Virus record (IMG/VR): IMGVR_UViG_3300030012_002710 | Location: 1-64,000 of that record | Length of the DNA: 64,000 nucleotides | From: a virus | Strand: one strand, 5' to 3' | In this document: piece by piece, positions 1-64,000 of the stretch | How positions within the stretch are numbered: the first letter of the stretch is position 1 | Layout: each line of letters starts with the position of its first letter | Notes under the pieces: generated by a model | What the model saw: only the letters and a program-made list of their open reading frames with translations | What the model was told of the DNA's origin: nothing | The model's database searches: none | Program-made: the position numbers and the translations under genes

Positions 1-66
1 AAGGTTTTTCATTTATAAATATTAAAAATTTAAAAAATAATATTTTAAATATAATATAAAATATAT

Positions 67-99
67 ACAAATTTAATACAACATTAAATGGATAATATA
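67..99 (+). promoter_or_regulatory. Promoter-like element, copy 1
   Basis: One of four copies of a two-block element: a 13-nt block (ACAAATTTAATAC here), exactly 9 variable bases, then an 11-nt block (TGGATAATATA). The other copies are at 2026, 4013 and 9693. The second block looks like a -10 box. The element lies upstream of the first gene of the early block, so a promoter is the simplest reading. It does not match the usual Bacteroidota TTG/TAnnTTTG promoter. This copy is the most diverged in the first block. Confidence 0.65.
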
Positions 100-158
100 T
101 TAAAATAATAATAATAAAAATAATAATAAATAAATAAATAATAATAAATAATAATAAT
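100..158 (+). repeat. AT-only leader with AAT/AAAT repeats
   Basis: Between promoter copy 1 and the first ATG the sequence contains no G or C and consists of imperfect AAT and AAAT units. It would form an unstructured A-rich 5' leader, the kind of context from which SD-less Bacteroidota ribosomes initiate. The variable repeat number could also make it prone to slippage or assembly error. Confidence 0.6.
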
Positions 159-389
159 ATGGAAAATAAAATTGTCAAAAGGTTTGTTATATCAAAAAAT
201 GGAATTGATAACAAAATAACGTGTGAATTTACTAACAAAAAAAATGAAAAATTTATATATAATCAATATACTATATATAAACAATTAAAAGATAAATTCG
301 ATAATATGGAATGTTTTCAAAAATATAAAACATATACTAATACAAATAATTTACCAAAATTTGTCAGAGAATTATCAAGTTTAGTATAA
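159..389 (+). CDS. Hypothetical early protein
   Basis: A 76-aa lysine/asparagine-rich protein with no domain I recognise. It is the first gene after promoter copy 1, preceded by a purely A/T leader and no Shine-Dalgarno sequence. Such small basic proteins right behind an early promoter are often host-takeover factors in phages, but nothing in the sequence proves that here. Codon use matches its neighbours. Confidence 0.65.
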   Translation: MENKIVKRFVISKNGIDNKITCEFTNKKNEKFIYNQYTIYKQLKDKFDNMECFQKYKTYTNTNNLPKFVRELSSLV

Positions 390-393
390 TATA

Positions 394-432
394 AAAGTGG
401 AGGTTTATGACTTTCTTTTCTGATACCACTTT
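394..432 (+). ncRNA. Hairpin upstream of mini-tRNA-like element 1
   Basis: AAAGTGG (394-400) pairs perfectly with CCACTTT (426-432) around a 25-nt pyrimidine-rich loop. It begins just after the stop of the 159-389 gene and precedes the tRNA-like element at 454. It is not followed by a T tract, so an intrinsic terminator is unlikely. It may be part of one structured intergenic RNA with the element downstream, or chance pairing in AT-rich DNA. Confidence 0.35.
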
Positions 433-453
433 AAAAACTGTTGAACCAAGTCA

Positions 454-494
454 GAGATAAATGGTTAATGTGAGTTCGATTCTCACCTATCTCA
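454..494 (+). ncRNA. Mini-tRNA-like element 1 (acceptor stem plus T-arm only)
   Basis: GAGATA (454-459) pairs with TATCTC (488-493). Inside, GTGAG (470-474) and CTCAC (482-486) close a canonical 7-nt T-loop TTCGATT. The connector between 5' acceptor and T-stem is only about 10 nt and contains GG (ATGGTTAAT), like the D-loop guanines that dock on the T-loop. There is no anticodon arm and no room for one. The same architecture recurs at 2262-2305 with compensatory base changes. It ends 14 nt before the next ATG. Function unknown; it could be an RNase P/Z or CCA-enzyme substrate. Confidence 0.6.
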
Positions 495-508
495 CTAAAT
501 TATAAAAT

Positions 509-748
509 ATGAATAAAGTAAAATTCGATAGAGATGAAGTATATAATGTATGGATTCAAAATCACTGTGAATTAACACATGACGAAATCTCTGATTACAT
601 TGATAAAATTAAATTTTTGTACGAAGAAAATGATGATGAAGACTTTAAATTCCTTCAAAATCAAGACCCTTTAGAGATAGATGATATGTGGTCAAATTAC
701 TGGGAAAGTTTTAAATGGAATTTTCCAAATAGAATAAAATTAAAATAA
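509..748 (+). CDS. Hypothetical acidic protein
   Basis: A 79-aa protein rich in Asp, Glu and aromatic residues (several Trp in the C-terminal third). It starts 14 nt after mini-tRNA-like element 1, so its mRNA 5' end could be set by processing of that element. No recognised domain. It is the first of four consecutive tiny genes separated by only a few bases. Confidence 0.65.
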   Translation: MNKVKFDRDEVYNVWIQNHCELTHDEISDYIDKIKFLYEENDDEDFKFLQNQDPLEIDDMWSNYWESFKWNFPNRIKLK

Positions 749-754
749 ATAAAT

Positions 755-901
755 ATGAATAAAAGTATAACTGACATACTCGATTATGTATTAGTGGAAT
801 ATGAACACTTGACTACTGTTCAACAATGTAACTATATTCTAAATAAATATGATATAGAAATTACTAATGACATATTGATGTATATGAAAAATAATGGATA
901 A
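755..901 (+). CDS. Hypothetical 48-aa protein
   Basis: ATG at 755 opens a 48-aa frame ending TAA at 899-901 (MNKSITDILDYVLVEYE start). It has the same AAATAAATATG start context as adjacent genes and sits 6 nt after the previous stop and 1 nt before the next ATG. The sequence is mostly predicted helix with no recognised domain. Real by packing and context rather than by homology. Confidence 0.55.
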   Translation: MNKSITDILDYVLVEYEHLTTVQQCNYILNKYDIEITNDILMYMKNNG

Positions 902-902
902 T

Positions 903-1043
903 ATGAATAAAAGAAAACAAGTTAAAATAACATTATATAGTTATCTTAGTAATGATAACTTAAATAAATTAATGGAAAAAATGTTATGGGATTCAGAGTA
1001 CAGTTATGTACTTGAAGACTGTGAATGGAAAATAAATAAATAA
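903..1043 (+). CDS. Hypothetical 46-aa protein
   Basis: ATG at 903, one base after the previous stop, opens a 46-aa frame (MNKRKQVKITLYSYL start) with a basic N-terminus and acidic C-terminal half. Tight co-directional packing and the A-rich start context support it. No recognised domain. Confidence 0.5.
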   Translation: MNKRKQVKITLYSYLSNDNLNKLMEKMLWDSEYSYVLEDCEWKINK

Positions 1044-1047
1044 TAGT

Positions 1048-1197
1048 ATGGAAATAAGAATATACGATGGTCAAACCGACAACGAAGTAGGTAGATTATA
1101 TCTATCTCAAAGTGACGGAAAACCATCTAAAAAAGAAATAATAAATAATATAAAAGAAAACTACAATATAGATACTGTATATTGGAGTGTAATGTAA
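1048..1197 (+). CDS. Hypothetical 49-aa protein
   Basis: ATG at 1048 opens a 49-aa frame (MEIRIYDGQTDNEVG start, ending DTVYWSVM). The alternation of strands and a helix suggests a small alpha/beta fold. It lies 4 nt after the previous stop. No homology recognised. Confidence 0.5.
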   Translation: MEIRIYDGQTDNEVGRLYLSQSDGKPSKKEIINNIKENYNIDTVYWSVM

Positions 1198-1208
1198 AAA
1201 CAAATAAT

Positions 1209-1523
1209 ATGATTGTAAAAAGAAATGATTTTAATAGATACTTAATCCACGAGTTTATGAATGATAAACTACCTGGATATAGTTCAGAATTTAATGGTAA
1301 GTGGGTATTTTCACTTGACCATCATTATGAAAATGGACCTAAAGTCGCGTACGTTAAAACCGATACAGGTCATGAAACTATTTATCTTCGTGATGAAGAT
1401 GATGTTGACTATACTTGTCAAAGAATTCAAGAGACATTAATCAATTTAGATGATATATATGAATCAGAGAAAAGAATTGATGAGTATTGTGTTGAAAATC
1501 CGTGGACGAGACACGGAACTTAA
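1209..1523 (+). CDS. Hypothetical protein
   Basis: About 104 aa when started at ATG 1209 (MIVKRNDFNRYLIHEF). An in-frame ATG at 1182 would overlap the upstream gene, and 1209 has the usual AATAATATG context, so the shorter start is preferred. The protein is acidic with a hydrophilic, helical C-terminal half. No recognised domain; a compact early phage protein of unknown role. Confidence 0.65.
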   Translation: MIVKRNDFNRYLIHEFMNDKLPGYSSEFNGKWVFSLDHHYENGPKVAYVKTDTGHETIYLRDEDDVDYTCQRIQETLINLDDIYESEKRIDEYCVENPWTRHGT

Positions 1524-1544
1524 TGTGTAATTTAAATTAAATAT

Positions 1545-2021
1545 ATGAAATTAGTAGAAAAACTAAAAAATGGTACAGAAATGTACAGACTTGATGATGG
1601 TAGACTTGGTAAAATTTACCCTAAATCTGGTTATGTTAGAGTGACTACACTCAGACATGGTATCAGAGATGGTAAATATCACCGTGAAGATTCTACAAAA
1701 AACAGTAGATGGTATCAAATAAATAAAAAAGAAAAGTATAAGGATAAAGGTATGAAATTCAGTCATGTTAGAAGAATATTAATACCAAAAAGAAAAGACC
1801 AACTTGCTTTTCTTAAAGCGTTCAATGATAAAAATGCAGATAAAGTGATGCAAATGAAGAAAATGTTAGAAGGATATGCCAAAGGTTTAAGATGGTTTTC
1901 TAACTTTGAAGCAGAAAAAAGAGCTTTACTTCATATTAACTTAGATGATAAGTTAAATCAAATCAAAGATGCTTTAAAATCTATTGAAAAAGATGTTACT
2001 TCAAGTAATTTCTGGAAATAG
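1545..2021 (+). CDS. Hypothetical basic protein
   Basis: A 158-aa strongly basic protein. The N-terminal 60 residues hold short Gly-rich strands (NGTEMYRLDDGRLGKIYPKSG), and the C-terminal half is predicted helical and possibly coiled. The charge suggests nucleic-acid binding, but no known domain is evident. Promoter-like copy 2 begins 4 nt after its stop, so this gene probably ends a transcription unit. Confidence 0.65.
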   Translation: MKLVEKLKNGTEMYRLDDGRLGKIYPKSGYVRVTTLRHGIRDGKYHREDSTKNSRWYQINKKEKYKDKGMKFSHVRRILIPKRKDQLAFLKAFNDKNADKVMQMKKMLEGYAKGLRWFSNFEAEKRALLHINLDDKLNQIKDALKSIEKDVTSSNFWK

Positions 2022-2025
2022 AATT

Positions 2026-2058
2026 ACAAACCAAATACAATTTACTTTAGATAATATA
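2026..2058 (+). promoter_or_regulatory. Promoter-like element, copy 2
   Basis: ACAAACCAAATAC, 9 variable bases, TAGATAATATA: same order and spacing as copies at 67, 4013 and 9693. It fills the gap between the stop at 2021 and the zinc-ribbon gene at 2072, leaving a 13-nt A/T leader. Location and geometry support a promoter for the 2072 gene and the RNA element behind it. Confidence 0.72.
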
Positions 2059-2071
2059 ATAAAATATATAT

Positions 2072-2263
2072 ATGAAGTATTGTAAATGTGGTAATATTCT
2101 TCATCCTGTTCGTTTAGAATTAGGTTATAATAAATGTGTGCAATGTTCTGACATTCAACAAGTTAGTTATATACCTATTATTGCAAACAAACAGGTTTTA
2201 GAAGTACAAGTTGTTAGTCAAGAACTAAGTGCACAAGTACATAAATCTTGGCGACGCAAATAG
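2072..2263 (+). CDS. Small zinc-ribbon-like protein
   Basis: A 63-aa protein with CxC-G near the N-terminus (CKCG, residues 4-7) and CVQC about 16 residues later, a four-cysteine arrangement typical of a rubredoxin-like zinc ribbon. The C-terminal part is hydrophilic and ends in a basic tail. Its TAG stop overlaps the first base pairs of mini-tRNA-like element 2, so gene and RNA element are physically coupled. Zinc binding is inferred from cysteine spacing only; the function is unknown. Confidence 0.6.
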   Translation: MKYCKCGNILHPVRLELGYNKCVQCSDIQQVSYIPIIANKQVLEVQVVSQELSAQVHKSWRRK

Positions 2264-2305
2264 AGTTGCATGGTGATTTAGTGGGTTCGATTCCCACTCA
2301 ACTCT
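2262..2305 (+). ncRNA. Mini-tRNA-like element 2 (acceptor stem plus T-arm only)
   Basis: AGAGTTG (2262-2268) pairs with CAACTCT (2299-2305). GTGGG (2281-2285) and CCCAC (2293-2297) close T-loop TTCGATT. The 12-nt connector contains ATGGTGATTTA, again with GG. Compared with element 1 (454-494), three base pairs change on both sides (two in the acceptor, one in the T-stem), which is evidence for a selected structure. It starts inside the stop codon of the 2072 gene. The trailer CTAACTTTAAAT after it is nearly identical to the one after tRNA-CAT at 4264. Anticodon and D-stem are absent. Confidence 0.62.
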
Positions 2306-2329
2306 CTAACTTTAAATAAATAAATAAAT

Positions 2330-2518
2330 ATGAATTTTCACTTAAACAAAAAGTATAACTTTGTAAAAGGTTTAACTTTAACAGAAATAATAGTGTATGG
2401 TTACATTGGTTTACTATCACTAACTGCAATAGCAGGTATAATAACTGTATTTGGTTACATTTTACTAAATCCAGTTGAAGCAGGTAACGCAATGGATAAC
2501 AGTGGTTTTAACTTTTAA
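2330..2518 (+). CDS. Small membrane protein
   Basis: A 62-aa protein with one strong membrane segment at about residues 20-47 (IIVYGYIGLLSLTAIAGIIT and following), a basic N-terminus and a short polar C-terminus. No known domain. It starts 24 nt after mini-tRNA-like element 2. Possible roles include superinfection exclusion or an early membrane effector, but this is inference. Confidence 0.6.
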   Translation: MNFHLNKKYNFVKGLTLTEIIVYGYIGLLSLTAIAGIITVFGYILLNPVEAGNAMDNSGFNF

Positions 2519-2520
2519 TT

Positions 2521-2736
2521 ATGAATATAAAACAAGATAAACTAGAAGAGTGGAGAATGTACAAAATAAAACATTCTCAACATTATAAAAATATCGTTGC
2601 GATAGATTTAGCAAAATACATGGTTAGTTCTTTTAAGAAAAACTATTCCATACATCAACCTAAAAGCATTCAACCATATTTTGAATCAGAGTTAGATAAA
2701 ATATTAAAAGAAATAGATAAAATTAAATATTGGTAG
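2521..2736 (+). CDS. Hypothetical basic protein
   Basis: A 71-aa basic, probably helical protein (MNIKQDKLEEWRMYKIKH start) without a recognised domain. It begins 2 nt after the previous stop and ends 1 nt before the next ATG, indicating translational coupling within the early operon. Confidence 0.6.
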   Translation: MNIKQDKLEEWRMYKIKHSQHYKNIVAIDLAKYMVSSFKKNYSIHQPKSIQPYFESELDKILKEIDKIKYW

Positions 2737-2737
2737 T

Positions 2738-2899
2738 ATGAGATTTACAAGAATAGACCCAAAGCTTATTAAAAAACATAAAAATATGATAATGAATCAG
2801 CTTTTATTAAATTTTAATAAATCCTCTGGATTAACTCCTCTTGAGTTAAGAGCAAAATTAAAAGAATTAAGTAAAAAATTAGATGAATTAGATGAATAA
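2738..2899 (+). CDS. Hypothetical 53-aa protein
   Basis: ATG at 2738 gives 53 aa ending in a Lys/Glu/Leu/Asp-rich helix with a heptad-like pattern (ELSKKLDELDE). Its last 8 bases overlap the start of the 2892 gene in another frame, a typical stop/start overlap. No recognised function. Confidence 0.55.
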   Translation: MRFTRIDPKLIKKHKNMIMNQLLLNFNKSSGLTPLELRAKLKELSKKLDELDE

Positions 2900-3308
2900 T
2901 ATAGAAAATTGTATTGGTAGTGGTGTAAAAATCACTCAAGTTGAATTTAATATTGGACTTGATGGTCACATGTATACTGAAAATGGTGTTGCAACTTTAT
3001 TAAGGCAAGCTGGATTTAAATTATATGATGACGCTTACTTTGTAGATAAAGGTAAATATTTAGGAAATGATGAACCAACTTTTGTAGGTTTAACTTCAAT
3101 TATTGCTTCTATAAAGGAAATAAAAGACAAAGTAAAAGATTTATGCGATATATTACAGCAAGATTGCATTGCAATTCTTATTGATAATTATAAAGGTAAA
3201 TTAATATATAACAAAAGACATCTAAAACAAGTACCTAAATCAAAATTTGATTCAGATTTGTTTATAGATGCTTATAATAAAAAGAATTTTAATAAAAACT
3301 TTAAATAA
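2892..3308 (+). CDS. Hypothetical protein
   Basis: A 138-aa protein with an N-terminal mixed alpha/beta region (GSGVKITQVEFNIGLDGH), a central helix with alternating Lys/Asp and a basic C-terminus. No family recognised. It overlaps the preceding gene by 8 nt and abuts the next ATG directly. Confidence 0.6.
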   Translation: MNNIENCIGSGVKITQVEFNIGLDGHMYTENGVATLLRQAGFKLYDDAYFVDKGKYLGNDEPTFVGLTSIIASIKEIKDKVKDLCDILQQDCIAILIDNYKGKLIYNKRHLKQVPKSKFDSDLFIDAYNKKNFNKNFK

Positions 3309-3557
3309 ATGGAAAAAGGATATATAACAATATTAGACTTTGAAATAGGTAATGTATTTCAATATGAATTAATAGATATAAATATGCAAACAGAAGAATG
3401 TGAGCAATTTATAGAAGATAAAGGGCATAATGCTACTAATTGTGAATGGATGTGTCATAAAAACAAAGGTGTAAGATTTAATTACCCTCAAGAAGTGACA
3501 GAAGATTTAAGAAGAATTGATATTAATATGGATGGAACAAGAGAAATTTGCGGATAA
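3309..3557 (+). CDS. Hypothetical acidic protein
   Basis: An 82-aa acidic protein starting immediately after the previous stop. It contains several cysteines (NCEWMCHKNKG in the second half) that could bind metal, though the spacing matches no family I know. Part of the tightly packed early operon. Confidence 0.6.
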   Translation: MEKGYITILDFEIGNVFQYELIDINMQTEECEQFIEDKGHNATNCEWMCHKNKGVRFNYPQEVTEDLRRIDINMDGTREICG

Positions 3558-3558
3558 T

Positions 3559-3765
3559 ATGAAAAAAATAAAGAAAACATCAGATAAATTTAAAATGTTC
3601 TTTGATGGATTACCTCACAAAGGATATATGCTTGGTGATTTACCACCTACATTCGGCAAGAAATGGATCGAAGATTATGATGAGGAAGGTGAATTAAACT
3701 TAAAGCAAGGTATTAGTAAATGGTATAACTATAAAGGATTAACATGGATAAGAATAACGAATTAG
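3559..3765 (+). CDS. Hypothetical protein
   Basis: About 68 aa from ATG 3559 (MKKIKKTSDKFKMFF). A longer in-frame start at 3517 would lie inside the preceding gene, and 3559 sits 1 nt after that gene's stop, so it is preferred. A basic N-terminus is followed by an aromatic-rich, acidic middle. No recognised domain. The 3' end overlaps the 3744 gene by 22 nt. Confidence 0.6.
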   Translation: MKKIKKTSDKFKMFFDGLPHKGYMLGDLPPTFGKKWIEDYDEEGELNLKQGISKWYNYKGLTWIRITN

Positions 3766-4031
3766 AAATAAAACAAAAGCTTAACAATGATGCATTTGAT
3801 AAAGCTCAATCGCAAATGTATAATCTTAAACAAGATATTGTAAGACAAAAAGAAGAAATAAGAATAGGTGGAGATGGTACTATTCCAGTAGAACTATTAA
3901 AAACCTGCTTACAGTCAAGTGAAAAGCAATTGGCTATATGGGAATATATCAATGAACTTATATGGCATGATATGGACCATGAACTACCAACACAGAAAAC
4001 TTGGCATAAATTACAAACTAAATACGATTAA
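3744..4031 (+). CDS. Hypothetical helical protein
   Basis: A 95-aa, largely helical protein with a probable coiled-coil N-terminal half (NNELEIKQKLNNDAFDKAQS) and Trp/His-rich C-terminus. Its ATG lies inside the end of the preceding gene. Its last codons overlap promoter-like copy 3 (4013-4045), so the promoter constrains the C-terminal codons. Function unknown. Confidence 0.6.
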   Translation: MDKNNELEIKQKLNNDAFDKAQSQMYNLKQDIVRQKEEIRIGGDGTIPVELLKTCLQSSEKQLAIWEYINELIWHDMDHELPTQKTWHKLQTKYD

Positions 4032-4045
4032 CTTACGATAATATA
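4013..4045 (+). promoter_or_regulatory. Promoter-like element, copy 3
   Basis: ACAAACTAAATAC, 9 variable bases, ACGATAATATA. It overlaps the last codons and stop of the 3744 gene and lies 21 nt before the first stem of the structured RNA at 4067. The first block is identical to that of copy 4 (9693) even though here it is coding sequence, which argues against chance. It probably drives the structured RNA, the tRNA and the genes behind them. Confidence 0.7.
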
Positions 4046-4066
4046 TATACATATTATTATTATTTA

Positions 4067-4181
4067 GGAAGTGTCTGGAAGACTGTAAGTCAGAAAGATG
4101 ATATAAACAGATAGAGTAAGACGCTTATGCCCTCTTAATGCGGAAGCTATAAGCGCGTACATTCCAGTTTCATCCACTTCC
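4067..4181 (+). ncRNA. Unidentified structured RNA
   Basis: A 115-nt non-coding stretch with nested perfect pairings: GGAAGTG (4067-4073) with CACTTCC (4175-4181), CTGGAA (4075-4080) with TTCCAG (4162-4167), and CGCTTAT (4122-4128) with ATAAGCG (4149-4155). There is also a small hairpin GACT-GTA-AGTC at 4081-4091. GATGA (4097-4101) could pair with TCATC (4170-4174), which would cross the second stem as a pseudoknot. It lies between promoter copy 3 and tRNA-CAT. Its ends look like a 7-bp acceptor, but no T-arm is present. I checked by eye for hammerhead, twister, tmRNA and group I core signatures and found none. Confidence 0.55.
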
Positions 4182-4190
4182 ACCTTATAT

Positions 4191-4264
4191 TGCGCGGTAG
4201 AGCAGATGGTCAGCTCGCGAGTCTCATAAACTCGAGGTCGGTGGTTCGAATCCACCTCGCGCAC
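4191..4264 (+). tRNA. tRNA with CAT anticodon (Met, or Ile2 if modified)
   Basis: A full cloverleaf: acceptor TGCGCGG/TCGCGCA (one G-T wobble), D-stem GAGC/GCTC with loop AGATGGTCA, anticodon stem CGAGT/ACTCG with loop CTCATAA (anticodon CAT at 4225-4227), and T-stem GGTGG/CCACC with loop TTCGAAT. CCA is not encoded; the discriminator is C. The anticodon stem lacks the GGG/CCC of initiator tRNAs, so elongator Met or Ile2 is more likely than fMet. It is followed by CTAACTTTAAAT and then the ATG at 4284. Confidence 0.93.
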
Positions 4265-4283
4265 CTAACTTTAAATTAAATAA

Positions 4284-4619
4284 ATGGATTATATAAATAA
4301 ATTAGAAAAATATCTAGGCGATAAATATGATTGCTTAGTTAAAATCGGTGAAAATATAAATAACCCCGATTTAGAATTATCTGAGTGGTATACTGCTGAT
4401 GATTATACAGTATATGTTATGACAAATGATGCTAGAAACATTGATTGGGAAAATGATGTATACTATTATGAACCAAGTTTTGATATTATTATAGATAGAA
4501 TACATGAAACAGTTGATGATATGGGTTTTGGTGGTGAAGTTAAAATATATATGGACACTGAACAGTTTTTACCTGAACAGGATACACTTGATTGGTTAGA
4601 AGATAAAGATGGCAACTAG
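4284..4619 (+). CDS. Hypothetical acidic protein
   Basis: A 111-aa very acidic protein rich in Asp, Glu and Tyr. No domain recognised. Acidity of this kind suggests a DNA mimic or a partner of a basic protein, but that is speculative. It starts 19 nt behind the tRNA and overlaps the next gene by 11 nt. Its TAG stop shows that TAG is not reassigned. Confidence 0.65.
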   Translation: MDYINKLEKYLGDKYDCLVKIGENINNPDLELSEWYTADDYTVYVMTNDARNIDWENDVYYYEPSFDIIIDRIHETVDDMGFGGEVKIYMDTEQFLPEQDTLDWLEDKDGN

Positions 4620-5100
4620 AGCACTAATAAGAGTTATACCCAGACAACAAGGTATTGCGTATGACAAAGGGCATATGTATGTAGAAGAGTCTTTAGTAAA
4701 TATATATCATCATTATGATGGTAATCCTGAGCATTTAGGTGTTAAACTAGCTAAATTTTTATTACCTTATAAAATTACAAATGGTGTTTCTAACTTGAAT
4801 GTTAAAGATTTTACACATTTAGCTAATGGCCCAGAATGTTTAGCAGCACAATTAGTTAAACAATTAAAAACTGGTGACATTTGTGACACGGTTGTTGGTA
4901 ATGTATATTTATATCCAAGAAACTCTTATAAATATGATGCGGAATATATATATACTTTATATCCTAAAACAGACGAACCTACATACGTAGCTATTTATAA
5001 AAACTTTGATGATGAAGTTATATTTGTAGGTACACCAGATAAATTAATTAAAAAGTATGACAGACAAAGAGATAAACAAATTAGCAGCACGAGTAGCTGA
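4609..5100 (+). CDS. Conserved-looking phage protein of unknown function
   Basis: A 163-aa protein starting MATRALIRVIPR and containing a NIYHHYDGNPEHLGVKLAKF segment. The TRALI-RV plus Y-HYDG-P combination is familiar from many phage hypothetical proteins, but I know no assigned function. It is predicted alpha/beta and soluble, and overlaps both neighbouring genes, so it is translationally coupled. Confidence 0.65.
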   Translation: MATRALIRVIPRQQGIAYDKGHMYVEESLVNIYHHYDGNPEHLGVKLAKFLLPYKITNGVSNLNVKDFTHLANGPECLAAQLVKQLKTGDICDTVVGNVYLYPRNSYKYDAEYIYTLYPKTDEPTYVAIYKNFDDEVIFVGTPDKLIKKYDRQRDKQISSTSS

Positions 5101-5302
5101 TCTTGTACTTAAAAAGTTTGTAGATTATTATGATAATCATGAGTCTTTAGAAGTGTTTAAACCTACTGAAGAAGATGTATTAGATTTTGAAATACAAAGA
5201 CTTAGCCAGCTATTGTACCAATATGAAGAAAAAGAAGAGTATGAAAAAGCTGCAATTGTTAAGAAAAAACTAGAAATATTAAATAAAAGACGTAAAAAAT
5301 GA
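5057..5302 (+). CDS. Small UVR-motif-like protein
   Basis: An 81-aa protein whose C-terminal half (about residues 45-75, IQRLSQLLYQYEEKEEYEKA) resembles the UVR helical hairpin of UvrB/UvrC and McsA-type proteins, in which an E-Y-E-K-A-A core follows a Leu-rich helix. It overlaps the upstream gene by 44 nt and the ligase gene by 4 nt (ATGA). The link to repair is inferred from the motif and from lying next to ligase. Confidence 0.55.
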   Translation: MTDKEINKLAARVADLVLKKFVDYYDNHESLEVFKPTEEDVLDFEIQRLSQLLYQYEEKEEYEKAAIVKKKLEILNKRRKK

Positions 5303-6156
5303 GTGATTTTAATGTAATGCTAGCACACCCATACGGCAAAAAAGCGTTTGACAAAGACTCTTTTATTCAGCCAAAACTAGATGGTGTTAGATGCTATATA
5401 ACCAAAGACGGCGCATTCAGCCGCAACCACAAAGAGTTTAAAACTGTAGATCACATTAAAGATCTGTTTAAACCTCTATTTGAATTGGCACCCGATATAA
5501 TACTTGACGGTGAACTCTACAACCACCAATTTAAAGACAACTTCAATAAAATTATATCCCTTGTGAGAAAACAAAAGCTAACTGATGAAGATAGAGCTGA
5601 AGCTAAAAAGTATATACAGTTTCATTGGTATGATTTTTACAATCCAAGTGATAAATTTGCAACATACAGAAGAAGACATCAGCTTATTAAACTAAACGTA
5701 ACAGAGCTGCAATCCATATTTCATAAAATATTAAAATTTCCAATCGTACCAGTTGAAGCATACGAAGTATCCTTACTTGATTCAGCTAAATTATGGCATG
5801 ATCACTATATTAAAGCTGGTTATGAAGGTAGTATAATTAGAAACAATAAACCTTATGAACAAAAAAGAAGTTACAACTTACAAAAATTCAAAGATTTCCA
5901 TGACACAGAAGCGACAATTGTTGGCTATGTTGAAGGCAAAGGTAAAAGAAGCGGAACAATTGGCAAGTTCTTGGCTGTTGATAGTAGTGGCATCCATTTC
6001 GGCATGCCTGTTATGGAAGATTATGACACTATGGCAATGATGCTTGTTAATGTCAAAGATTATATTGGCAAAAAAGCTACATTTACATACTTTCAAAAGA
6101 CGCCTAGAGGATCATATAGACATCCTCTATTTAAATCTCTTAGAAATTATGAATAA
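5299..6156 (+). CDS. ATP-dependent DNA ligase
   Basis: A 285-aa nucleotidyltransferase. Motif I KLDGVR is at residues 26-31, with Lys26 as the expected adenylated residue. DGELY (motif III), YEGSIIR (motif IV) and a C-terminal QKFKD (motif V) follow, with an OB-fold-like tail. Length fits the small phage ligases that seal Okazaki fragments and recombination nicks. Its start overlaps the UVR-like gene stop by 4 nt. The N-terminal third is visibly richer in G/C than the flanking genes. Confidence 0.9.
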   Translation: MSDFNVMLAHPYGKKAFDKDSFIQPKLDGVRCYITKDGAFSRNHKEFKTVDHIKDLFKPLFELAPDIILDGELYNHQFKDNFNKIISLVRKQKLTDEDRAEAKKYIQFHWYDFYNPSDKFATYRRRHQLIKLNVTELQSIFHKILKFPIVPVEAYEVSLLDSAKLWHDHYIKAGYEGSIIRNNKPYEQKRSYNLQKFKDFHDTEATIVGYVEGKGKRSGTIGKFLAVDSSGIHFGMPVMEDYDTMAMMLVNVKDYIGKKATFTYFQKTPRGSYRHPLFKSLRNYE

Positions 6157-6415
6157 TCTATCAGATTTAATCGTACCTTTTATGATAGCAATAACTATGG
6201 GCTTTAGCGGTTATGCTGTGGCCCTTATTGCTGATTATATTAGAAAAATAATTATAATACCTTTAATATGTATGTTTGTATTCGATGCAGCTGTATTATT
6301 TGGTTATTATTCAATAGAAACATCCAAGTTACAAATGATGATGGGTGTTATGTTAGGAACGATACTTAAAATAGTATCATTTATATTATATCAAAAATAT
6401 TTAAGCAATGAGTAG
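6149..6415 (+). CDS. Small integral membrane protein
   Basis: 88 aa from ATG 6149 (MNNLSDLIVPFMIAITMGF). This start overlaps the ligase stop; the longer frame from 6044 would lie mostly inside ligase. Three hydrophobic segments (about residues 8-27, 33-52 and 60-80) indicate three membrane helices. No family recognised. An early-strand location makes a lysis role less likely than a membrane effector. Confidence 0.65.
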   Translation: MNNLSDLIVPFMIAITMGFSGYAVALIADYIRKIIIIPLICMFVFDAAVLFGYYSIETSKLQMMMGVMLGTILKIVSFILYQKYLSNE

Positions 6416-6515
6416 AAAATTATTTAATCATATGATAAGTGTTAATTTATTTAACATAAATAATAAACGTAAAAGAAAACAAAATGCTAATAAAAAACAG
6501 AAAAAACGGACATAG
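6408..6515 (+). CDS. Very small basic protein
   Basis: ATG at 6408 opens a 35-aa frame extremely rich in Lys, Arg and Asn (MSRKLFNHMISV start, ending NANKKQKKRT). It overlaps the membrane-protein gene end by 8 nt and the next gene start by 32 nt. The overlaps favour a real gene, but the length and composition leave real doubt. Confidence 0.4.
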   Translation: MSRKLFNHMISVNLFNINNKRKRKQNANKKQKKRT

Positions 6516-6690
6516 AGATTATTTATGGAACTCTATATATGAGTTACGTAAAGATATAACTAATTATGTTTTAAAATGTAAAGCTAAAAATAAACGTATA
6601 AAACTACATAAATTAGATCACAAAGCAGAATTGATTATAAAGTACTCTGAGAAACTTAAAAAGTTTCAAGAGACACCTACCTTAAGATGA
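6484..6690 (+). CDS. Hypothetical basic protein
   Basis: A 68-aa Lys-rich helical protein (MLIKNRKNGHRDYLWNSIYE). No recognised domain. It may bind nucleic acid given its charge. It precedes a 35-nt gap before the HTH gene at 6726. Confidence 0.6.
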   Translation: MLIKNRKNGHRDYLWNSIYELRKDITNYVLKCKAKNKRIKLHKLDHKAELIIKYSEKLKKFQETPTLR

Positions 6691-6725
6691 CAATAGGTAG
6701 TAATATTTAATAGAGTAATAGGCTA

Positions 6726-7334
6726 ATGTCATACAGGAAAATAGATTATTTAAATAGGAATAGAATTATATACAATAGAGATCCTATAAATGATAAGCCA
6801 ACAAAAACATTTACCTGGGGTAAATTTTATGAATACGGAACATACGAGTGCTATGAGTTGTTTAAAAGTAAAGCAAAGATTAATAGTTTTAAATCACTTA
6901 AATGGCACTTGTTAGTTCTAAAATATTTAAACCCAGAGCTTGAAGATAAAGATTTTAATAATCTTGCATATTATATAACAAATAAAAAAAATAATTTTAT
7001 TACTTTTAATATAAAACAAAAGTATTTAATTGACATGTTGGATAACTTAGAAATAGATAGACCTCCAGTTAATAGAAAACGAAAGGTAGTGTTTAATCAA
7101 CAAACAAAGTTAACAACAAAAGAAAAATTACAAATAGTAGGCCAATTAATAGGTAGATCTTCAGTTATAAAACAAGAAGATATTTATCAATGCATGTTAA
7201 ATTTACATGAGTCAAATGAAAAAATAACATGGATTAGAGTTGCAAAACTATTAAACTGTTCTGTAAGAACTATTTATCGTAATTTAAATAAAGAATTAAA
7301 AATTGAAAAAATTAATTTAAATGAAGAAATATAA
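6726..7334 (+). CDS. Putative DNA-binding protein with C-terminal HTH
   Basis: A 202-aa basic protein. The last 50 residues (ITWIRVAKLLNCSVRTIYRN) look like a helix-turn-helix in which V-A-K-L-L-x-C-S-V-R-T-I-Y-R-N is the turn plus recognition helix, similar to sigma region 4 or replication-initiator HTHs. The N-terminal part is basic and aromatic-rich without a recognised fold. It overlaps the sigma-factor gene by 14 nt, suggesting a shared regulatory role. It could also be a replication initiator. Confidence 0.6.
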   Translation: MSYRKIDYLNRNRIIYNRDPINDKPTKTFTWGKFYEYGTYECYELFKSKAKINSFKSLKWHLLVLKYLNPELEDKDFNNLAYYITNKKNNFITFNIKQKYLIDMLDNLEIDRPPVNRKRKVVFNQQTKLTTKEKLQIVGQLIGRSSVIKQEDIYQCMLNLHESNEKITWIRVAKLLNCSVRTIYRNLNKELKIEKINLNEEI

Positions 7335-8073
7335 TATATCTAATTATATTAGATACAAAGAAGATGTAAAAGAATCTCAACCAGTATCAAGCAATGTTAT
7401 TGAATATAGTAGAAATGATTTAATAAATAAGTTTTTACCATTAGTAGAAAATATAGCTAGAAAATTTTCAACTTCACAACAAGCTTCAGGTATATTAGAT
7501 ATAACTGATCTAATACAAGAAGGATCAATAGGTCTTGTTAAAGCAGTTGATAAATTAGATTATTCAGTCTTATCTGAATCAAAAGATAAAGAAAAAACAT
7601 TAAAGTCGTTTTTTTTCAAACGTGTTAAAGGTGCTATACGTAGAGCAATAGATCATAACAGAGGTAATATTAGAATACCTGAACATAAAATGAATGAAAT
7701 ACGTAAAAACCCAAAAGACAAAAAAATGGTTGAAATGTTTTTTAATTCTATATTTTTAAGTATAGATAAAAAAACAATGACAGATGATGAAGATATGGTA
7801 TACCAAATACCTGATCAATCTGAACCATACAATATTAATATTCTAAATAGTTATTTAAAAAGTTTAATGAGAAAACATTTAGAAGAAAACGAATATGAAG
7901 TTTTAAGACTATCATATGGCCTTGATTGTGATAAACATTCTGCTACTCAAATAGCAGATAAAATTAATATCAAAGGACCGAGTGGATATGTAAGAGTTTC
8001 TGAGCTTAAAAAGCAAGCTGTAAGAAAATTAATTGATAATGTAGATCACTCGCAAGTGCTTGATTATCTGTAA
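7321..8073 (+). CDS. RNA polymerase sigma-70-family factor
   Basis: A 250-aa protein. Region 2 is visible at about residues 25-110: NKFLPLVENIARKF, then DLIQEGSIGLVKAVDKLD (core-binding region 2.1-2.2), then FFFKRVKGAIRRAIDHNRG (2.3-2.4). A region 4-like HTH occupies about 185-240 (EYEVLRLSYGLDCDKHSATQ...VSELKKQAVRKL). This is an alternative sigma able to redirect host RNA polymerase to phage promoters. It is the natural candidate to read the 33-bp elements at 67, 2026, 4013 and 9693, or an unidentified late promoter. Coupled to the HTH gene upstream. Confidence 0.82.
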   Translation: MKKYNISNYIRYKEDVKESQPVSSNVIEYSRNDLINKFLPLVENIARKFSTSQQASGILDITDLIQEGSIGLVKAVDKLDYSVLSESKDKEKTLKSFFFKRVKGAIRRAIDHNRGNIRIPEHKMNEIRKNPKDKKMVEMFFNSIFLSIDKKTMTDDEDMVYQIPDQSEPYNINILNSYLKSLMRKHLEENEYEVLRLSYGLDCDKHSATQIADKINIKGPSGYVRVSELKKQAVRKLIDNVDHSQVLDYL

Positions 8074-8134
8074 GATACAGATGTAAATAGCAATTTTAAT
8101 GTGTAATTATATATAATACAAACCCTTTAAACCT

Positions 8135-8650
8135 ATGACACTTAACGATAAGTTAGCAACTATTCAGACTAAGTTTAAATCGAAAAAAAGTAGATTTAAT
8201 TCATTCGGCAAATATTACTTCCGCTCTGCCGAAGACATTCTCGAAGCAACTAAACCCTTTTTATTAGAATTAGGAGTTACAATAACATTAAATGAAAATT
8301 TAATTAAAAGTAAACCTATGCCTATTATTGAGAGTATAGCTACTATATCTGATGGTAAAAATTCAATTAAAGCAACAGCTTTAGTTGGTGTAGATCTTTT
8401 ACAAAAAGGTATGCAAACACCACAACAGTTTGGTTCTGCTTCAAGTTATGGGAAGAAATACGCACTTGGAAATTTATTTCTAATCGATGATACACAAGAC
8501 AGTGATGCTGTAAATGATCATAACAGAACTATGACACCAGATCAAATAACACAAGCTAAAAAGTTTTTAAAATCTGGCGGTAAACTAGCTGCTATTAAAG
8601 CAAAATATAACATAACACCTAAATTAGAACAAGAACTTACAACATTGTAA
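8135..8650 (+). CDS. ERF-type single-strand annealing recombinase
   Basis: A 171-aa protein with the ERF-family core: a short N-terminal helix, KYYFRSAEDILEATKPFL, then GVDLLQKGMQTPQQFGSASSYGKKYAL and LFLIDDTQDSDA near residues 90-130. ERF proteins anneal complementary single strands in phage recombination. It is followed without a gap by a PDDEXK exonuclease and an SSB-like gene, the usual partners. The 61-nt upstream gap ends in an A/T leader. Confidence 0.85.
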   Translation: MTLNDKLATIQTKFKSKKSRFNSFGKYYFRSAEDILEATKPFLLELGVTITLNENLIKSKPMPIIESIATISDGKNSIKATALVGVDLLQKGMQTPQQFGSASSYGKKYALGNLFLIDDTQDSDAVNDHNRTMTPDQITQAKKFLKSGGKLAAIKAKYNITPKLEQELTTL

Positions 8651-9382
8651 ATGGATAAAGAAGATATTTTAAAAAGGTTAAAAAATGATAATGACTACTA
8701 CGGTGACTTTGGTAAAAAGTTTCTTAGTAATTCAGATATTAAAACCTTATTAAAAAATCCTTTAGCACTTGGACAACCAAGTAAACCTTCAGCTGCATTT
8801 CTAGTTGGTGGATACTTACATACTGCTATACTTGAACCAAATAAATTAAAAAAGTATAAAGTAATAGAATCTACCACTAGAAATACGAAGGCATATAAAG
8901 AGATTTCAGATGGCGAATTATGCTTACTACAACACGAAGTTGATAAAATAGAATTAATGGTAGATACTATAATGCAAAATAATGTTTGCAAAGATCTCAT
9001 TAAAAGTAAAAATGTAGAGTATGAAGTACCAGGTCTGAAAGAAATTGAAGGAGAGATGTGGAAAGGTAAAGCTGATATAATTAATCATGATGAAAGATTA
9101 ATTGTTGATTTAAAAACAACATCAGATATTGATAAATTTAAATATTCAGCAAACCAATATAACTATGACAGTCAAGCATTTATTTATAATCAACTATTTA
9201 ATTATGAAATGCTATTTATTGTTATTGATAAACAAACTCTTCAAATAAAAATTTGTGAATGCTCTGAAGAATTTTACGAAAAGGGTCAACGTAAAGTACA
9301 AGAGGCAGTATCACAATATCAATTATTTTTTAAATCAAAAGACTTTGACCCTAAACAATATTTTAAAACAGAAACTTTATAA
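8651..9382 (+). CDS. PDDEXK exonuclease (RecE/Cas4-like)
   Basis: A 243-aa nuclease. The catalytic signature is at about residues 120-165: E near YEVPGLKEIEGEMWKGKADI (GKAD providing the first Asp), then LIVDLKTTSDIDKF (D-x-K motif), then a conserved QYNYDSQAFIYNQ helix with the Q-x3-Y pattern of RecB-type nucleases. It would resect ends to give single strands for the ERF protein upstream. Its stop overlaps the next ATG. Confidence 0.85.
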   Translation: MDKEDILKRLKNDNDYYGDFGKKFLSNSDIKTLLKNPLALGQPSKPSAAFLVGGYLHTAILEPNKLKKYKVIESTTRNTKAYKEISDGELCLLQHEVDKIELMVDTIMQNNVCKDLIKSKNVEYEVPGLKEIEGEMWKGKADIINHDERLIVDLKTTSDIDKFKYSANQYNYDSQAFIYNQLFNYEMLFIVIDKQTLQIKICECSEEFYEKGQRKVQEAVSQYQLFFKSKDFDPKQYFKTETL

Positions 9383-9693
9383 TGGCATCAATAATAAAAA
9401 CAAGTATTAACCTAAACAATATTCCTAAAGATAAGATTATTGTTGGAGCTAAAGGCAAATATTTACCTATTAGTTTAACTTTAAATGATGAAGTAGATCA
9501 ATTTGGTAATAATGGACCTGTTATTGTAGAACAAACAAAAGAAGAAAGAGAATCAAAAGTTGATAAAGTTTATTTAGGTAATGCAAAAGTTGTTTGGACT
9601 AACGGTATGAATGTTGAAGCGGCACCTAGAATGGATCAGCCAAAAGCTATGCCTAAAGCTGAACCAGCTCAAGAACCTGATTTACCATTTTAA
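9382..9693 (+). CDS. Putative single-stranded DNA-binding protein
   Basis: A 103-aa protein with a beta-rich N-terminal two-thirds and a Pro/Ala-rich linker ending in EPDLPF. The last residues match the acidic DDIPF-type tail with which SSBs recruit repair and replication partners. OB-fold identity is inferred from size, tail and position directly between ERF/exonuclease and primase-helicase. Promoter copy 4 begins at its stop codon. Confidence 0.6.
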   Translation: MASIIKTSINLNNIPKDKIIVGAKGKYLPISLTLNDEVDQFGNNGPVIVEQTKEERESKVDKVYLGNAKVVWTNGMNVEAAPRMDQPKAMPKAEPAQEPDLPF

Positions 9694-9725
9694 CAAACTA
9701 AATACAAACAGATTTAGATAATATA
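9693..9725 (+). promoter_or_regulatory. Promoter-like element, copy 4
   Basis: ACAAACTAAATAC, 9 variable bases, TAGATAATATA. It fills the gap between the SSB-like stop (9693) and the primase-helicase ATG (9729). Only 3 nt separate the element from that ATG, so a transcript started 6-8 nt past a -10 box would begin at or just after the A of the ATG. Confidence 0.72.
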
Positions 9726-9728
9726 TAT

Positions 9729-11438
9729 ATGCAAATAACAGAGATCAATGGATTTGTGATTGATAAATTTAATCAACATGGTCTAGAGCAAGGTAAGTCT
9801 CAAGGGACATGCCCTTTATGCTCACACACTAGACAACCTAAAAATAAAAAGCTTAAATGTGCTTCTTATGATTGGGAACGTGGTCTCGGTACTTGTCACA
9901 ACTGTAATAAAACATTTCAATTACATACTTACAAGCGTAAAGGAGACAGTGAAAAAAATTATATTCGTCCAGAATTCAAAAGTCAAAAACCTGTAGGTAG
10001 CAAAATAGTTAAATGGTTTAATGACAGAGGTATATCTCAGTCGACCCTTAATGATTTAAATGTATCTGAGGGTCCTGAGTTTATGCCACAGACAAGTAAG
10101 ACTGAAAATACAATAAAGTTCAACTACATGATGGGTGGTGAACTTATAAATATAAAATATAGAGATGGTAGAAAAAACTTTAAATTATATAAAGGCGCAG
10201 AAAAAATATTTTATAATATTGATAGTATTATTGGTTATGATGAATGTTATATTGTGGAAGGAGAGATGGATGCTTTATCTTTTCATGAAGTGGGGATCAC
10301 TAACGTTATATCAGTACCTAATGGAGCTACTTTAAACTCTAATAATTTAGATTATTTAGATAACTGTATTGATTATTTTGAAAATAAAAATAAAATAATA
10401 TTAGCAGTTGATAATGATGAAGCAGGCCAAGCACTACAACAAGAATTAATTAGAAGACTAGGTGCAGAAGTTTGTTACATTATAGATTTTAAAGATTGTA
10501 AAGATGCTAATGAATATTTAATTAAACATGGTAAAGAAGCTTTTTCAAATATTCTCAAACACGCCAAAGCAGTACCTCTTGAAAACGTTACCACTTTTAA
10601 TGATATTGAAAGTGAAGTTACAGACTTTGTACAGCATGGTTTTAAACCAGGTTATCAAGCTGGTTTATCCAACTTTGACAAAATTTTTTCAACTTATACA
10701 GGACAATTTATTACTGTTACAGGTATACCTTCTTCTGGTAAGTCTGATTTTGTTGATCAGCTTGTTGTTGGTTATAACATAAATTATAAATGGAAAACAG
10801 CTTTTGCATCGCCTGAAAATGCACCAACCTATTTACATGCACATAAGTTGATGCGTAAAGTTTGGCAAGGTATGCCAACACCAGGTGATATAAATACTAA
10901 TCAATGGAAAAAAGTAGCAGAGCATATTAATGATAATTTCTTTTTTATTGATATGGAAAGATATACCCTTGAGTCTGTATTACGTAAAGGTGCAGAGTTA
11001 GTTAAACGTAAAGGTATTAAATGTCTTGTTATAGATCCTTTTAATAAAATTAGAGATGTAGATTGTAATACTGAAGATGTTAATAAGTATACAATGGAAT
11101 ATCTTACAAAAATAGAAGTGTTTGCAAAAAAGTTTGATGTGCTAGTTTTTATAGTTGCACATCCAACTAAAATGTATAAAGACAAAGACGGTAAAATTGA
11201 AGAACCAAATATGTATAATATAAAAGGTGGTGGCGAATGGTATGATGCTTCTTACCATGGTATATTAGTACATAGAGACTACGAAGCTAAAACTGTTAAA
11301 GCTAAAGTTTTAAAAGTTAAGTTTCAAAACTTAGGTGAAAATGGAGCAGAAGCTTATTTTAAATGGGAACCTAAGTCAGGTTGTTTTATACCTCATTTAG
11401 ATCAACAACAGATTAATGATGTAATGCCTTGGGATTAA
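9729..11438 (+). CDS. Bifunctional primase-helicase (T7 gp4-like)
   Basis: A 569-aa protein. An N-terminal zinc ribbon uses C28, C31, C44 and C56/C59 (CPLC...CHNC). A Toprim domain follows, with VEGEMDALSF near residues 177-186 and ILAVDNDEAGQA near 220-231. A RecA-like hexameric helicase has Walker A TGIPSSGKSD (about 331-340), Walker B CLVIDPFN (about 433-440) and VFIVAHPTK. It unwinds the fork and lays RNA primers. It is the first gene after promoter copy 4, with hardly any 5' UTR possible. Confidence 0.93.
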   Translation: MQITEINGFVIDKFNQHGLEQGKSQGTCPLCSHTRQPKNKKLKCASYDWERGLGTCHNCNKTFQLHTYKRKGDSEKNYIRPEFKSQKPVGSKIVKWFNDRGISQSTLNDLNVSEGPEFMPQTSKTENTIKFNYMMGGELINIKYRDGRKNFKLYKGAEKIFYNIDSIIGYDECYIVEGEMDALSFHEVGITNVISVPNGATLNSNNLDYLDNCIDYFENKNKIILAVDNDEAGQALQQELIRRLGAEVCYIIDFKDCKDANEYLIKHGKEAFSNILKHAKAVPLENVTTFNDIESEVTDFVQHGFKPGYQAGLSNFDKIFSTYTGQFITVTGIPSSGKSDFVDQLVVGYNINYKWKTAFASPENAPTYLHAHKLMRKVWQGMPTPGDINTNQWKKVAEHINDNFFFIDMERYTLESVLRKGAELVKRKGIKCLVIDPFNKIRDVDCNTEDVNKYTMEYLTKIEVFAKKFDVLVFIVAHPTKMYKDKDGKIEEPNMYNIKGGGEWYDASYHGILVHRDYEAKTVKAKVLKVKFQNLGENGAEAYFKWEPKSGCFIPHLDQQQINDVMPWD

Positions 11439-11439
11439 T

Positions 11440-11712
11440 ATGGTATATAAAAAACGTAAAAAGAATTTATTACCTAGTTATATAGCTGATTCAGATGAAG
11501 CTGAATGGTACAAATACTGTGTTAACAATGACATACGAATATGTACTATACCAGTTGAAGATGAAACAGGCAAATGGAAAATTGGTGTAAACATAGGGCC
11601 ATATAAAAAAGGTGAAACGCCTTATATATCGCCTCACGTATATGATAAAGACACTCTTTATCCTACTTATTATCAAATGTGTAAATATTATTATGATAAA
11701 CGTAAAAAATAA
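11440..11712 (+). CDS. Hypothetical protein
   Basis: A 90-aa basic protein beginning MVYKKRKKNLLPSYIADSDE with a beta-rich middle and a basic C-terminus (YYDKRKK). It starts 1 nt after the primase-helicase stop and overlaps the thymidylate synthase-family gene by 20 nt. Its position suggests an accessory role in replication or nucleotide metabolism; no domain recognised. Confidence 0.6.
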   Translation: MVYKKRKKNLLPSYIADSDEAEWYKYCVNNDIRICTIPVEDETGKWKIGVNIGPYKKGETPYISPHVYDKDTLYPTYYQMCKYYYDKRKK

Positions 11713-12343
11713 TTTTAATAACGCTAATCAAGCTTTTAGGTATTTTTATAAAAAAATAAAAATAGATGGTATACCTTATGGTGATACAAAAGCTTTATTT
11801 AATGTTGGGTTTTATTTACAAAACCCTTTAGATATGGAAATAACCCATCCTGACAGAAAGTGGAACAAAGAATATGCTCAAGCTGAATGGGAGTGGTATT
11901 TAACAGAAGATCCACATATTACACAATTAGGTGAAATATATGGTTCTATACCTCCAATATGGGAAAAAATGCAGGACTCAGAAGGTAAATGTAGATCAAA
12001 CTATGGTCATCAATGGAGTAGAAATTATCAATTAGATCACGTTGTGGGTATGTTAAAAGAAATTAAAGATACTAGACAAGCTGCAATAAGTATTTATGAT
12101 GGTAAAGAAATAAGTACTTATCGCAAAGATACACCATGTACTTATGCTATACAGTTTAGTATAGTTAAAAATGTATTAAATATGGCTGTTCTGATGCGAT
12201 CTAATGATCTCTGGTACGGCTTTTGCAATGATCAGTATTGTTTTGCACAATTACAAAAATTAGTTGCAGACAGACTGTCTATTGATGTTGGAAATTATTA
12301 TCATTTTGCACATAATTTACATTTATATAATAATAAAATTTAA
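11693..12343 (+). CDS. Thymidylate synthase-family enzyme, possibly dCMP hydroxymethylase
   Basis: About 216 aa from ATG 11693; the longer frame from 11612 lies inside the previous gene. Family marks: GDTKALFNVGF near the N-terminus, YGHQWSRNY, catalytic cysteine in DTPCTYAIQF, RSNDLWYGF (phosphate-binding Arg-Ser), and C-terminal HLY. Aligning RSNDLWYGFCND on E. coli RSCDVFLGLPFN puts Asp where thymidylate synthase has the dUMP-selecting Asn. That substitution is known from T4 dCMP hydroxymethylase. The protein ends right after HLY, lacking about 50 C-terminal residues of E. coli ThyA. Substrate is inference. Confidence 0.72.
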   Translation: MINVKNNFNNANQAFRYFYKKIKIDGIPYGDTKALFNVGFYLQNPLDMEITHPDRKWNKEYAQAEWEWYLTEDPHITQLGEIYGSIPPIWEKMQDSEGKCRSNYGHQWSRNYQLDHVVGMLKEIKDTRQAAISIYDGKEISTYRKDTPCTYAIQFSIVKNVLNMAVLMRSNDLWYGFCNDQYCFAQLQKLVADRLSIDVGNYYHFAHNLHLYNNKI

Positions 12344-12353
12344 AAAAAATAAT

Positions 12354-13118
12354 ATGTATTATTTATACCACATACCTGGTAAAAAAATAGGTGTTACCCG
12401 TAATCTTAATACAAGAGTTACCCTTATACAAGGATATAAAAAAGGTGAATATGAAGTACTTGAATCTAGTAATGATATAGATTATATATCTGATAAAGAA
12501 ATTGAGTATCAAAAAGCTTTTGGCTATAAAGTTGATAGACAAAAGTATAATAAATTAATAAAATCAAATAAAATGAACGTAAATATTACAGAACAAACAA
12601 CTACATTTCCTTGCTCATTAGAAGATTTACCTAATGAATTAGAACAAGTTGTAGATAGTTTTAAGTGGACGACTTCGCATGGAGAATTTGCTGTTACTAA
12701 TAAAACAATTAAATGGATAATAGCTAATGCTAAAACGTCAATGTATAATAACAATAGAAGTTATATATATAATAAAGCTTATTATGAAGCTTTTTTAAAT
12801 GAATTACATACACCACAAAATGGTAATAAGTTTGATCAAATAAGAGCTTGGGCCCAATCAAGAGGTTTATATGATAAAGGGAATACTGAAACACAATATG
12901 TAAAATTAATGGAAGAAGCAGGTGAATTAGCTAAAGCTTTGCTTACAGAAAATCAACCTGAAATTGTAGATGCAATAGGCGATATGGTTGTTGTATTAAC
13001 TAATCTTGCACATATGAGACACATTACTATTGAAACTTGTATTAATGAAGCTTTTAGACAGATTGAAAACAGAAAAGGTAAAATGATTAACGGTACATTT
13101 GTTAAAGATGAGAATTAA
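12354..13118 (+). CDS. GIY-YIG-like domain fused to MazG-like NTP pyrophosphohydrolase
   Basis: 254 aa from ATG 12354; a longer frame would overlap the previous gene. Residues 1-70 (YLYHIPGKKIGVTRNLNTRV) resemble a GIY-YIG-like fold with Y-x-Y...K-x-G-V-T..L..R. The C-terminal 90 residues are MazG-like: KLMEEAGELAKALL, then EIVDAIGDMVVVLTNLA, giving the E-x2-E and E-x2-D metal-binding set. It probably hydrolyses selected (d)NTPs. Next to the thymidylate synthase-family gene it could clear dCTP or dUTP. The N-terminal domain may be catalytically inactive. Confidence 0.7.
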   Translation: MYYLYHIPGKKIGVTRNLNTRVTLIQGYKKGEYEVLESSNDIDYISDKEIEYQKAFGYKVDRQKYNKLIKSNKMNVNITEQTTTFPCSLEDLPNELEQVVDSFKWTTSHGEFAVTNKTIKWIIANAKTSMYNNNRSYIYNKAYYEAFLNELHTPQNGNKFDQIRAWAQSRGLYDKGNTETQYVKLMEEAGELAKALLTENQPEIVDAIGDMVVVLTNLAHMRHITIETCINEAFRQIENRKGKMINGTFVKDEN

Positions 13119-13359
13119 AACAGAAGATAAAATAGTTCAAGCTGTTTTAAGAAAGATGGATGAGCGTAGTCTTGTTGGCCAGAAAAAGTATGGTGCTACC
13201 ATGATGCAAGAAATTAAAAACCAAGATAAAGATCTTAATAGGTTTTTAGTAGATGTGCAAGAAGAATTAATGGATGCAATATTGTATATTGAAGCAGCTA
13301 AACGATGTTTAAAAGATCAAGTAGAAGATGCTGTATTGAAACACGTTTATGAAAAATAA
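13108..13359 (+). CDS. MazG-like all-alpha NTP-PPase-type small protein
   Basis: About 83 aa from ATG 13108 (MRIKTEDKIVQAVLRKMDE). The pattern VGQKKYGATM...LNRFLVDVQEELMDAILYIE matches small phage all-alpha NTP pyrophosphatase-like proteins, where Q-E-E-L-x-D-A forms the metal-binding helix. It overlaps the MazG fusion by 11 nt and the next gene by 11 nt. A second pyrophosphohydrolase or regulatory partner in nucleotide-pool control. Confidence 0.55.
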   Translation: MRIKTEDKIVQAVLRKMDERSLVGQKKYGATMMQEIKNQDKDLNRFLVDVQEELMDAILYIEAAKRCLKDQVEDAVLKHVYEK

Positions 13360-13798
13360 ATATAAACGTAAAAAAGGTCCTGTACAGTCTAAAAAAATAA
13401 GTTATGATGGAATTAAATTTTCATCTGGACTGGAAAGGTATATGTATATAGCATTAAAAAAATCTAAAATACCCGCTGTATATGAAGGCCAAACTTATGA
13501 AATATTTTCTGGATTTGATTTTCCCAATTTTTCTTATGAAAGATGTGGTAATGGAAAAGGAGAGTATAAAAATAGAGGTAATAAAAAAATACTTAATATT
13601 AAATATACACCTGATTTTATAGGCAAAGGTTTTATAATAGAAACTAAAGGTAGAGCTAATGAAAGTTTTCCTTTACGTTGGAAAATGTTTAAAAGATATG
13701 TAGTAAACCATTTACCTGGTGTTACTTTATATAAACCACAAAATCAAAAAGAATGCGACGCAACGGTAAAATTGATATTAGAAAGCAAAAACAATTAG
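13349..13798 (+). CDS. Endonuclease I-like PDDEXK nuclease
   Basis: A 149-aa basic protein. FSSGLERYMYIALKKS supplies the early Glu, YTPDFIGKGFIIETKGRAN supplies the P-D...E-x-K catalytic core, and WKMFKRYVVNHLPG is a conserved C-terminal helix. This layout matches phage T7 endonuclease I and DUF1064 relatives, which resolve branched DNA or degrade host DNA. It follows the replication and recombination genes as expected for a junction resolvase. Confidence 0.8.
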   Translation: MKNKYKRKKGPVQSKKISYDGIKFSSGLERYMYIALKKSKIPAVYEGQTYEIFSGFDFPNFSYERCGNGKGEYKNRGNKKILNIKYTPDFIGKGFIIETKGRANESFPLRWKMFKRYVVNHLPGVTLYKPQNQKECDATVKLILESKNN

Positions 13799-13926
13799 CA
13801 AGACAAAAATATGCTGAGCGTCAAATAGATAAGTGGGTTAAATGGAGGATGCAAGCTAAAGGTTATATACTTTATAAAGATTTAGTAGAAATGCAAAACA
13901 ATTTTAATATAAAATGTTATGATTAA
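13753..13926 (+). CDS. Hypothetical 57-aa basic protein
   Basis: ATG at 13753 lies inside the end of the nuclease gene in another frame and opens a 57-aa frame (MRRNGKIDIRKQKQLARQKY), strongly basic and helical with a Trp-rich centre. It fills an otherwise empty 130 nt and overlaps the next ATG by 8 nt, which supports it. No function recognised. Confidence 0.5.
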   Translation: MRRNGKIDIRKQKQLARQKYAERQIDKWVKWRMQAKGYILYKDLVEMQNNFNIKCYD

Positions 13927-14068
13927 TTTTAATAAAAGTTGGGAATTAAGTGTAGGGTTTTATCCAGGTGTATTATTTGGTATAAGATCTTATACAGAAA
14001 AAGAATATATACAACATGTACTATATCTACCTTTTGTAGATATTTGTTTAGAAATAGATAAAGATTAA
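13919..14068 (+). CDS. Hypothetical 49-aa protein
   Basis: ATG at 13919 gives 49 aa (MINFNKSWELSVGFYPGVLF), beta-like and aromatic-rich, with a short acidic tail. It overlaps the previous gene by 8 nt and ends 1 nt before nrdB. No recognised domain. Confidence 0.5.
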   Translation: MINFNKSWELSVGFYPGVLFGIRSYTEKEYIQHVLYLPFVDICLEIDKD

Positions 14069-14069
14069 T

Positions 14070-15038
14070 ATGGGATTATTTGACAAAAGAATACCTTATA
14101 AACCTTTTGAATATCCAGAATATTATACAGAAGGTTGGCTTAAACAAGCACAAGCTTTTTGGTTACACACAGAAATACCTATGTCTAGTGATGTAAAAGA
14201 TTGGAATGAAAAGCTTACACCAAGTGAGAAAAACTTAGTTGGTAATATATTACTTGGATTTGCACAAACAGAATGTGCCGTGTCAGATTACTGGACACAA
14301 AAAGTAGTAGGATGGTTTCCTAAACATGAGATACAGCAAATGGCTATGATGTTTGGATCACAAGAAACTATACACGCTGTTGCTTATTCATATTTAAATG
14401 AAACTCTTGGTCTTGAAAATTTTGAAGCGTTTTTACAAGACGAAGCAACAATGGAACGCTTTGATAATTTAGTTAGTTATGATGGAAATAAACCCACAGG
14501 AATTGCAAGAAGCATTGCTATATTTAGCGCCTTTGCTGAAGGTGTTAGCCTTTATTCTGCCTTTGCTGTTTTATATAGTTTTCAGCTCAGAAATCTGTTA
14601 AAAGGTATTGGACAGCAGATGAAATGGAGTGTGCGTGATGAGTCACTGCACAGTAAGATGGGTTGTGCTTTGTTCCGTCATATGTGTGAAGAAGATAAAA
14701 CATTATTAAATAATTGTAAAAAAGATATATTAGATGCAGCAAAAACAATGCTTAAAGCAGAAGAAAAATATATTGACAAAATGTTCGAGCAAGGAGATAT
14801 TGAAAACCTTAAAGCTTACAACCTCAAACAATTTATTAGAAAACGTCTCAACGAAAAAATTGTTGAACTCGGTTACAAAGACGAGCGGGACTACTTTAAA
14901 TTTGACAAAAAAGGAGCAGAAGATCTTGACTGGTTCTATCATCTTACCGGGGGCCACACTCATACTGATTTTTTTGCTGTGCGTCCGACTGATTATTCAA
15001 AAGCTAACGAAGGTGAAGACTTTGAAGACATGTGGTAA
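14070..15038 (+). CDS. nrdB: Ribonucleotide reductase class I, beta subunit
   Basis: A 322-aa R2 subunit carrying the metal cofactor. Metal-binding helix motifs: TEC at residues 67-69, QETIH at 98-102, Tyr at 106, FAEGVSLYSAF, and RDESLHSKMG. By spacing (31 residues to Glu99) the first ligand aligns with E. coli Asp84 but is Glu68, as in the chlamydial class Ic protein. The radical Tyr (Tyr106, E. coli Tyr122) is kept. It works with NrdA (15534) to make dNTPs. Two small genes separate the subunits. Confidence 0.92.
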   Translation: MGLFDKRIPYKPFEYPEYYTEGWLKQAQAFWLHTEIPMSSDVKDWNEKLTPSEKNLVGNILLGFAQTECAVSDYWTQKVVGWFPKHEIQQMAMMFGSQETIHAVAYSYLNETLGLENFEAFLQDEATMERFDNLVSYDGNKPTGIARSIAIFSAFAEGVSLYSAFAVLYSFQLRNLLKGIGQQMKWSVRDESLHSKMGCALFRHMCEEDKTLLNNCKKDILDAAKTMLKAEEKYIDKMFEQGDIENLKAYNLKQFIRKRLNEKIVELGYKDERDYFKFDKKGAEDLDWFYHLTGGHTHTDFFAVRPTDYSKANEGEDFEDMW

Positions 15039-15301
15039 TGATTAAGAAAAGATTTTTAAGATATTTAGTTAAAAACAGAAGGCTTTCACCTAAAGAAAGA
15101 CTAGCAAATAGACTTGGATATTTAGGTACAGGATTTATAATGATAAGTCCTTATTTATTACCGTATGGAAACATAGGTGCTATAACATATATTATAGGTG
15201 GCATTGTATGTACTCCACAGGTGTGGGTTGCTAAGCAATGGAATTTAGTTTTTATTAATTTTAATGTAATCATAGGTTACGCAATATATTTATTTAAATG
15301 A
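15038..15301 (+). CDS. Small membrane protein between nrdB and nrdA
   Basis: About 87 aa from ATG 15038, which overlaps the nrdB TAA by one base (TAATG). A GTG two codons upstream is possible but less likely. A very basic N-terminal 25 residues precede two or three hydrophobic segments (GYLGTGFIMISPYLLPYG; GAITYIIGGIVC; LVFINFNVIIGYAIYLF). The pattern resembles small phage YgjV/MtN3-like membrane proteins, but this is weak. Function unknown. Confidence 0.6.
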   Translation: MIKKRFLRYLVKNRRLSPKERLANRLGYLGTGFIMISPYLLPYGNIGAITYIIGGIVCTPQVWVAKQWNLVFINFNVIIGYAIYLFK

Positions 15302-15534
15302 AAGAAAGTACAATATTAGGAAAATTTAAAAAAGTAGAAAAACAAATGTTAGCAATAACAAATGTTATTAAACGTTTAATTCAAGATATAGGATCAGTAG
15401 AATCTATAGCTAATGGTACATTAAGTGCTTTAAAAATATCAATGACTGAAAAAGAGTGGGATGCTATAGTTGAAGAATTAAAACAAAAACACCAAGAAGA
15501 AAATAAACAAACAGATAAAAAGTTAGAACTATAA
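15298..15534 (+). CDS. Hypothetical helical protein
   Basis: A 78-aa protein, helical with a heptad-like N-terminal half (FKKVEKQMLAITNVIKRLIQ) and a Gln/Lys-rich tail. It overlaps the membrane-protein stop by 4 nt and the nrdA start by 1 nt. No recognised function. The middle resembles the short coiled proteins often found among phage nucleotide genes. Confidence 0.6.
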   Translation: MKESTILGKFKKVEKQMLAITNVIKRLIQDIGSVESIANGTLSALKISMTEKEWDAIVEELKQKHQEENKQTDKKLEL

Positions 15535-17252
15535 TGTGGAATAACGAATGGGAAAAAGGTGTTGATTATCCTTCATGGGGTAACAATGATATATATAAAC
15601 AAACTATATCTGGTGGTTATTTATTTAATGGTGAATCACCCCGTGATGCTTACATGCGAGTTGCTAAAACAGTAGCAAAACGTTTATACAAACCAGAACT
15701 TGCAGATAAGTTTTTTAATTATATATGGAATGGTTGGCTGTGCTTAGCTTCACCTGTGCTATCTAATACTGGTACAGATAGAGGTCTACCAATAAGTTGT
15801 TTTGGAATAGACGTAGCCGATAGTATAAACGATATAGGTAAGAAAAACCTAGAAATGATGTTACTTGCAAAACACGGTGGGGGTGTAGGTATCGGAGTTA
15901 ATATGATTCGTCCTGCCGGAGCTAAAATTACAGGTAATGGAACTTCAGACGGCGTTGTCCCTTTTTGCAAAATATACGACTCAACTATACTCGCGACAAA
16001 CCAAGGCGCCGTTAGAAGAGGAGCTGCAAGCGTTAATATCAATATTGAACACAACGATTTTCTCGACTGGCTTGAAATTAGAGAACCTAAAGGAGATGTC
16101 AATAGACAATCTCTTAACTTGCACCAGTGTGCTGTCGTTGGTGATAAGTTTATGCGAAAACTTGAAGCAGGAGATGCAGAAGCTAGAAAAAAGTGGTCAA
16201 GACTTATACAAAAACGTAAAGCCACTGGAGAACCGTATATCTTATTTAAAGGAAATACAAACAAAGCTAATCCAGCAGCATATAAGAAAAATAGTTTAAA
16301 AGTACATATGACAAACATATGTAGTGAAATAGTATTACAAACAGATGAATCACATAGCTTTGTGTGTTGTTTATCTAGTTTAAATTTAGCAAAATATGAA
16401 GAGTGGAAAAACACTAATATTATACATGATGCTATATGGTTCCTTGATGGGGTACTTGAAGAGTTTATACAGAAAGCTAAAGGTAAAATTGGGTTTGAAA
16501 ACTCAGTAAGATCTGCTGAAAAAGGTAGGGCTTTAGGTCTTGGTGTATTAGGTTGGCATACATATCTTCAAGAAAAAGGTTTACCTTTTGAAGGATTATT
16601 AGCTCAATATGAAACAAGAAAAATATTTAGTCAAATAAAAATAGAATCTGAAAGAGCATCAATGGCTTTAGCTGAAGTTTATGGTGAGCCATTATGGTGT
16701 GTTGGTACAGGTATGCGTAACACTCATTTAAGAGCAATTGCACCAACAGTTTCTAATAGTAAACTAGCAGGTAATATATCACCTGGTATTGAACCATGGG
16801 CTGCAAATGTATTTACAGAGCAGTCTGCTAAAGGTACATTTATAAGAAAAAATCCTACATTAATTAAATTATTAAGAAAATATAAATTAAATACTAATGA
16901 AATATGGGATAAAATATTAGAAGATGGTGGATCAATACAAGATATAAAAGAACTTGACAATATAGTTTTCGCTAATGATATACCTGTAAAAGAAGTATTT
17001 AAAACATTTAAAGAAATAAATCAACTAGAATTAGTTGCACAAGCTGGTTTAAGACAACAATATATAGATCAATCAGTATCTCTTAATCTTGCGTTTCCAT
17101 CAGAAGCAACACCTAAATGGATTAATAAAGTACATTTAGAAGCTTGGAAACAAGGTATTAAAACTTTATATTATATGAGAACTGAATCTGTGTTACGTGG
17201 AGATATAGCTGCTAAAGCTATGGATGATTCTTGTGTAGCTTGTGATGGATAA
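15534..17252 (+). CDS. nrdA: Ribonucleotide reductase class I, alpha subunit
   Basis: A 572-aa catalytic subunit, shorter than typical (about 750 aa) because the N-terminal ATP-cone is absent, so dATP inhibition through that domain is not expected. Active-site Cys89 (ISCFGID), Asn261/Cys263/Glu265 (NICSE), Cys278-Cys279 (FVCCLSS), radical-transfer Tyr546-547 (LYYMRTE) and C-terminal Cys567/Cys570 redox pair are all present. It is the last gene of the plus-strand block. Part of the middle (about 15900-16020) is 43-47% GC, above its flanks. Confidence 0.93.
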   Translation: MWNNEWEKGVDYPSWGNNDIYKQTISGGYLFNGESPRDAYMRVAKTVAKRLYKPELADKFFNYIWNGWLCLASPVLSNTGTDRGLPISCFGIDVADSINDIGKKNLEMMLLAKHGGGVGIGVNMIRPAGAKITGNGTSDGVVPFCKIYDSTILATNQGAVRRGAASVNINIEHNDFLDWLEIREPKGDVNRQSLNLHQCAVVGDKFMRKLEAGDAEARKKWSRLIQKRKATGEPYILFKGNTNKANPAAYKKNSLKVHMTNICSEIVLQTDESHSFVCCLSSLNLAKYEEWKNTNIIHDAIWFLDGVLEEFIQKAKGKIGFENSVRSAEKGRALGLGVLGWHTYLQEKGLPFEGLLAQYETRKIFSQIKIESERASMALAEVYGEPLWCVGTGMRNTHLRAIAPTVSNSKLAGNISPGIEPWAANVFTEQSAKGTFIRKNPTLIKLLRKYKLNTNEIWDKILEDGGSIQDIKELDNIVFANDIPVKEVFKTFKEINQLELVAQAGLRQQYIDQSVSLNLAFPSEATPKWINKVHLEAWKQGIKTLYYMRTESVLRGDIAAKAMDDSCVACDG

Positions 17253-17257
17253 AATAA

Positions 17258-17284
17258 AAAGGGAGACCTTAACGATCTCCCTTT
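17258..17284. terminator. Bidirectional intrinsic terminator
   Basis: AAAGGGAGA (17258-17266) pairs with TCTCCCTTT (17276-17284), a 9-bp stem with a 9-nt loop, placed between convergent operons. On the minus strand it is followed by TTTTTATTTT, a strong terminator. On the plus strand the tail TTTATA is weaker. It would stop both the nrdA transcript and the late minus-strand transcript. Confidence 0.85.
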
Positions 17285-17288
17285 ATAC

Positions 17289-17328
17289 AGGAACTTTGGG
17301 GTGTGGAAGCCCATTTTATCGTGTTCCT
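17289..17328. other. Second stem structure in the convergent gap
   Basis: AGGAAC (17289-17294) pairs with GTTCCT (17323-17328), enclosing TGGG (17297-17300) and CCCA (17310-17313), so a stem with an inner hairpin can form. It lies between the M15 gene stop and the terminator and could stabilise the 3' end of the late mRNA. No T tract of its own. Confidence 0.4.
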
Positions 17329-17681
17329 TAATATGTCCATATTACATCTGGTGATTTAGAAGGATCAGAATCTACATGAATAAAAGTATTACCTACTCCT
17401 ATACGATTAAATCCTACGTCTAATAAACAATTAATTAGATCATATCTATCCCTTGAATTATTACAATGCAAATCAGCTGCATAGCCTGTTAAGTGAGATG
17501 AATTAGGTTTACCACCTACTTTAGCATTATGAGCTGATGTGCGCATACCACTGTTTATTTTAATAGGTTTATCAAATTTAGATCTTGCTAAATCTAATTT
17601 TTCTAGAAAATCTACATTCATTAACCTACCACTACCTACCTCATCAGGTGAATCAAACTCAGTTATAGTAAAATATCTCAT
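17328..17681 (-). CDS. Peptidase M15-family endolysin
   Basis: About 117 aa. ATG at 17681 overlaps the upstream stop (ATGA) and is preferred over a start four codons earlier. Zinc-site motifs of M15A peptidases: SGMRTSAHNAKVGG...SSHLTGYAADLHC (His, then H-x-x-G-x-A-x-D) and FIHVDSD (second His). This fold cleaves peptidoglycan cross-bridges, so it is the likely lysin. Last gene of the late strand, downstream of a putative membrane or holin-like gene. Confidence 0.85.
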   Translation of the reverse strand: MRYFTITEFDSPDEVGSGRLMNVDFLEKLDLARSKFDKPIKINSGMRTSAHNAKVGGKPNSSHLTGYAADLHCNNSRDRYDLINCLLDVGFNRIGVGNTFIHVDSDPSKSPDVIWTY

Positions 17682-18118
17682 TTTTCCCCACATTTTTTAC
17701 TTGGATCATTAACTTGTCTCCAGTCTTCTTTTTCAAACCAGTCTCTTAATGTAGCACCTTTTTTTCTAGCACCTTTAACATTAGTGCTTGAAGATCTTTT
17801 ATATTTACCTGCTGCACCAGATTTTTGTTTAGCATTAACAAGTTTTTGTCTTTCTTCTTTACTCATACTTTTTATTTTAGAAGCAGGTAAACAAGTTTTT
17901 CTAGTACCACCACCTTTTTGTTTTTTAGCAGGGCCAGATCCTTTTTTTCTACAACTACCTTTAGAAAATTCAGAAGTACCAGGTACTCTTTCATAACCCG
18001 CCCAACACTCAAGTGGTGATGGTGGTTGAATAAAGCCTAATTTTTTAGGGCCTTTTTCTCCTTCTTCATTGCGTTTAGCCCAAACAGCTTTTCGCTGTGC
18101 TGCACTTACAAATCCCAT
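17678..18118 (-). CDS. Cys/Lys-rich basic protein (DUF5872-like)
   Basis: A 146-aa highly basic protein. The second half (KTCLPASKIKSMSKEERQKL, then GKYKRSSSTNVKGARKKG, then LRDWFEKEDWRQV) looks like a domain found in giant-virus and phage proteins that I associate with DUF5872; no search was run. It overlaps the next ATG by 4 nt. Charge and late-strand location suggest a virion-packaged DNA-binding protein, which is inference. Confidence 0.6.
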   Translation of the reverse strand: MGFVSAAQRKAVWAKRNEEGEKGPKKLGFIQPPSPLECWAGYERVPGTSEFSKGSCRKKGSGPAKKQKGGGTRKTCLPASKIKSMSKEERQKLVNAKQKSGAAGKYKRSSSTNVKGARKKGATLRDWFEKEDWRQVNDPSKKCGEK

Positions 18119-18240
18119 TATTTTTTCTTTTTAGGGTTTAATGATTTTAACATTCTATCTATTCTTACAGCTTGGCTTTTATGCATAGCTGAAGCTTTTT
18201 TTAATTCAGCAGATATTTGTTTTAACTTTTTTGGATCCAT
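18118..18240 (-). CDS. Hypothetical 40-aa basic protein
   Basis: A 40-aa Lys-rich helical frame (MDPKKLKQISAELKKASAMH start, ending NPKKKK). Its ATG and its stop each overlap the neighbours by one to three bases (TAATG type), which strongly supports translation. It forms part of a run of basic genes at 17.7-18.7 kb. No domain recognised. Confidence 0.55.
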   Translation of the reverse strand: MDPKKLKQISAELKKASAMHKSQAVRIDRMLKSLNPKKKK

Positions 18241-18383
18241 TAGTCTTTCTTTTTAGATTTACCCATATTACGAGGCCCACCTGCTTTAGTACATCTAACA
18301 CCCCAACCAGAAGCGTATGCACTAGGCCATACTTTAAATTTCTTTTTTGCTGCAGCTTTACACGCTGGACTTATTTTTCCCAT
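18240..18383 (-). CDS. Small basic protein with WPSAYASG motif
   Basis: A 47-aa protein: MGKISPACKAAAKKKFKVWP start, then SAYASGWGVRCTKAG and a Lys-rich tail. The K-V-W-P-S-A-Y-A-S-G...V-R-C pattern is one I know from nucleocytoplasmic large DNA viruses and some phages, function unknown. The two Cys may pair or bind metal. Stop and start overlaps with both neighbours support translation. Confidence 0.6.
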   Translation of the reverse strand: MGKISPACKAAAKKKFKVWPSAYASGWGVRCTKAGGPRNMGKSKKKD

Positions 18384-18385
18384 AA

Positions 18386-18664
18386 TTATTTTTCTTTATT
18401 TGAATTACAAAAGTTTCTTGCAGCTTCAACACTGCCAAATCCCCATTTTTTTAGAGCTCTTGCTTTTCTAGTAGGTTTACCTTTAGCATCTTTCATTGCA
18501 CCAGCCATACCTGCAAATCTACAAGCAAAAGAAACTCTTCTTTTATTTTTACCACTGGTTAATCTTTTACCAAGTGTTTTACCTGTTTGACTCTTATGTT
18601 CGCTACGCATTTTTCTATTTGATTTTTCATACGCGGCATCTGTTAGTTTTAATGGACTTTTCAT
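18386..18664 (-). CDS. Basic protein with CRFAGM motif
   Basis: About 92 aa from ATG 18664 (MKSPLKLTDAAYEKSNRKM); an upstream in-frame ATG would lie inside the preceding gene. The core RRVSFACRFAGMAGAMKDAK, then GKPTRKARALKKWGFGSVEA, recurs in many marine phage proteins as I remember them, without assigned function. Lys/Arg-rich and probably nucleic-acid binding or virion-associated. Confidence 0.6.
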   Translation of the reverse strand: MKSPLKLTDAAYEKSNRKMRSEHKSQTGKTLGKRLTSGKNKRRVSFACRFAGMAGAMKDAKGKPTRKARALKKWGFGSVEAARNFCNSNKEK

Positions 18665-18665
18665 A

Positions 18666-19091
18666 TTATTCGCCTTCACATTTTACTTCTTTACATTTGT
18701 TTTCACCACAAGTACATTTTTTTTCTTTATTATATACTGTATCAAAAGCATTTGCACCAAGAAGTGTTAATTGATCTATTATATTAGTTTGAACTGTAAT
18801 TAACATTTTTTCTAGTTCGTCTTTTTGTTGTACTAAATGTTCTACTTTTGATGTTAATCCTTCATTTGCTTTTTTTAGTTCATTAACTTCATCAGGATTT
18901 CTACCAATAACAGTCATTATTACAACTGATAAGCTACCTACTATCATACCTATTATAGATACAATAACGTCTTTATTTACGCTAGGTATTTCATTATAAG
19001 ATAAGAATATTAGTATACCTACTACAAGCATAAATATACCTATTGCACCAACGTAATGTCTAATTTCTTTTGCTACTCCGTTTTTTACCAT
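18666..19091 (-). CDS. Membrane protein with coiled coil, holin candidate
   Basis: 141 aa. Two membrane segments at about residues 12-32 (HYVGAIGIFMLVVGILIFLS) and 40-62 (DVIVSIIGMIVGSLSVVIMT), a coiled coil at about 68-105, and a Cys/Lys-rich tail (KKCTCGENKCKEVKC). Topology and location three genes upstream of the endolysin fit a holin or spanin-like role, but a second, better holin candidate lies at 47837. The Cys tail may bind metal. Confidence 0.55.
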   Translation of the reverse strand: MVKNGVAKEIRHYVGAIGIFMLVVGILIFLSYNEIPSVNKDVIVSIIGMIVGSLSVVIMTVIGRNPDEVNELKKANEGLTSKVEHLVQQKDELEKMLITVQTNIIDQLTLLGANAFDTVYNKEKKCTCGENKCKEVKCEGE

Positions 19092-19092
19092 C

Positions 19093-22000
19093 TTATTTTT
19101 TTCTTGTTTCTACTTTTTTACTTCTAGATTTTGCTTTTTTTGATCTTGTTTTTGTTGTTTTTCTTCTTTGATTTGGCCCTAATTTTTCTTCTGGTTTAAC
19201 ACCAAGTTCCCAGTCAGCCCAACCAGCTAACATAGCTATTCTTGCCCATGCTTCATAATCAGAACTACTTGCATTTCTTATATTTTCTATTTTTTTAAAA
19301 GCTCTATCAAGAGGTATATTAAATCCTGCTGCTAATAATTGGCCTGCTGCTAAGTAAGCAGGATTATCTAATGAAAAACCTTTTTCCATTATTTCTTTTT
19401 TATTCCAATCATAAGTTCTAAAAGCTGCTTTTACTTTACCAACTTTAGAAGATATAGGTGGTGATATTTGTAGTATTTCTTTTACTACCACATCTTGATA
19501 TTCAGGTCTTTTTTTATCTCCTTCTTGATATAATTTAGTTGCAGTATTTTTTAAAACAGATACAATAGCGCCACCAACACCTAAGCCTCTTAATATACTA
19601 TCAGCCATAGAGTTTAAAATACTAATATATTTTTTCTGTTTTTTCTTTTCTTTTTCTTCTAAAGTTTCGTCATCATCACCAAAACCTATAGCAAATAAAG
19701 CTTGTTGCATTGCGTTAAATAATAAGTTTTGAGCAAACCCATAATAAAATATTTTAGATATATTTGTCTTTGCGTCCCCTCGGCCATTCTTAAGATCGCT
19801 AGCAGCTTTTTTAATTAATCTCGTGTATTGCATTGGAGTGTTAGCAAAAGCCAATATAATACGTCCTAATGGACTAGCTTGTTGTTGACTAATTCTATCA
19901 GGCCTACTAGACTGCTGTGATTCTTCTGCTATTTCTCTAAAATCTAAAAACGCTTCTTTCTCTGCTTCGGCTTTGCTTTTACCTTGTTTTTGTAAAGATT
20001 TAATTCTATTTCTATAAAACGTAGCACCACCTGATGCAATTGCAAAGCTATCTGCTATTTGTGTAGGTAAAAACCCAAGTCTAAGCATTTCACTTATAAC
20101 ACCTCTTACCCCACCTTTTTTAGCCATATCAGCTATATCATTTTCATTTACATTTAACCTTAAACCGTTTCTTCTGTCTACCAAAAAATCACTGTTCATT
20201 AAAGTCATAAAATCTTTCCAAAATTGTGGTTGATTAGCAAACGCTTTACCTGCAGCAAATATATTATTATCTTTAAAATTAATAAAGTTAACAGCTGATA
20301 TAGTTTGAAGTACTGCAGATCTAGTATTAAAAAACATAATGGCACCAATAGAGTTTGTTAACCAGTCAGTTACTCTACCTGTTAATGTATCAGAATTAAA
20401 TTCTCTGTTTCTACCAGTTCGCATACGTTTTAATATACCTTCTAACGCTACTCTATAGTTTTTACCATATGCAGCTTCAAGTTTATTTAAATTAGCTCTA
20501 CTAAATATTTCATCTGCATTATATTGCCATTGTTCTAAATACTTAGCTCTTTTGATAGTATTAATACCATCCATTAAATCTGTAGTAATAGTACCAGCAA
20601 GCCACCCAAATTTAGGTGCAGGATATGAATCACCTTTTTGTAATCTTATTAACTCATTAGCAAAAGTTACAAGCTCAGGTTTACTTTCAACAAAGCTTAC
20701 TAATTCATTTATATCTGTTTGAGACATACCCTCTGGTCTCATACCCTGTAAATTCCATATATAAACTCTTACAGCTTGTTCTTGAGTATAAGGTTCTCCA
20801 GTTATTTTTTTTCTTAAATTTTTAGGTACAATTTTTAAATCTTGTTTAAGCTTTTTAAAATCGTTTTGTAATGCTATACGATCTCTTGATATATTATCCA
20901 TTGCTCTAGCAAATGGATCTAATAAATTTTTTTTATACCAAGCCATTTGAGCATCACCAAGTTTACCTTTACCTAAGGTTTTATATAATAAACCCATAAA
21001 GTCTTCAGCAGAAGGAGGTATAAAGAAATTAAACCTACCTTTGCTAGCACCAACAACCTGTGCTTTAACATCTGAGTATACTTTTTCTGCACCTATACCC
21101 GTTTTGTTTTCTATTATTTTATTAAAGTCGTCGCTTAAATTTTGTGATTTGCTAAATTTAATCTGAGCTTCAGCTTGCTCTAAATCTAATTCAGCCATTC
21201 TTTCTAACACCATATCATTAGTATAGTCTTGACGTTTACTAAATTTAACAACACTAGGTAGTTTTTCATTATTAAAAGGTGCAGCAAGTTTTTCTGATTT
21301 AATGAGATCTTCTTGTATTGCACTTATTAAATTTTTATCATAAATAGTTCCTTCAAAACCAAACTCTGATAAAACATATTTTGATGCTTCATTTTTATCA
21401 TAGAATCTATAATACTTAGAAGTGTTTGTTTTACCATAAGCATCTATTTCATCAAACTTATTTTTATAACCAAACATACCTTTAAAATCGTTAGCAATAG
21501 ATGTATCCCATGTGCCTGAAACAATAGACTTTAAAGACTGTACAGACTGCTGACTACTAGATTTAACATGTTCTAATTTTATTGGTCCATCTGGTTCACC
21601 TAAATAAAAACCATCTAAAGCAACTAAATCTCTTTCACCTTTTACGTTATCACTGTTTAATCTTTTTAATTTTAAAATGTAATCTAATCTGTTTTCAAAT
21701 TCTTTTTGATTTTTAGAATCATATAAATAATCTGTTAATAAAGAATTAAAAGCATTAAAAAAGTTTTTAGCAGATTCTTGATGTTCTCGTAAAGCTGGTA
21801 AGTTTTGTTTAGCAATTTTTATTTTTTCTTCTCTAGTTTTAGCTTCACTTATTTTTTTCTGAACATTTTTAAAACTACTAGCTGGTATTATAGTTTTTAC
21901 TTTATCAAATAACTTTTGCGTTTTTTCTGAAACCCATTTAGGTTTAGTATTAGTATCAAGTGCCTTGTAAAACTCTTCTAATTTTCCATCACCAGTACTT

Positions 22001-25000
22001 CTTCTATGATAACCAACTAACGCACCAGGTATAAAGCTTTTTCTTCTACCTAAAAGTATTTTATCTTCAGTATTTATTGCTTTTGTTATTTCTAAAGCAT
22101 TTTTTATAAAATTATTTACATCTTTAGTATTTTCTAATTTTAATCTTTTTTTACCTATTGTTCTTAAAGATTCAGTTGGTTTTAATTTAAAATTTAATTT
22201 ATTTTTATCTACTAAATTATAATAATTTAAGTTATCTGTTTCTTTTGTAAACTTAGCACCTTCTTTACCAGCTAATACAGCTTCTTCTAATGCAACATCA
22301 ATAACACCTTCTAAATATTCTGTATTATTAATTAATTTAGGGTTTACTCTTATTTCTTCTGCAATAGATTCTACAATAGCATCTTTACCTCTACCATCTG
22401 GAATAGCTGATAAAGCATCATATATAACATCCTGATTTCTTTTACTAAACATAACAGGGTTTCTACCTTCTCCTATGTTTTCTATAATTCTAGGATCTGT
22501 ACCTATTTCTTGTAAATATTGTCTTGCAGCTGTATTTGTAGCAGCTCTACCTATAAGCTCTAACATACCTTTTAAAGCTTGTGATGTACTACTTCTTACT
22601 TTAAACGTAGGTGATTTAACATTACCTTCAATACCTAAAGCTTTTTTAAATGATTCAACTGTAATATCTTTTTTCTTTGTAAACTGAAAGTTGTTACCTA
22701 TTCTTTTACCTTTATTATAAAATAGCTTTTGTATATTTCTTGGTACACCTGTTGGTAAACCACCAATAGATACTTTTTTACCAGGTTTATTTTTAGCTTC
22801 TACTTCTTTTACTTCTGTATTATTTTCAGGTAACAAGTTAATTATTGCTCTAGCATTTTTATTTATAAACATTAAAGCTTTTCTAGCTTCTGGTTGTGAT
22901 AAGTTTGCAGCTGGTGAAAATATTTTTTTAGCTGGTATACCTACTAAATCAGCTATACCTTGTTCATCTAGTGTTCTTAATGTTTTGTATGTAAGTTCAT
23001 TAACATTTAATTTTTTAAGCTCTTTAACTGTTTTTTCTACAAAATTAGTTTTAGCTTTTTCATCAAGACCAAATAATTTTAACGGATTAGTTGTTGGTTT
23101 TTTATCCTCTTTAATTGTTGTAGTTTCAACCTCTGGTGTGGTGTCTGCTATTTGTCTAGACTCAGGAGCGTCGATGCTAGTTGTAAGTGCTTCATCACCA
23201 ATAAGTTGATCGTAAAACTGCTGTCTTTTAGGCACTATGTTAGCATTGACATGTGTAGTAAATGCTGCTTTTGTAGGATCAAACCTATCTATAATACTTT
23301 TAAATTGTGATCTAACAAAACTTAATGCTTCTTCAGGAGCCACAGTACCTCTTCTTACATCATAACCTAATGCGGCTACAGCTACACTTTCATATTGATC
23401 TATTAAATCTTTTTCTAATTTTTTATCATTACGGTTTTCATTATATTGCTCAGCTAAATTATTTACATTTTGTGTTTCTCTTTTAGATAATGAAACACGT
23501 TTTTTAGGAACAACTTTTGACTTTTGTTCTGGCTTAATTAATTCTCCTTCAGCACCTTCTTTTGCTAAAAGAACTTGAGCTAAAGTAAAATTACCTTTTT
23601 CCATGCTTTTATTAAAATCTTTTAAAGCATTGTAAACATCTCTACCTTCATTAAATTTAATATTAACACCTAAGTTTTGTAAATTTCTTCTTACAACATC
23701 ACCTACTTTTGTAGCAAAGTTTTCTTTGTATTTTATATTACCTGTATTTAAAGCTTCAACAAATAATGTTAAATACTCCTCAGCTTGCATTTCTTCAGTT
23801 TTATCTTTATATGATTTTAATCTTCTTTTAAAAGCAGGGTTTTCAACTTGGCTTGGATCTAATTTATCTAATTCAGATTTTAAAGCATCTCTCATTCTAA
23901 TAGCAGCTTCAGGATTACTTTTTAAAGTTTTATATAATAAAGCATGTAACGTTTCATGGAAAGGTGCTGCAACCGCTTTGTCTGTAGCGGCAAATTCTCT
24001 GTTAATTATAATAATTTGTTCATTGGTTTTAGGATCTTGATATATAAAAGCTTGTTGTTCAGGAGCTTCTTTAGGAATTTCTTTTTCTAAACCTCTTTCT
24101 TTAATAAATTTTTCTACAGCTTTTGAATCCTCTAAGTCTTGTACTTCTAGTTTATCTATAAATCTTGATACATCTTTAGCTGTTTGAATATTAGAAGCTA
24201 GTTTTTCAGCTGTATTTCTAATATCATATATACCTTGTGACACTGCGTTAATTGCATCTTGATTTTCTTGGAGCATATCATCTCGAGTTTTTTTATCAAC
24301 GCTTGTGTTTTGTGAAATACCTTGTCTTTTTTTATTTAAATCTTGTAAAAGTTTACTACCTTCTTCAATTTGTTTTATTTGAGCAGGTGTTAATGCTGCT
24401 ATTAACTGATCATTTTCATTATAAGTTTCAGTAAGTTTTTTTATAATTTCTTGTTGTGATTTTTCTATTTGATTAATTTGCTCTGTTGTAAGATTTTTTT
24501 GATATTTAGAATTTTCTAATACACCTAACTTTCTAACATAATTTGATATTCTTTCATTTTGAGCTTTAGTTCTCATAGCTCTTTTAACTGTTCTTCCTAC
24601 AACTGAAACACCTTTACCACCTACATAACCTTGTAATAAAGTTTCTATCCCTTCATTAGACTTCATTGTTTCAAAAGCATTTTTACTAGCTTCTTCTAAA
24701 GTTAATCCAGTGGCTAAATTTCTATTTAGTTCTTCTAAACCAAACTGTGTCCATTCGGTTACTGCATTTGTTGTTCCAGGACCAGGTAAGTTTAATAATG
24801 TATATAATGCTCCTTTTTGTGCTAAAGGTGCACCATTAATATATTTAATAGCACTTTTTAAACCAGCTCTTTCTAATAAAAAACCAGCTGTACCTAAAAC
24901 AACAGGGGTTAATGTTTCAGCTTGACCACTTTCTACTAATTGATCTAAAGTAATACCTAAACTTGCAGCTTTTTGATTATTAAATTCTTGTATAGAACTT

Positions 25001-26028
25001 CCAATCATATCTGTAGCTAAACCTACACCGTAAGTACTTGCACTAATAGCAGCTGAAGTACCAAAAGCTGTAAAGGCATTAAAACTAGCAGCTAGTCCAC
25101 CACCAATATAACTAGCTTTTCCTTCAGGTAAATCTGTAAAACCAATTGTTTGTCTATTAACTTTATTTCTTTTATCTAAGTCTTTTGAAAATTTTATATA
25201 AGTATCTTGCCAATATTTTCTATAATCTTTACTTTCTTCCCAACCAAAAGTATTAGGTAAAATATCTGTATTACTTAATAAAGCTGCTAAAGTTAATCCA
25301 GCCCTATTATCTACAGTATTTATTTGATTAAAAGCATTTACTATAGTATTATAAGAACTAGTTAAAGCTGACATATCTTTTCCAGTCTGTTTAGGATCAG
25401 TAACAGAAGCCATAGCATCTATAATTTTTTCACCTGTTTTACCAAGCACTATTTCACCTAATCCTCCTATGTGTGATAAAGCAATTGTATCATCGTCAGG
25501 ATCACCTAAAATCATTTTCATTAATTCATCGGCAAATTTATTTTCTTCGTTTTGAGATATTTCTTTATATTTTTCTCCTGTAACTACTACTTCATCTAAA
25601 TCTAATGGATCAAAACCTTCTTGTATTTGTCTTAGTTTTGCACCACCTTCTTCTGTAAAAACAGATCCTGTAGATTCTTGATATTGTTGCATAGACTCAC
25701 CACCTGTATAAAGAGGATTACCTTCATAAGATCTTTGATTTAAATACAAAGGGTTTATTTGTTCTTTTACTTTATTATATTTTTCTACTAATTTATTAAA
25801 CTCTATTATTCTATTAGGTGAATCCATGTTATCCATTTCCATATCATCACCTGCTATGTTTTTAATTTCTTGTGTTATGCTAGCTAACTCATCTAATTTA
25901 TTTACAGGATCTTCAGGTTCAACAGACAAAGGAGTGGCTTCAGGATAAGTTGATACTAAAGTATTTACTACATCTTTCCTATTATTAGGAATAGTATATG
26001 TGTCTTTACCAACTTTGTATTTAAACAT
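19093..26028 (-). CDS. Giant ejected virion (polyvalent) protein with metallopeptidase motif
   Basis: 2311 aa, the largest gene here. Residues 144-151 read LDEVVVTG. Hydrophobic Ala/Gly stretches lie at about 290-390. A zinc-peptidase motif HETLH is at 691-695. A sigma-like region at about 860-950 contains RFDPTKAAFTTHV and TTSIDAPES. The C-terminal 600 residues resemble the large polyvalent protein-associated domains of phage ejected proteins, and the protein ends in a Lys-rich tail. It follows two internal virion proteins. The role is probably in genome entry: cutting wall or host proteins and forming a channel. Domain calls other than HETLH need a profile search. Confidence 0.72.
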   Translation of the reverse strand: MFKYKVGKDTYTIPNNRKDVVNTLVSTYPEATPLSVEPEDPVNKLDELASITQEIKNIAGDDMEMDNMDSPNRIIEFNKLVEKYNKVKEQINPLYLNQRSYEGNPLYTGGESMQQYQESTGSVFTEEGGAKLRQIQEGFDPLDLDEVVVTGEKYKEISQNEENKFADELMKMILGDPDDDTIALSHIGGLGEIVLGKTGEKIIDAMASVTDPKQTGKDMSALTSSYNTIVNAFNQINTVDNRAGLTLAALLSNTDILPNTFGWEESKDYRKYWQDTYIKFSKDLDKRNKVNRQTIGFTDLPEGKASYIGGGLAASFNAFTAFGTSAAISASTYGVGLATDMIGSSIQEFNNQKAASLGITLDQLVESGQAETLTPVVLGTAGFLLERAGLKSAIKYINGAPLAQKGALYTLLNLPGPGTTNAVTEWTQFGLEELNRNLATGLTLEEASKNAFETMKSNEGIETLLQGYVGGKGVSVVGRTVKRAMRTKAQNERISNYVRKLGVLENSKYQKNLTTEQINQIEKSQQEIIKKLTETYNENDQLIAALTPAQIKQIEEGSKLLQDLNKKRQGISQNTSVDKKTRDDMLQENQDAINAVSQGIYDIRNTAEKLASNIQTAKDVSRFIDKLEVQDLEDSKAVEKFIKERGLEKEIPKEAPEQQAFIYQDPKTNEQIIIINREFAATDKAVAAPFHETLHALLYKTLKSNPEAAIRMRDALKSELDKLDPSQVENPAFKRRLKSYKDKTEEMQAEEYLTLFVEALNTGNIKYKENFATKVGDVVRRNLQNLGVNIKFNEGRDVYNALKDFNKSMEKGNFTLAQVLLAKEGAEGELIKPEQKSKVVPKKRVSLSKRETQNVNNLAEQYNENRNDKKLEKDLIDQYESVAVAALGYDVRRGTVAPEEALSFVRSQFKSIIDRFDPTKAAFTTHVNANIVPKRQQFYDQLIGDEALTTSIDAPESRQIADTTPEVETTTIKEDKKPTTNPLKLFGLDEKAKTNFVEKTVKELKKLNVNELTYKTLRTLDEQGIADLVGIPAKKIFSPAANLSQPEARKALMFINKNARAIINLLPENNTEVKEVEAKNKPGKKVSIGGLPTGVPRNIQKLFYNKGKRIGNNFQFTKKKDITVESFKKALGIEGNVKSPTFKVRSSTSQALKGMLELIGRAATNTAARQYLQEIGTDPRIIENIGEGRNPVMFSKRNQDVIYDALSAIPDGRGKDAIVESIAEEIRVNPKLINNTEYLEGVIDVALEEAVLAGKEGAKFTKETDNLNYYNLVDKNKLNFKLKPTESLRTIGKKRLKLENTKDVNNFIKNALEITKAINTEDKILLGRRKSFIPGALVGYHRRSTGDGKLEEFYKALDTNTKPKWVSEKTQKLFDKVKTIIPASSFKNVQKKISEAKTREEKIKIAKQNLPALREHQESAKNFFNAFNSLLTDYLYDSKNQKEFENRLDYILKLKRLNSDNVKGERDLVALDGFYLGEPDGPIKLEHVKSSSQQSVQSLKSIVSGTWDTSIANDFKGMFGYKNKFDEIDAYGKTNTSKYYRFYDKNEASKYVLSEFGFEGTIYDKNLISAIQEDLIKSEKLAAPFNNEKLPSVVKFSKRQDYTNDMVLERMAELDLEQAEAQIKFSKSQNLSDDFNKIIENKTGIGAEKVYSDVKAQVVGASKGRFNFFIPPSAEDFMGLLYKTLGKGKLGDAQMAWYKKNLLDPFARAMDNISRDRIALQNDFKKLKQDLKIVPKNLRKKITGEPYTQEQAVRVYIWNLQGMRPEGMSQTDINELVSFVESKPELVTFANELIRLQKGDSYPAPKFGWLAGTITTDLMDGINTIKRAKYLEQWQYNADEIFSRANLNKLEAAYGKNYRVALEGILKRMRTGRNREFNSDTLTGRVTDWLTNSIGAIMFFNTRSAVLQTISAVNFINFKDNNIFAAGKAFANQPQFWKDFMTLMNSDFLVDRRNGLRLNVNENDIADMAKKGGVRGVISEMLRLGFLPTQIADSFAIASGGATFYRNRIKSLQKQGKSKAEAEKEAFLDFREIAEESQQSSRPDRISQQQASPLGRIILAFANTPMQYTRLIKKAASDLKNGRGDAKTNISKIFYYGFAQNLLFNAMQQALFAIGFGDDDETLEEKEKKKQKKYISILNSMADSILRGLGVGGAIVSVLKNTATKLYQEGDKKRPEYQDVVVKEILQISPPISSKVGKVKAAFRTYDWNKKEIMEKGFSLDNPAYLAAGQLLAAGFNIPLDRAFKKIENIRNASSSDYEAWARIAMLAGWADWELGVKPEEKLGPNQRRKTTKTRSKKAKSRSKKVETRKK

Positions 26029-27554
26029 TATTTGTCTTTAAAATTTAATAATTGATCTGCTGGTTTATCAAATGGTGTTAAACTAATATCCTCTACACCA
26101 AGTAAAATATCTGCGCTTTTACCGTATTGAGTAGAAGAATAATTTTTCATTAAATCTAACCAATCAGATGTTGATGTATCAAAAAGATCTAATTCATTTA
26201 TTAGTTCTTCACTGTCTCCTTTGTCTTTCCATAATTTTAATTTATTACCTACAACTTCAACAGAAGCTATTTTGCCTTCTTTTGTAGTTATACCTTTTAA
26301 AAAGTCAAACGAATTAGTATCTTTGTTATAATTATTTATTGCATCTTGAAAAGCATTTTCTACTTTTTTAACCGCTGCGTTAGTTCTTATTTCAGATTTA
26401 GTTAATTTGTTGTCATCAGTGCTTTCTTTTGGAACATTTCTAAGTGAACCTTCTTTATCTGCAACAGTTAACGTAGATTTAAATATTTCTTTTTCATTTG
26501 TTATTTCATAGTTAGGTATTAAAGTCTTAGCTCTTTTTAAATACATTTCTATCCACTTTACTTTTGATTCTTCATCTAAAACTTTTCCACCACTAGCGGT
26601 GTCTACAAACTTTAATTTAAAATCATTATCTTCACCTGCATTTAATTCCCACGTGGCATTAACAGATGCATAATCTTTATCATCTTCTAAATGAGATTCT
26701 GCTGCAGCTTGTAATTGAGTTAAAATTTTACTAGAAATAGCTGCTGTATTATATGGTGTAACGTCATATTGTCTAGTGCCATCAGCGTTTGTTCTAGTAA
26801 AACTTCTAGACCTGTCAAGCATACTAGCATCAAACTTACCAGTTTCAGTATTATAAATACCAGTTTTATCTATTGCTGCTTGAGCAGAAGCTTTCATATC
26901 TATAATTACACCAGGTTCATATTCTAACATAGCACTAATATTTATATCTTCTTTAATACCAGATACAGTGCCAAATAATTGTTTATCTTTAACATAAATA
27001 GAATCTAATTTACCTTCTATTCCTGATATAGCTCTCATAACCTTATGATACTTTTGCGTTTCTTCTCCACCTACTAAAGCAATACCATTAGGTGTATCTG
27101 GTTTTGGTGCATCTCCAGTAAAACCCATATCTTTAAAATAGTCAACTTTACCTTTTTCTAAAACTGTACCTAAAGTAGCTAACAATGATATTGCACTTTG
27201 TTTTTCACTTAATAAATTCATCAAGTATTGTTTATCTTCCATAGATCCTGTAGAATACTTTATTTGACTTTGTAGCTTAGAAATATCATCCATAGTACCC
27301 ATGCCATATTTAAAAAATACATCTGAATTTATACCAGCATTAGCCATTCTTTTATTAAGCTCTGTTCTATTATCTAAAGCATTTTTAATAATATCAACAT
27401 TTCTTTTTTCTTCTGCTTGAGCTTGTTTTGTTTTTCTTTGTTGAATAGTATTCATGGTATTAATGGTAACTTGTGCAATATTATTTATTGCATTAGCCCA
27501 CATTTTACCTGATTCTGTATCTATTACGGTTATTGGATTTTCGTATGCTCCCAT
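26028..27554 (-). CDS. Putative internal virion protein
   Basis: A 508-aa soluble, helix-rich protein with N-terminal coiled-coil potential (INTMNTIQQRKTKQAQAEEK) and no membrane segment. It sits between an Ala/Gly-rich T7 gp14-like protein and the giant ejected protein, the place of T7 gp15-type core proteins. Its stop overlaps the giant gene's ATG by a base. No direct sequence match recognised. Confidence 0.6.
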   Translation of the reverse strand: MGAYENPITVIDTESGKMWANAINNIAQVTINTMNTIQQRKTKQAQAEEKRNVDIIKNALDNRTELNKRMANAGINSDVFFKYGMGTMDDISKLQSQIKYSTGSMEDKQYLMNLLSEKQSAISLLATLGTVLEKGKVDYFKDMGFTGDAPKPDTPNGIALVGGEETQKYHKVMRAISGIEGKLDSIYVKDKQLFGTVSGIKEDINISAMLEYEPGVIIDMKASAQAAIDKTGIYNTETGKFDASMLDRSRSFTRTNADGTRQYDVTPYNTAAISSKILTQLQAAAESHLEDDKDYASVNATWELNAGEDNDFKLKFVDTASGGKVLDEESKVKWIEMYLKRAKTLIPNYEITNEKEIFKSTLTVADKEGSLRNVPKESTDDNKLTKSEIRTNAAVKKVENAFQDAINNYNKDTNSFDFLKGITTKEGKIASVEVVGNKLKLWKDKGDSEELINELDLFDTSTSDWLDLMKNYSSTQYGKSADILLGVEDISLTPFDKPADQLLNFKDK

Positions 27555-27568
27555 TTTTATCCTTTTTA

Positions 27569-28300
27569 TTATTGGCTACCCGCTGCACCTACTGCAGCAC
27601 CAGCCATACTACCAAAAGCAGAAACACCTGCTGATATAGCAGCTGCTTGGTTTTGCCTTCCAGCTATTTCTGCTTGCTGTTGTCCAGTTATTTGTGCTTG
27701 TTTTCTATTTAATTGTTCTGTTTCTCTTCTTTCTTGTTCACTATAAACAAACTGTTTACCAGAAACTTCTACCTGTTGCATCCTAGCCGCTTCACCCATT
27801 AATGCACCTTGAACTCTTAATGCTTCACTCATTTTAGTTTGTTGCAATTGTTGTTCTCCTTGTAATCTTAGTTTTTCGTTTTGAGCTTCTTGTTGTTCTA
27901 TATTAGCAGCAACACCTTGTTTACTTTTAAGTGCAGCTTGAGCAAGTGCTGTAGCACCTCCTGCAGATGCACCGCTAGCTTGTAAAGCATCTAAAGTATT
28001 AGCTAAAGCTATATCTGATTGTTCCATTTGTATTTCAGCCGCTTTTGTAGCTACCCCTAAGTTCTCGTATGGGTTTGAAATCATACCACTTAAATCAGAA
28101 ATCATTGAAGATAAGTCGGTTACTCCTTCATAAGGATTAATAATTTCTTGTCTGTTATTTTCTAAAACTCTTAATTCGCTTTCAAGTCTTCTTTTTTCTC
28201 GCGCTGCTCTTCTAGCTTGTTTAGCTCCTGAAGCCGCACCTATGGCTGCACCACCTAATGTTGCTACACCACCTATTATTGCTGCTGCTACAAATGTCAT
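27569..28300 (-). CDS. Internal virion protein, T7 gp14-like
   Basis: A 243-aa protein with an Ala/Gly hydrophobic N-terminus (FVAAAIIGGVATLGGAAIGA) and a similar C-terminal segment flanking a long Gln/Glu/Ala coiled region. This is the usual appearance of the small ejected protein that forms an outer-membrane pore in podoviruses. It overlaps the cupin-like gene by 4 nt upstream. Confidence 0.7.
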   Translation of the reverse strand: MTFVAAAIIGGVATLGGAAIGAASGAKQARRAAREKRRLESELRVLENNRQEIINPYEGVTDLSSMISDLSGMISNPYENLGVATKAAEIQMEQSDIALANTLDALQASGASAGGATALAQAALKSKQGVAANIEQQEAQNEKLRLQGEQQLQQTKMSEALRVQGALMGEAARMQQVEVSGKQFVYSEQERRETEQLNRKQAQITGQQQAEIAGRQNQAAAISAGVSAFGSMAGAAVGAAGSQ

Positions 28301-28671
28301 AATTCTACAATTTGTTTTTCAAGTTTTTTTATATTTTTTGTATTACTAGGGTTTTTATGAACATTTATAAAAATAGATTTTTCATGTGCATAAATAATTC
28401 TTTGAGCACCAGGTTTTGATATAGTATAACAAGGAGCTATATGATCTATTACCTCACCATTTTCTTTTATAGTTACTTTACCTTCTAATAAAAACCAAAC
28501 ATGTAAGTGTTTGTGTTTTGCGCCTAATACAGCTTGATCTTTTTGCATAACCATTTTTCTTAAATAAACTTGATCTGCAAAATCATGTGTTATAGGTATT
28601 TCTTCTACTTCAACAATGTTACCATTGTTATGTGCTATTTGTATATTGTTTTCTAATTCAATTAATTCCAT
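28297..28671 (-). CDS. Cupin-like protein
   Basis: A 124-aa protein. The core KHKHLHVWFLLEGKVTIKEN, with closely spaced His followed by a G-K-V-T turn and ISKPGAQRIIYAHEKSIF, matches a single-domain cupin barrel. It could bind metal through the His pair. It lies among tail genes, so a structural or chaperone role is possible, but cupins do many things and the substrate is unknown. Confidence 0.6.
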   Translation of the reverse strand: MELIELENNIQIAHNNGNIVEVEEIPITHDFADQVYLRKMVMQKDQAVLGAKHKHLHVWFLLEGKVTIKENGEVIDHIAPCYTISKPGAQRIIYAHEKSIFINVHKNPSNTKNIKKLEKQIVEL

Positions 28672-30153
28672 TTAATATGCTGATTCTACAAAATCCGATG
28701 ATACTGCAAATAATTCTTTCATACCACCTGGATCTGTTAATGTGTCTGTTGATACTTTTACCGTTGCAAAATAACCTTTTATACCTGTCATTTGTTTACC
28801 AAATACTACTTCACCTGGTGCTGCTGTACTATCATTAACTAGATTAGCAACATATTTGTTTTCTTTTCTATCAAAACCAGCATGATTAATAGGTGGTATT
28901 AAAGCTGTTGTATTAGCTGTAATAGGTGTTGTTGTTAAGTTTGCAAACGTATTACCAAAGTTATCATATGATCCTTCATTATAACTTCGTATAAATGCTA
29001 CACTATCATTAGTGTTTGTTGTAGCATAATTTTCAAAATCTGTATTAATGCTACCTATACCGGTTGAGTCAGATACAAAGCTATCAACCTCCCAACCATT
29101 GCTACCTTCGTAGTTAACTGTTTTAAATACTTTAGATACACTTACAGATGGGTTAAATATAAACTCTATAGATGCATCACCTTGTGTACCATAAAACTGA
29201 CATCTTGGCTGTGTAGATATATAATGTTGATATAAACCTCCTGTATCACTAGCACCTGTAGATGATGGCCCTGTTGTATAAAACTTATTTTTTAAACTTA
29301 ACATCATACCAGGTTTATATGTATATAAACTAGTCCACCCTTGTACTTGTTCATCAAAAGATAATGTTTTGTAATCTACATAAGATGTATCTGGTTGTAT
29401 AGATAATACATATTGTTTATTATATATATCCCACCCACCAGTTAGTTTACCATTACCCATAGTACCAAATTGATCTCTAAAAAAGTCAATCATACCATAG
29501 TTAGATATTTCAGTTAAACCATCTTGTGATAATCTCATTACAGCATTTCTATCTTTGTCTGTAAAGTATTTTCTTCTACCATATACAGCAAAGCTTTCAG
29601 GGTTTTTACTAATACCAAAGTTACCTACGTATGCTTGTACTGTACCTATTACCATATTAGATGCTGTAACATTTGGTGTGCCTTCGGCTGTATATATAAT
29701 ATCTTTATCTATAGGTGCTCTGTTAACTTTCTTTTCTTGAAATATAATTAAGTTAGTATCTTCTGCATATAGTTTTTGTATACTGCCGTTAGCTGGATCT
29801 ACACTTTTTGTTATATCTTCACCTATAGGAAATACGTTTGTATCATTTATACCAGTTCTAGCATTAAATATACCAGAGTAAATTAAAGAGTTTATTCTTC
29901 TAGATGCTTTAGGATTGTCTTCTACTAAAAATGCTCTTACACCTTGACCACAATAAGTGTTGTTATAACCACCTCTTATTCTTGATTCTTCTATAGCCCA
30001 GTCTCTTTCATTATCTGGATTAGTTGTTATAGCAGGATATGTACCATCACCTCTAGACCCGTTCCATTCAGCTGGTGCAGGGTTAGTGGTATCATTTAAA
30101 GTCTTTCTAAGTATAAAAGAATTAAAAAATTTTACTTCTAATGTTGCTGCCAT
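28672..30153 (-). CDS. Tail structural protein
   Basis: A 493-aa beta-rich, Asn/Thr/Gly-rich protein (start MAATLEVKFFNSFILRKTLN). It contains repeated strands such as GRRKYFTDKDRNAVMRLSQD and ISNYGMIDFFRDQ, which look like beta-propeller blades. It directly follows the 1803-aa tail protein, with which it shares that style, and precedes the ejected proteins. Probably a tail hub or stabilisation component of a short tail. Confidence 0.65.
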   Translation of the reverse strand: MAATLEVKFFNSFILRKTLNDTTNPAPAEWNGSRGDGTYPAITTNPDNERDWAIEESRIRGGYNNTYCGQGVRAFLVEDNPKASRRINSLIYSGIFNARTGINDTNVFPIGEDITKSVDPANGSIQKLYAEDTNLIIFQEKKVNRAPIDKDIIYTAEGTPNVTASNMVIGTVQAYVGNFGISKNPESFAVYGRRKYFTDKDRNAVMRLSQDGLTEISNYGMIDFFRDQFGTMGNGKLTGGWDIYNKQYVLSIQPDTSYVDYKTLSFDEQVQGWTSLYTYKPGMMLSLKNKFYTTGPSSTGASDTGGLYQHYISTQPRCQFYGTQGDASIEFIFNPSVSVSKVFKTVNYEGSNGWEVDSFVSDSTGIGSINTDFENYATTNTNDSVAFIRSYNEGSYDNFGNTFANLTTTPITANTTALIPPINHAGFDRKENKYVANLVNDSTAAPGEVVFGKQMTGIKGYFATVKVSTDTLTDPGGMKELFAVSSDFVESAY

Positions 30154-30187
30154 AATTTATTATTGCATATTTCTTTATAATATTACC

Positions 30188-33100
30188 TTAAGGACAAGAT
30201 GTTACACCATTTATATACCAGTTTTGTGCTGGAGCGGGTTGAAAATCACTTGAAACATATGTTACACCTGTTAAACGTAGTTCTTTTTCATTTGATATAC
30301 CATTATCTACTATAGATGCTTGTGAACTACCTGGGTTAATACTAATAGATCCTATAGATGAATAACCATTTAATGGGTCTGATGAAAATACAGTTAATTC
30401 AGAAACACCTTGTACTAAAACAGAACCACCAAGTGCTGATGAATCATTTGTTAATCTTGAAAACAAAGCATTTATATTACAAGTTTGAAAAGCTGCACTA
30501 AATTTTTGAACAAATATAATACCTGTAGATCCTTGTGGAGAAACAGTCATAGTTCCAAATTGATAACTATTTGCTGGTGGTGTAGGTAAATTATTATTAC
30601 CACCAGTTGTAGGATCTAGATTAGCTACACAGGGTTGAGCTGTCCTAATAATTTTTTTACCATACTGATCAAACTGTGCTGACCATTTCATATCTTTTGC
30701 TGATGTATTACTACCATATTTAAAATTTGGATTTACACCAACACCGCTAAATATAGGTGCTCCATTTCTTGTAGAACTATATTCATTACCCCATTGTACG
30801 TTTAAACTACTTTCACCATCAGCTGCGCCTCTATATGAAAACCATTTAGTGCCAGATGTACCAGGATCCCAATGTATAGTTAATTGTGGATCTACATAAA
30901 ACTGTGATATGTATTTAAATGCCCATTCTCTTGCATAAACTATTTGATCAGGAAACTTTGCCTCTGCTTCTGTTCTTGAATCTGAAGATGAACTTGTTAC
31001 TCTATAAGCAAATGATGACGGTGGTGTTTTTTCTACACCTTGTACAGCTCCATTACCATAACTTGAAGCAAGTTGAACTGGATTATAAAAATCACCAAAA
31101 CTTAAATATACTCTTTGATTTTCTTGTGAATTTAAATAATCAGAGTAAGCACCTGATGGACAATTAAAAGTACTTAATGTAGGTATTTTAGGATTAGTTA
31201 CAGATACAGAGTTTGTTGGAGATATATTTGTACCATATGGGTATCTAGTTATAAGTCTGTATTCACCAAATCTATCTGGTGCATCACTTGGTGCTGTTCC
31301 TGATGGTTCTCTAAATGCTTGGTTTCTACCTACTACAAATAATTTTCTACCTATAGTTGTTAACTCTGGATCACTTTGTGTTTCTTTAGATTCCATCCAT
31401 GATTCAAAACTATCATTTTTAGATGGAGTAGATCCTGTGCCTTCTTGTGTTATTGCAGAGCTTAATTGATCTTTGACACCTGTATTAGCAAAAGCACTAG
31501 GTGGTGTACCAATTGTAACAGAACTAGTAGAATTAGGCCTATCATATGTATTAGCATGAGCTCCACCAAACTGTATTGTATTACCTTCTACGTCAGTTGC
31601 TGTTTGCCAAGGTGAATTTACATCTTGTCTATATTGTAAATAAGCTGGCCATATAACACCAGGTCTATCATTAGGAGCTTGACCATAATTACCAAGTTCA
31701 AAATCTACAATAATATATGCACTACCACCTGGTGTATCTGTAGTACCCGCTGTAATACCAGCAGGCACAGCACTGCTACCACCTGTAGTTGCACAATCTG
31801 TTCTACCATTTAATACTACACCACTAGGACTACTAAATAAAGTTGATCCTAAACCTGAATTAGCTTCACCCATAGCAACTTTAGCATTTCTATTAGAGTT
31901 AGTCCATGTCCACCCTGTACAGTTTGTTGCACTAGTAGTTACACTCCAAGGTGATGCTACTGTAGTATTAGACAAACCACTTTTAGGTTCTCTATTAACT
32001 GGTGGTAATGTTGATGTAGTAACTGGATTAGTGCTACCTGTTGTAGCTGCTGCCCAATAAAAACCTGAAGATTCAGGTCCTTGATTTATACATATGTTTT
32101 TAATATTATAAAAACTATCATTTAATGCAAATGTTTCATACCCTTGGTTACCATTTACAACTGTAATACAGGTACCATCTGCTACACCACCTATTGTTGT
32201 ATCATTTGTACCTGCGTCACTTAATGTAACGGTTAAAGTTACTGGTGTGTTTAGTGTAGCTGTAGGGTCTGTTACTACACCTGTTAAAGGATCTATAACT
32301 AAAGCCGGTATACCATTTGCTGGATCTGACGGTGTTTGTGTCATGCTCCAGGTTAAATCTTCTTGGTTTTTACTATTATCTTGACTACCATTTACACCAA
32401 CAAAAGAGTGTATTAATGTAGCTCCAGGTTGAGCAATAATAGGATTAACACATGTTATTATAGGTGCTACGTTAAATAATTTTTCTGATAAAGATATTTT
32501 TGTTACTAATCCATTTTGTGAACCACTGTCATTATTTTGTACATCAAAATTAAATGTAAAAGAATCAATAACAGGTGAATCAGGACTATAATAAAAATAA
32601 ACACCACTAGCTATGGTTATTACGTATTTATCAGGTGTACTAACACCATTTCCAGGCGTTCTAGTTAATACAAATTTATTTGTTACATTTTCTCCATTAC
32701 CATTTATTACTGAAAAACCAGATGTTGTATCAATATTACTGTTTATTACAGGAAGCTTAACACCTGAAGCGTCTGATGTGTATGGAAAGAAAGGTAAAGG
32801 TGTATATGAACCACTACTATATGTTGCGGTTGGTGATGCACCTGGAGTAATATCTTCTGCTAAATTAAATGTCCAAGTATCAGGCGCTAAAGACATGTTT
32901 TCATCTGTAGTAAAGTTTTTAATTACTGCAGAACCTTCTTTAATAGCTGTATTTAATTCAGATACTGTACCAGATGAAGATGTTTCCCAATATATATCTA
33001 ATCTTGATTCAACTGGTTCTGTTTCATAAATACTTAAAAACTGAGTTTGATCATCTGTAACATTTGTAGGTGCTTGTGTACCAATAGGATTTGATGGGTT

Positions 33101-35599
33101 GCTTATAGATATTCTAGCTAATGAAGGATTAGATACAGTTTGATAGATAGAACCAAACTTAACACCAGTGGTATTATCAAACATATTGTTTTGATCTGAT
33201 ATAGTAGATACTGTATCTGATATAGCAATATTAGTAGCTGTGTTTACAGGGTTAAATTGATAATTATATGTAGGTGTAGCATTTGAATGTGGTGCTATTC
33301 TACCAAATAACTGTACTGAGCTTCTAAATTGTTTTTGTTCTGGACCTACCTCAGATAAATCTCTAGGTACTTTGTTTATATTATCATTTAACAATGAAAT
33401 AAATGAAACTGTATTTACTGGATCAGGTGCTGTAGATTGTTGAGCAGCTGTTAGGTTAGGATAAAAATTCATAATGCTTGGTAAATAAACATTATAATAT
33501 TCTTGCTCTGTTTGTTTAACAACTATTTTATAACTATACCAACCAAGTGGATTATATTCTGTACTAGTCGGATCTCCATTATATAAACCGGGCCAACCTG
33601 TAGTAAGGTTATGAGGTCTATTTTCATCTATAGGAGTATTAAAAAGTATTTTAATAGAATCACCAGGCCATTGTTGTATTCTATTTTGATTAGCCGTTGT
33701 GTTAGAAACTTCATTATATGGAAAATAAACTGTATCACCTAATAAAGTTAAATTATCATTATCTGTTGCTTGTGTATTAACAGATGATAGTATAGTTGTC
33801 GATGTTCTACCATATCTATCGGATAATACAACACCAACTTGATAATTTCTATTTTGCTTAACAGTGTGCATAGGATATTCTCTTGACACTGTTCTTTCTA
33901 TCGGTCTTGGTACTGTTGGATCATCTGCTACAAAGGTTGTATATTTATCAGATACAGCTACATTATAATCTAATGTTTCAGGCGGTGTATGTTTGTTTTG
34001 AAAATTACCATATACTAACCTATTACTTATTATTTCTTGATTATGAGCTCTAACAGGCGCTTTATCATATACCCTAATTAATTCAGATTCAGGTAAAGTT
34101 TTATAAGGTTTATTACCTTGATAATTATATTCTATTGTTGTAGCAGTGTTAAATCTTTCATAACCAAAGCTACCAGTTCTTGGTATTACGTCTACAACTT
34201 GTACAGCTAAAGCATCTGATTCTTTATATAAAATTTCTATTTCATCGATTTTTAATGAATCAAATAAATTAACAGCTTGTATACCATCATTATTAATATC
34301 TAAAGGTAATGGTATTTGTAAAAATATATTGTTAACTTTGTTTTCCATAAAATCAACAACAGTACTTCTATATGTAGCTTGTTCATCTGTAGTGTTACCT
34401 GTTGGTGTTGTTTGACCTATAAAATAACCATCTTGTTTAGGTATAAATGTTGGCTGCGTAAATGGTGCCATAATTGAATAATTACCATCTTCATATTTAA
34501 AACGATAACTAAATCTTACAAATTTATCTTCTAAAAAATCAGGATCTCCATTAAATTTAGGATTATAATTTGGATTTGTTGTTAAACCAGGAAAATCTTC
34601 GTTATATGTGCCACCAGGATTCATTGGTGTACTAGCATCCTCCATGCTTGTTACCCAATAACTTGGAGATGTAAGAGCTGTTAATGTGTTTTGGTTAAAA
34701 TAAATGGTAGTGCCTGCAGGTATATCTACTGTTGTTGTTGCTAAAGGTGTACCAGCAGATAAATTAGATCTGTCTATTAATGTTATTTGATTACCGTTTG
34801 CAAAACTTTGTAAAACAGTATCAGCTGGTATACCAGGTACTACTACCCCAGCTGAATCTACAGCTGTTATAGTAGCACCAATTAATGTTTTATCTACACC
34901 TAATTCTTTGGCTAATCCTAATCTATTATCAGCTTGTAATAATATTGTGCTACTACCAGTTGTTGTTATTCCATCGGTTAAAGCAGATCCTCCATTTGGT
35001 AAAAACGCATTATCTCTTTTGTGATATAACTGTATAGGTTGAAAAGGCGCATATGTTGCTACAGATATTTGATCTTCTGTTGTATAATAATTAGGAGTAG
35101 TAGCTCTATCTATATTAATTCTACGAGGTTGATTTCTATCATCTGTCCAAAATAAAATACCTTCTAATAAATTAACAGATAATATAGGAAAGTTTTTAGA
35201 AAAATTTAAAAAAGCACCTGTAAGTAATAAGTTAGTTTCATTACTTGCAACATTGTGTACATATATATAATTATTTGCAGTAGTAGAATAATTAATTGAT
35301 TGAAAGTTATAATTTGTAGAAGATCTTTCATCATAATCAGTTAAAAATATATATATGTTATCATTAACTTCATCTGTATATAAACCGATAGTTGTAAGAT
35401 CACAATTGCAACCACTTATAGTTTTAAAATCTACAACAAGTTTATTACCTAAAACATTTTCTAACGCTCCAACGTCGGCACCTTCTGATTTACTTACTTG
35501 TATATTAACTCCTTCACGATATTCACCATTTGGTAAAAGCCTGGCATCCAGGTCTTTATTCATTTTGGATTTAATAAAAGCATTTTTTACTTCTGCCAT
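30188..35599 (-). CDS. Large tail protein (stabilisation or muzzle-like)
   Basis: 1803 aa. The N-terminus (NAFIKSKMNKDLDARLLPNG, then EYREGVNIQVSKSEGADVGA) is a hallmark of long beta-rich tail proteins in marine and crAss-like podoviruses. The rest is strand-rich with Ig-like stretches around residues 900-1150. The predicted place is the tail nozzle/muzzle below the ring proteins. Assignment is by motif memory and gene order. Confidence 0.7.
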   Translation of the reverse strand: MAEVKNAFIKSKMNKDLDARLLPNGEYREGVNIQVSKSEGADVGALENVLGNKLVVDFKTISGCNCDLTTIGLYTDEVNDNIYIFLTDYDERSSTNYNFQSINYSTTANNYIYVHNVASNETNLLLTGAFLNFSKNFPILSVNLLEGILFWTDDRNQPRRINIDRATTPNYYTTEDQISVATYAPFQPIQLYHKRDNAFLPNGGSALTDGITTTGSSTILLQADNRLGLAKELGVDKTLIGATITAVDSAGVVVPGIPADTVLQSFANGNQITLIDRSNLSAGTPLATTTVDIPAGTTIYFNQNTLTALTSPSYWVTSMEDASTPMNPGGTYNEDFPGLTTNPNYNPKFNGDPDFLEDKFVRFSYRFKYEDGNYSIMAPFTQPTFIPKQDGYFIGQTTPTGNTTDEQATYRSTVVDFMENKVNNIFLQIPLPLDINNDGIQAVNLFDSLKIDEIEILYKESDALAVQVVDVIPRTGSFGYERFNTATTIEYNYQGNKPYKTLPESELIRVYDKAPVRAHNQEIISNRLVYGNFQNKHTPPETLDYNVAVSDKYTTFVADDPTVPRPIERTVSREYPMHTVKQNRNYQVGVVLSDRYGRTSTTILSSVNTQATDNDNLTLLGDTVYFPYNEVSNTTANQNRIQQWPGDSIKILFNTPIDENRPHNLTTGWPGLYNGDPTSTEYNPLGWYSYKIVVKQTEQEYYNVYLPSIMNFYPNLTAAQQSTAPDPVNTVSFISLLNDNINKVPRDLSEVGPEQKQFRSSVQLFGRIAPHSNATPTYNYQFNPVNTATNIAISDTVSTISDQNNMFDNTTGVKFGSIYQTVSNPSLARISISNPSNPIGTQAPTNVTDDQTQFLSIYETEPVESRLDIYWETSSSGTVSELNTAIKEGSAVIKNFTTDENMSLAPDTWTFNLAEDITPGASPTATYSSGSYTPLPFFPYTSDASGVKLPVINSNIDTTSGFSVINGNGENVTNKFVLTRTPGNGVSTPDKYVITIASGVYFYYSPDSPVIDSFTFNFDVQNNDSGSQNGLVTKISLSEKLFNVAPIITCVNPIIAQPGATLIHSFVGVNGSQDNSKNQEDLTWSMTQTPSDPANGIPALVIDPLTGVVTDPTATLNTPVTLTVTLSDAGTNDTTIGGVADGTCITVVNGNQGYETFALNDSFYNIKNICINQGPESSGFYWAAATTGSTNPVTTSTLPPVNREPKSGLSNTTVASPWSVTTSATNCTGWTWTNSNRNAKVAMGEANSGLGSTLFSSPSGVVLNGRTDCATTGGSSAVPAGITAGTTDTPGGSAYIIVDFELGNYGQAPNDRPGVIWPAYLQYRQDVNSPWQTATDVEGNTIQFGGAHANTYDRPNSTSSVTIGTPPSAFANTGVKDQLSSAITQEGTGSTPSKNDSFESWMESKETQSDPELTTIGRKLFVVGRNQAFREPSGTAPSDAPDRFGEYRLITRYPYGTNISPTNSVSVTNPKIPTLSTFNCPSGAYSDYLNSQENQRVYLSFGDFYNPVQLASSYGNGAVQGVEKTPPSSFAYRVTSSSSDSRTEAEAKFPDQIVYAREWAFKYISQFYVDPQLTIHWDPGTSGTKWFSYRGAADGESSLNVQWGNEYSSTRNGAPIFSGVGVNPNFKYGSNTSAKDMKWSAQFDQYGKKIIRTAQPCVANLDPTTGGNNNLPTPPANSYQFGTMTVSPQGSTGIIFVQKFSAAFQTCNINALFSRLTNDSSALGGSVLVQGVSELTVFSSDPLNGYSSIGSISINPGSSQASIVDNGISNEKELRLTGVTYVSSDFQPAPAQNWYINGVTSCP

Positions 35600-35604
35600 T
35601 TAAT

Positions 35605-36828
35605 TTAGAATTTAAGCCATTTAGATTTACCTCTCATAATCTGAACAAACTCATTAGATTTTAAATTAGATAATCTTATTTTTGCGTTTCTTAGTTTTGC
35701 ACTTTTTTCTTGTTTAAGTCTTCTTATTATATATTCAGGTTGATTTATTCTGCTAGCTAAAATAGCATGACTTAAATAAGCATAAACAGCTTCTTCAGCT
35801 AACTTAGGTACTCGCATATCTTCTTCATATGCTAAACCATCTGATACATATTCTAATACTATAATTTTATCTTTTAAATCACTAGAAAAAGCAAATGTAC
35901 CATTACGATCATTAATTGTAAAAGTACCATTTATTTGTGATGTTTCAGGTTGTAAACCATATCTTTGGCCATAACCATAAAACCAGTTACCATACCAACC
36001 ATATAATCCATCAGCTACAAGTCTACCTGTTATATCATCTCTTATTTCTTGTAATATTTCAGTATTTTGTTCTTTATATCTTTTTTCTGTTATAGATGTA
36101 CCAGTTAAGTTTTGTCCTTCGTTGTCTTGTGTTGCTATACCTTGAGCATCTTGTATAGGTTTAGTATAAGGATTAGTAGTTAAAGTTGTTGGATAAATAA
36201 TATGTGTTATACCTATATCATCAACCCATGATAAATTTACATAATTAACATAATCTTGTGGTATTGGCACGTTTAAACTAGGAGGTATAGTTAATTCTTG
36301 AGATTTTATACTTCTTAATGTATCATAGCTAAACTCTTGTAAAGCTCTTTTAGTGTGAAATATTACATCGGTTCTTTTTACACTAGGTATAAGTTTACCA
36401 GCACCTACATATGCGACTAAAAAATTATTAACTAAGTCTTGTACTTTAATATATGAATAGCTATTATAATTATGTTGTGTTGTTTTACCAAAAGCATCTC
36501 TATCACCATATTCACCACCTGTTTCTGTTAACAACTGTACAACAACAAAAGTACCAGCTGCTTGAGCAGGTAATGTAAATACATTATCTAATACAGTATA
36601 GGTTGTAGTGTATTCTGTAAATGTACCAGGGTTACCATTAGCACTAGTATATATTCTAAAATTATTTTTATTATAATTTTCAGATGTAGGATCTGAACTA
36701 CCAAAAGTAATTTTTGTATTAAATGTAGTGGTAAATGTTGTTTGATCTGTTGTAGCAATGAACATTTGAGCACCTGCATAATATTGCGAATTAGACTCAG
36801 TAATTAAACCGCCATTTGGTTGCGCCAT
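35605..36828 (-). CDS. Tail ring / tubular protein
   Basis: 407 aa. An N-terminal beta domain (GAQMFIATTDQTTFTTTFNT) is followed by a helical adaptor-type half: IPSVKRTDVIFHTKRALQEF, then IPQDYVNYVNLSW and HAILASRINQPEYIIRRLKQ. The second half is typical of T7 gp11-like or crAss ring proteins that assemble under the portal. It lies between another ring protein and the large tail protein, as expected. Confidence 0.7.
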   Translation of the reverse strand: MAQPNGGLITESNSQYYAGAQMFIATTDQTTFTTTFNTKITFGSSDPTSENYNKNNFRIYTSANGNPGTFTEYTTTYTVLDNVFTLPAQAAGTFVVVQLLTETGGEYGDRDAFGKTTQHNYNSYSYIKVQDLVNNFLVAYVGAGKLIPSVKRTDVIFHTKRALQEFSYDTLRSIKSQELTIPPSLNVPIPQDYVNYVNLSWVDDIGITHIIYPTTLTTNPYTKPIQDAQGIATQDNEGQNLTGTSITEKRYKEQNTEILQEIRDDITGRLVADGLYGWYGNWFYGYGQRYGLQPETSQINGTFTINDRNGTFAFSSDLKDKIIVLEYVSDGLAYEEDMRVPKLAEEAVYAYLSHAILASRINQPEYIIRRLKQEKSAKLRNAKIRLSNLKSNEFVQIMRGKSKWLKF

Positions 36829-36831
36829 AAT

Positions 36832-37608
36832 TTATATTTTTTCGTTTTGTTCATTAATAGCAACTTGTTGAGCTGCATCTTGTACTATTTGTGGATCTCT
36901 AATTATTACACCTGCATATTTTAATATTTGTAATATAAGGTTTGTTTGCTCTGATATATGTAAATCAAAATCAATAGAACCTGTTGGCATTGTATTAGCA
37001 TCATAAAGATTTGAATTATATAAATATTGTCCTAATGTACCAACAGTAAAGCCCCAAATTGGACTTACAGGTTTTCTAACATATTCTACTTGTATGTCAC
37101 CAGCTGTAACTATTGTATCTGGTTTAACATATAGTTTAAAGTTTTCGAATAAATATATTGGAAAAGTTGTTGAGGGTTTTGTAAGAAGAGATTTGTTTAC
37201 TTGATAGAACTCTGCTCTATCAACACGTTGTATTTCAGTTTGGTTTTTATATAAAACCGTACCTAATCTATAAAATATTACCTCTTGGCCATATGCATCT
37301 AAACCTGGAAGTGTCCAGTAAGAAAGTGTTTTACCTGTACTAGATGGTGTAATTGATGTAAAAGCAGCATCACCAAAAGTTTTAAATATAGCTAATTTTT
37401 CATCAAGATTTTTAACTCTATCAGCATAATCAGTATCAGTTTGTGGAACTCTTATTTGCTGATTCATATCTTCAAAATATTTTTCAAATATTTCTAATTG
37501 CACTTGAGTTCCTAGACTATTAAACTCAGAAGGAGTTATATAACCTCTTTGTTCTTTATTTAATATAAGTAAAACAGTTTGATATACCGTGTTTACGTTT
37601 ATAGCCAT
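36832..37608 (-). CDS. Tail ring / head-tail connector protein
   Basis: A 258-aa protein starting MAINVNTVYQTVLLILNKEQ, with RGYITPSEFN and a helix-rich middle, then FKLYVKPDTIVTAGDIQVEY strands. This start is familiar from ring proteins of uncultured marine podoviruses. It sits directly after a terminator (37631) at the head/tail gene boundary, so it may be expressed at a lower level than the capsid genes. Confidence 0.68.
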   Translation of the reverse strand: MAINVNTVYQTVLLILNKEQRGYITPSEFNSLGTQVQLEIFEKYFEDMNQQIRVPQTDTDYADRVKNLDEKLAIFKTFGDAAFTSITPSSTGKTLSYWTLPGLDAYGQEVIFYRLGTVLYKNQTEIQRVDRAEFYQVNKSLLTKPSTTFPIYLFENFKLYVKPDTIVTAGDIQVEYVRKPVSPIWGFTVGTLGQYLYNSNLYDANTMPTGSIDFDLHISEQTNLILQILKYAGVIIRDPQIVQDAAQQVAINEQNEKI

Positions 37609-37630
37609 GTGTATTTTTTATTATAATAAA

Positions 37631-37647
37631 GGAGGCACTTGGCCTCC
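37631..37647 (-). terminator. Intrinsic terminator between head and tail genes
   Basis: GGAGGC (37631-37636) and GCCTCC (37642-37647) form a G/C-only core stem with a 5-nt loop, in a 56-nt gap of an otherwise AT-rich late operon. Read on the minus strand, the stem is followed by TTTATTATAATAAAAAAT, a loosely U-rich tail. Likely a partial terminator that lowers tail relative to head expression. Confidence 0.65.
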
Positions 37648-37664
37648 CTTATTAGTATTACATA

Positions 37665-38432
37665 TTAAGAAAGTTTTTTCTCTATAGACTTAAAGATTTC
37701 TAATCCTTCATCAGTCTTAAAGAATTGAGCCATTGCAGAATATGGATGTTCATCAAACGGTACTGTCATTAATTTTTTACCATTTGAAGCCCACATAAAT
37801 GTTCTTTGATCAGAACTTAGTTTTATTATTCCAGCTTCTGTAGCTTTTATTGCAAAGTTTCGTAATTGTACATTTTCATCATTTGCTAGATCTAAGAATA
37901 GTTTTGCATTTTTCTTAGCAAATACAAGTAAATCTCTTTTTATTTCCTTAGAACTCATCTCTGATACCTTAGAACCTAATTCTACTCTTAATATTGCTTC
38001 AGCTTGATCAATATCTATGTTTCTAGCCATATTTAAAGCATCTATTTCAAGTTCTAAATCTAAAAGCTCGTCTTGTGCAATTACAACTTCATCTAATTCT
38101 TTATATCTTTTATCTTTTAATGGATGATATAAAGATAATATTTTTTGTAAAGCTTGATTTTGTTGTTTTACATATAATGATCCATCTCTAAATACTATAT
38201 GTCCTAAAGTTGCTTCACCTTTTTGTTCATCTTTAAACGGAGAGTTTTGATTTGTTGCATATCTTATTTCTCTCTGTTCTTGTGTTTTTTCATCGTACCA
38301 CAAAAGAGGGTGTCTTGTTGTGTGTTTAGATGGTATTTTATATGTTAATGGACTATTAGGCCCAGTTAATATATATGTTCTATCTTTTATTTCCCAGCTT
38401 GGTGCTGAAATTGTTTTTTCTTTTTTTGCCAT
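37665..38432 (-). CDS. Head-associated protein of unknown role
   Basis: 255 aa, helix-rich and charged. Motifs: ILTGPNSPLTYKIPSKHTTR early, WYDEKTQEQREIRYATNQNS, and an acidic middle (LDLELEIDALNMARNIDIDQ). It lies between hairpins that follow the major capsid gene and those before the tail genes, where crAss-like phages carry a conserved head or ring gene. Exact role not recognised. Confidence 0.6.
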   Translation of the reverse strand: MAKKEKTISAPSWEIKDRTYILTGPNSPLTYKIPSKHTTRHPLLWYDEKTQEQREIRYATNQNSPFKDEQKGEATLGHIVFRDGSLYVKQQNQALQKILSLYHPLKDKRYKELDEVVIAQDELLDLELEIDALNMARNIDIDQAEAILRVELGSKVSEMSSKEIKRDLLVFAKKNAKLFLDLANDENVQLRNFAIKATEAGIIKLSSDQRTFMWASNGKKLMTVPFDEHPYSAMAQFFKTDEGLEIFKSIEKKLS

Positions 38433-38457
38433 GATATAATATAATTAAATAATTAAT

Positions 38458-38495
38458 GTAAAGACAAGGGCACCATTAAGATGCCCTATCTTTAC
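38458..38495 (-). terminator. Hairpin downstream of the major capsid gene
   Basis: GTAAAGA (38458-38464) pairs with TCTTTAC (38489-38495) and AGGGCA (38467-38472) pairs with TGCCCT (38482-38487), with a small internal loop and a 9-nt apical loop: 13 bp in all. On the minus strand the following ATTAATTATTTAATTATA is only moderately U-rich. It is either a partial terminator or a 3' stabiliser of the capsid mRNA. Confidence 0.6.
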
Positions 38496-38503
38496 TAAAA
38501 AAA

Positions 38504-39955
38504 TTAAACTCCTTTGAATAATACAAAGTTGTTTGCAGCTTGAGTTACTAAACATCTTTCTGATAGGAAGTTGACTTCCATAGCATCAAGATTAGAAGTG
38601 TAAGCACCTCCTGCTGAACCAGTTAACCAAGACTTCATTCGTCTGTCTTCTGTTTGAGAAGCTCTATATCTGACGTGTAAGAATGGTCTTCTAATATTTG
38701 TACCTAAAATTTGATCGTATACAGTTGATGTACCTGCTGGTATTAAAACTCCTTCAATAGACTGAGTACCATCAATAGCACCTCTTGTAGAAGCGTCATT
38801 TAAGTATTTCCAGTCAGTTTTGTAGAAGTCATATGAACCTCTTCTAAAACCACTAAAACCTAAGTTTAAAGCCATTTCTTCAGAGTTTTCAAATAAACCG
38901 TAAGCAGTACCACCACCTTGACCGATAGATATGTTTGACAACATATTATCAAATTCTAGTGCAGTTGATCTTTGTAAGAACAACATATTTTCTTCAATAG
39001 CACCTTGAGTGTCTAAGTTTTTAAGTATTGCATCAAAGTCATCTAGACCAGAAGCTCCAGAAAAACCTACTTCAACATTACCTCTTGATGAGATAGCAGC
39101 AAAAAGACCTTCAGTACCTTTAAAACCTGAAGCAGCAGCGTTATTTCCAGCGGCCGCAGCAGCGATCTCACCTTCAACACATACCATTTCTAGGTAATCT
39201 TCAAATCTTAATCTTGTTTCAGATTCAGCTTTTAAGTACCATAAATAACCTGTAGTACCATCTTCAGTAGTTACTTCAACCCAACCAATTTGAGCCATAT
39301 CAGAACCATTTATTGTATAAACATTTCTAATTATAATTGGTGAATTGTTGTACTGTTGAAAAGAAGGTGTAATAGTTACTTGTGGTTGAACAGTATTATT
39401 TAAGTTGTTAAGACCAGCGCCTGCATTAGATGTAGAAGCACCTTTAACAAATTCTGAACCATAAACAAATATTTTTACTGACGTACCTAAGCCACTAAGA
39501 TCTGTAGTTAAATAAGGAGCAACAGTCACTGCACCTGTAGTAGTGTTAGATGCTGTTACAACACATTTAGCTTCATTACCAGCATCGTCTAAAACTACAA
39601 TAGTTTGTCCGGGAGATATTACATTTCTTGTAACACCTGGAGCTGTAGCAGCTGGTACTGTAATTATAGATGGGTTAGCCTGGTCGTTAACACAATTATC
39701 ATATGCTATATGTAATCTGTTTTGCTCTGACCAAACAACTTGATCTGAAGTCAGAGGCATTTCAGCACCTACCATACGTAAAAAACCAGAAAGAGTTCTG
39801 TTTCCATATCTTTCTACTTCTTGTTCGTATATTTCAGGTAGATATTGCTGAGCAAAATCATTATTACCATCTGTAAAAGATAGGTAATTGCTGGCTAATA
39901 GCTGCTGATTAGGAGCAGGAACTATTGAGCCAAACTGTGGAGTTAAAATTCCCAT
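38504..39955 (-). CDS. Major capsid protein
   Basis: 483 aa. The N-terminus (LASNYLSFTDGNNDFAQQYL, PEIYEQEVERYGNRTLSGFL) and C-terminus (LHVRYRASQTEDRRMKSWLT) fit an HK97-fold capsid protein of crAss-like size. It follows a scaffold-like gene and the portal in the usual order. Gly/Ala-rich loops (EIAAAAAGNNAAASGFKG) are probable surface elements. It is bounded downstream by a strong hairpin, consistent with high expression. Confidence 0.8.
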   Translation of the reverse strand: MGILTPQFGSIVPAPNQQLLASNYLSFTDGNNDFAQQYLPEIYEQEVERYGNRTLSGFLRMVGAEMPLTSDQVVWSEQNRLHIAYDNCVNDQANPSIITVPAATAPGVTRNVISPGQTIVVLDDAGNEAKCVVTASNTTTGAVTVAPYLTTDLSGLGTSVKIFVYGSEFVKGASTSNAGAGLNNLNNTVQPQVTITPSFQQYNNSPIIIRNVYTINGSDMAQIGWVEVTTEDGTTGYLWYLKAESETRLRFEDYLEMVCVEGEIAAAAAGNNAAASGFKGTEGLFAAISSRGNVEVGFSGASGLDDFDAILKNLDTQGAIEENMLFLQRSTALEFDNMLSNISIGQGGGTAYGLFENSEEMALNLGFSGFRRGSYDFYKTDWKYLNDASTRGAIDGTQSIEGVLIPAGTSTVYDQILGTNIRRPFLHVRYRASQTEDRRMKSWLTGSAGGAYTSNLDAMEVNFLSERCLVTQAANNFVLFKGV

Positions 39956-39971
39956 AATTTATTTTCAATTT

Positions 39972-41234
39972 TTAATTAAACGTTCTTTTTTTTATTTTCA
40001 ATTTTGAAGAATCAAGACCACTAACTGCTTTTACTTTTAAACCACCTATAAATACTTCTCCAGATGCTGTTTTACGAGGTTCTGTACTAATATTTTTAGA
40101 TTTTGCTAATTGTTCTTTTATTGCATCAGTTTTACCTTGCTCATAAAAGTGATTAGCTATAGTATCAACATTTTGTGCTGCATATAAAGCTTTGTGATAA
40201 CCAGCTGTGTCTTCAATTTCTCCACTTTTGCCTAGAAACTTTCCGACAAAATTAGATAAGTCACTTTGGTTATTTGCAACAGATGAAGGATCTTTTATTC
40301 CATATCTAAACTTTTTATCTCCTAATTTAAAATCAAAACCTTTGAATTCTGGGTTAAGCATTTGTTTAGTATTAGATACAAATCTTTCATGTCTAGCTTT
40401 TTGCTGTTCTCTATCTTCGTTATAGCGATTAAAAAAGTCTATTGCTTTTTGTTGTTCTTGTGTTACGCCAGGCCTCAACTTGATTTCTGCGTAATAATCT
40501 TTTTTAAGACCATCTAAAAAACTTTTAGCTTTTGCTATTTCTTCCTTGTAAGCGAGTTTTTTCTTTTTAATATCTCGCTCTTCATCGACCTCTTCATCAT
40601 ACTTAAAAGTATCTTCAATTATAAAATTAACTTCTTCAGCATTTAAATGAGGTTTTGCTTGCTTGTAATATTCATGTAATAATGCTTCATCATTTACTTT
40701 ACTATAATCAGCATTAAGTCTGGCATAATCTTCAATTGATCCACCAGTTTCTTCCATAAATTTTACTAATTTTTCTATGTTTTCAGGTAGCTTTTGTGCT
40801 TCTGCTTCCTGTAATACTTCTTTTTGTTCCGATGTGGTAGTGGTAGTTTCATTGCTTCCTGCCACTCCTGCCTTGTTAGAATTATCTTCTTCATCTGTAA
40901 TTTCTTGTAAAGGTGAATCAGTTTCTATTTTTTCTTCTGACTCTTTATCTTTAACATCGTCGCTGGACTCTTGTATTTGTTCGTCCACCTTAGGGCTATC
41001 TCCGGTTTGTTCGCCCACATCCACTTTCTCTGTTTCTCCGATTGAAATGGCATCTTTTTCTTCTTTTTTACTTAAATCTACTTTTGTTACTGTAGGTTTT
41101 TGTTTTTCTTGTGACAAAACTTTAGCTTTTTTAACTTTAAAACTACCTTCTGTTTTAACTTCTTCTACAGGTTTTGCCTCTATTTTTGTTTCTTCTTTTA
41201 CTTCTTCAACTTTTTTCGTTTCTTTTTTTGACAT
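39972..41234 (-). CDS. Scaffold-like protein
   Basis: 420 aa. The first 150 residues are Lys/Glu/Ser-rich and unstructured (KKETKKVEEVKEETKIEAKP), followed by a predicted helical region (FIEDTFKYDEEVDEERDIKK) and a basic C-terminus (SKLKIKKRTFN) that could bind the capsid shell. Composition and position between portal and major capsid protein are typical of scaffolds. No protease domain is visible. Confidence 0.68.
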   Translation of the reverse strand: MSKKETKKVEEVKEETKIEAKPVEEVKTEGSFKVKKAKVLSQEKQKPTVTKVDLSKKEEKDAISIGETEKVDVGEQTGDSPKVDEQIQESSDDVKDKESEEKIETDSPLQEITDEEDNSNKAGVAGSNETTTTTSEQKEVLQEAEAQKLPENIEKLVKFMEETGGSIEDYARLNADYSKVNDEALLHEYYKQAKPHLNAEEVNFIIEDTFKYDEEVDEERDIKKKKLAYKEEIAKAKSFLDGLKKDYYAEIKLRPGVTQEQQKAIDFFNRYNEDREQQKARHERFVSNTKQMLNPEFKGFDFKLGDKKFRYGIKDPSSVANNQSDLSNFVGKFLGKSGEIEDTAGYHKALYAAQNVDTIANHFYEQGKTDAIKEQLAKSKNISTEPRKTASGEVFIGGLKVKAVSGLDSSKLKIKKRTFN

Positions 41235-41262
41235 AATAAAATAATATAAAATTAATAATAAA

Positions 41263-43671
41263 TTATCTTGGGGTAAATTGTTCTAACCCAAAACCATCAA
41301 GACTATCGTTATCTGATTCAAAATTTTTAGGTAATAAATCATTTTGTCTTTGACTAATAAGTTCACTTTGTTGTGTTCCTTGTATTTTTACTCTTTTATC
41401 TTTACGATCTTCGATAGCTGCTTCTTTTTGTTGTTGTGCTTTAGCTTGTACTTCAGCTAATTGAATATCATAATTAAACTCTTCAGCCATTAATTGTTTT
41501 TTAATTAACGCTTCTTGTTCCATTTTTTGTATTTCAAATTGAGATTTAGCTTGTTCTATTTGTATTTCAGTTTCAGCTAAAGCTTGTTGTTTTTGTACTT
41601 CAGCAAGAGCTGCTTTTTCAGCAGACTCTGCATTAGCTTGAGCTTGAACTTGAATGTTTTCTAATTGTTGTGCTCTATCTTTTTCCTGCTTTTTCTTTTG
41701 TCTTAATTTTAAACTTTGATTAGCAAGTTTACTATTTTTAATTTGTCTTAAATCTATAGCATCTTCTAAACCTATATTTCCAGCTTGCAAAGCTATTTGT
41801 ATGTTTTGTTCTAATGCAGCTTTATCTTCTTCTTCTGGTTCGAGTTCTAAATAAATACCAAAATCATGCATACTTAATTTTTGTATTTCTGATAAGGTAT
41901 TTGTATTAAAAGTATTTATACTAGATAATAAACTTTGTCTTGTTAAAGGAAAGTTTAACATATCCGCTACTCTTAAGCTTATATTTTCACAAGTTCTTAC
42001 AGTTAAATACATTAAAGACTGTAGTATATGTCTTGTAGCAGTATTAGAGTTTGCTGCTGCTAATTTTTGTAATCCAACTAAAGCATCTTTTGCTGGTGTT
42101 GTTCCATCTCTTGCTTCATTTAAACCGGTTACATCACGTATCATTTGTAAATAATATTGATATGTTTGTATCATAGCTGATATTTTACCCATACCATTTG
42201 AAGTTTGTAACTCTTGAACAGGTACTTTACCTCTATTTATTTCACCATCTTGAGTTAGTGATCTACCAACAATACTACCAGTTTGAAAATACATATTTAA
42301 TGCCTCGGCTGGATTATAATTTGTACCGTTACCTAAATCAACTTCTGCTAAACCATCTACATCTAAATATACACCATCAGGTACCATTCTTGATAACACT
42401 TGTTGTAATTTTAAATGCGTAAGTTGAATCATATCTGCAAAACCTATTGTTTTACTTACAACAGACTCTATTCTACCTTGATACATTCTAGGAGCAGATA
42501 TAATATAATTCATATTTACTTTTGTTGTATCGCCAAAAGGTCTAGTCATATTTTCACTTAATCTCCAATCTAATAAGTTTTTACCTAAACCTAAAACTTT
42601 TGCACCTGTATATAAAACTTCTATTGATCTACCAACTCTTTCAAAATTATCATTAGGTGGAGGATCAAAAGTATCTGGTTTTTCTAATGTTTTTTCTAAA
42701 CCTTGATCTGTTTGTTTTATTTTAAACACTTGATCATGATATGTTTTATATTCAAAATATAAAACTTGAACTTGATCTTTAGTGCTTTGTCCCCACCACG
42801 TATTATCAGTGTATGAGTTTCTACCCGGATATTTTTGTATTTCTTCTAATTCTTTATCACTTAAATAAGGAAACTGTCTTTTAACTTCAGACAAAGACAT
42901 GTTTTTTACTTCACCTACATAATATATATCTTCAAAGTTTGGATCATCAGTATAAGAATATACAATGTTTGCAGGATTTACATAATCAACTGTTACACCT
43001 TCTGATAAATTAAAATTAGTTTTTACACAACCTATTCCTAAAATAGTTAAATCTTGTGCTAATCTTTTTTTAGTTTCATCATATTTATTAAAATCAAGTA
43101 TATTATTAATAACTTCTTCTTCAGCTATTTCAACACTTTGTTTATATTTTAATTGTAAATATAATTCTAATTCTTCCGGATCATCTGGTAATGCTTCTGG
43201 GTTAGGTGAGTTATAAAAACTTCTACCAGTTAATTGAGCTAATTGTTGTATAGCCTCTTTATTTTGTATATCTCTTAAAGCATTAAAAGCAAAATTAGTT
43301 CTTTCTTGTATAGCAAAAGGATCTTGAGCATAAGATTTTATTTCATATCCTTTATCTGTCATACCATTAACTACTATATCTACAAATTTAGATAATATAG
43401 GAACAGGTTTCCAGTCTAAATTTAAATAAGATAAATCACCATTAATAGCTAATTCATCTTTGTATTTTTGAACAGGTTGTTCTCCTCTAGCATATAATCT
43501 TAATCTGTTAAAATTTTGAAAATTACTAAGAAATCTATTCTGACCACTACTATTTTTAAACCACTCACCTTCAATAGCTTGTGCTACCTGTAAACCATAT
43601 TCTCTAGACTTTTTCACTTCTTCAGGTACCACCTGATCAGGAAAAGCACTATTATAGTTAATGTTAACCAT
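41263..43671 (-). CDS. Portal protein
   Basis: 802 aa. Early motif QNFNRLRLYARGEQPVQKYK, a beta/alpha clip region (VDYVNPANIVYSYTDDPNFE), a crown helix (MIRDVTGLNEARDGTTPAKD) and a very long Gln/Glu/Lys/Ala coiled-coil barrel at about residues 640-760. Length and layout match crAss-like portals. It lies directly downstream of TerL. It forms the dodecameric gate for DNA packaging and tail attachment. Confidence 0.85.
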   Translation of the reverse strand: MVNINYNSAFPDQVVPEEVKKSREYGLQVAQAIEGEWFKNSSGQNRFLSNFQNFNRLRLYARGEQPVQKYKDELAINGDLSYLNLDWKPVPILSKFVDIVVNGMTDKGYEIKSYAQDPFAIQERTNFAFNALRDIQNKEAIQQLAQLTGRSFYNSPNPEALPDDPEELELYLQLKYKQSVEIAEEEVINNILDFNKYDETKKRLAQDLTILGIGCVKTNFNLSEGVTVDYVNPANIVYSYTDDPNFEDIYYVGEVKNMSLSEVKRQFPYLSDKELEEIQKYPGRNSYTDNTWWGQSTKDQVQVLYFEYKTYHDQVFKIKQTDQGLEKTLEKPDTFDPPPNDNFERVGRSIEVLYTGAKVLGLGKNLLDWRLSENMTRPFGDTTKVNMNYIISAPRMYQGRIESVVSKTIGFADMIQLTHLKLQQVLSRMVPDGVYLDVDGLAEVDLGNGTNYNPAEALNMYFQTGSIVGRSLTQDGEINRGKVPVQELQTSNGMGKISAMIQTYQYYLQMIRDVTGLNEARDGTTPAKDALVGLQKLAAANSNTATRHILQSLMYLTVRTCENISLRVADMLNFPLTRQSLLSSINTFNTNTLSEIQKLSMHDFGIYLELEPEEEDKAALEQNIQIALQAGNIGLEDAIDLRQIKNSKLANQSLKLRQKKKQEKDRAQQLENIQVQAQANAESAEKAALAEVQKQQALAETEIQIEQAKSQFEIQKMEQEALIKKQLMAEEFNYDIQLAEVQAKAQQQKEAAIEDRKDKRVKIQGTQQSELISQRQNDLLPKNFESDNDSLDGFGLEQFTPR

Positions 43672-45894
43672 CTAATTTAGTATTTTTGAATTTACTCCTT
43701 TATTATCATATTTTTTGAAACCTAAAGGTACAGTTGTTAATTTTCTTTCAGCAACAGGTCTATATCTATTTTTATTACAAGCCATAATAGCAAGACCAGA
43801 GCTTATAGAAGCATCATGTGATGTTCTATTATTAATGTTAAATTGTGCCCAGTCTTCTAATGTGCGTTGAAAATACATATCACCGTAATTTTCACCATCA
43901 AATCCTATAAAATTTTCTATATAATCTTCTATAGCAGCTGCATGAGCTTGTTTTATATCTTCACTAGAATTAGGTATTCCACCTATCTCTCTTTCTGTTA
44001 CAGATAATTTATTATATATTTTATCAGGTCTATTCATTGAATAACCTCTATAACCTCTACGTTTTAAATAATATAAAAGTCTAGGTTTGTTATTTTCTGC
44101 AAGTATAGGCATACCGTAAAATACAATTGCCATTAAAACATCTTCAAAAAATATTTCTGCAGTTTGTGGTCTAGCTATATACTCTAAAAAAAATGTATTA
44201 GGCGGAACATCCGCCATTGTAAACTTAGTTAAACCATGTAAAGATCCTTTAGATCCTCTACCGTCAACAGTTCCTGATATATCATATGGATCACAACCAA
44301 AAGCACCACAGTCTTCATTAGCTGGATATTTTATACCATTTTTAACTATATATCTATTTTGTAAATTAATAGGTGGTGTCCATGAAATAAAAAATCTACC
44401 ACTGTTATTAGGAACAAATATAACTCTAGTATCTTTAATCCCACTTTCCCATTGAAAATTACCTTGTGTAATTGCTGTAGAGTGTTTTAAATCTTCATTA
44501 TAATCTATTTGTTCATAAATTTTTGCAAGATTAAATAAAGATTCTTTAGCTTCATCTCTAAAAGCATGTTTTTCTGTTCTTGGAAATTGTCTATATAATT
44601 CGTTTAAACCGTCTTGATCATCTTTTAAACCTTCAACTTCGTTTTCCCAGTGTGATATAACCCCGATCTCAATTGTTGTTCCATCGATGCTTTTAACTGG
44701 TTTTTCTGGTGTGTCGAATACAGGAAAGCCATAAGTATCGATGTATCCTTCGTAGTTCCATTCCATAGGTATGAACAAAGAATATAATCCTGAACCAGTC
44801 TGTCCGTTGCGGTTTCTTTTTGTAACGTCTGAAGCATCATATAGTTTTTTAAAATTAGCACCACCTTTATCTAAAGCATTAGAGGTAGAACCCATCATAC
44901 ATTTACCTACAATCCTACTTCCAAGTCTTAACGTTGTCTTCGTGACCCTCCAGTTGTTGAGGATGTTGTCCGGTCTCTCCCATTTACCCGACTCATCATG
45001 GGCGAGTAACCTGAGTTTCTCCCCGTCGTAGGAGTTGTCACCGGTATTCTTCCAGTCAATGGTAGTATCGAGCCCGATGAGTTCCTCGGGGGTGTCGTTC
45101 TGCTCGATCTTACGGCGGGTGAACTTCGATGCCGGTACCCTGTATGCCAACTCAGTCTTTGGCCTGTCCATACCGTCCTGAATTGGTTTGAAAAAAAACG
45201 GGTAGTTGACCGATATGGGTACCACTTTATCTGTGAACATCTTCTTTGCATCTGCACCAGTCTTGGATAAAATGCCATACCTGGAGTCAGCGGAAATTGT
45301 AGCTTGATGAACGAGTTCTGAGGATGCCATGAAGCTAAAGCCAGACCGTCTATTCTTGAGGTAACACATTCCATAGGATCTATGATCCAACTTACACGCT
45401 TCCCAGAATATAAAGAATAAGCGGTTTGATTCTCTGAACTGCGCAGAGCCAACGTCAATTTTTGTCCACTGCAAGTACATATAATGAGAGCCAGTAATGT
45501 AAGTAGGAATACCTTTGTTATAGAAGCTAAAGCCTTGTTCCCTTCTTTTAAACTCTTCATCAATATAATCATACCATTTATTTTTAAAATCAAGCGATGT
45601 TTGATTCCAATCAAAAACAGTTTTTAATTTAGTTAATTGTTTTGGATAATCAAAAACCTCCCAATATTGCTCTTGTTTTTTATTAGATCTTTTATACGTT
45701 TTTTCTAGTAAAGGTAAAGCTATTTTTAAACCTTGTATTTCATATATTTCACCAATTTTACCAGTTTTACTTATAATAATAACATCATATTCTTTATTAT
45801 AACCTGGTTCCCATTTATTATATCTATTATTTCTAGCTATAATTTTTGGTTTTATATGATTATCTAAAACTTTATATAATGTTTGTTTATACAT
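43672..45894 (-). CDS. Terminase large subunit
   Basis: 740 aa. ATPase: a Walker A-like KNRRSGFSF (about residues 179-187) lacks the usual GK(S/T) lysine, and Walker B is LRLLAHDES (about 294-302). C-terminal nuclease: FGCDPYDISG (first acid), PILAENNKPRLLYYLKRRGY (second) and RTSHDASISSGLA (third). It packages DNA into the head. The ATPase half contains a stretch of 52-60% GC, far above the genome, see 44640-45540. It overlaps the TerS candidate by 1 nt. Confidence 0.88.
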   Translation of the reverse strand: MYKQTLYKVLDNHIKPKIIARNNRYNKWEPGYNKEYDVIIISKTGKIGEIYEIQGLKIALPLLEKTYKRSNKKQEQYWEVFDYPKQLTKLKTVFDWNQTSLDFKNKWYDYIDEEFKRREQGFSFYNKGIPTYITGSHYMYLQWTKIDVGSAQFRESNRLFFIFWEACKLDHRSYGMCYLKNRRSGFSFMASSELVHQATISADSRYGILSKTGADAKKMFTDKVVPISVNYPFFFKPIQDGMDRPKTELAYRVPASKFTRRKIEQNDTPEELIGLDTTIDWKNTGDNSYDGEKLRLLAHDESGKWERPDNILNNWRVTKTTLRLGSRIVGKCMMGSTSNALDKGGANFKKLYDASDVTKRNRNGQTGSGLYSLFIPMEWNYEGYIDTYGFPVFDTPEKPVKSIDGTTIEIGVISHWENEVEGLKDDQDGLNELYRQFPRTEKHAFRDEAKESLFNLAKIYEQIDYNEDLKHSTAITQGNFQWESGIKDTRVIFVPNNSGRFFISWTPPINLQNRYIVKNGIKYPANEDCGAFGCDPYDISGTVDGRGSKGSLHGLTKFTMADVPPNTFFLEYIARPQTAEIFFEDVLMAIVFYGMPILAENNKPRLLYYLKRRGYRGYSMNRPDKIYNKLSVTEREIGGIPNSSEDIKQAHAAAIEDYIENFIGFDGENYGDMYFQRTLEDWAQFNINNRTSHDASISSGLAIMACNKNRYRPVAERKLTTVPLGFKKYDNKGVNSKILN
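44640..45540. other. GC-rich island inside the terminase gene
   Basis: Counting 60-base blocks from 44941 to 45180 gives 53%, 52%, 60% and 55% GC, against about 30% in flanking sequence. The transition is fairly sharp near 45540 and gradual towards 44640. The reading frame is intact, so only synonymous choice changes (many third-position G/C). The island covers about residues 119-418, mostly the ATPase domain. Confidence 0.8.
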
Positions 45895-46166
45895 TATCTT
45901 GATCTACCTTCTGCAAAACCTCCAAACGTTGAAGCTTTACTATTTTTATTTGTAGAGTTAATCATATTTTCTTCTTCTTCTATTCTAGTTAATATTTCAA
46001 AGGCATCAAATATAGCTAACTTTTTAGTAGCAGCAGCATTTTTTAATCTATCAGCTGATACATCATCTTCTGAATCTACTATTTTTTCTTTAGCTACTTT
46101 TATTAATTCTTCAACCGCTTTTTGCCCAGCTTGGATTATACGCAGCTTTGTTTTTTTTGTTTCCAT
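45894..46166 (-). CDS. Terminase small subunit candidate
   Basis: A 90-aa mostly helical protein (ADRLKNAAATKKLAIFDAFE, then ILTRIEEEENMINS) immediately upstream of TerL. Size, charge pattern and position fit a small terminase, but no helix-turn-helix is obvious. The ATG lies inside the 3' end of the GroES-like gene, a 56-nt overlap in a different frame. Confidence 0.5.
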   Translation of the reverse strand: METKKTKLRIIQAGQKAVEELIKVAKEKIVDSEDDVSADRLKNAAATKKLAIFDAFEILTRIEEEENMINSTNKNSKASTFGGFAEGRSR

Positions 46167-46713
46167 ATTTAACTAAAATATCATTTGATTCCATACAATA
46201 TAAAAGTTCATTATTAATAATAAACTCAAATTCACGTTGACTTTTAAACCCTACTAAGTCTCCTACGTTTATTTTAAACGTTTCTAATGTATTATTACCA
46301 TATTTTAGTATTCCAGTATTCTTTAATAATTTTTGATTACTAGAAGTGTTATTTTCTAAAACAGGTTTTACAAAACAATATTCAGCTTGAGTACGCCAAC
46401 CATTGTTATAATACATGTAAATTTGTGATGGGTGAGCAAAATAAAGATTATCTTTAAAATATTTTGTACTGTTTACAGACTTACCTTTCATATTATAGTA
46501 TCTTCTAAATAAATTATGATGTACTATAACGTGATCTCCTTTTTTAATTTTTGTTTTGTATTCTAGTGGAACACTTACAACTTCAGCTTCTCTGTTTACA
46601 AATTTATGACTTGATATGCTAGAATTAACAATTAGTTCACAACCTTCTATATTAATTTTATTTTTATATCTTTCACCTACAGGTTTAATTATAAATTGAT
46701 ATAAACTATTCAT
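46111..46713 (-). CDS. GroES-like (Cpn10-fold) protein
   Basis: 200 aa. The pattern EAEVVSVPLEYKTKIKKGDH-VIVHH (residues about 43-67) matches the V-x-V-G...V-K-x-G-D-x-V strand of co-chaperonins. Residues about 146-185 (INVGDLVGFKSQREFEFIIN, then NELLYCMESNDILV) match the Cpn10 end G-D-x-V-x-F...Y-x-L-x-x-x-D-I-L. It looks like an expanded co-chaperonin with an inserted region. A conventional GroES also exists at 52168. The link is by motif, not search. Confidence 0.5.
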   Translation of the reverse strand: MNSLYQFIIKPVGERYKNKINIEGCELIVNSSISSHKFVNREAEVVSVPLEYKTKIKKGDHVIVHHNLFRRYYNMKGKSVNSTKYFKDNLYFAHPSQIYMYYNNGWRTQAEYCFVKPVLENNTSSNQKLLKNTGILKYGNNTLETFKINVGDLVGFKSQREFEFIINNELLYCMESNDILVKYGNKKNKAAYNPSWAKSG

Positions 46714-46943
46714 TAATATTCTAAATCATATTCTACAGATATTGCCATTTGTGAATTAAATTTTTTCCAAGGCAATACCTCACCATCTTTTTTAATAAAA
46801 ATATTATAAGCATCTTTTTCCTCATCACACAATATATGTGATATAGTATGACCACCATACACTTGCTGCCCAACAGCATAATGCATGGCATCATTTTTAT
46901 AATCAGATCCAATACTGATTTTTCTTATAATTTTACTACTCAC
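46713..46943 (-). CDS. Hypothetical protein
   Basis: A 76-aa protein (IGSDYKNDAMHYAVGQQVYG, then WKKFNSQMAISVEYDLEY) with a small beta-fold appearance. I recall similar D-Y-K-N-D-A-M-H-Y proteins beside terminase genes of marine phages, function unknown. It overlaps both neighbours by a few bases. Confidence 0.6.
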   Translation of the reverse strand: MSSKIIRKISIGSDYKNDAMHYAVGQQVYGGHTISHILCDEEKDAYNIFIKKDGEVLPWKKFNSQMAISVEYDLEY

Positions 46944-47199
46944 TTTTTTTAGGTTCTTCTATTAATGTATAACTACCATCTTCAAGACTAATATTTATAC
47001 CACCATACTGTTTTTCCAACTCTTTTTTAAAATCTTCAGCATCTTGTACAATGCCAGCATATTTATGTAATAAACCGTGTTTTTGTGTTTCAAGAAAACC
47101 TATATCTTTTAAAGATTGAGCTATATCTTCTTGTTGTTGCTTAATAGTATTTAATTGTTCAGCTGTGATTTTACCAGCCACTTTTTCTTTTTTTGTCAT
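46936..47199 (-). CDS. Coiled-coil protein
   Basis: An 87-aa protein dominated by an amphipathic helix (ITAEQLNTIKQQQEDIAQSL...) with heptad periodicity, ending in a short strand pair and acidic tail. No family recognised. Possibly an assembly chaperone or structural adaptor given the head-gene context. Confidence 0.6.
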   Translation of the reverse strand: MTKKEKVAGKITAEQLNTIKQQQEDIAQSLKDIGFLETQKHGLLHKYAGIVQDAEDFKKELEKQYGGINISLEDGSYTLIEEPKKSE

Positions 47200-47223
47200 T
47201 TGATTTAATTTAATTATAGTTTT

Positions 47224-47835
47224 TTAAAATAATGCTAATATATCTGTAGCAGTTGTTTCAGTGTCACTTGTTAAGTTAAACACTCTTTTAACAGCTATTG
47301 GTAAAAAGCTGTTTGCTGTAATACCTTTAATTATTATAGGTTGTTCATCACTAGCTAATGTTAATTTTATATTACCAGCTCCACCTACGTATAGTGATGG
47401 CATTTTAGTTACAAAAGTACCGCTTGGTCTTTCTAAATCACCACCAGCTAATGTTGCTGTTAAAGCGCCTGTTAATCCTGTTACACCAAAAGCTAGTTCT
47501 AATGAAGCTAAACTAAACTCTATTGTTTGTGCAGCAACACCTACATTAGGGCCTTGATTTTGTACGGTAACACTAGCTACAGCACCCGCTCCATCTGAAG
47601 CTACTAAAAATGTAGCACCTAAACCAACACCTCTTGGTGTGGCAATAGTGGTTAATGTAGCAGCACCAGGATATGTACCTCCAGTAGCATAAACAATTGC
47701 ACTACTACTAGCAGGTAAACCAGCTATAGTATTTGTAGACAAGTTGCTTAGCCCAGCGGCTTTTAACGTTTTTGATTCTTGCAACTCTATTGCACTAGTT
47801 GAAAAATCACTTAAATTTTTTTGATAGTATCCCAT
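47224..47835 (-). CDS. Putative virion surface / decoration protein
   Basis: A 203-aa Ala/Thr/Gly-rich beta protein (AAGLSNLSTNTIAGLPASSS; VASVTVQNQGPNVGVAAQTI). Sequence style is that of capsid decoration or head-fibre proteins. It sits 2 nt downstream of the holin gene and upstream of terminase. Role inferred from composition and context only. Confidence 0.5.
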   Translation of the reverse strand: MGYYQKNLSDFSTSAIELQESKTLKAAGLSNLSTNTIAGLPASSSAIVYATGGTYPGAATLTTIATPRGVGLGATFLVASDGAGAVASVTVQNQGPNVGVAAQTIEFSLASLELAFGVTGLTGALTATLAGGDLERPSGTFVTKMPSLYVGGAGNIKLTLASDEQPIIIKGITANSFLPIAVKRVFNLTSDTETTATDILALF

Positions 47836-47836
47836 T

Positions 47837-48217
47837 TTACTTTACTTTGTCTTTTATTTTTTCATATGTTCTTAAACCTCCTAAACCAAGCATACCTAAT
47901 AATACAGTCATTAAGTGTTCCATTTGTAACGGAGGTGGTACATCTGCAGCTTTTGTTATCCATATAAATAAATCTCTAATAACAAAATTATATGCTAATG
48001 CAAAACCACATATCCAACCTACAAAAGGTCGCCACCCCGCAACGAACAAAGTTCTATGCGAGGCTTCAACCATATTAATTTTTGTTTGTAATTCAATAAG
48101 TTTTTCTGGATCTAATTCTTTGCCTTTTATTGCTTCTCTTATTTCCCAAGCTAAGCCACCAGCAACTGATTTTCTTCCGTCACCGCCTTTTAAAAGACCT
48201 AAAATTAATTTCCACAT
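47837..48217 (-). CDS. Holin, 3TM-type
   Basis: 126 aa. An N-terminal amphipathic region is followed by ASHRTLFVAGWRPFVGWICG, FALAYNFVIRDLFIWI and LMTVLLGMLGLGGLRTYEKI. The conserved G-W-R-P-x-x-G-W and C-terminal L-G-L-G-G-x-R-T-x-E-K match the phage 3TM holin family, which permeabilises the inner membrane for the endolysin at 17328. It is located with head genes rather than next to the lysin. Confidence 0.85.
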   Translation of the reverse strand: MWKLILGLLKGGDGRKSVAGGLAWEIREAIKGKELDPEKLIELQTKINMVEASHRTLFVAGWRPFVGWICGFALAYNFVIRDLFIWITKAADVPPPLQMEHLMTVLLGMLGLGGLRTYEKIKDKVK

Positions 48218-48221
48218 TTAT

Positions 48222-48674
48222 TTAATCTTTTTTACTAAAATAATTTTGAATTCTTGAATTTCTATTTGCAGCAGCTCTTCCCATTGCTTGACTTGTTGGA
48301 TCTTCATTTTTAAAAGCACGGCTAACTGTGTTTTTAAATTTTGTTAGTGCACCTTTATATTTATCAGGATTTACAAGATCTCTAAATTTTTGTTTAGTAG
48401 ATTCTGGTAATTTAATAAATTGTGCTGGTCCGTCATGTTCCATATGAGGCCCATATCCATGTTTACCTGGTCCTTTTGGTTTTCCATATTCAGCCATACC
48501 TGGATGATGTTTACCTGGTCCTTTATGCATACCATGTTTTTTAGGTCCCATTGATCCATATTCACCAGGACCTTTACCACTAGCTCTATTGTCTATTGGC
48601 ATTTCTGATAGTAAGTTTCTTGCATGCTTAGACATCCATGAACCTCCTTTTACTAGTTTACTTCCTTTTCCCAT
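48222..48674 (-). CDS. His/Gly/Pro/Lys-rich protein with GPGK repeats
   Basis: About 150 aa from ATG 48674 (MGKGSKLVKGGSWMSKHARN); the longer frame from 48794 would lie inside the metallopeptidase-like gene. The middle has imperfect repeats (GPKKHGMHKGPGKHHPG; GKPKGPGKHGYGP) ending DGPAQF. The C-terminal third is basic and helical. GPAQ also occurs three times in the 50607 protein. Disordered, possibly virion-packaged; no function known. Confidence 0.55.
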   Translation of the reverse strand: MGKGSKLVKGGSWMSKHARNLLSEMPIDNRASGKGPGEYGSMGPKKHGMHKGPGKHHPGMAEYGKPKGPGKHGYGPHMEHDGPAQFIKLPESTKQKFRDLVNPDKYKGALTKFKNTVSRAFKNEDPTSQAMGRAAANRNSRIQNYFSKKD

Positions 48675-48981
48675 TTTTTTTATTATTTGCTGGTTTTTCC
48701 CAAGGCAAATTAGAGTTACCCTCATCAAATGTACTACGCGGATATGTTTTACCTTTGTAATATACATTTTCTGCATCATAATCAAGCACACCACTTTTTA
48801 ATTGTTGTATATGTACTTCTTCATGTCTTATAACATCTTTTCTTTGCTCTGGATCTGTTATGTTTTTATTAATTAATATGTTTCCGTTTTTATCAGCTCT
48901 ACCTAACACACCTTCTTCTAATTCTACCTCATGTACAGGTGTACCCATAACATAAGGTGGATTTGTTAATTTAAAAGCCAT
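48658..48981 (-). CDS. Small zinc metallopeptidase-like protein
   Basis: 107 aa. RHEEVHIQQLKSG (about residues 53-65) is an HExxH zinc motif (HEEVH) in a DUF4157-like setting, with a downstream Asp/Asn-rich stretch that could supply the third ligand. It may process virion or host proteins, or may be a structural relic. It overlaps the GPGK-repeat gene by 17 nt and directly follows a small gene. Confidence 0.55.
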   Translation of the reverse strand: MAFKLTNPPYVMGTPVHEVELEEGVLGRADKNGNILINKNITDPEQRKDVIRHEEVHIQQLKSGVLDYDAENVYYKGKTYPRSTFDEGNSNLPWEKPANNKKNGKRK

Positions 48982-48982
48982 A

Positions 48983-49192
48983 TTAGTTTTTTATAGGTGT
49001 TTCTATCACATACTTTGCATTAGGAAATATATAATCATATCCTGGATACATTATTTTTGTATAACCCCTATCATCTGTACCAGATACTTTAAATTTTACT
49101 CCTTTCATTGTTATATTACCACCATTAATTATATTATGTGATTTATTAACATCAGGGCTATTATGTTTGTATCCTTTTTTAGATGTTTTCAT
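48983..49192 (-). CDS. Hypothetical protein
   Basis: A 69-aa protein with a basic, unstructured N-terminal third (TSKKGYKHNSPDVNKSHNII) and a beta-like C-terminal half (TMKGVKFKVSGTDDRGYTKI). No recognised family. Its ATG overlaps the stop of the CGC-motif gene, so the two are translationally coupled. Confidence 0.55.
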   Translation of the reverse strand: MKTSKKGYKHNSPDVNKSHNIINGGNITMKGVKFKVSGTDDRGYTKIMYPGYDYIFPNAKYVIETPIKN

Positions 49193-49347
49193 TTAGTTGA
49201 GTATGGAAACATTTTGTTTAAAATATCTCTACGTTTTCCGCATCCACAAGGAATATTAAGACCCTCGGAGACTTTGTCAACGACAGTCTTAATACCTGTT
49301 TTAGTGGTAAACTTTTCTATTGAATCGCCTAGTCCTCGTGATTGCAT
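49189..49347 (-). CDS. Small CGC-motif protein
   Basis: A 52-aa frame from ATG 49347 (MQSRGLGDSIEKFTTKTGIK) ending NIPCGCGKRRDILNKMFPYS-TK. The G-L-G-D-x-x-E-K-F...C-G-C-G-K-R...L-N-K-x-F-P-Y pattern is one I recall from tail/structural regions of several phages. Its TGA overlaps the next ATG (TCAT on the plus strand). Probable metal-binding or virion minor protein. Confidence 0.6.
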   Translation of the reverse strand: MQSRGLGDSIEKFTTKTGIKTVVDKVSEGLNIPCGCGKRRDILNKMFPYSTK

Positions 49348-49352
49348 AATTA

Positions 49353-49697
49353 TTAAGCTATAGCTATATCGTTTACATACATCTGTAGCGGTGTACCTGC
49401 ATCATCTTTTGGTAAAAATACTTTAGATTTTACACCACCTGGATTTGCAGTTAAAGCGTCATTAATAGCTTTTGCACCTTTATTACTTGTAAGTGTAGGG
49501 TTTACAGCTGAGGTTTTACTAGTACTTAGTGTTACTGTAATAAAGTCAGCAGCTGTACTACCACCATTTACTGTAATAAGAACAGTTTGATCAGCAGTTT
49601 GAGTAACAGTTGTAACTAAATCAGCATTTATTAAATGTTTTCCATTTTCAAAGTCATTAGAGTTACCAACAACTTCTAGTTCTATAAATTTTGCCAT
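49353..49697 (-). CDS. Putative minor structural protein
   Basis: A 114-aa Thr/Val/Ala-rich beta protein (AKFIELEVVGNSNDFENGKH; TVLITVNGGSTAADFITVTL) with a C-terminal helix and strand. Composition resembles small capsid cement proteins. It lies in the run of short head-region genes. No firm assignment. Confidence 0.5.
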   Translation of the reverse strand: MAKFIELEVVGNSNDFENGKHLINADLVTTVTQTADQTVLITVNGGSTAADFITVTLSTSKTSAVNPTLTSNKGAKAINDALTANPGGVKSKVFLPKDDAGTPLQMYVNDIAIA

Positions 49698-49761
49698 TTT
49701 TAATATTTATGTTTGTGTTAATGTTTGTGTTTTGGTTAGATTTATACAGTTCTATCTGTTT

Positions 49762-49995
49762 TTAATGATGTTTTTTATCATACTTCATATCACCAGCAAG
49801 TTTAGAAATATGCTTTTCATCAGCTGTCATATCTATATTACTATGATTATGTTTAGCATCATAGTCTATATCTCTTTTTAAATATGATATATGTGCTGCA
49901 TCATCTCTTTCAGCAGCATGTACATTATGTTTTGTTACGGGAGTATGAGAATGTCTAGCATTACCAGTATAATGTCCAAAATGTCCTTTTTCCAT
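49762..49995 (-). CDS. His/Asp/Lys-rich hypothetical protein
   Basis: A 77-aa protein unusually rich in His (over a dozen), with repeats of H-x-x-K/D type (GHFGHYTGNARHSHTPVTKH). It could bind metal or nucleic acid. No family recognised. A 64-nt gap upstream contains a tandem ACACAAACATTA repeat on the minus strand. Confidence 0.55.
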   Translation of the reverse strand: MEKGHFGHYTGNARHSHTPVTKHNVHAAERDDAAHISYLKRDIDYDAKHNHSNIDMTADEKHISKLAGDMKYDKKHH

Positions 49996-49998
49996 AAT

Positions 49999-50154
49999 TT
50001 ATTTTTTATTGTCTTTTAACTTTAACCATTTAGATACAGTATACCCTATAGTTACTAATAAAAGAATTATTTTAAGTGAAATCTCTATATGTGTCATTGA
50101 TACAGCAAGAGCTATACCATTTATGGCTAATAACTTAATATCTGAAACAGCCAT
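49999..50154 (-). CDS. Small membrane protein
   Basis: A 51-aa frame from ATG 50154 (MAVSDIKLLAINGIALAVSM) ending in KLKDNKK. Two hydrophobic stretches separated by THIEIS, with a basic C-terminus. Such tiny proteins can act as holins, antiholins or spanin parts. It lies 3 nt upstream of the His-rich gene and close behind the previous stop, supporting translation. Confidence 0.5.
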   Translation of the reverse strand: MAVSDIKLLAINGIALAVSMTHIEISLKIILLLVTIGYTVSKWLKLKDNKK

Positions 50155-50155
50155 T

Positions 50156-50371
50156 TTAACCTTGTACTAATTTGGTTATAGGAAATTTAACTTGGTATGC
50201 ATTTGGTCCACATGGATATTTTGATACTTCCATACCAGTAATACCAGAGCTAGAACCCACACCGTGCATTCTACCTTCTTGATTTAATGGACCATCCCAT
50301 ATATGAGATTCTCCTACTATACCTACTTTTTTATTTTTACTTGCTTTGTTGTAACCTGGATCGTGTTTCAT
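50156..50371 (-). CDS. Hypothetical protein
   Basis: About 71 aa from ATG 50371 (MKHDPGYNKASKNKKVGIVG); the longer frame starts inside the preceding gene. Basic N-terminus, then Gly/Ser-rich turn-forming sequence (GVGSSSGITGMEVSKYPCGP). No recognised family. Likely a virion-associated small protein by context. Confidence 0.5.
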   Translation of the reverse strand: MKHDPGYNKASKNKKVGIVGESHIWDGPLNQEGRMHGVGSSSGITGMEVSKYPCGPNAYQVKFPITKLVQG

Positions 50372-50375
50372 TTTT

Positions 50376-50588
50376 TTATTTTTTATTTTTGCATCCAAAA
50401 TTTTTTGCGTAGTTAGCCATTTTTCTGACACTATCGCTGTATTTACCGTCTTTAGCTTTCATAACAGCAGAAGCTGCACTACAGGCATCTTTAAATCCAT
50501 TTTTTTTAGCCCAAGCTGTAAACTTACCTTGATTTTTTTCTTTTATTTCAGGAAAACCTTTTTGTAATAATGGTGATGTGCTTCTCAT
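50376..50588 (-). CDS. Small basic protein with KFTAWAKKNGF motif
   Basis: 70 aa. GKFTAWAKKNGFKDACSAAS, then AVMKAKDGKYSDSVRKMANY-AKNFGCK. I recall this pattern from several viruses of unrelated hosts, where small basic proteins may be packaged with DNA. Two Cys are conserved-looking. Function unknown. Confidence 0.55.
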   Translation of the reverse strand: MRSTSPLLQKGFPEIKEKNQGKFTAWAKKNGFKDACSAASAVMKAKDGKYSDSVRKMANYAKNFGCKNKK

Positions 50589-50606
50589 TTATTTATTACT
50601 TTAAAT

Positions 50607-51722
50607 TTACATTTTTCTAACTTTCCCATCATTTTTCTTTCTTCTTTTTCGCATTTTTTCCATAGTTTCTTTGTTGCGCTTTTTATGTTCTTCTTGGTCT
50701 CTTTGTTTCATTTTTTCACGCGTCTCTTTTCTTATCTGCTCCCTTATTTTTTCTCTTTCTTCGTTTCTTCTTTCTTCACGGGATTTTGTTTTAAATTTTG
50801 GTTCAGGTTTTTTACTTTTTTCATTGGGATTTGGAACTTGATATTGTGCAGGACCTTTTCCTTCTTTAAGGTTTTTTTGATGAGTTTTACTTCTAGGATC
50901 ACTTGCTTTTCTTCTAGGATATTTATCATTTAAATTTGCATCTTTATGATAATCATCTGGATTTCTTCCATATTTATTGTCTGGTGTTGGTTTTACTTGA
51001 TTAACTTGTGCAGGACCTTTTCCTTTTTGTTTATCTCTAGAGTCTATTATTGCTTTTCTTTTTTCACCTCTAGTCATTTTACCTTCACGAGCTTTTTTAC
51101 GTATTTCTTTTCTTTCTTGTCTACCTTCTTGTCTTTTTGCTCTTTTTTCTAATCTTAAAGTTTTATCTCTTTTTTGTTGAGTTTTACTTTTTGTTTTACT
51201 TACTCTACCTTTAGCTGCTGTTTCTTTTGAAGTTGTTTCTTTTCTAGCATCAGCTGCTTTTTGTTTTGTTTTTTCTAATCTTTTTTGGCTTTTTGTTTTA
51301 GGTTTTTTTGTAACATTTGATTTAATTTCAGAAACAAAATCACTACCTGGTGCCATTCCAGCTTGTGCAGGACCAATAGAACCTTTTTTAGCCATACCTT
51401 GCATATGATTTACAGCCATTCTAGGATCATACGCTTGGTTTAGTATTTGAGCATTTGTAGATACGTCCATACCCATTGGTTGTCTTGGTTGTTGTCTTAC
51501 CATATTAGACATGTTATTTACAGATCTATTTGGTTTTAATACACTTTGTGAACCTGGTTGACTTTGTAATAATCCAGCAATACCACCAGCATTATTTAAT
51601 CTTTTTAAAAATCTAGCAGAAGCAGGCCCTTGTGAATCGTTTATTGCATTATATTTAGCTTGTTCCCAGCTATCAATCTTACCGTTTTTATTTATATCTT
51701 TAACTTTATATTTTTTTCCCAT
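50607..51722 (-). CDS. Highly basic disordered protein with EF-hand-like loop and GPAQ repeats
   Basis: 371 aa with an extreme Lys/Arg content. Residues 9-20 (DINKNGKIDSWE) fit a 12-residue EF-hand/dockerin calcium loop. GPAQ occurs three times (IGPAQAG, KGPAQVN, KGPAQYQ), plus GPAS near residue 33. The C-terminal 80 residues are alternating Arg/Glu/Lys helix. Candidate for DNA condensation in the head or a scaffold-like partner of DNA; all inference. Confidence 0.6.
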   Translation of the reverse strand: MGKKYKVKDINKNGKIDSWEQAKYNAINDSQGPASARFLKRLNNAGGIAGLLQSQPGSQSVLKPNRSVNNMSNMVRQQPRQPMGMDVSTNAQILNQAYDPRMAVNHMQGMAKKGSIGPAQAGMAPGSDFVSEIKSNVTKKPKTKSQKRLEKTKQKAADARKETTSKETAAKGRVSKTKSKTQQKRDKTLRLEKRAKRQEGRQERKEIRKKAREGKMTRGEKRKAIIDSRDKQKGKGPAQVNQVKPTPDNKYGRNPDDYHKDANLNDKYPRRKASDPRSKTHQKNLKEGKGPAQYQVPNPNEKSKKPEPKFKTKSREERRNEEREKIREQIRKETREKMKQRDQEEHKKRNKETMEKMRKRRKKNDGKVRKM

Positions 51723-51724
51723 AA

Positions 51725-52171
51725 TTATCTTGTTTTATCTCTATTGAGATTTTTTATTGCTGTTATTAACACTTTATCTGTATATGTTTTAGCTTTCATT
51801 ATTGAATTACGTTTTTTACTTACAGGTATATCTTCTTCACCTAGCATAATACGGTACATACGTGCTATTAGTTGTTTACACTTAAAAGAAACTTTATAGA
51901 TATTATACTTTTGAGTTGTTCTATTTCGTTGCCTCCATGTTACAATCCAATTGTTTTTTACCAATTTGTTCCAGCGTCTGTTGTCCCAACTGTAAGCATA
52001 CGTACCGATCTTAAAATCCTGTTTAGTAAATAAATCCATACAGTCAAAGTATATTAATAACTCTAGATCTGCATCATTAAGATCATTGTTTCTACAAGCC
52101 CACTTTCTTATTAATCTGTAGTGTTTTAACAAGTTTAAATCTCGTACGTCACCAGATTTTAAACGTTTCAT
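51725..52171 (-). CDS. Putative winged-helix DNA-binding protein
   Basis: A 148-aa basic protein. Residues about 15-100 (LKHYRLIRKWACRNNDLNDA, then DLELLIYFDCMDLFTKQDFK and WDNRRWNKLVKNNWIVTWRQ) have the helix order of MarR-type winged helices, including a wing-like strand pair (TQKYNIYKVSFKCK). It lies at the head of the structural genes beside groES, where a late regulator would be expected. Confidence 0.6.
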   Translation of the reverse strand: MKRLKSGDVRDLNLLKHYRLIRKWACRNNDLNDADLELLIYFDCMDLFTKQDFKIGTYAYSWDNRRWNKLVKNNWIVTWRQRNRTTQKYNIYKVSFKCKQLIARMYRIMLGEEDIPVSKKRNSIMKAKTYTDKVLITAIKNLNRDKTR

Positions 52172-52428
52172 AAAACAACAACAACATCTTGTAATTTAAT
52201 TACAATAAATTTTTCTTTTTCAAATTCAATACCGTGCCCTGCATGACGATCATAAAATATATTATCATCTTTTTTTATAGTTGTTATATCATCACTAACT
52301 GATACAACTTTAGCTTTTCTGTATCTTATATCTTCCCTATCTTTTTCTATTATAAGTAAACCACCTTTTGTTTTATCAGTTTTTACTTTTTCAGGAATTA
52401 TTATTATATTATTACCTACTGCCTTCAT
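52168..52428 (-). CDS. groES: Co-chaperonin GroES
   Basis: 86 aa. Cpn10 features: AVGNNIIIIPEKVKTDKTKG, mobile-loop GGLLI, then VVSVSDDITTIKKDDNIFYD and VIKLQDVVVVL. It caps the phage GroEL encoded just upstream; the groEL stop region overlaps the groES ATG by 17 nt. Slightly shorter than host GroES (about 92-97 aa). It probably adapts the folding chamber to phage structural proteins. Confidence 0.88.
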   Translation of the reverse strand: MKAVGNNIIIIPEKVKTDKTKGGLLIIEKDREDIRYRKAKVVSVSDDITTIKKDDNIFYDRHAGHGIEFEKEKFIVIKLQDVVVVL

Positions 52429-53965
52429 TAATTCTTAAATTATTAATTACACAATCAGTTGATAATATTGTTGTAGCTACAGATGCAGCATTAACAAGAG
52501 CACTTTTTGTAACAAGTAAAGGATCAATAATACCTGCTTTAATCATATTTACAGTTTTACCTGTAACAACATTTAATCCTTCACCTTTATTTTTAACTAA
52601 GCTTTCTGTATAATCTATACCTGCATTATCTAAAATAACTTTAAATGGATATGTTATAGCATTTAATAATACCAGTTCAGCTTCGTTTTTTGTTTTAATA
52701 TGTTGTGATGCGTTTAAAAGCGCTATACCACCACCAGGTACAATACCTTCTTTAATAGCAGCTTTTGTTGCACATATAGCATCTTCTATTCTATCAGATT
52801 TTTCTTTTAATTCTATATCTGAATTTGCACCTACTTTTACTATTGCTATTTTAGCTGATAATCTAGCTAATCTTTTTTCAAGCCTTATAACATGTGCAGG
52901 TGAGGGTAAACTTGCTAAATCTTTTTTTACTTTATTTATAAGTGATAATACTTCATCACTTGGATCACCAACTTGTATTATGGTATCTTTTTCATCTGTT
53001 GTAGATTTTAAACAACTACCTAAAAATTCTGGTTGTATTAAATCCATATCATCACCTAAGTCTTCATTAATGACAGTAGCTCCTGTAAGCAAAGCTAAAT
53101 CATCTAATGTTTCACGTTTATTAACACCATATGTTGGTGCATTTACAATATTTACTTTAATATTACCTTTTGTTTTATTCATGGCAAGTGTAGCCATTAC
53201 TGGTGCTTCTACATCTGCTATTATAAGTAAAGGTATGTTTTTCTTTATAACGTGTTCTAATACAGACTGTATTTGTCTTATATTTTCAACTGGTGATTCT
53301 ATAATTAAAACAGCAGGTTTTTCAAGTTCTGCAGTTTTCTTTTCTTTATTTGTAATAAAATGTGGATTAGTTAATCCTTTATTATATTGAACACCATCAA
53401 CTAGCTCTACATCTGTTTCTGGCATTGATGAATGTTCCATCATCACTACACCTGTTTGACCTACAGCTCTAAAAGCATCACCTATAATTTTTCCAAGCTC
53501 AGGATCATTATTTGTAGATATACTAGCTATTTGATCAATCATATCACCTTTTACAGGTATAGATATATCTTCTAAATATTTAAGTACTTTTTTAACTGCT
53601 TTATTAATGTTTTCTTTTAATTGTCTAGAATTTACATTAACATTTTTTGCTAAACTTATTATAGCATGAGCAAGTACAGTTGCGGTAGTAGTACCATCAC
53701 CAGCTTCATTTACTGTTTTTCGTGCTGCTTCTTTTAATAAAGTAGCACCCATATTTTCTACAGGATCTAATAAAACTATTGAATTTGCTACAGTAACACC
53801 ATCTTTTGTAATCATTGGTTTACCTTGATCATCTTCAAGTAATACACATTTACCGCTAGCTCCTAAAGTAGAGCTAACGGCTTGTGTGAGTTTATCAATT
53901 CCTTTAAATACTTGATTTTGAGCATTTTTGCCAAAATTAAGATTTTTGACTATTAAGTCTGACAT
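52412..53965 (-). CDS. groEL: Chaperonin GroEL
   Basis: A 517-aa group I chaperonin. The equatorial ATP site is visible as DGTTTATVLA, and the later DAICATKAAIKEGIVPGGGI contains the catalytic region around Asp398 of E. coli. Apical-domain strands (LVDGVQYNKGLTNPHFITNK) are present. The C-terminus lacks the GGM tail of bacterial GroEL. Probably needed to fold capsid or tail proteins, or to supplement host chaperonin. Confidence 0.93.
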   Translation of the reverse strand: MSDLIVKNLNFGKNAQNQVFKGIDKLTQAVSSTLGASGKCVLLEDDQGKPMITKDGVTVANSIVLLDPVENMGATLLKEAARKTVNEAGDGTTTATVLAHAIISLAKNVNVNSRQLKENINKAVKKVLKYLEDISIPVKGDMIDQIASISTNNDPELGKIIGDAFRAVGQTGVVMMEHSSMPETDVELVDGVQYNKGLTNPHFITNKEKKTAELEKPAVLIIESPVENIRQIQSVLEHVIKKNIPLLIIADVEAPVMATLAMNKTKGNIKVNIVNAPTYGVNKRETLDDLALLTGATVINEDLGDDMDLIQPEFLGSCLKSTTDEKDTIIQVGDPSDEVLSLINKVKKDLASLPSPAHVIRLEKRLARLSAKIAIVKVGANSDIELKEKSDRIEDAICATKAAIKEGIVPGGGIALLNASQHIKTKNEAELVLLNAITYPFKVILDNAGIDYTESLVKNKGEGLNVVTGKTVNMIKAGIIDPLLVTKSALVNAASVATTILSTDCVINNLRINEGSR

Positions 53966-53992
53966 ATTAAATTAAATTTGATTAGATTAAAA

Positions 53993-54280
53993 CTATTTAA
54001 AGGTCTTAACGACTTTAGGTCCGTTTAAGAATTCAATTTTTTTCTCGTAATGCTGAACTGAAGCATTAACAGCTTCTTCAGCACCTTCGAGTGTTTCTCT
54101 ACGGGTTACATCGATCCATTGCTCTGCTTCTGGATCTTGGTATTCAGTTTGATAAAAACCGTTAGGTAATTGGGTTATTCGCCAGTTTTTCTTTTCAGCG
54201 ACATGTTTCCAAAGGGTTTTTGTTTTTTCTGAAACTTGTGGTTGACTACTCCACGAACTAGTCTGGTAATATAGTGTCAT
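53993..54280 (-). CDS. Hypothetical protein
   Basis: A 95-aa soluble protein (TSSWSSQPQVSEKTKTLWKH, then EYQDPEAEQWIDVTRRETLE). Y-Q-D-P-E...W-x-D-V-T-R-R-E-T-x-E-x-A-E is a pattern I recall from many phage hypothetical proteins, without function. It begins after a 79-nt gap, the longest on the minus strand, that may hold a promoter. Confidence 0.6.
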   Translation of the reverse strand: MTLYYQTSSWSSQPQVSEKTKTLWKHVAEKKNWRITQLPNGFYQTEYQDPEAEQWIDVTRRETLEGAEEAVNASVQHYEKKIEFLNGPKVVKTFK

Positions 54281-54359
54281 AAGGTTTGGGTTTTAATTGT
54301 TTGACATTTGGTTATAAAATATATAGTTACTTGTTTTTCTTTGTTTTTAAGTGGAAAAA

Positions 54360-56222
54360 TTATGTTATACCATATTTACCTTTTTGATCATCATATTTAG
54401 TATCTAATTCACTTGTTGTAAATATTTTATCATAAGCTCTTATTTCTCCTAAATAACCATAACCCCCATATACACCACCACCATCACTCATTAAATTAAT
54501 ATCAGTATCTGTTGTATATTGTGGTGAAACAGTGGTTGTGCTTGTAACATTATAATTTGTTTTTCCAGGTTGATAACGGTTTATACTCCATTGGTTATTT
54601 GGAAAATCATAACCAATAACATACATAAACCAATCAGAAGTAGTAACACTTGCAACATAACCAGAGTTAAAATCTGCATTTCTTGATGTATCATAAACAA
54701 AATTATTGAAACCTTGCGTGCTTGGTCTATAATATCTAACAGCGGCTTGTGCTGTACTAGTACCAGTTGTATTTCCATATAAAATAGTATTTAAACCAGA
54801 AGTACCTGAGGCAATAGAGCTCATTCTTATCCAAAACAAAAATGTTAATACGTTTCCTGATTTTAAACTTAATGCTCCTCCATGTGTGGCGCTTGGTATT
54901 TGAAAATAATCAGCTCTACTTGATAAATCTAAATAAGTTGCGCCATTTACACTTCCGGTAGAAGGAACAGTAGTAACTATTGTTGCATCATAATTATTAG
55001 CACTTAAATCAAACCAAGTTGAACCACTTCCAGTCCAAGATAAAGAACTATTAGCATCTAACCATAATATTTGATTTGCTTCTAACTTTGGTGGTTGACC
55101 AGGTATATATTCATCTGCTATTTGTTTCCACGTAGTCCCATTATAAAACTCTACAAGCTTATCTGTTGTGTTATATCTAAATTCACCTGTTGAAGGTTGT
55201 GGTGCAGAACTAGTTGTAAATTGTATAATTCCACTTGTACCCGCTGTAAATGTTGTAATTTTAGTATTTGCTACAGACGTAGAATCTGTGGTGAATGTTA
55301 ACACACTAGTTGTTTCTACTATAGTGTATTCATCAGAATATCGTAATATTACAACTCCAGATCCTCCAGATCCTGAACTTCCACCTATAGTTTGATTAGG
55401 ATGTGCTCCACCTCCTCCACCTGTATTTGCAGTTCCATCTTGAGCATTACCAGTTCCTTCACTTTTGCCTCTACCATTTCCTCCTCCATCGGAACCTGTT
55501 CCAGCTGAACCACTTGAAAGATTACTTGAACCACCACCACCTCCAGCGCGTAAAACAGGTGATCCAGTTATAGATGATGATAAACCACTACCACCATTTG
55601 TTCCAACACCTAAAGTACTTACAGCAAGGGATGCGCTTCCAGCTCCTCCACCACCAACACCACCTTCTTGATTAACAGTTGCACCTAAAGCATTACCGTC
55701 TCCTGCATTAAACCCTTGTGTGGGTGTTACTGCAGTTCCTCCAGTATAAAAATTACCAGCATAATTAGAAGCTCCACCACCTGAACCTCCATCTCCAGGT
55801 GCTTGTGCGGAAAGACCACCGCCACCGCCACCTCCACCAGTAGAGGTAATTTGATCAAATATTGAGTCATCTCCATCAGCACCATGATTAGCTGAAGCAC
55901 CAGTTACTCCAGATCCACCTTCTCCAACAGTTACATTATATGAAGTGTTTGTAGATAACGAAAGAGTTGTTTCTACAGGTTGTAAACCACCGCTAATATT
56001 TCCAGATCCAAATGATGTTCTATAACCTCCAGCTCCACCACCACCGGCTCCTCTGTTACCACCTCCGCCTCCACCACCAGCAATTACTAAAAAATCAACA
56101 CTAAAATTTCCTGGTCTTTCTGCTGTTGTTCCTTTAGGTAATATTACACCTTCTGTATTTTCTGAAGTTAAAGTTTCTCCTGGTAAATCAATTAAAACTG
56201 GTGTTGTTATTTTTGTTGACAT
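54360..56222 (-). CDS. Glycine-rich adhesin with LamG-like domain (paralogue 1)
   Basis: 620 aa. N-terminal attachment segment ending GTTAERPG, then about 280 residues of Gly-rich repeats (VIAGGGGGGGNRGAGGGGAG and similar), then FRYNTTDKLVEFYNGTTWKQ, and a C-terminal concanavalin/LamG-like domain (ILWLDANSSLSWTGSGSTWF; FLFWIRMSSIASG). Gly-rich blocks of this type form polyglycine-II sandwiches in phage tip adhesins such as S16 gp38. Receptor-binding fibre by inference. Confidence 0.72.
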   Translation of the reverse strand: MSTKITTPVLIDLPGETLTSENTEGVILPKGTTAERPGNFSVDFLVIAGGGGGGGNRGAGGGGAGGYRTSFGSGNISGGLQPVETTLSLSTNTSYNVTVGEGGSGVTGASANHGADGDDSIFDQITSTGGGGGGGGLSAQAPGDGGSGGGASNYAGNFYTGGTAVTPTQGFNAGDGNALGATVNQEGGVGGGGAGSASLAVSTLGVGTNGGSGLSSSITGSPVLRAGGGGGSSNLSSGSAGTGSDGGGNGRGKSEGTGNAQDGTANTGGGGGAHPNQTIGGSSGSGGSGVVILRYSDEYTIVETTSVLTFTTDSTSVANTKITTFTAGTSGIIQFTTSSAPQPSTGEFRYNTTDKLVEFYNGTTWKQIADEYIPGQPPKLEANQILWLDANSSLSWTGSGSTWFDLSANNYDATIVTTVPSTGSVNGATYLDLSSRADYFQIPSATHGGALSLKSGNVLTFLFWIRMSSIASGTSGLNTILYGNTTGTSTAQAAVRYYRPSTQGFNNFVYDTSRNADFNSGYVASVTTSDWFMYVIGYDFPNNQWSINRYQPGKTNYNVTSTTTVSPQYTTDTDINLMSDGGGVYGGYGYLGEIRAYDKIFTTSELDTKYDDQKGKYGIT

Positions 56223-56224
56223 AT

Positions 56225-57985
56225 TTATAAATTAGTAAAGTCTTTATATCCTGTTGCAGTATAATGTTCCATTTGCCCTAATGTAGTATTACATCTTAAC
56301 ATACCTATTTCAGCACCTGGTTCAGCATCTGCTTTTTGAAAAGTTATATTACCTGAACCCTCTTTAAATACAATAGTATCTGTCGTTCCGTTTGTAAACT
56401 TAGTTTGATATGCGACTTCATTATATAGATCTGTAACTTGATCTGAAGATAAAGTTGTATTAAAATATCTAAGTTGATCTATAGCTCCATTCCAAAAATA
56501 TGATCCACCTTGATATGATCCTATTCTTACATCGCCAGTATTAGTATTTACAGCAGAGCCAAAAGTGTTTGAATCTGCTACAGCTCCATTTAAATACAAT
56601 ATACAACCAGTTCCTGCAGAATCAACAGTTAATACAACGTGATACCACGTATTAAGAGTAATTGATGAAGTAGTAAGTTGTGAATATGAAGGATTATATA
56701 ATGTAAAATATAAAATAGAACCATTTGTCCATACTCCATAAGATTCAGGACTACCTTTTTGAAACAACCAAGCATTACCTGAATTATTAGAGTTAATCCA
56801 CAAACTTATGCTTTGAGATGCTGTTAAATCAAAATTAGAATTATCTGGTAAAAATATATTAGAACTTGATCCATTAAGTTGTGCTGCATTTCCATATTTA
56901 CCAGCTGCATATGTTATATTACTACTTGATACACCATTGTAATTTCCACAAGTGTCATTTATATTATCATTAAATTGATATAAAGCTTGACATCCAGCTC
57001 CTGTAGGATAATTGCACGTTGATGTAGTCATTGTAGTTATAGGAGCTACTAATGTTCCATCAACTGTAACACTATTAACTACAGTATTATCATATTTTAA
57101 TATTACTACACCAGAACCGCCATCACCACCAGTAGAATCTGAACTACCTGTAACGCCGCCTCCGCCGCCACCTCCCGAATTTTCCAAAGCACTTGTTCCT
57201 CTTACACCTGCTGTTTGGCTACCGGTTCCACCTCCTCCGGATCCTCCAGTTCCACCTATAACATTACCACCAGTACCAATTGCGCTTCCTGAATCATCTC
57301 CGCCTCCGCCTCCGCCGCCTCCGGCAAAAAATACACTTGTTCCACCTACTATTTCACCAACACTAGCATCAGTTGCGTTAGAAACACTTATAAAAGATGT
57401 CATATTAGTGCCGCTTCCACCATTACCACTTTGATTAGCTGAACTACTATTACCTACGCCATTTGTGTCTGATAAAGGGTTACCTGACCCACCACCTCCG
57501 CCTGTAGCCCATTTATATGATGTATTACTATTACCTCCATTATTGCCTTGCCCAGTAATACCTGATCCTCCAACATAAGCTGTTGAATTACTAAAAACAC
57601 CAGCTCCTGCACCTGAACCACCTGGTCTACCATCTCCTCTTCTTTGTCCAGATCCACCACCTACCGCTCTTAATCCTGCAAAACCAGAATCAAGACCATT
57701 AGGTTGATTATTTGTTAATGTTGTATCTGCTGTAGCACCTTCACCAACTGTTAATACAACAGAGCTTCCTGATGCAACAGATGTTGTACCTGTTAAAAGA
57801 CCACCAGCACCGCCACCGCCTGATCCACTTCCTGAAGCAGTACCACCACCACCTACAATAAGATAATCTATATCAAATGATGAGGTTGGTTGCTGTGCTG
57901 TAGTACCTGCACAACCTTTTAATGCATTTGTAGAACCTGATTGGTTTAAATCGATAAGATCATTTATTACTTTTATTATTGCCAT
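56225..57985 (-). CDS. Glycine-rich adhesin with LamG-like domain (paralogue 2)
   Basis: 586 aa. N-terminal segment with CAGTTAQQP, then Gly-rich repeats (LIVGGGGTASGSGSGGGGAG) over about 270 residues, then a LamG-type domain (CQALYQFNDNINDTCGNYNG; LNTWYHVVLTVDSAGTGCIL). The domain order matches paralogue 1, but the LamG domain is diverged, so the two may bind different glycans. Ends with LGQMEHYTATGYKDFTNL. Confidence 0.72.
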   Translation of the reverse strand: MAIIKVINDLIDLNQSGSTNALKGCAGTTAQQPTSSFDIDYLIVGGGGTASGSGSGGGGAGGLLTGTTSVASGSSVVLTVGEGATADTTLTNNQPNGLDSGFAGLRAVGGGSGQRRGDGRPGGSGAGAGVFSNSTAYVGGSGITGQGNNGGNSNTSYKWATGGGGGSGNPLSDTNGVGNSSSANQSGNGGSGTNMTSFISVSNATDASVGEIVGGTSVFFAGGGGGGGGDDSGSAIGTGGNVIGGTGGSGGGGTGSQTAGVRGTSALENSGGGGGGGVTGSSDSTGGDGGSGVVILKYDNTVVNSVTVDGTLVAPITTMTTSTCNYPTGAGCQALYQFNDNINDTCGNYNGVSSSNITYAAGKYGNAAQLNGSSSNIFLPDNSNFDLTASQSISLWINSNNSGNAWLFQKGSPESYGVWTNGSILYFTLYNPSYSQLTTSSITLNTWYHVVLTVDSAGTGCILYLNGAVADSNTFGSAVNTNTGDVRIGSYQGGSYFWNGAIDQLRYFNTTLSSDQVTDLYNEVAYQTKFTNGTTDTIVFKEGSGNITFQKADAEPGAEIGMLRCNTTLGQMEHYTATGYKDFTNL

Positions 57986-57991
57986 ATTTTA

Positions 57992-60073
57992 TTATTCTGA
58001 AAATGCCATAAATAAATATTGATTACCTGCATCATTATAACCTGAGTCTGTGGTTACAATTTCAAAGCCATAGTCTAAAAAATTTACTGCAGATAAAGTA
58101 TCTTCAGTACTAGTAGTGTTTGGGTATAATATTTTATTTCTAGGATTAGTTGTAGATCTTTTATTATCTAATATATACCAATATTTTGTTGTACTTACAT
58201 TTCTTACAAGTAACCATGCTGGTTTAAATCCTGTATATATTTGGTTACCACTAGTTGTATCAGTTCCTATATAATAACCTATTTGAGAATACCCTGGAAT
58301 TGAAGCAAAACAATATGCTATATAATTTGTAGAACTATTATTATAATCACTAAAAGTACCATTTATACCAAAAGTAGTACTTGTTATATTAGTCCAAGGA
58401 GGATCTGAAGGATAATCAGCCGGTGGAGCATCACTATTAAGATACATATAATAATCAGTACCTGTTGTTGAACTGTATGTAATCCAATTACCTGTAGTAT
58501 TAAGGGATTTTATAAATATAAGTTCTGGTGTTACTCCTAATCCATGTGGTACTGTGCTTGCTGTACTTGTACCTTGATACTTTATTATACTAAAACCAGT
58601 TTCTGTATTAACTGAAGATCCAGTTGGTGTTATAGTTCCTGCTGTAAGACCTGCTGCAGCTGCTGATGCATAACCTGTTCCATTTTTATTAAAAGTGTTT
58701 GAATTACCACCTGCTTTCCATGACCAACCTACATAATCACCTCTACCAGAATAATTAACTAAACCAACTGTATCACTACCTAATGTAAAACCAGTAGCAT
58801 TAAAAGAAGTTAGTGTAGTGTTATTATTTGCCTCTGCATTAGTAGAATTAGGTTGTATGTATTCACCTGCTCCTCTAACTGAATCAAATGATATATGTGG
58901 TTCACAGCATTTTTGATAATCTTTAATCCATACAAAATCTGGTTGAAAACCTGTTACAATATTATGTGGTGCCGCTTGATAACTCCATAAATTAGTTGTA
59001 AAATTATTAGATGGAATAATACCTACATCTTGACCTGTTTGTTGTAATGCTCTCCAACCTGTAGTACCAGTGTAAACTTCCATTTTACCAGTAGTAGTAT
59101 TTTCTCTTAAAGTACCTTCAACTGGTGATGCTCCTCCAGTAAATACAATAGTACCTGTGCCAGCTGTAATTTTAATATATTTTTCATCTGTACCAATATT
59201 AGTCTCTGTACCTGCGGCACCGCCAGTACCTGCGGTATATGTAGCTGTATGACTATCACTATATCTTAAAATAATAATACCATCACTACCATTACCTCCT
59301 ACGCCATCTTGACCACCACCACCTCCACCACTACCAGTGTTAGTAACTCCATTTGTTCCAGGGTTTTTATGTTTTCCACCATTACCACCAATACTGCTTC
59401 CTCCAGCTCCATTAGATGTTCCTGGATCCCAAGAACCACCACCACCACCGCCAGCATAGAAACTATTTGCTCCATCTATATTATTTTGTACTCCATCACC
59501 TCCATTTCCTGGACTATTATAAACTCCTGTAGCTCCAGTGGAACCAGCTCCACCGCCTCCACCACCAGTCCAATCGAGACTACCACTATAACCACCTCCT
59601 CCAGCATTACCTTCAGAACCTGTTCCTGCAGCGCCGCCACTAGCACCGGATTTTCCACCGCCACCTCCGCCAGAACCACCTATTTTAGCAACACCTATAG
59701 TATTATATCCACCACCACCTCCACCAGTTGCGGTAATTGTAGTTAATCCACCACCAGAAATAAATGAGTTGTCTCCACTAGTACCTGCTCCTGCAGTTGC
59801 TGGACTTCCACTTGAACTACCATTTCCACCATCACCTACAGTTACAGTGTAAGTAGTACCTAAAGCTAATGTTACAGTGCTAGCTAAATAACCTCCGGCA
59901 CCACCACCTCCTCCAGATCCATCAGCACCATAACCACCACCTCCGCCGCCAGCTACAACTAAATATTCTACTGAAACAGAACCTGGTCTTTGAGCTGTAG
60001 TACCTGTTGGTATTTCAAGGGCAGTTGTGTCTGCACTTAAATCTATATTATCTGTTATTATTTTAGTGGCCAT
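57992..60073 (-). CDS. Glycine-rich adhesin with duplicated C-terminal domain (paralogue 3)
   Basis: 693 aa. The N-terminus ends GTTAQRPG; Gly-rich blocks (VVAGGGGGGYGADGSGGGGG) run to about residue 275. The C-terminal half carries tandem repeats of a domain with FQPDFVWIKDYQKCCEPHIS and SWKAGG, then GVTPELIFIKSLNTTGNWIT and FKPAWLLVRN, the DUF7483-like type common in marine phage fibres. No LamG domain, unlike paralogues 1 and 2, so the tip module has been swapped. Confidence 0.7.
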   Translation of the reverse strand: MATKIITDNIDLSADTTALEIPTGTTAQRPGSVSVEYLVVAGGGGGGYGADGSGGGGGAGGYLASTVTLALGTTYTVTVGDGGNGSSSGSPATAGAGTSGDNSFISGGGLTTITATGGGGGGYNTIGVAKIGGSGGGGGGKSGASGGAAGTGSEGNAGGGGYSGSLDWTGGGGGGAGSTGATGVYNSPGNGGDGVQNNIDGANSFYAGGGGGGSWDPGTSNGAGGSSIGGNGGKHKNPGTNGVTNTGSGGGGGGQDGVGGNGSDGIIILRYSDSHTATYTAGTGGAAGTETNIGTDEKYIKITAGTGTIVFTGGASPVEGTLRENTTTGKMEVYTGTTGWRALQQTGQDVGIIPSNNFTTNLWSYQAAPHNIVTGFQPDFVWIKDYQKCCEPHISFDSVRGAGEYIQPNSTNAEANNNTTLTSFNATGFTLGSDTVGLVNYSGRGDYVGWSWKAGGNSNTFNKNGTGYASAAAAGLTAGTITPTGSSVNTETGFSIIKYQGTSTASTVPHGLGVTPELIFIKSLNTTGNWITYSSTTGTDYYMYLNSDAPPADYPSDPPWTNITSTTFGINGTFSDYNNSSTNYIAYCFASIPGYSQIGYYIGTDTTSGNQIYTGFKPAWLLVRNVSTTKYWYILDNKRSTTNPRNKILYPNTTSTEDTLSAVNFLDYGFEIVTTDSGYNDAGNQYLFMAFSE

Positions 60074-60079
60074 TAATTA

Positions 60080-62689
60080 TTAGTAAGAAGTTACAAATTC
60101 TACTTTTGTTCCAGCTGGTACACCTGTTTGTAAAGTAACAGTAGTACCTGATACACTTGCAATAGCACTTTTGTTTTGATATACACCAGAAACAAATACG
60201 TTTACATAATTTATATCTGTAGGAGCTTGACTTAAACCAGTAAATACTGTTTGATTAGCTGAGGCTGTCATTTCATCTTTTACTATACTACCACCACCAG
60301 CTGCAGCCCACTGACCATCACCTCTTAAAAAGTTAGAAGTATTACCTGTTGCATCTGGTACGTGTCCTACTTTTCCTTCTCCATCAAAAGCGTTAGAAAC
60401 TATTGTAACTGTTTTACTAGATTCAGTAACTGATATTGCATCATTAGCACCTGTTGATGTGCCAGATGTACCTGTTGTAAATGTTACAGTATTTCCGTTA
60501 CTTACATCACTATTATTACTACCATCAGATACAATCCATTTTTCATAACTTATAGGTGCATCGATCCAATCAACACCAGCACCACCACCGCCAAGTGAAG
60601 ATAATAATTGACCAGCTGAACCTGTACCTCCATTTACATCAATTAAATCAGCATCAAGTTCTAAATCACCAGTAATTTTACCAGCACTACTTATTGTTAC
60701 TAAACTACCTGTATCTTCAACATTAGAATCAGCTATAGCACTTCCACTGCTCCACTTAGCAACTTTGTTTGCAGTACCACTACCTGTTACAGTACCTGTA
60801 CCTGCACCAATATAAGTTTTAATTGTTGATAATGTAATTTCTTTAACAGCATTACCTGCAGTAGAATCGTTTATTAATAACTTATCATTATCTACAGCAG
60901 AACTTAATAAACTAGGTGCTGCAAGTACTATGTTATTTGCTGTTGTATAATCAGGGGATATTGTGCCTGTGCCTGTTATAGGACCACCTGTTAATCCATT
61001 ACCTGTTGATACTTGTGTAACACCTGCACCAGTTGCTGTAGCATAAATATTACCACCCATACCAGCACCATGTATATAACATGTATAATACAATGTAGGC
61101 GAACCTTGTTGTAATGTTACCCTTAATCTTCTAGTTGTAGCTGCATTAAAGTTAGTTGTATTAACCCAATCAGATTCTGCTGTTACAACATTATCTAATA
61201 AATAAACTACACCTGTATTATAAACAGTTGTACTTGGAGAGGTTGTACTTATTACAAGTGGATGATTATTATTAGTAGCATCATCTTGATTTATAAAAAA
61301 TGTAGTACCTCTAGCAAGATACATATCTTCTTGAGAATTACCATCAACAACAAAAACACCACCTCCAACAGTTATGTTAATACTATTTAAAGTTGTTGAA
61401 GTTATAAAACCATCAGTTGTAGCAGCAAACATTTGATTGTCAAAACTTGCTACACCTTTAGTTGTACCAGCATCGGTTGCACCAGCTGTTGCAGGTACTA
61501 CATTAGATTCAACAGTTGTCCAATCATTAACTGTAGAAGCACCTACACTAGCAGCTGTTTTACATATTACCTGATCACCAACTCCTAATGGTACACTACC
61601 ATAAAAATCGCCTGCTGTTGTAACTACATATAAATCACCTACTGCAATTGCAACTCTTGATGCACCTGTTGTTAAATTACCACCACTATCTATTGCACCT
61701 GTACCTGCATTAAATCCACCTTTAAACTCTACAGATCCAATAAGTGCATTATCAATAGCTGTTTGTACTTGGTCACCAGTTACAAGATTTGTGTTGCTTG
61801 CACCTACACCACCTGTTGTAACAGCTGTTATTTCTGGTGTTGTAGTGTTATTTACTATACTAATTGTATTTGGATCAGTAGATGAAACATTTGTAACACT
61901 ACCTTGTGTATTTGCACTAATTTCTACTTCTGTAGGACTAATTACACTTATATTAATATTGCTACCTTGTTTTATCTTAACTTGTGAATCATCACCTGTA
62001 CTTGTTGATGTTAAATTTAAATTAGCATCACTACCACTTGTGGCTACACTTAAATCATATTTATCAGCTACTGTTGTTAAGTCTAACCATTCAACTGGAG
62101 TGCCTGCACCTTTTGATTGTAACACATATCCACTAGTACCTGTACTACCATTAGCACTAAGCGTACCAGTCATGGTTATATTAGCTGTAGATACAGTACC
62201 TGCTAAAAAAGCATCTTTCCATCTAGCAGTACTTGTAACACCTAAGTCTTTAGTATTATCACCAGATGGTGCAAAAGTTTTATCAGAAGTTATCGTTGTA
62301 CCACCACCTGTTTCTGTTAATGATGAATTACCAAGCGCTGATGTTGTAGACCATATTGGTATTTTGTATTGAGTACCTGATATACCACCTAGTTTATCAT
62401 TAAATGTATTCCAGTCTGCAGAACTTAAATAACCATCTGTTACGTTATCTGCTTGTGGTATTGATACTGTACCTGTATTTGTTATTGTACCACCAGTAAG
62501 TGGTGTATTAAAAGTAATAGACTGTACCCCAACACCGCCTAAGGTTTTAATATAATCAGTTATTGTTTGTAATGAGTAACTTCTTGTTACGTTACTTTGT
62601 TTACCATCAACAGTTACAGTAGAAGTACCAATAAGTAAATCTGTTGGCTGTGGGTTAGTTTCTTTGGGGTAGCTATAAATTATTGCCAT
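60080..62689 (-). CDS. Long tail-fibre or head-fibre protein
   Basis: 869 aa of Thr/Gly/Ser/Asn-rich beta sequence. N-terminus SYPKETNPQPTDLLIGTSTV, with NVTRSYSLQTITDYIKTLGG. It contains GYLSSADWNTFNDKLGG and ARWKDAFLAGTVSTANITMT, both common in trimeric fibre shafts, and FLRGDGQWAA near the end. The C-terminal domain begins NQTVFTGLSQAPTDINYVNV. Upstream of the adhesins, it may be the shaft to which they attach. Confidence 0.68.
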   Translation of the reverse strand: MAIIYSYPKETNPQPTDLLIGTSTVTVDGKQSNVTRSYSLQTITDYIKTLGGVGVQSITFNTPLTGGTITNTGTVSIPQADNVTDGYLSSADWNTFNDKLGGISGTQYKIPIWSTTSALGNSSLTETGGGTTITSDKTFAPSGDNTKDLGVTSTARWKDAFLAGTVSTANITMTGTLSANGSTGTSGYVLQSKGAGTPVEWLDLTTVADKYDLSVATSGSDANLNLTSTSTGDDSQVKIKQGSNINISVISPTEVEISANTQGSVTNVSSTDPNTISIVNNTTTPEITAVTTGGVGASNTNLVTGDQVQTAIDNALIGSVEFKGGFNAGTGAIDSGGNLTTGASRVAIAVGDLYVVTTAGDFYGSVPLGVGDQVICKTAASVGASTVNDWTTVESNVVPATAGATDAGTTKGVASFDNQMFAATTDGFITSTTLNSINITVGGGVFVVDGNSQEDMYLARGTTFFINQDDATNNNHPLVISTTSPSTTVYNTGVVYLLDNVVTAESDWVNTTNFNAATTRRLRVTLQQGSPTLYYTCYIHGAGMGGNIYATATGAGVTQVSTGNGLTGGPITGTGTISPDYTTANNIVLAAPSLLSSAVDNDKLLINDSTAGNAVKEITLSTIKTYIGAGTGTVTGSGTANKVAKWSSGSAIADSNVEDTGSLVTISSAGKITGDLELDADLIDVNGGTGSAGQLLSSLGGGGAGVDWIDAPISYEKWIVSDGSNNSDVSNGNTVTFTTGTSGTSTGANDAISVTESSKTVTIVSNAFDGEGKVGHVPDATGNTSNFLRGDGQWAAAGGGSIVKDEMTASANQTVFTGLSQAPTDINYVNVFVSGVYQNKSAIASVSGTTVTLQTGVPAGTKVEFVTSY

Positions 62690-62703
62690 TGTTTATTATT
62701 ATT

Positions 62704-64000
62704 TTATGTTAATGCTAAAGTACCTGTTATAGTAGTTACTACTGTTTGAGATCCATTTAATGTACCACTAGCATTAGTGATAGTTGGACCTGATGTAAAA
62801 TTATAATTTGCATTTGCAGTGCATGTAGTTGTAAAGCCATAAGCGTGTGAAGTACCAGTTGTTGAACTTGTACTGCCTGTTATATCTCCACCTAAAGTAA
62901 ATCCTGAACCATCACCACCTGGGCCTTGTATATCAGTTATAACTAATAATGTAGCTGTAATTGCAAATGTAGGATCAGGGGCTATAACACCAGCTAGTGT
63001 TTGATTAGCATTACCACCTGGGTTTGTTATTTGACCTGTTACTGTTAAACCTGTTACTGGTGTAGAAAAATAATACCCAACATCTGGTGTTGCTATAGTT
63101 TTGAACGTAAACTCTTCACCTTCACAACCTTCATATGTTGCACCATTTGTGTCACCAGATAAAGTATAGTTAGAGCCACCTGTTATACTATTTGTAGTAT
63201 TAAGTGTCATAGTTTGTGGTGTACATTTATTAGCATCAAGTATTGCTATATATAATGTATTAGGATCTGGAGTACCAATAGCTGCATATTCTGTATCAGT
63301 TAAAGTTACTATTTTATTTACCTTAGCTGTTGTATTATATGTATCAGTATTATTTTTAATTGTATTAGCATCACCAGTATCTATATATTGTTGTACTAAA
63401 GGCAATGCGCTTGCTGGTATTGTAGCGAATGTAGAAGACTTAACATTGCCTGACGATAGCTGATTAAATGCTATATAATCATTTGATGTAGGTACTGTAG
63501 CAGGTGTTGCACCTGAGTTTTTACCTACTAATATATAATTGTTTGAACCATCATATTCTACACCCAGTGTTGGGTTAGAAGTTAAAGTGCCTGAGTCTAA
63601 TTGTAAACCATTACCAGGTATAGCACTTTGTACTGTACCTGGGTTATTTAGGGCATTTATTACAACATTTCCTACACCACTTGGCGGTGATAAAGAAATA
63701 TTTGTTCCAGCTACTATTGATGTTACACCGTCATTTGTAATAGTTACATCTCCTGTAGCTTGATCCACACTTATTCCTGTACCTTCAATTAGACTCGATA
63801 CAGCACTTGTTGGTGAAGGTATAGTTACAGTAACATCATTACTTGATCCTACTGTTGCAGTTACACCGGCACCTGTAAAATTAATACCTTCTACCGCTGT
63901 TGTTATACTAGCACCTTCATCTAAAACAGCAATATTTGGTGATCCTGTACTTGTAGCTGGCGCCCAAGTATTATCACCTCTTAAAAAAGTTGTACTTGAT
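62704..64000 (-). CDS. Fibre protein, 5' end outside the window
   Basis: The frame is open to the window end, so only the C-terminal roughly 432 residues are visible. The upstream part includes TFLRGDNTWAPATS, the same FLRGD-W motif as the 60080 gene. The middle holds VKSSTFATIPASALPLVQQY and a coiled stretch, followed by Thr-rich Ig-like sequence. A start at 63768 (GTG) would be internal and is rejected. Probably a paralogue of the 60080 fibre. Confidence 0.65.
   Translation of the reverse strand, partial: SSTTFLRGDNTWAPATSTGSPNIAVLDEGASITTAVEGINFTGAGVTATVGSSNDVTVTIPSPTSAVSSLIEGTGISVDQATGDVTITNDGVTSIVAGTNISLSPPSGVGNVVINALNNPGTVQSAIPGNGLQLDSGTLTSNPTLGVEYDGSNNYILVGKNSGATPATVPTSNDYIAFNQLSSGNVKSSTFATIPASALPLVQQYIDTGDANTIKNNTDTYNTTAKVNKIVTLTDTEYAAIGTPDPNTLYIAILDANKCTPQTMTLNTTNSITGGSNYTLSGDTNGATYEGCEGEEFTFKTIATPDVGYYFSTPVTGLTVTGQITNPGGNANQTLAGVIAPDPTFAITATLLVITDIQGPGGDGSGFTLGGDITGSTSSTTGTSHAYGFTTTCTANANYNFTSGPTITNASGTLNGSQTVVTTITGTLALT

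What the first reader, a model, noticed from the sequence alone, without database searches (positions are those of the whole stretch)
454..2305. Two covarying mini-tRNA-like RNA elements without anticodon arm
Seen: 454-494 and 2262-2305 each fold as a 6-7 bp acceptor-like stem, a 10-12 nt connector carrying ATGGT, and a canonical T-arm with loop TTCGATT. No D-stem or anticodon arm fits. Between the copies three base pairs change on both strands (acceptor A457-T490 vs T2266-A2301; A459-T488 vs G2268-C2299; T-stem A473-T483 vs G2284-C2294), so the structure appears selected. Each lies just before a start codon. Known: tmRNA tRNA-like domains and mascRNA keep an elbow of this kind. Inference: a reduced elbow-only RNA that could recruit RNase P/Z, CCA enzyme or EF-Tu, or punctuate the early mRNA.
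Basis: partly seen in the sequence, partly recalled or inferred. Interest (0 to 1): 0.82.

Follow-up and report, generated by a model that had tools for sequence, protein, structure and literature searches.

The report
Phage anticodon-less mini-tRNA mRNA punctuation elements
Many bacterial viruses carry 43-45 nt RNA elements that keep only the acceptor stem and elbow of a transfer RNA, placed between neighbouring genes; they are a real, unlisted RNA family and probably tell the host's tRNA-processing enzymes where to cut or cap viral messages.

Summary
The copies at 453-495 and 2262-2306 belong to a covarying RNA family found in well over 100 viral contigs and cultured phages of Mycobacterium and Cellulophaga. 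Sequence-only patterns that left the acceptor stem free retrieved loci whose flanks pair: 51/103 have 6 or more contiguous bp versus 3% with swapped partners; a second scan gave 39/48 versus 3%. On 44 aligned members, 12 of 13 pairs change on both sides (225 cells versus 60 after shuffling). Acceptor plus T-stem make about 12 stacked layers, the tRNA length. No Rfam family matches at its cut-off. The elements are co-directional and intercistronic: a long ORF stops within -25 to +12 nt in 55/87 (mirror strand 5/87), and an ORF starts within 70 nt downstream in 71/87 (mirror 25/87). In Mycobacterium phages Indlulamithi and Cuke nearly every ~90-nt intergenic gap holds one. In the window's relatives the element persists while the downstream gene is swapped. 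Best reading: mRNA-end or punctuation marks read by host RNase P/RNase Z, like mitochondrial t-elements. The structure is shown; the processing is inferred.

The parts
453..495 (+). Mini-tRNA-like element 1 (full model match)
   Evidence: CM R1 51.0 bits, E 3.5e-12; pairs read from sequence
454..459 (+). Acceptor-like stem, 5' strand of element 1 (pairs with 488-493)
   Evidence: 6 contiguous pairs
460..466 (+). Shrunken D-loop of element 1: A[ATGGT]T, closed by pair A460-T466
   Evidence: X-X' covariation across family
470..486 (+). T-arm of element 1: GTGAG-TTCGATT-CTCAC
488..493 (+). Acceptor-like stem, 3' strand of element 1; followed by ACTAA
2262..2306 (+). Mini-tRNA-like element 2 (full model match)
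   Evidence: CM R1 55.7 bits, E 1.4e-13
2262..2268 (+). Acceptor-like stem, 5' strand of element 2 (pairs with 2299-2305)
   Evidence: 7 contiguous pairs
2269..2275 (+). Shrunken D-loop of element 2: C[ATGGT]G, closed by pair C2269-G2275
2280..2298 (+). T-arm of element 2: AGTGGG-TTCGATT-CCCACT (6 bp)
2299..2305 (+). Acceptor-like stem, 3' strand of element 2; followed by CTAAC
159..389 (+). ORF (76 aa) upstream of element 1; by eye it resembles the 75-76 aa ORF that lies upstream of the element in relatives
   Evidence: relatives (resemblance to the window ORF not scored by a tool)
407..460 (+). 17-codon ORF whose stop TAA (458-460) lies in the acceptor strand of element 1 (status as a gene uncertain)
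   Evidence: sequence
509..748 (+). ORF (79 aa) starting 14 nt after element 1
2072..2263 (+). ORF (63 aa) whose stop TAG overlaps the first two bases of element 2
2330..2518 (+). ORF (62 aa) starting 24 nt after element 2

Best explanation
These are cis-acting, anticodon-less tRNA mimics placed between co-transcribed phage genes. The RNA folds into an acceptor/T-arm stack of about 12 layers capped by a tRNA elbow (T-loop TTCGATT docked with the GG of a five-base mini D-loop). That is the shape which host RNase P (5' side) and RNase Z or CCA-related enzymes (3' side) measure. Cutting at one or both ends would split a polycistronic phage transcript just after the upstream stop codon and 15-45 nt before the next start codon, giving each message its own defined end. 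In two mycobacteriophages a short hairpin follows directly and would cap the new 5' end. Shown: the fold, the family, and its intercistronic, co-directional, stop-adjacent placement. Inferred: the enzymes, the cuts and the benefit. My split of confidence: about 0.97 for a real, selected tRNA-like RNA family; about 0.9 for a cis-acting intercistronic element; about 0.6 for processing by RNase P and/or RNase Z.
For: Covariation: 12 of 13 pairs change on both sides, 225 cells versus 60 shuffled; on a second set of 65 distinct rows, 258 versus 85. Acceptor pairing in hits found without specifying it. Elbow: GG nearly invariant, T-loop TTCGATT, closing pair covaries. Stack length 12 layers in 61 of 120, 11-13 in 113 of 120, with several splits between the two stems (counts). 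Placement: stop 55/87 versus 5/87 on the mirror strand; start 71/87 versus 25/87. One element per ~90-nt gap in Indlulamithi and Cuke. Stems differ between copies in one genome, so structure rather than sequence is kept. The downstream gene is swapped while the element stays. Hairpin after the element: stem of 5 or more in 12/22 versus 7% of shuffles. CCA is not encoded as a rule, as expected for an RNase Z substrate. RNase P cleaves acceptor + T-stem + T-loop model substrates (PMC11143913) and measures from the elbow along the T-stem/acceptor stack (PMC4919913). [quoted passage not shown]
Against: No RNA data were available. The G1-C72 pair favoured by RNase P is not conserved (first pair of the 6-bp register G-C in 15/44). 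Some copies have 13-14 layers. Some copies are not stop-adjacent; in phi19:2 the element follows an apparent terminator and sits in a 5' leader. Distribution among close relatives is patchy: 18 of 49 ligase-relative contigs, some of them fragments, have a match at E <= 0.001; Panino and elemoF have none.
Confidence: 0.6

Rival explanations
1. The elements are not cut; they are stable structures that protect mRNA ends from exonucleases or insulate translation of neighbouring cistrons.
For: Stop-adjacent and start-adjacent placement suits a 3' barrier or 5' leader; in phi19:2 the element lies in a 5' leader after an apparent terminator.
Against: A plain hairpin would do; conserving the T-loop, the GG of the mini D-loop and a tRNA-length stack points to recognition by something that reads tRNA shape.
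Confidence: 0.22
2. The elements are released as ~44-nt mini-tRNAs that act in trans, for example as decoys for RNase P, the CCA enzyme, EF-Tu or tRNA-sensing defences.
For: tRNA-like elbow and stack; many copies in some phages (11 matches in Indlulamithi).
Against: A trans product needs no copy in nearly every intergenic gap at fixed distances from stop and start codons; acceptor sequences differ between copies in one genome.
Confidence: 0.12
3. Decaying or recombined tRNA genes carried by phages.
For: Phages often carry tRNAs; variants with an anticodon-like arm or longer D-stem exist.
Against: The same compact design recurs in unrelated phages with compensatory changes at 12 of 13 pairs; decay does not give that. 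The elements lie between genes at fixed spacing, outside tRNA clusters.
Confidence: 0.02
4. Chance or DNA-level feature (attachment site, recombination hotspot, terminator).
For: T-arm sequence is a known att core in tRNA genes (own knowledge).
Against: The 5' acceptor strand and mini D-loop, which an att core would lack, covary; reversed-sequence control gave 0 elements versus 144 not overlapping a tRNA.
Confidence: 0.01

Closest known systems
t-elements of plant mitochondria (and tRNA punctuation of mitochondrial transcripts)
   Same: tRNA-like structures at gene borders; cut by RNase P/RNase Z to define mRNA ends; CCA-tailed, not charged (PMC11658184).
   Different: [quoted passage not shown] these lack the anticodon arm and nearly all of the D-arm, lie in phages of bacteria, and recur many times per genome.
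RNase P model substrates such as AT1 (acceptor stem + T-stem + T-loop)
   Same: Almost the same minimal architecture, cleaved correctly by bacterial RNase P (PMC11143913).
   Different: AT1 is an artificial hairpin; the natural elements also keep a mini D-loop with GG that can complete the elbow.
tRNA (RF00005)
   Same: T-arm, acceptor/T-stem stack of about 12 layers, GG-T-loop contact by inference.
   Different: 43-45 nt, no anticodon arm; not called by ARAGORN or by Rfam at gathering score.
tmRNA tRNA-like domain, mascRNA, bacterial Y RNA (YrlA) tRNA-like domain
   Same: Elbow-type tRNA mimicry.
   Different: Domains of larger RNAs with other arms; only the T-arm of the tmRNA model gives a sub-threshold local match (15.5 bits, cut-off 47).
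P1/P7 C4 and P4 CI phage RNAs processed by RNase P (own knowledge)
   Same: Phage transcripts that borrow host RNase P.
   Different: Single regulatory RNAs, not a repeated intercistronic element; the C4 family of Rfam did not match.

Membership tests
tRNA (Rfam RF00005) | Match to the family model at gathering score | tested here: not met
   Only the genuine tRNA-Met at 4191 matches in the window; in Indlulamithi and Cuke only the annotated tRNAs match
tRNA (Rfam RF00005) | Anticodon arm | tested here: not met
   8-16 nt connectors leave no room; a few variants in Indlulamithi and Cuke carry an extra arm
tRNA elbow / T-arm module | 7-nt T-loop on a 5-6 bp T-stem stacked on an acceptor-like stem, with GG partner | tested here: met
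t-elements / tRNA punctuation | Located at gene borders, co-directional with the genes | tested here: met
t-elements / tRNA punctuation | Cleavage by RNase P and RNase Z defining mRNA ends | not testable with these tools
   no RNA data held; inferred from substrate shape
t-elements / tRNA punctuation | Derived from tRNA genes | tested here: inconclusive
   Variants with an anticodon-like arm or longer D-stem suggest a link, but no lineage was traced
tmRNA | tmRNA model or tag reading frame | tested here: not met
   Sub-threshold T-arm-only match; ARAGORN finds no tmRNA
Bacterial Y RNA (YrlA) | Ro-binding stem attached to a tRNA-like domain | tested here: not met
   The 43-45 nt element has no further arm

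The most novel reading that the evidence does not exclude
A phage-wide but unrecognised RNA family of elbow-only mini-tRNAs acts as punctuation marks in polycistronic messages, so that host tRNA-processing enzymes cut phage transcripts into single-gene messages: the counterpart, in viruses of bacteria, of mitochondrial tRNA punctuation, built from about the smallest natural tRNA mimic known.
Probability: 0.5. Interest if true: 0.92.

Novelty: new variant of a known kind. Interest (0 to 1): 0.82.

Why it matters
An RNA family with textbook covariation, present in phages of Mycobacterium and Cellulophaga, in phage-like regions of Corynebacterium and Lapidilactobacillus genomes and in many marine viral contigs, is absent from Rfam and from the phage records looked at. 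If it is read by RNase P/Z, phages use the cell's most conserved RNA-processing machinery to shape their own transcripts, a mode of phage gene expression I found no description of. It is also a natural minimal substrate for asking what RNase P, RNase Z and the CCA enzyme need to see. It is directly testable in cultured phages. It also corrects annotations: several gene starts have been placed inside the element.

Tried and rejected
Nucleotide search of the phage collection with one 61-nt element returns ordinary tRNA-Gly genes. Some first-pattern hits are real tRNAs (for example tRNA-Gly with anticodon loop TTGCCAT), which is why not all 103 pair; the AATGGTT pattern avoids them. An apparent excess of 'major head protein' families upstream came from only two proteins, L019 and L078, matching several families each, so no enrichment is claimed. 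The five 'anti-restriction' neighbours are ArdC-like early genes of related contigs. Weak CM hits in Caulobacter phage phiCbK are annotated tRNAs (E 0.005), which shows the margin between tRNAs and elements. No match in Maribacter phage Panino, Flavobacterium phage elemoF, several Manatee Spring phages, or the Gordonia phage and two of the three Rhodococcus phages tested; ReqiDocB7 gives only a weak T-arm fragment. A greedy ORF caller was too crude and was replaced by the stop/start test with mirror and random controls. Conserved G1-C72 and the G3-U70 alanine determinant were looked for in the pair counts and are not general. MAFFT mis-registered the short-connector members, so the alignment was rebuilt in a fixed register.

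Full report
Observation. The real tRNA of this phage (tRNA-Met, 4191-4265) is found by ARAGORN and Rfam; the two elements are not. Below threshold, copy 2 gives a tmRNA T-arm fragment at 15.5 bits against a cut-off of 47, and an antisense match to a plastid 5'-UTR motif. On single-sequence folding alone the case would be weak (z -1.2 and -2.4), and three double changes between two copies would not suffice.

Is it a family? Of 103 distinct hits, 51 have at least 6 contiguous acceptor pairs directly flanking the core, against 3.0% when 5' and 3' flanks of different hits are combined; the remainder include genuine tRNAs. A second pattern (AATGGTT...) again hit the limit in viral contigs but gave only 17 stretches in 257 billion bases of bacterial and archaeal genomes. 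Some of those 17 lie among phage structural or replication genes by PHROGs (Corynebacterium, Lapidilactobacillus, Lachnospiraceae). In the new viral loci, 39 of 48 with distinct 5' flanks have 6 or more pairs against 3.2% swapped, and 92 model matches below E = 1e-4 were found in these 87 loci, all spanning the full model. A descriptor found 157 elements in the loci, 144 of them not overlapping a tRNA, and none in reversed sequence.

Structure. In a fixed register the 44 aligned members show 93.7% paired cells (54.8% shuffled) and 225 double changes (59.7 shuffled); sliding the partner strand by 1 to 3 columns in either direction destroys the signal. The second, later set gives 258 double changes against 85; that alignment was fitted to the model and so leans towards it, but the acceptor letters were not in the search pattern. 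The positions flanking ATGGT form a pair in 43 of 49 (A-T 22, T-A 13, C-G 7, G-C 1), and 50 of 66 against 29% expected under independence. This pair was not used in the first search. It makes ATGGT a five-base D-loop whose GG can contact TTC of the T-loop (by analogy with G18/G19 to 55/56 of tRNA; inference). The summed helix is 12 layers in 61 of 120 elements and 11-13 in 113, although the split between acceptor and T-stem varies, which is what a ruler-type reader of the tRNA stack would require. CCA is rarely encoded; in Indlulamithi and Cuke the acceptor is usually followed by AC.

Where it sits. Using non-redundant elements from all contigs, a reading frame of at least 60 codons ends within -25 to +12 nt of the element's 5' end in 55 of 87, against 5 of 87 for the mirror position on the other strand and 11% for random positions. 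An ORF of at least 40 codons starts within 70 nt downstream in 71 of 87, against 25 of 87 (mirror) and 43% (random). In the annotated genome of Mycobacterium phage Indlulamithi (NC_048824.1) 11 matches lie in successive intergenic gaps on one strand; apart from one copy 134 nt after a stop, the stop-to-element distance is 4-11 nt, and the element-to-start distance is 33-44 nt where the annotated start is credible. Cuke (NC_048696.1) repeats this with 9 matches. Gaps without a model match hold variants: one folds as a four-arm tRNA-like RNA with a 9-bp anticodon-like arm (z -3.6), one carries a long inserted helix, and one has a possible 4-bp D-stem by eye, although its predicted minimum-energy fold differs. 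In both phages a second short hairpin follows the element: stem of 5 bp or more in 12 of 22 against 7% of shuffles. In Cellulophaga phage phi19:2 one copy (E 3.4e-7) lies between an apparent terminator and the structural gene gp056, whose annotated TTG start is inside the element while an in-frame ATG follows 24 nt later.

The window's own relatives. The window belongs to a virus record of 67,717 bp. By the protein at 38504-39955, which matches proteins annotated as virion structural proteins, its nearest named relatives are a spring-water phage, Maribacter phage Panino and Flavobacterium and Cellulophaga phages, so a flavobacterial host is likely (inference). Among 49 contigs sharing its ligase-like gene 18 have a match at E <= 0.001. 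In 16 relatives compared, the element recurs in the same neighbourhood, but the following small genes belong to different families (clusters of 6, 3 and 2 plus unrelated ones), while a 75-76 aa gene upstream recurs in five. The element is therefore not tied to one downstream gene.

Mechanism. Stop-adjacent, start-proximal, co-directional placement, repetition in gap after gap, sequence divergence with structural constancy, and a tRNA-length stack with elbow together favour a cis-acting processing or end-forming mark. Bacterial RNase P cleaves acceptor + T-stem + T-loop hairpins (PMC11143913) and measures along this stack from the elbow, the D-loop being dispensable (PMC4919913). Plant mitochondrial t-elements show that such marks exist, are cut at both ends and CCA-tailed, and are not charged (PMC11658184). 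Whether the phage elements are cut on both sides, on one side only (leaving the element as a 3' or 5' cap), or not at all is not shown here.

Novelty. Nine searches of the open-access library for phage mini-tRNAs, tRNA-like phage elements or these phages by name found no description; subscription papers are missing, and large candidate lists (for example PMC8040213) could hold it unnamed. No Rfam 15 family matches at its cut-off. I call it a new variant of a known kind: it works like tRNA punctuation, but it is a separate, smaller design in a new setting.

Noticed in passing
L302:1846-1890 (Cellulophaga phage phi19:2, 43845-43889); L201:7963-8007 (Indlulamithi gp53); L202:8435-8479 and 8718-8762 (Cuke gp043, gp044): Annotated gene starts fall inside or before the element; in-frame or SD-preceded ATGs lie downstream of it, so these starts are probably misannotated.
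   Followed up: partly
L201 and L202, directly 3' of each element: A second short hairpin with varying sequence follows the element and precedes the Shine-Dalgarno sequence.
   Followed up: partly
L201:5968-6045 and L202:10560-10655: Enlarged variants with an extra arm where a tRNA has its anticodon arm; possible link between tRNAs and mini-elements.
   Followed up: partly
L080:9147-10279: Five copies within 1.1 kb with a CTGGTG-type mini D-loop and up to 14 paired layers; a possible subfamily.
   Followed up: no
window 52412-53965 (-): ORF of 517 aa that reads like a GroEL-type chaperonin (own recognition of the sequence; no search run).
   Followed up: no
window 14070-15038 and 15534-17252 (+): ORFs that read like ribonucleotide reductase small and large subunits (own recognition; no search run).
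   Followed up: no
window 4191-4265: The phage's tRNA-Met has anticodon loop CTCATAA and a T1-A72 pair, so it may be initiator-like.
   Followed up: no

Follow-up and report, generated by a model that had tools for sequence, protein, structure and literature searches.

The window analysed here is a 64,000-nucleotide stretch (64 kb) of an IMG/VR virus record of 67,717 bases (IMGVR_UViG_3300030012_002710). Its large terminase matches those of podoviruses of Flavobacterium, Cellulophaga, Tenacibaculum, and Maribacter and of one uncultured phage, from which a flavobacterium is probably the host. Between a promoter-like repeat and a tRNA gene lies a structured RNA, designated family A, and the features of this locus are as follows.

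4018–4044, plus strand: promoter-like repeat CTAAATACGA-n-GATAATAT (repeat family D1, one of three copies in the first 10 kb; putative promoter)
4067–4181, plus strand: family A structured RNA, whole element (covariation; model R1 57.7 bits, E 1.6e-11, the window sequence itself being among those from which R1 was built)
4067–4073, plus strand: P1 5′ strand GGAAGTG (P1 cells 98.1% paired, double changes at 5 of 6 pairs)
4075–4080, plus strand: P2 5′ strand CTGGAA (100% paired; CTGGAA, TTGGAA, and CAGGAA each with its own partner)
4081–4091, plus strand: P3 arm, tight hairpin GACT-GTA-AGTC (other hairpin modules occupy the arm in relatives)
4097–4101, plus strand: pseudoknot 5′ strand GATGA, with conserved GAAA just before it (100% paired, double changes at 3 of 5 pairs)
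4102–4112, plus strand: conserved A-rich strand TATAAACAGAT crossing P2 (ATAAACAGA invariant in alignment A5)
4122–4155, plus strand: distal hairpin of the second arm, 7 bp, CGCTTAT 4122–4128 with ATAAGCG 4149–4155 (fold and alignment; variable in relatives)
4162–4167, plus strand: P2 3′ strand TTCCAG (same basis as the P2 5′ strand)
4170–4174, plus strand: pseudoknot 3′ strand TCATC (same basis as its 5′ strand, and the unbiased check described below)
4175–4181, plus strand: P1 3′ strand CACTTCC (same basis as the P1 5′ strand)
4191–4265, plus strand: tRNA-Met(CAT), which we take to be of the initiator type by comparison with Escherichia coli tRNA-fMet (ARAGORN; Rfam tRNA 60.9 bits; A11:U24, loop CTCATAA, weak U1-A72)

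The original prediction placed a promoter-like element directly before the RNA. The repeat itself is real, with three copies of CTAAATACRA...GATAATAT in positions 1–10,000 of the window (2026–2062, 4013–4049, and 9693–9729), and the copy at 4018–4044 ends about 20 nt 5′ of the RNA; its role as a promoter remains putative. The same repeat is present before genes in relatives. The window also contains two minimal tRNA-like elements of about 41–44 nt (454–494 and 2262–2305), each an acceptor stem and T-arm lacking an anticodon arm, which lie between genes, the second overlapping the stop codon of a CxxC protein gene at 2072–2263.

Fold of the RNA and searches against known families

In the window RNA, a 7-bp terminal stem (P1) encloses a 6-bp stem (P2) together with a 5-bp pseudoknot; the 3′ strand of the knot falls between those of P2 and P1, the defining trait of family A. 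The fold exceeds chance, because RNAfold, with the pseudoknot left out, gives −30 kcal/mol and z = −2.64 for 4067–4181, and because the combination of P1, P2, and pseudoknot arises in 19 of 200,000 dinucleotide-shuffled versions of these 115 nt. The three long stems and tight hairpin that had been noted from the sequence alone are all present, the GC content of the element is above that of its flanks, and the 9-nt gap before the tRNA corresponds to a spacer at 4182–4190. That the 115 nt are free of genes likewise holds: the sole listed open reading frame across the element is a 66-aa minus-strand frame, which is not a credible gene because it also crosses the tRNA, and a protein-coding reading was rejected.

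No Rfam family fits 4067–4181. At Rfam gathering thresholds, cmscan of the 64 kb returned only the tRNA, and at E values up to 5 this region added to the tRNA only an antisense look-alike of a tRNA and a snoRNA match at chance level. A compact relative (L217) had no Rfam match up to E 10, gathering and relaxed thresholds on module-rich relatives yielded no family for the window RNA, and the Rfam ribozyme models matched neither the window RNA nor the compact member. When blastn was run against annotated phages, only the tRNA matched among the matches listed.

Relatives and covariation

Relatives were gathered by way of the neighbouring DNA ligase and then by a core pattern, giving about 20 distinct members of approximately 61–214 nt, nearly all from IMG/VR phage contigs. 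Judged from these comparisons, the window RNA belongs to a new RNA family absent from Rfam. A first pattern scan with GGAAGTGTCTGGAA gave chance matches for the most part. An exact-pattern scan of GTDB genomes gave nine matches, of which one is a true member and the others score low by R1; the true member lies on a metagenome-assembled contig binned as Ilumatobacteraceae (JABSQH010000086.1, L338), which is probably a mis-binned phage contig. Model R1 found no member in the isolate records MW202828, NC_021796, and NC_055854.

The pseudoknot GATGA/TCATC, proposed as a possibility from the window alone, is conserved in relatives, where its changes come in matched pairs. A close relative (L002/L122, IMG/VR 3300012952_000033) carries the RNA at the same place with the pseudoknot GACAA/TTGTC, that is, with two compensatory changes relative to the window, while the strands GAAAGA and ATAAACAGAT are identical in both. 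Across members the pseudoknot takes the forms GATGA, GACAA, GATAG, GACAG, and GACGG, and P2 the forms CTGGAA, TTGGAA, and CAGGAA, each with its partner; forms of P1 include GGAAGTG/CACTTCC, GAGAGG/CCTCTC, GAGAAGA/TCTTCTC, ATGTAGGG/CCCTACAT, and AAGTGAGG/CCTCACTT. Among 19 members aligned from GAAAGA to the pseudoknot 3′ strand, 100% of pseudoknot cells are paired and three of its five pairs are doubly changed.

For P1, P2, and the pseudoknot together, 99.3% of cells are paired against 89.7% in shuffles in alignment A5 of 18 trimmed members including the window, which was hand-cut to the paired segments, omits a 1-nt A insertion of some members, and consists of members pre-selected for pairing. 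When the partner strand is slid by one to three columns in these 18 members, pairing falls to 24–47%; 9 of the 17 pairs are doubly changed, a number reached in 0 of 500 shuffles. An unbiased check came from a scan in which the knot was not a requirement: a perfect knot occurs in 22 of its 25 matches, with five different knot sequences, some of the 22 being near-identical copies. The three matches lacking it are homologous to one another, a single stretch that an open protein frame crosses. Covariance in homologues, named in the original prediction as a means of checking the fold, thus agrees with it, and the proposal of a structured RNA outside the known families has been borne out by compensated stem changes and by the lack of a confident Rfam match.

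The unpaired core is conserved as well, the columns of GAAAGA...ATAAACAGA...ATTCCAGT being invariant or nearly so (alignments A3 and A5). Covariation shows family A to have, as its predicted common structure, an H-type pseudoknot (P2 and the knot) with the A-rich ATAAACAGA crossing P2 and the terminal stem P1 closing the whole. In L125, 61 nt immediately 5′ of a tRNA-Met (GGAAGG...CTTCC) represent a minimal form, able to fold into P1, P2, and the pseudoknot with plain loops and no hairpins. It is probably a member, scoring 19.3 bits with R1 (E 0.005), a single sequence whose nested fold alone is not significant. Because these helices can form there without hairpins, the family core may be no more than an H-type pseudoknot on a terminal stem, to which both arms would be additions.

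Neighbouring tRNA-type domains and exchangeable modules

Downstream of the RNA, 22 of 24 tallied rows, some near-identical copies included, have a tRNA or tRNA-like domain in the same orientation. The distance is 3–9 nt in 13 of the 22 rows, and in the others the domain stands behind interposed sequence, mostly hairpins. At the upstream side, P1 overlaps the stop codon of the preceding gene in several rows. In the members inspected, the downstream tRNAs are also of the initiator type by comparison with E. coli tRNA-fMet, with the CTCATAA loop, a mismatch or weak pair at 1–72, and A11:U24. The arrangement has exceptions. In the L300/L217 group, one of the two in the tally and lacking a tRNA, the RNA starts at a stop codon and is followed by a terminator-like inverted repeat and a T run, and in L180 it lies about 12 nt before a start codon, also with no tRNA. 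The RNA is dispensable, since in some relatives (L127, L135, L149, L161, and L166) the tRNA directly follows the gene with nothing between.

In many relatives the place of the tRNA is taken by a tRNA-like domain with a 7-bp acceptor stem (mostly G3.U70, with A73), AAATGGTTAG, and a T-arm; an anticodon arm is lacking. Its G3.U70, its T-arm, and its lack of a D stem are tmRNA traits, and the Rfam tmRNA model aligns to both of its ends, at 41.2 bits (E 4e-15) in L138 and 27.9 bits in L131, both below the gathering score of 47. It differs from tmRNA in that a tag reading frame and pseudoknots are absent, only a short variable arm (25 nt in L131) lying between the ends. Such domains lie at 5558–5655 in L138 and 5399–5470 in L131, and downstream of the RNA in L132, L143, L136, L280, L293, and L307; ARAGORN calls none of them in the loci scanned. 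Phages are known to encode tmRNAs, including two-piece forms in marine phages (PMC9004378), and no description of tag-less tmRNA-like domains of this kind was found in the literature searched. In the window RNA no feature of tmRNA is present, and its identity as a tmRNA was rejected. So was a reading as the mRNA-like portion of a split tmRNA, since members compared by eye keep no common reading frame. RtcB, sought as a means of excising inserts in the tRNA-like arms, is absent from the window phage and from ten relatives searched; an RtcB-type tRNA splicing ligase occurs in Cellulophaga phage phi38:1 (L374, 19247–20650), which has 16 annotated tRNAs in the stretch read. What was first described as a structured RNA tied by position to a tRNA therefore stands, with the refinement that the tRNA is of the initiator type and is replaced in many relatives by a tmRNA-like domain.

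The P3 and distal arms carry differing hairpin bodies. These are found again elsewhere on other stems, sometimes nested in one another, and look mobile. Examples on different stems are GTTTCCCACT..AGAAAGGATGTTTGAC and ACGAGTAGCTTAATTAGG..CATAAGTGAAT (L143 at 5365 and 5578; L138, L134, L171, L293, and L320). In L301, two copies of the family A RNA stand in tandem.

Structurally different P1-closed RNAs fill the same place 5′ of tRNAs or tRNA-like domains in L130, L148, L165, L141, and L396, so that position matters more than the identity of the RNA. A second structured RNA (GGCAGATATGCAG...TTGTCCA...TGGGCA/TGGACA), which has no Rfam match in L165, lies directly upstream of tRNA-Met in L130, L148, and L165. 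A third P1-closed RNA occurs 5′ of tRNA-like domains in L141 (about 5727–5815), L396, and L398. In L396 it reads AAAAG-CTCGG-ATAAAGCATAA...ACCGGT-CCGAG, and it is possibly a distant family A relative with the same H-type knot.

Possible roles beside a predicted RNase P cut

The comparisons establish that a conserved pseudoknotted RNA sits next to predicted tRNA-type processing sites. The explanation preferred here, which we hold tentatively, is that the RNA is a cis-acting structure adjoining an RNase P cut that protects or insulates the upstream RNA end. It would act at the boundary between the upstream transcript and the tRNA or tmRNA-like domain, where RNase P would cut 3–10 nt 3′ of P1 and free the tRNA 5′ end. 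The compact knot would then shield the upstream RNA from 3′–5′ exonucleases by capping its 3′ end, and might also prevent misfolding of the leader with the tRNA. The strongest argument for such a cap is that unlike structures share the position before the tRNA or tRNA-like domain; in addition, the RNA of the L300/L217 group, which lacks a tRNA, stands at a transcript end, with a stop codon before it and a terminator-like repeat after it. Three observations speak against it. In the window, the RNA is separated from the upstream gene by the promoter-like repeat and would accordingly be the 5′ part of its transcript instead of the 3′ end of the mRNA before it; bases that are unpaired yet invariant point to a particular partner or activity beyond simple capping; and the RNA is dispensable in some relatives and precedes a start codon, with no tRNA, in L180.

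The logic of this proposed cap is that of tRNA punctuation and of the mammalian MALAT1 and MEN-beta lncRNAs, whose 3′ ends form a triple helix with an A-rich strand directly 5′ of the tRNA-like mascRNA or menRNA (PMC9777231; PMC12609000). Common to both is a compact structure with an A-rich strand immediately 5′ of a tRNA-like element, whereas the lncRNA structure is a U-rich triple helix, that of the phage is an H-type pseudoknot, and the two are not homologous.

Alternatively, the element could be an independent trans-acting small RNA of about 115–130 nt, transcribed from the promoter-like repeat at 4018–4044, released by RNase P, and stable, which binds a host or phage protein or a part of the ribosome through its A-rich and GAAA strands. 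We consider this possible but doubtful. The closeness of the repeat, the closure of the RNA into a compact unit by P1, and the near invariance of the unpaired core letters would all suit such a role, as does the precedent of phage T4, whose stable RNAs C and D (species 1 and 2) are likewise small non-coding RNAs of more than 100 nt beside phage tRNA genes, rnaC also holding a T-arm sequence. In many relatives, however, the RNA adjoins or overlaps a stop codon and no promoter-like repeat intervenes, and the arms differ greatly among members. The T4 RNAs are also unlike family A in lying 3′ rather than 5′ of the tRNAs. A descriptor similar to the P1-P2-pseudoknot topology gave no match in rnaC or rnaD, R1 scored at chance level on the T4 region, and identity with these RNAs was rejected for want of a shared topology. 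The comparative anatomy overall appears to fit a cis element at an RNase P site somewhat better than a trans-acting small RNA. The original prediction of a phage small RNA or cis-regulatory RNA is partly supported, its co-transcription with the tRNA and processing from it being putative.

It is unlikely that the RNA is a mobile or selfish module, one of a set of structures spreading among non-coding phage sites while doing the phage little good. Such a module could account for the recurrence and nesting of hairpin bodies on varying terminal stems, for the tandem pair in L301, and for the relatives with no RNA 5′ of the tRNA, but the compensatory changes in P1 and the pseudoknot indicate selection on the fold, and tRNA or tRNA-like neighbours are strongly preferred. 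Improbable, too, is a self-cleaving ribozyme that would trim the leader of the tRNA or sever tRNA from mRNA: a compact pseudoknot with invariant unpaired letters adjoins an RNA processing site, yet no Rfam ribozyme matches, no conserved letter stands at a fixed distance from the tRNA, and host RNase P normally matures phage tRNAs.

RNase P RNA carries GAAAG in CR-I, and ACAGNRA is expected before the 3′ strand of P4. A divergent or minimal RNase P RNA is very improbable and the identity was rejected, since family A resembles the bacterial core in its helix order (P1-P2-P3-PK-...-P2′-PK′-P1′, with P4 as the pseudoknot) and in a CR-I-like GAAAG before the knot but, at about 61–214 nt, lacks ACAGNRA (P2′ is followed by U(U) and then PK′, with conserved CATTCCAGT before PK′), any other recognisable conserved region, and any match to an Rfam RNase P model up to E 10 in L217 and E 5 in the window.

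On a bolder reading, these phages might use a modular RNA punctuation in which tmRNA-like domains and initiator tRNAs mark intergenic cut sites, with exchangeable knotted caps and nested mobile hairpins grafted beside them and spreading without protein-coding mobile elements, a speculative scheme that we regard as rather unlikely to hold in full. The comparisons strongly support family A as a new family of structured RNAs in a little-studied phage group, tied by position to initiator tRNAs and to tag-less tmRNA-like domains. If its members are caps at RNase P sites, bacterial viruses would offer a counterpart of tRNA punctuation and of the MALAT1 end, and if the modules are mobile, these would open a way to study the spread of RNA structures.
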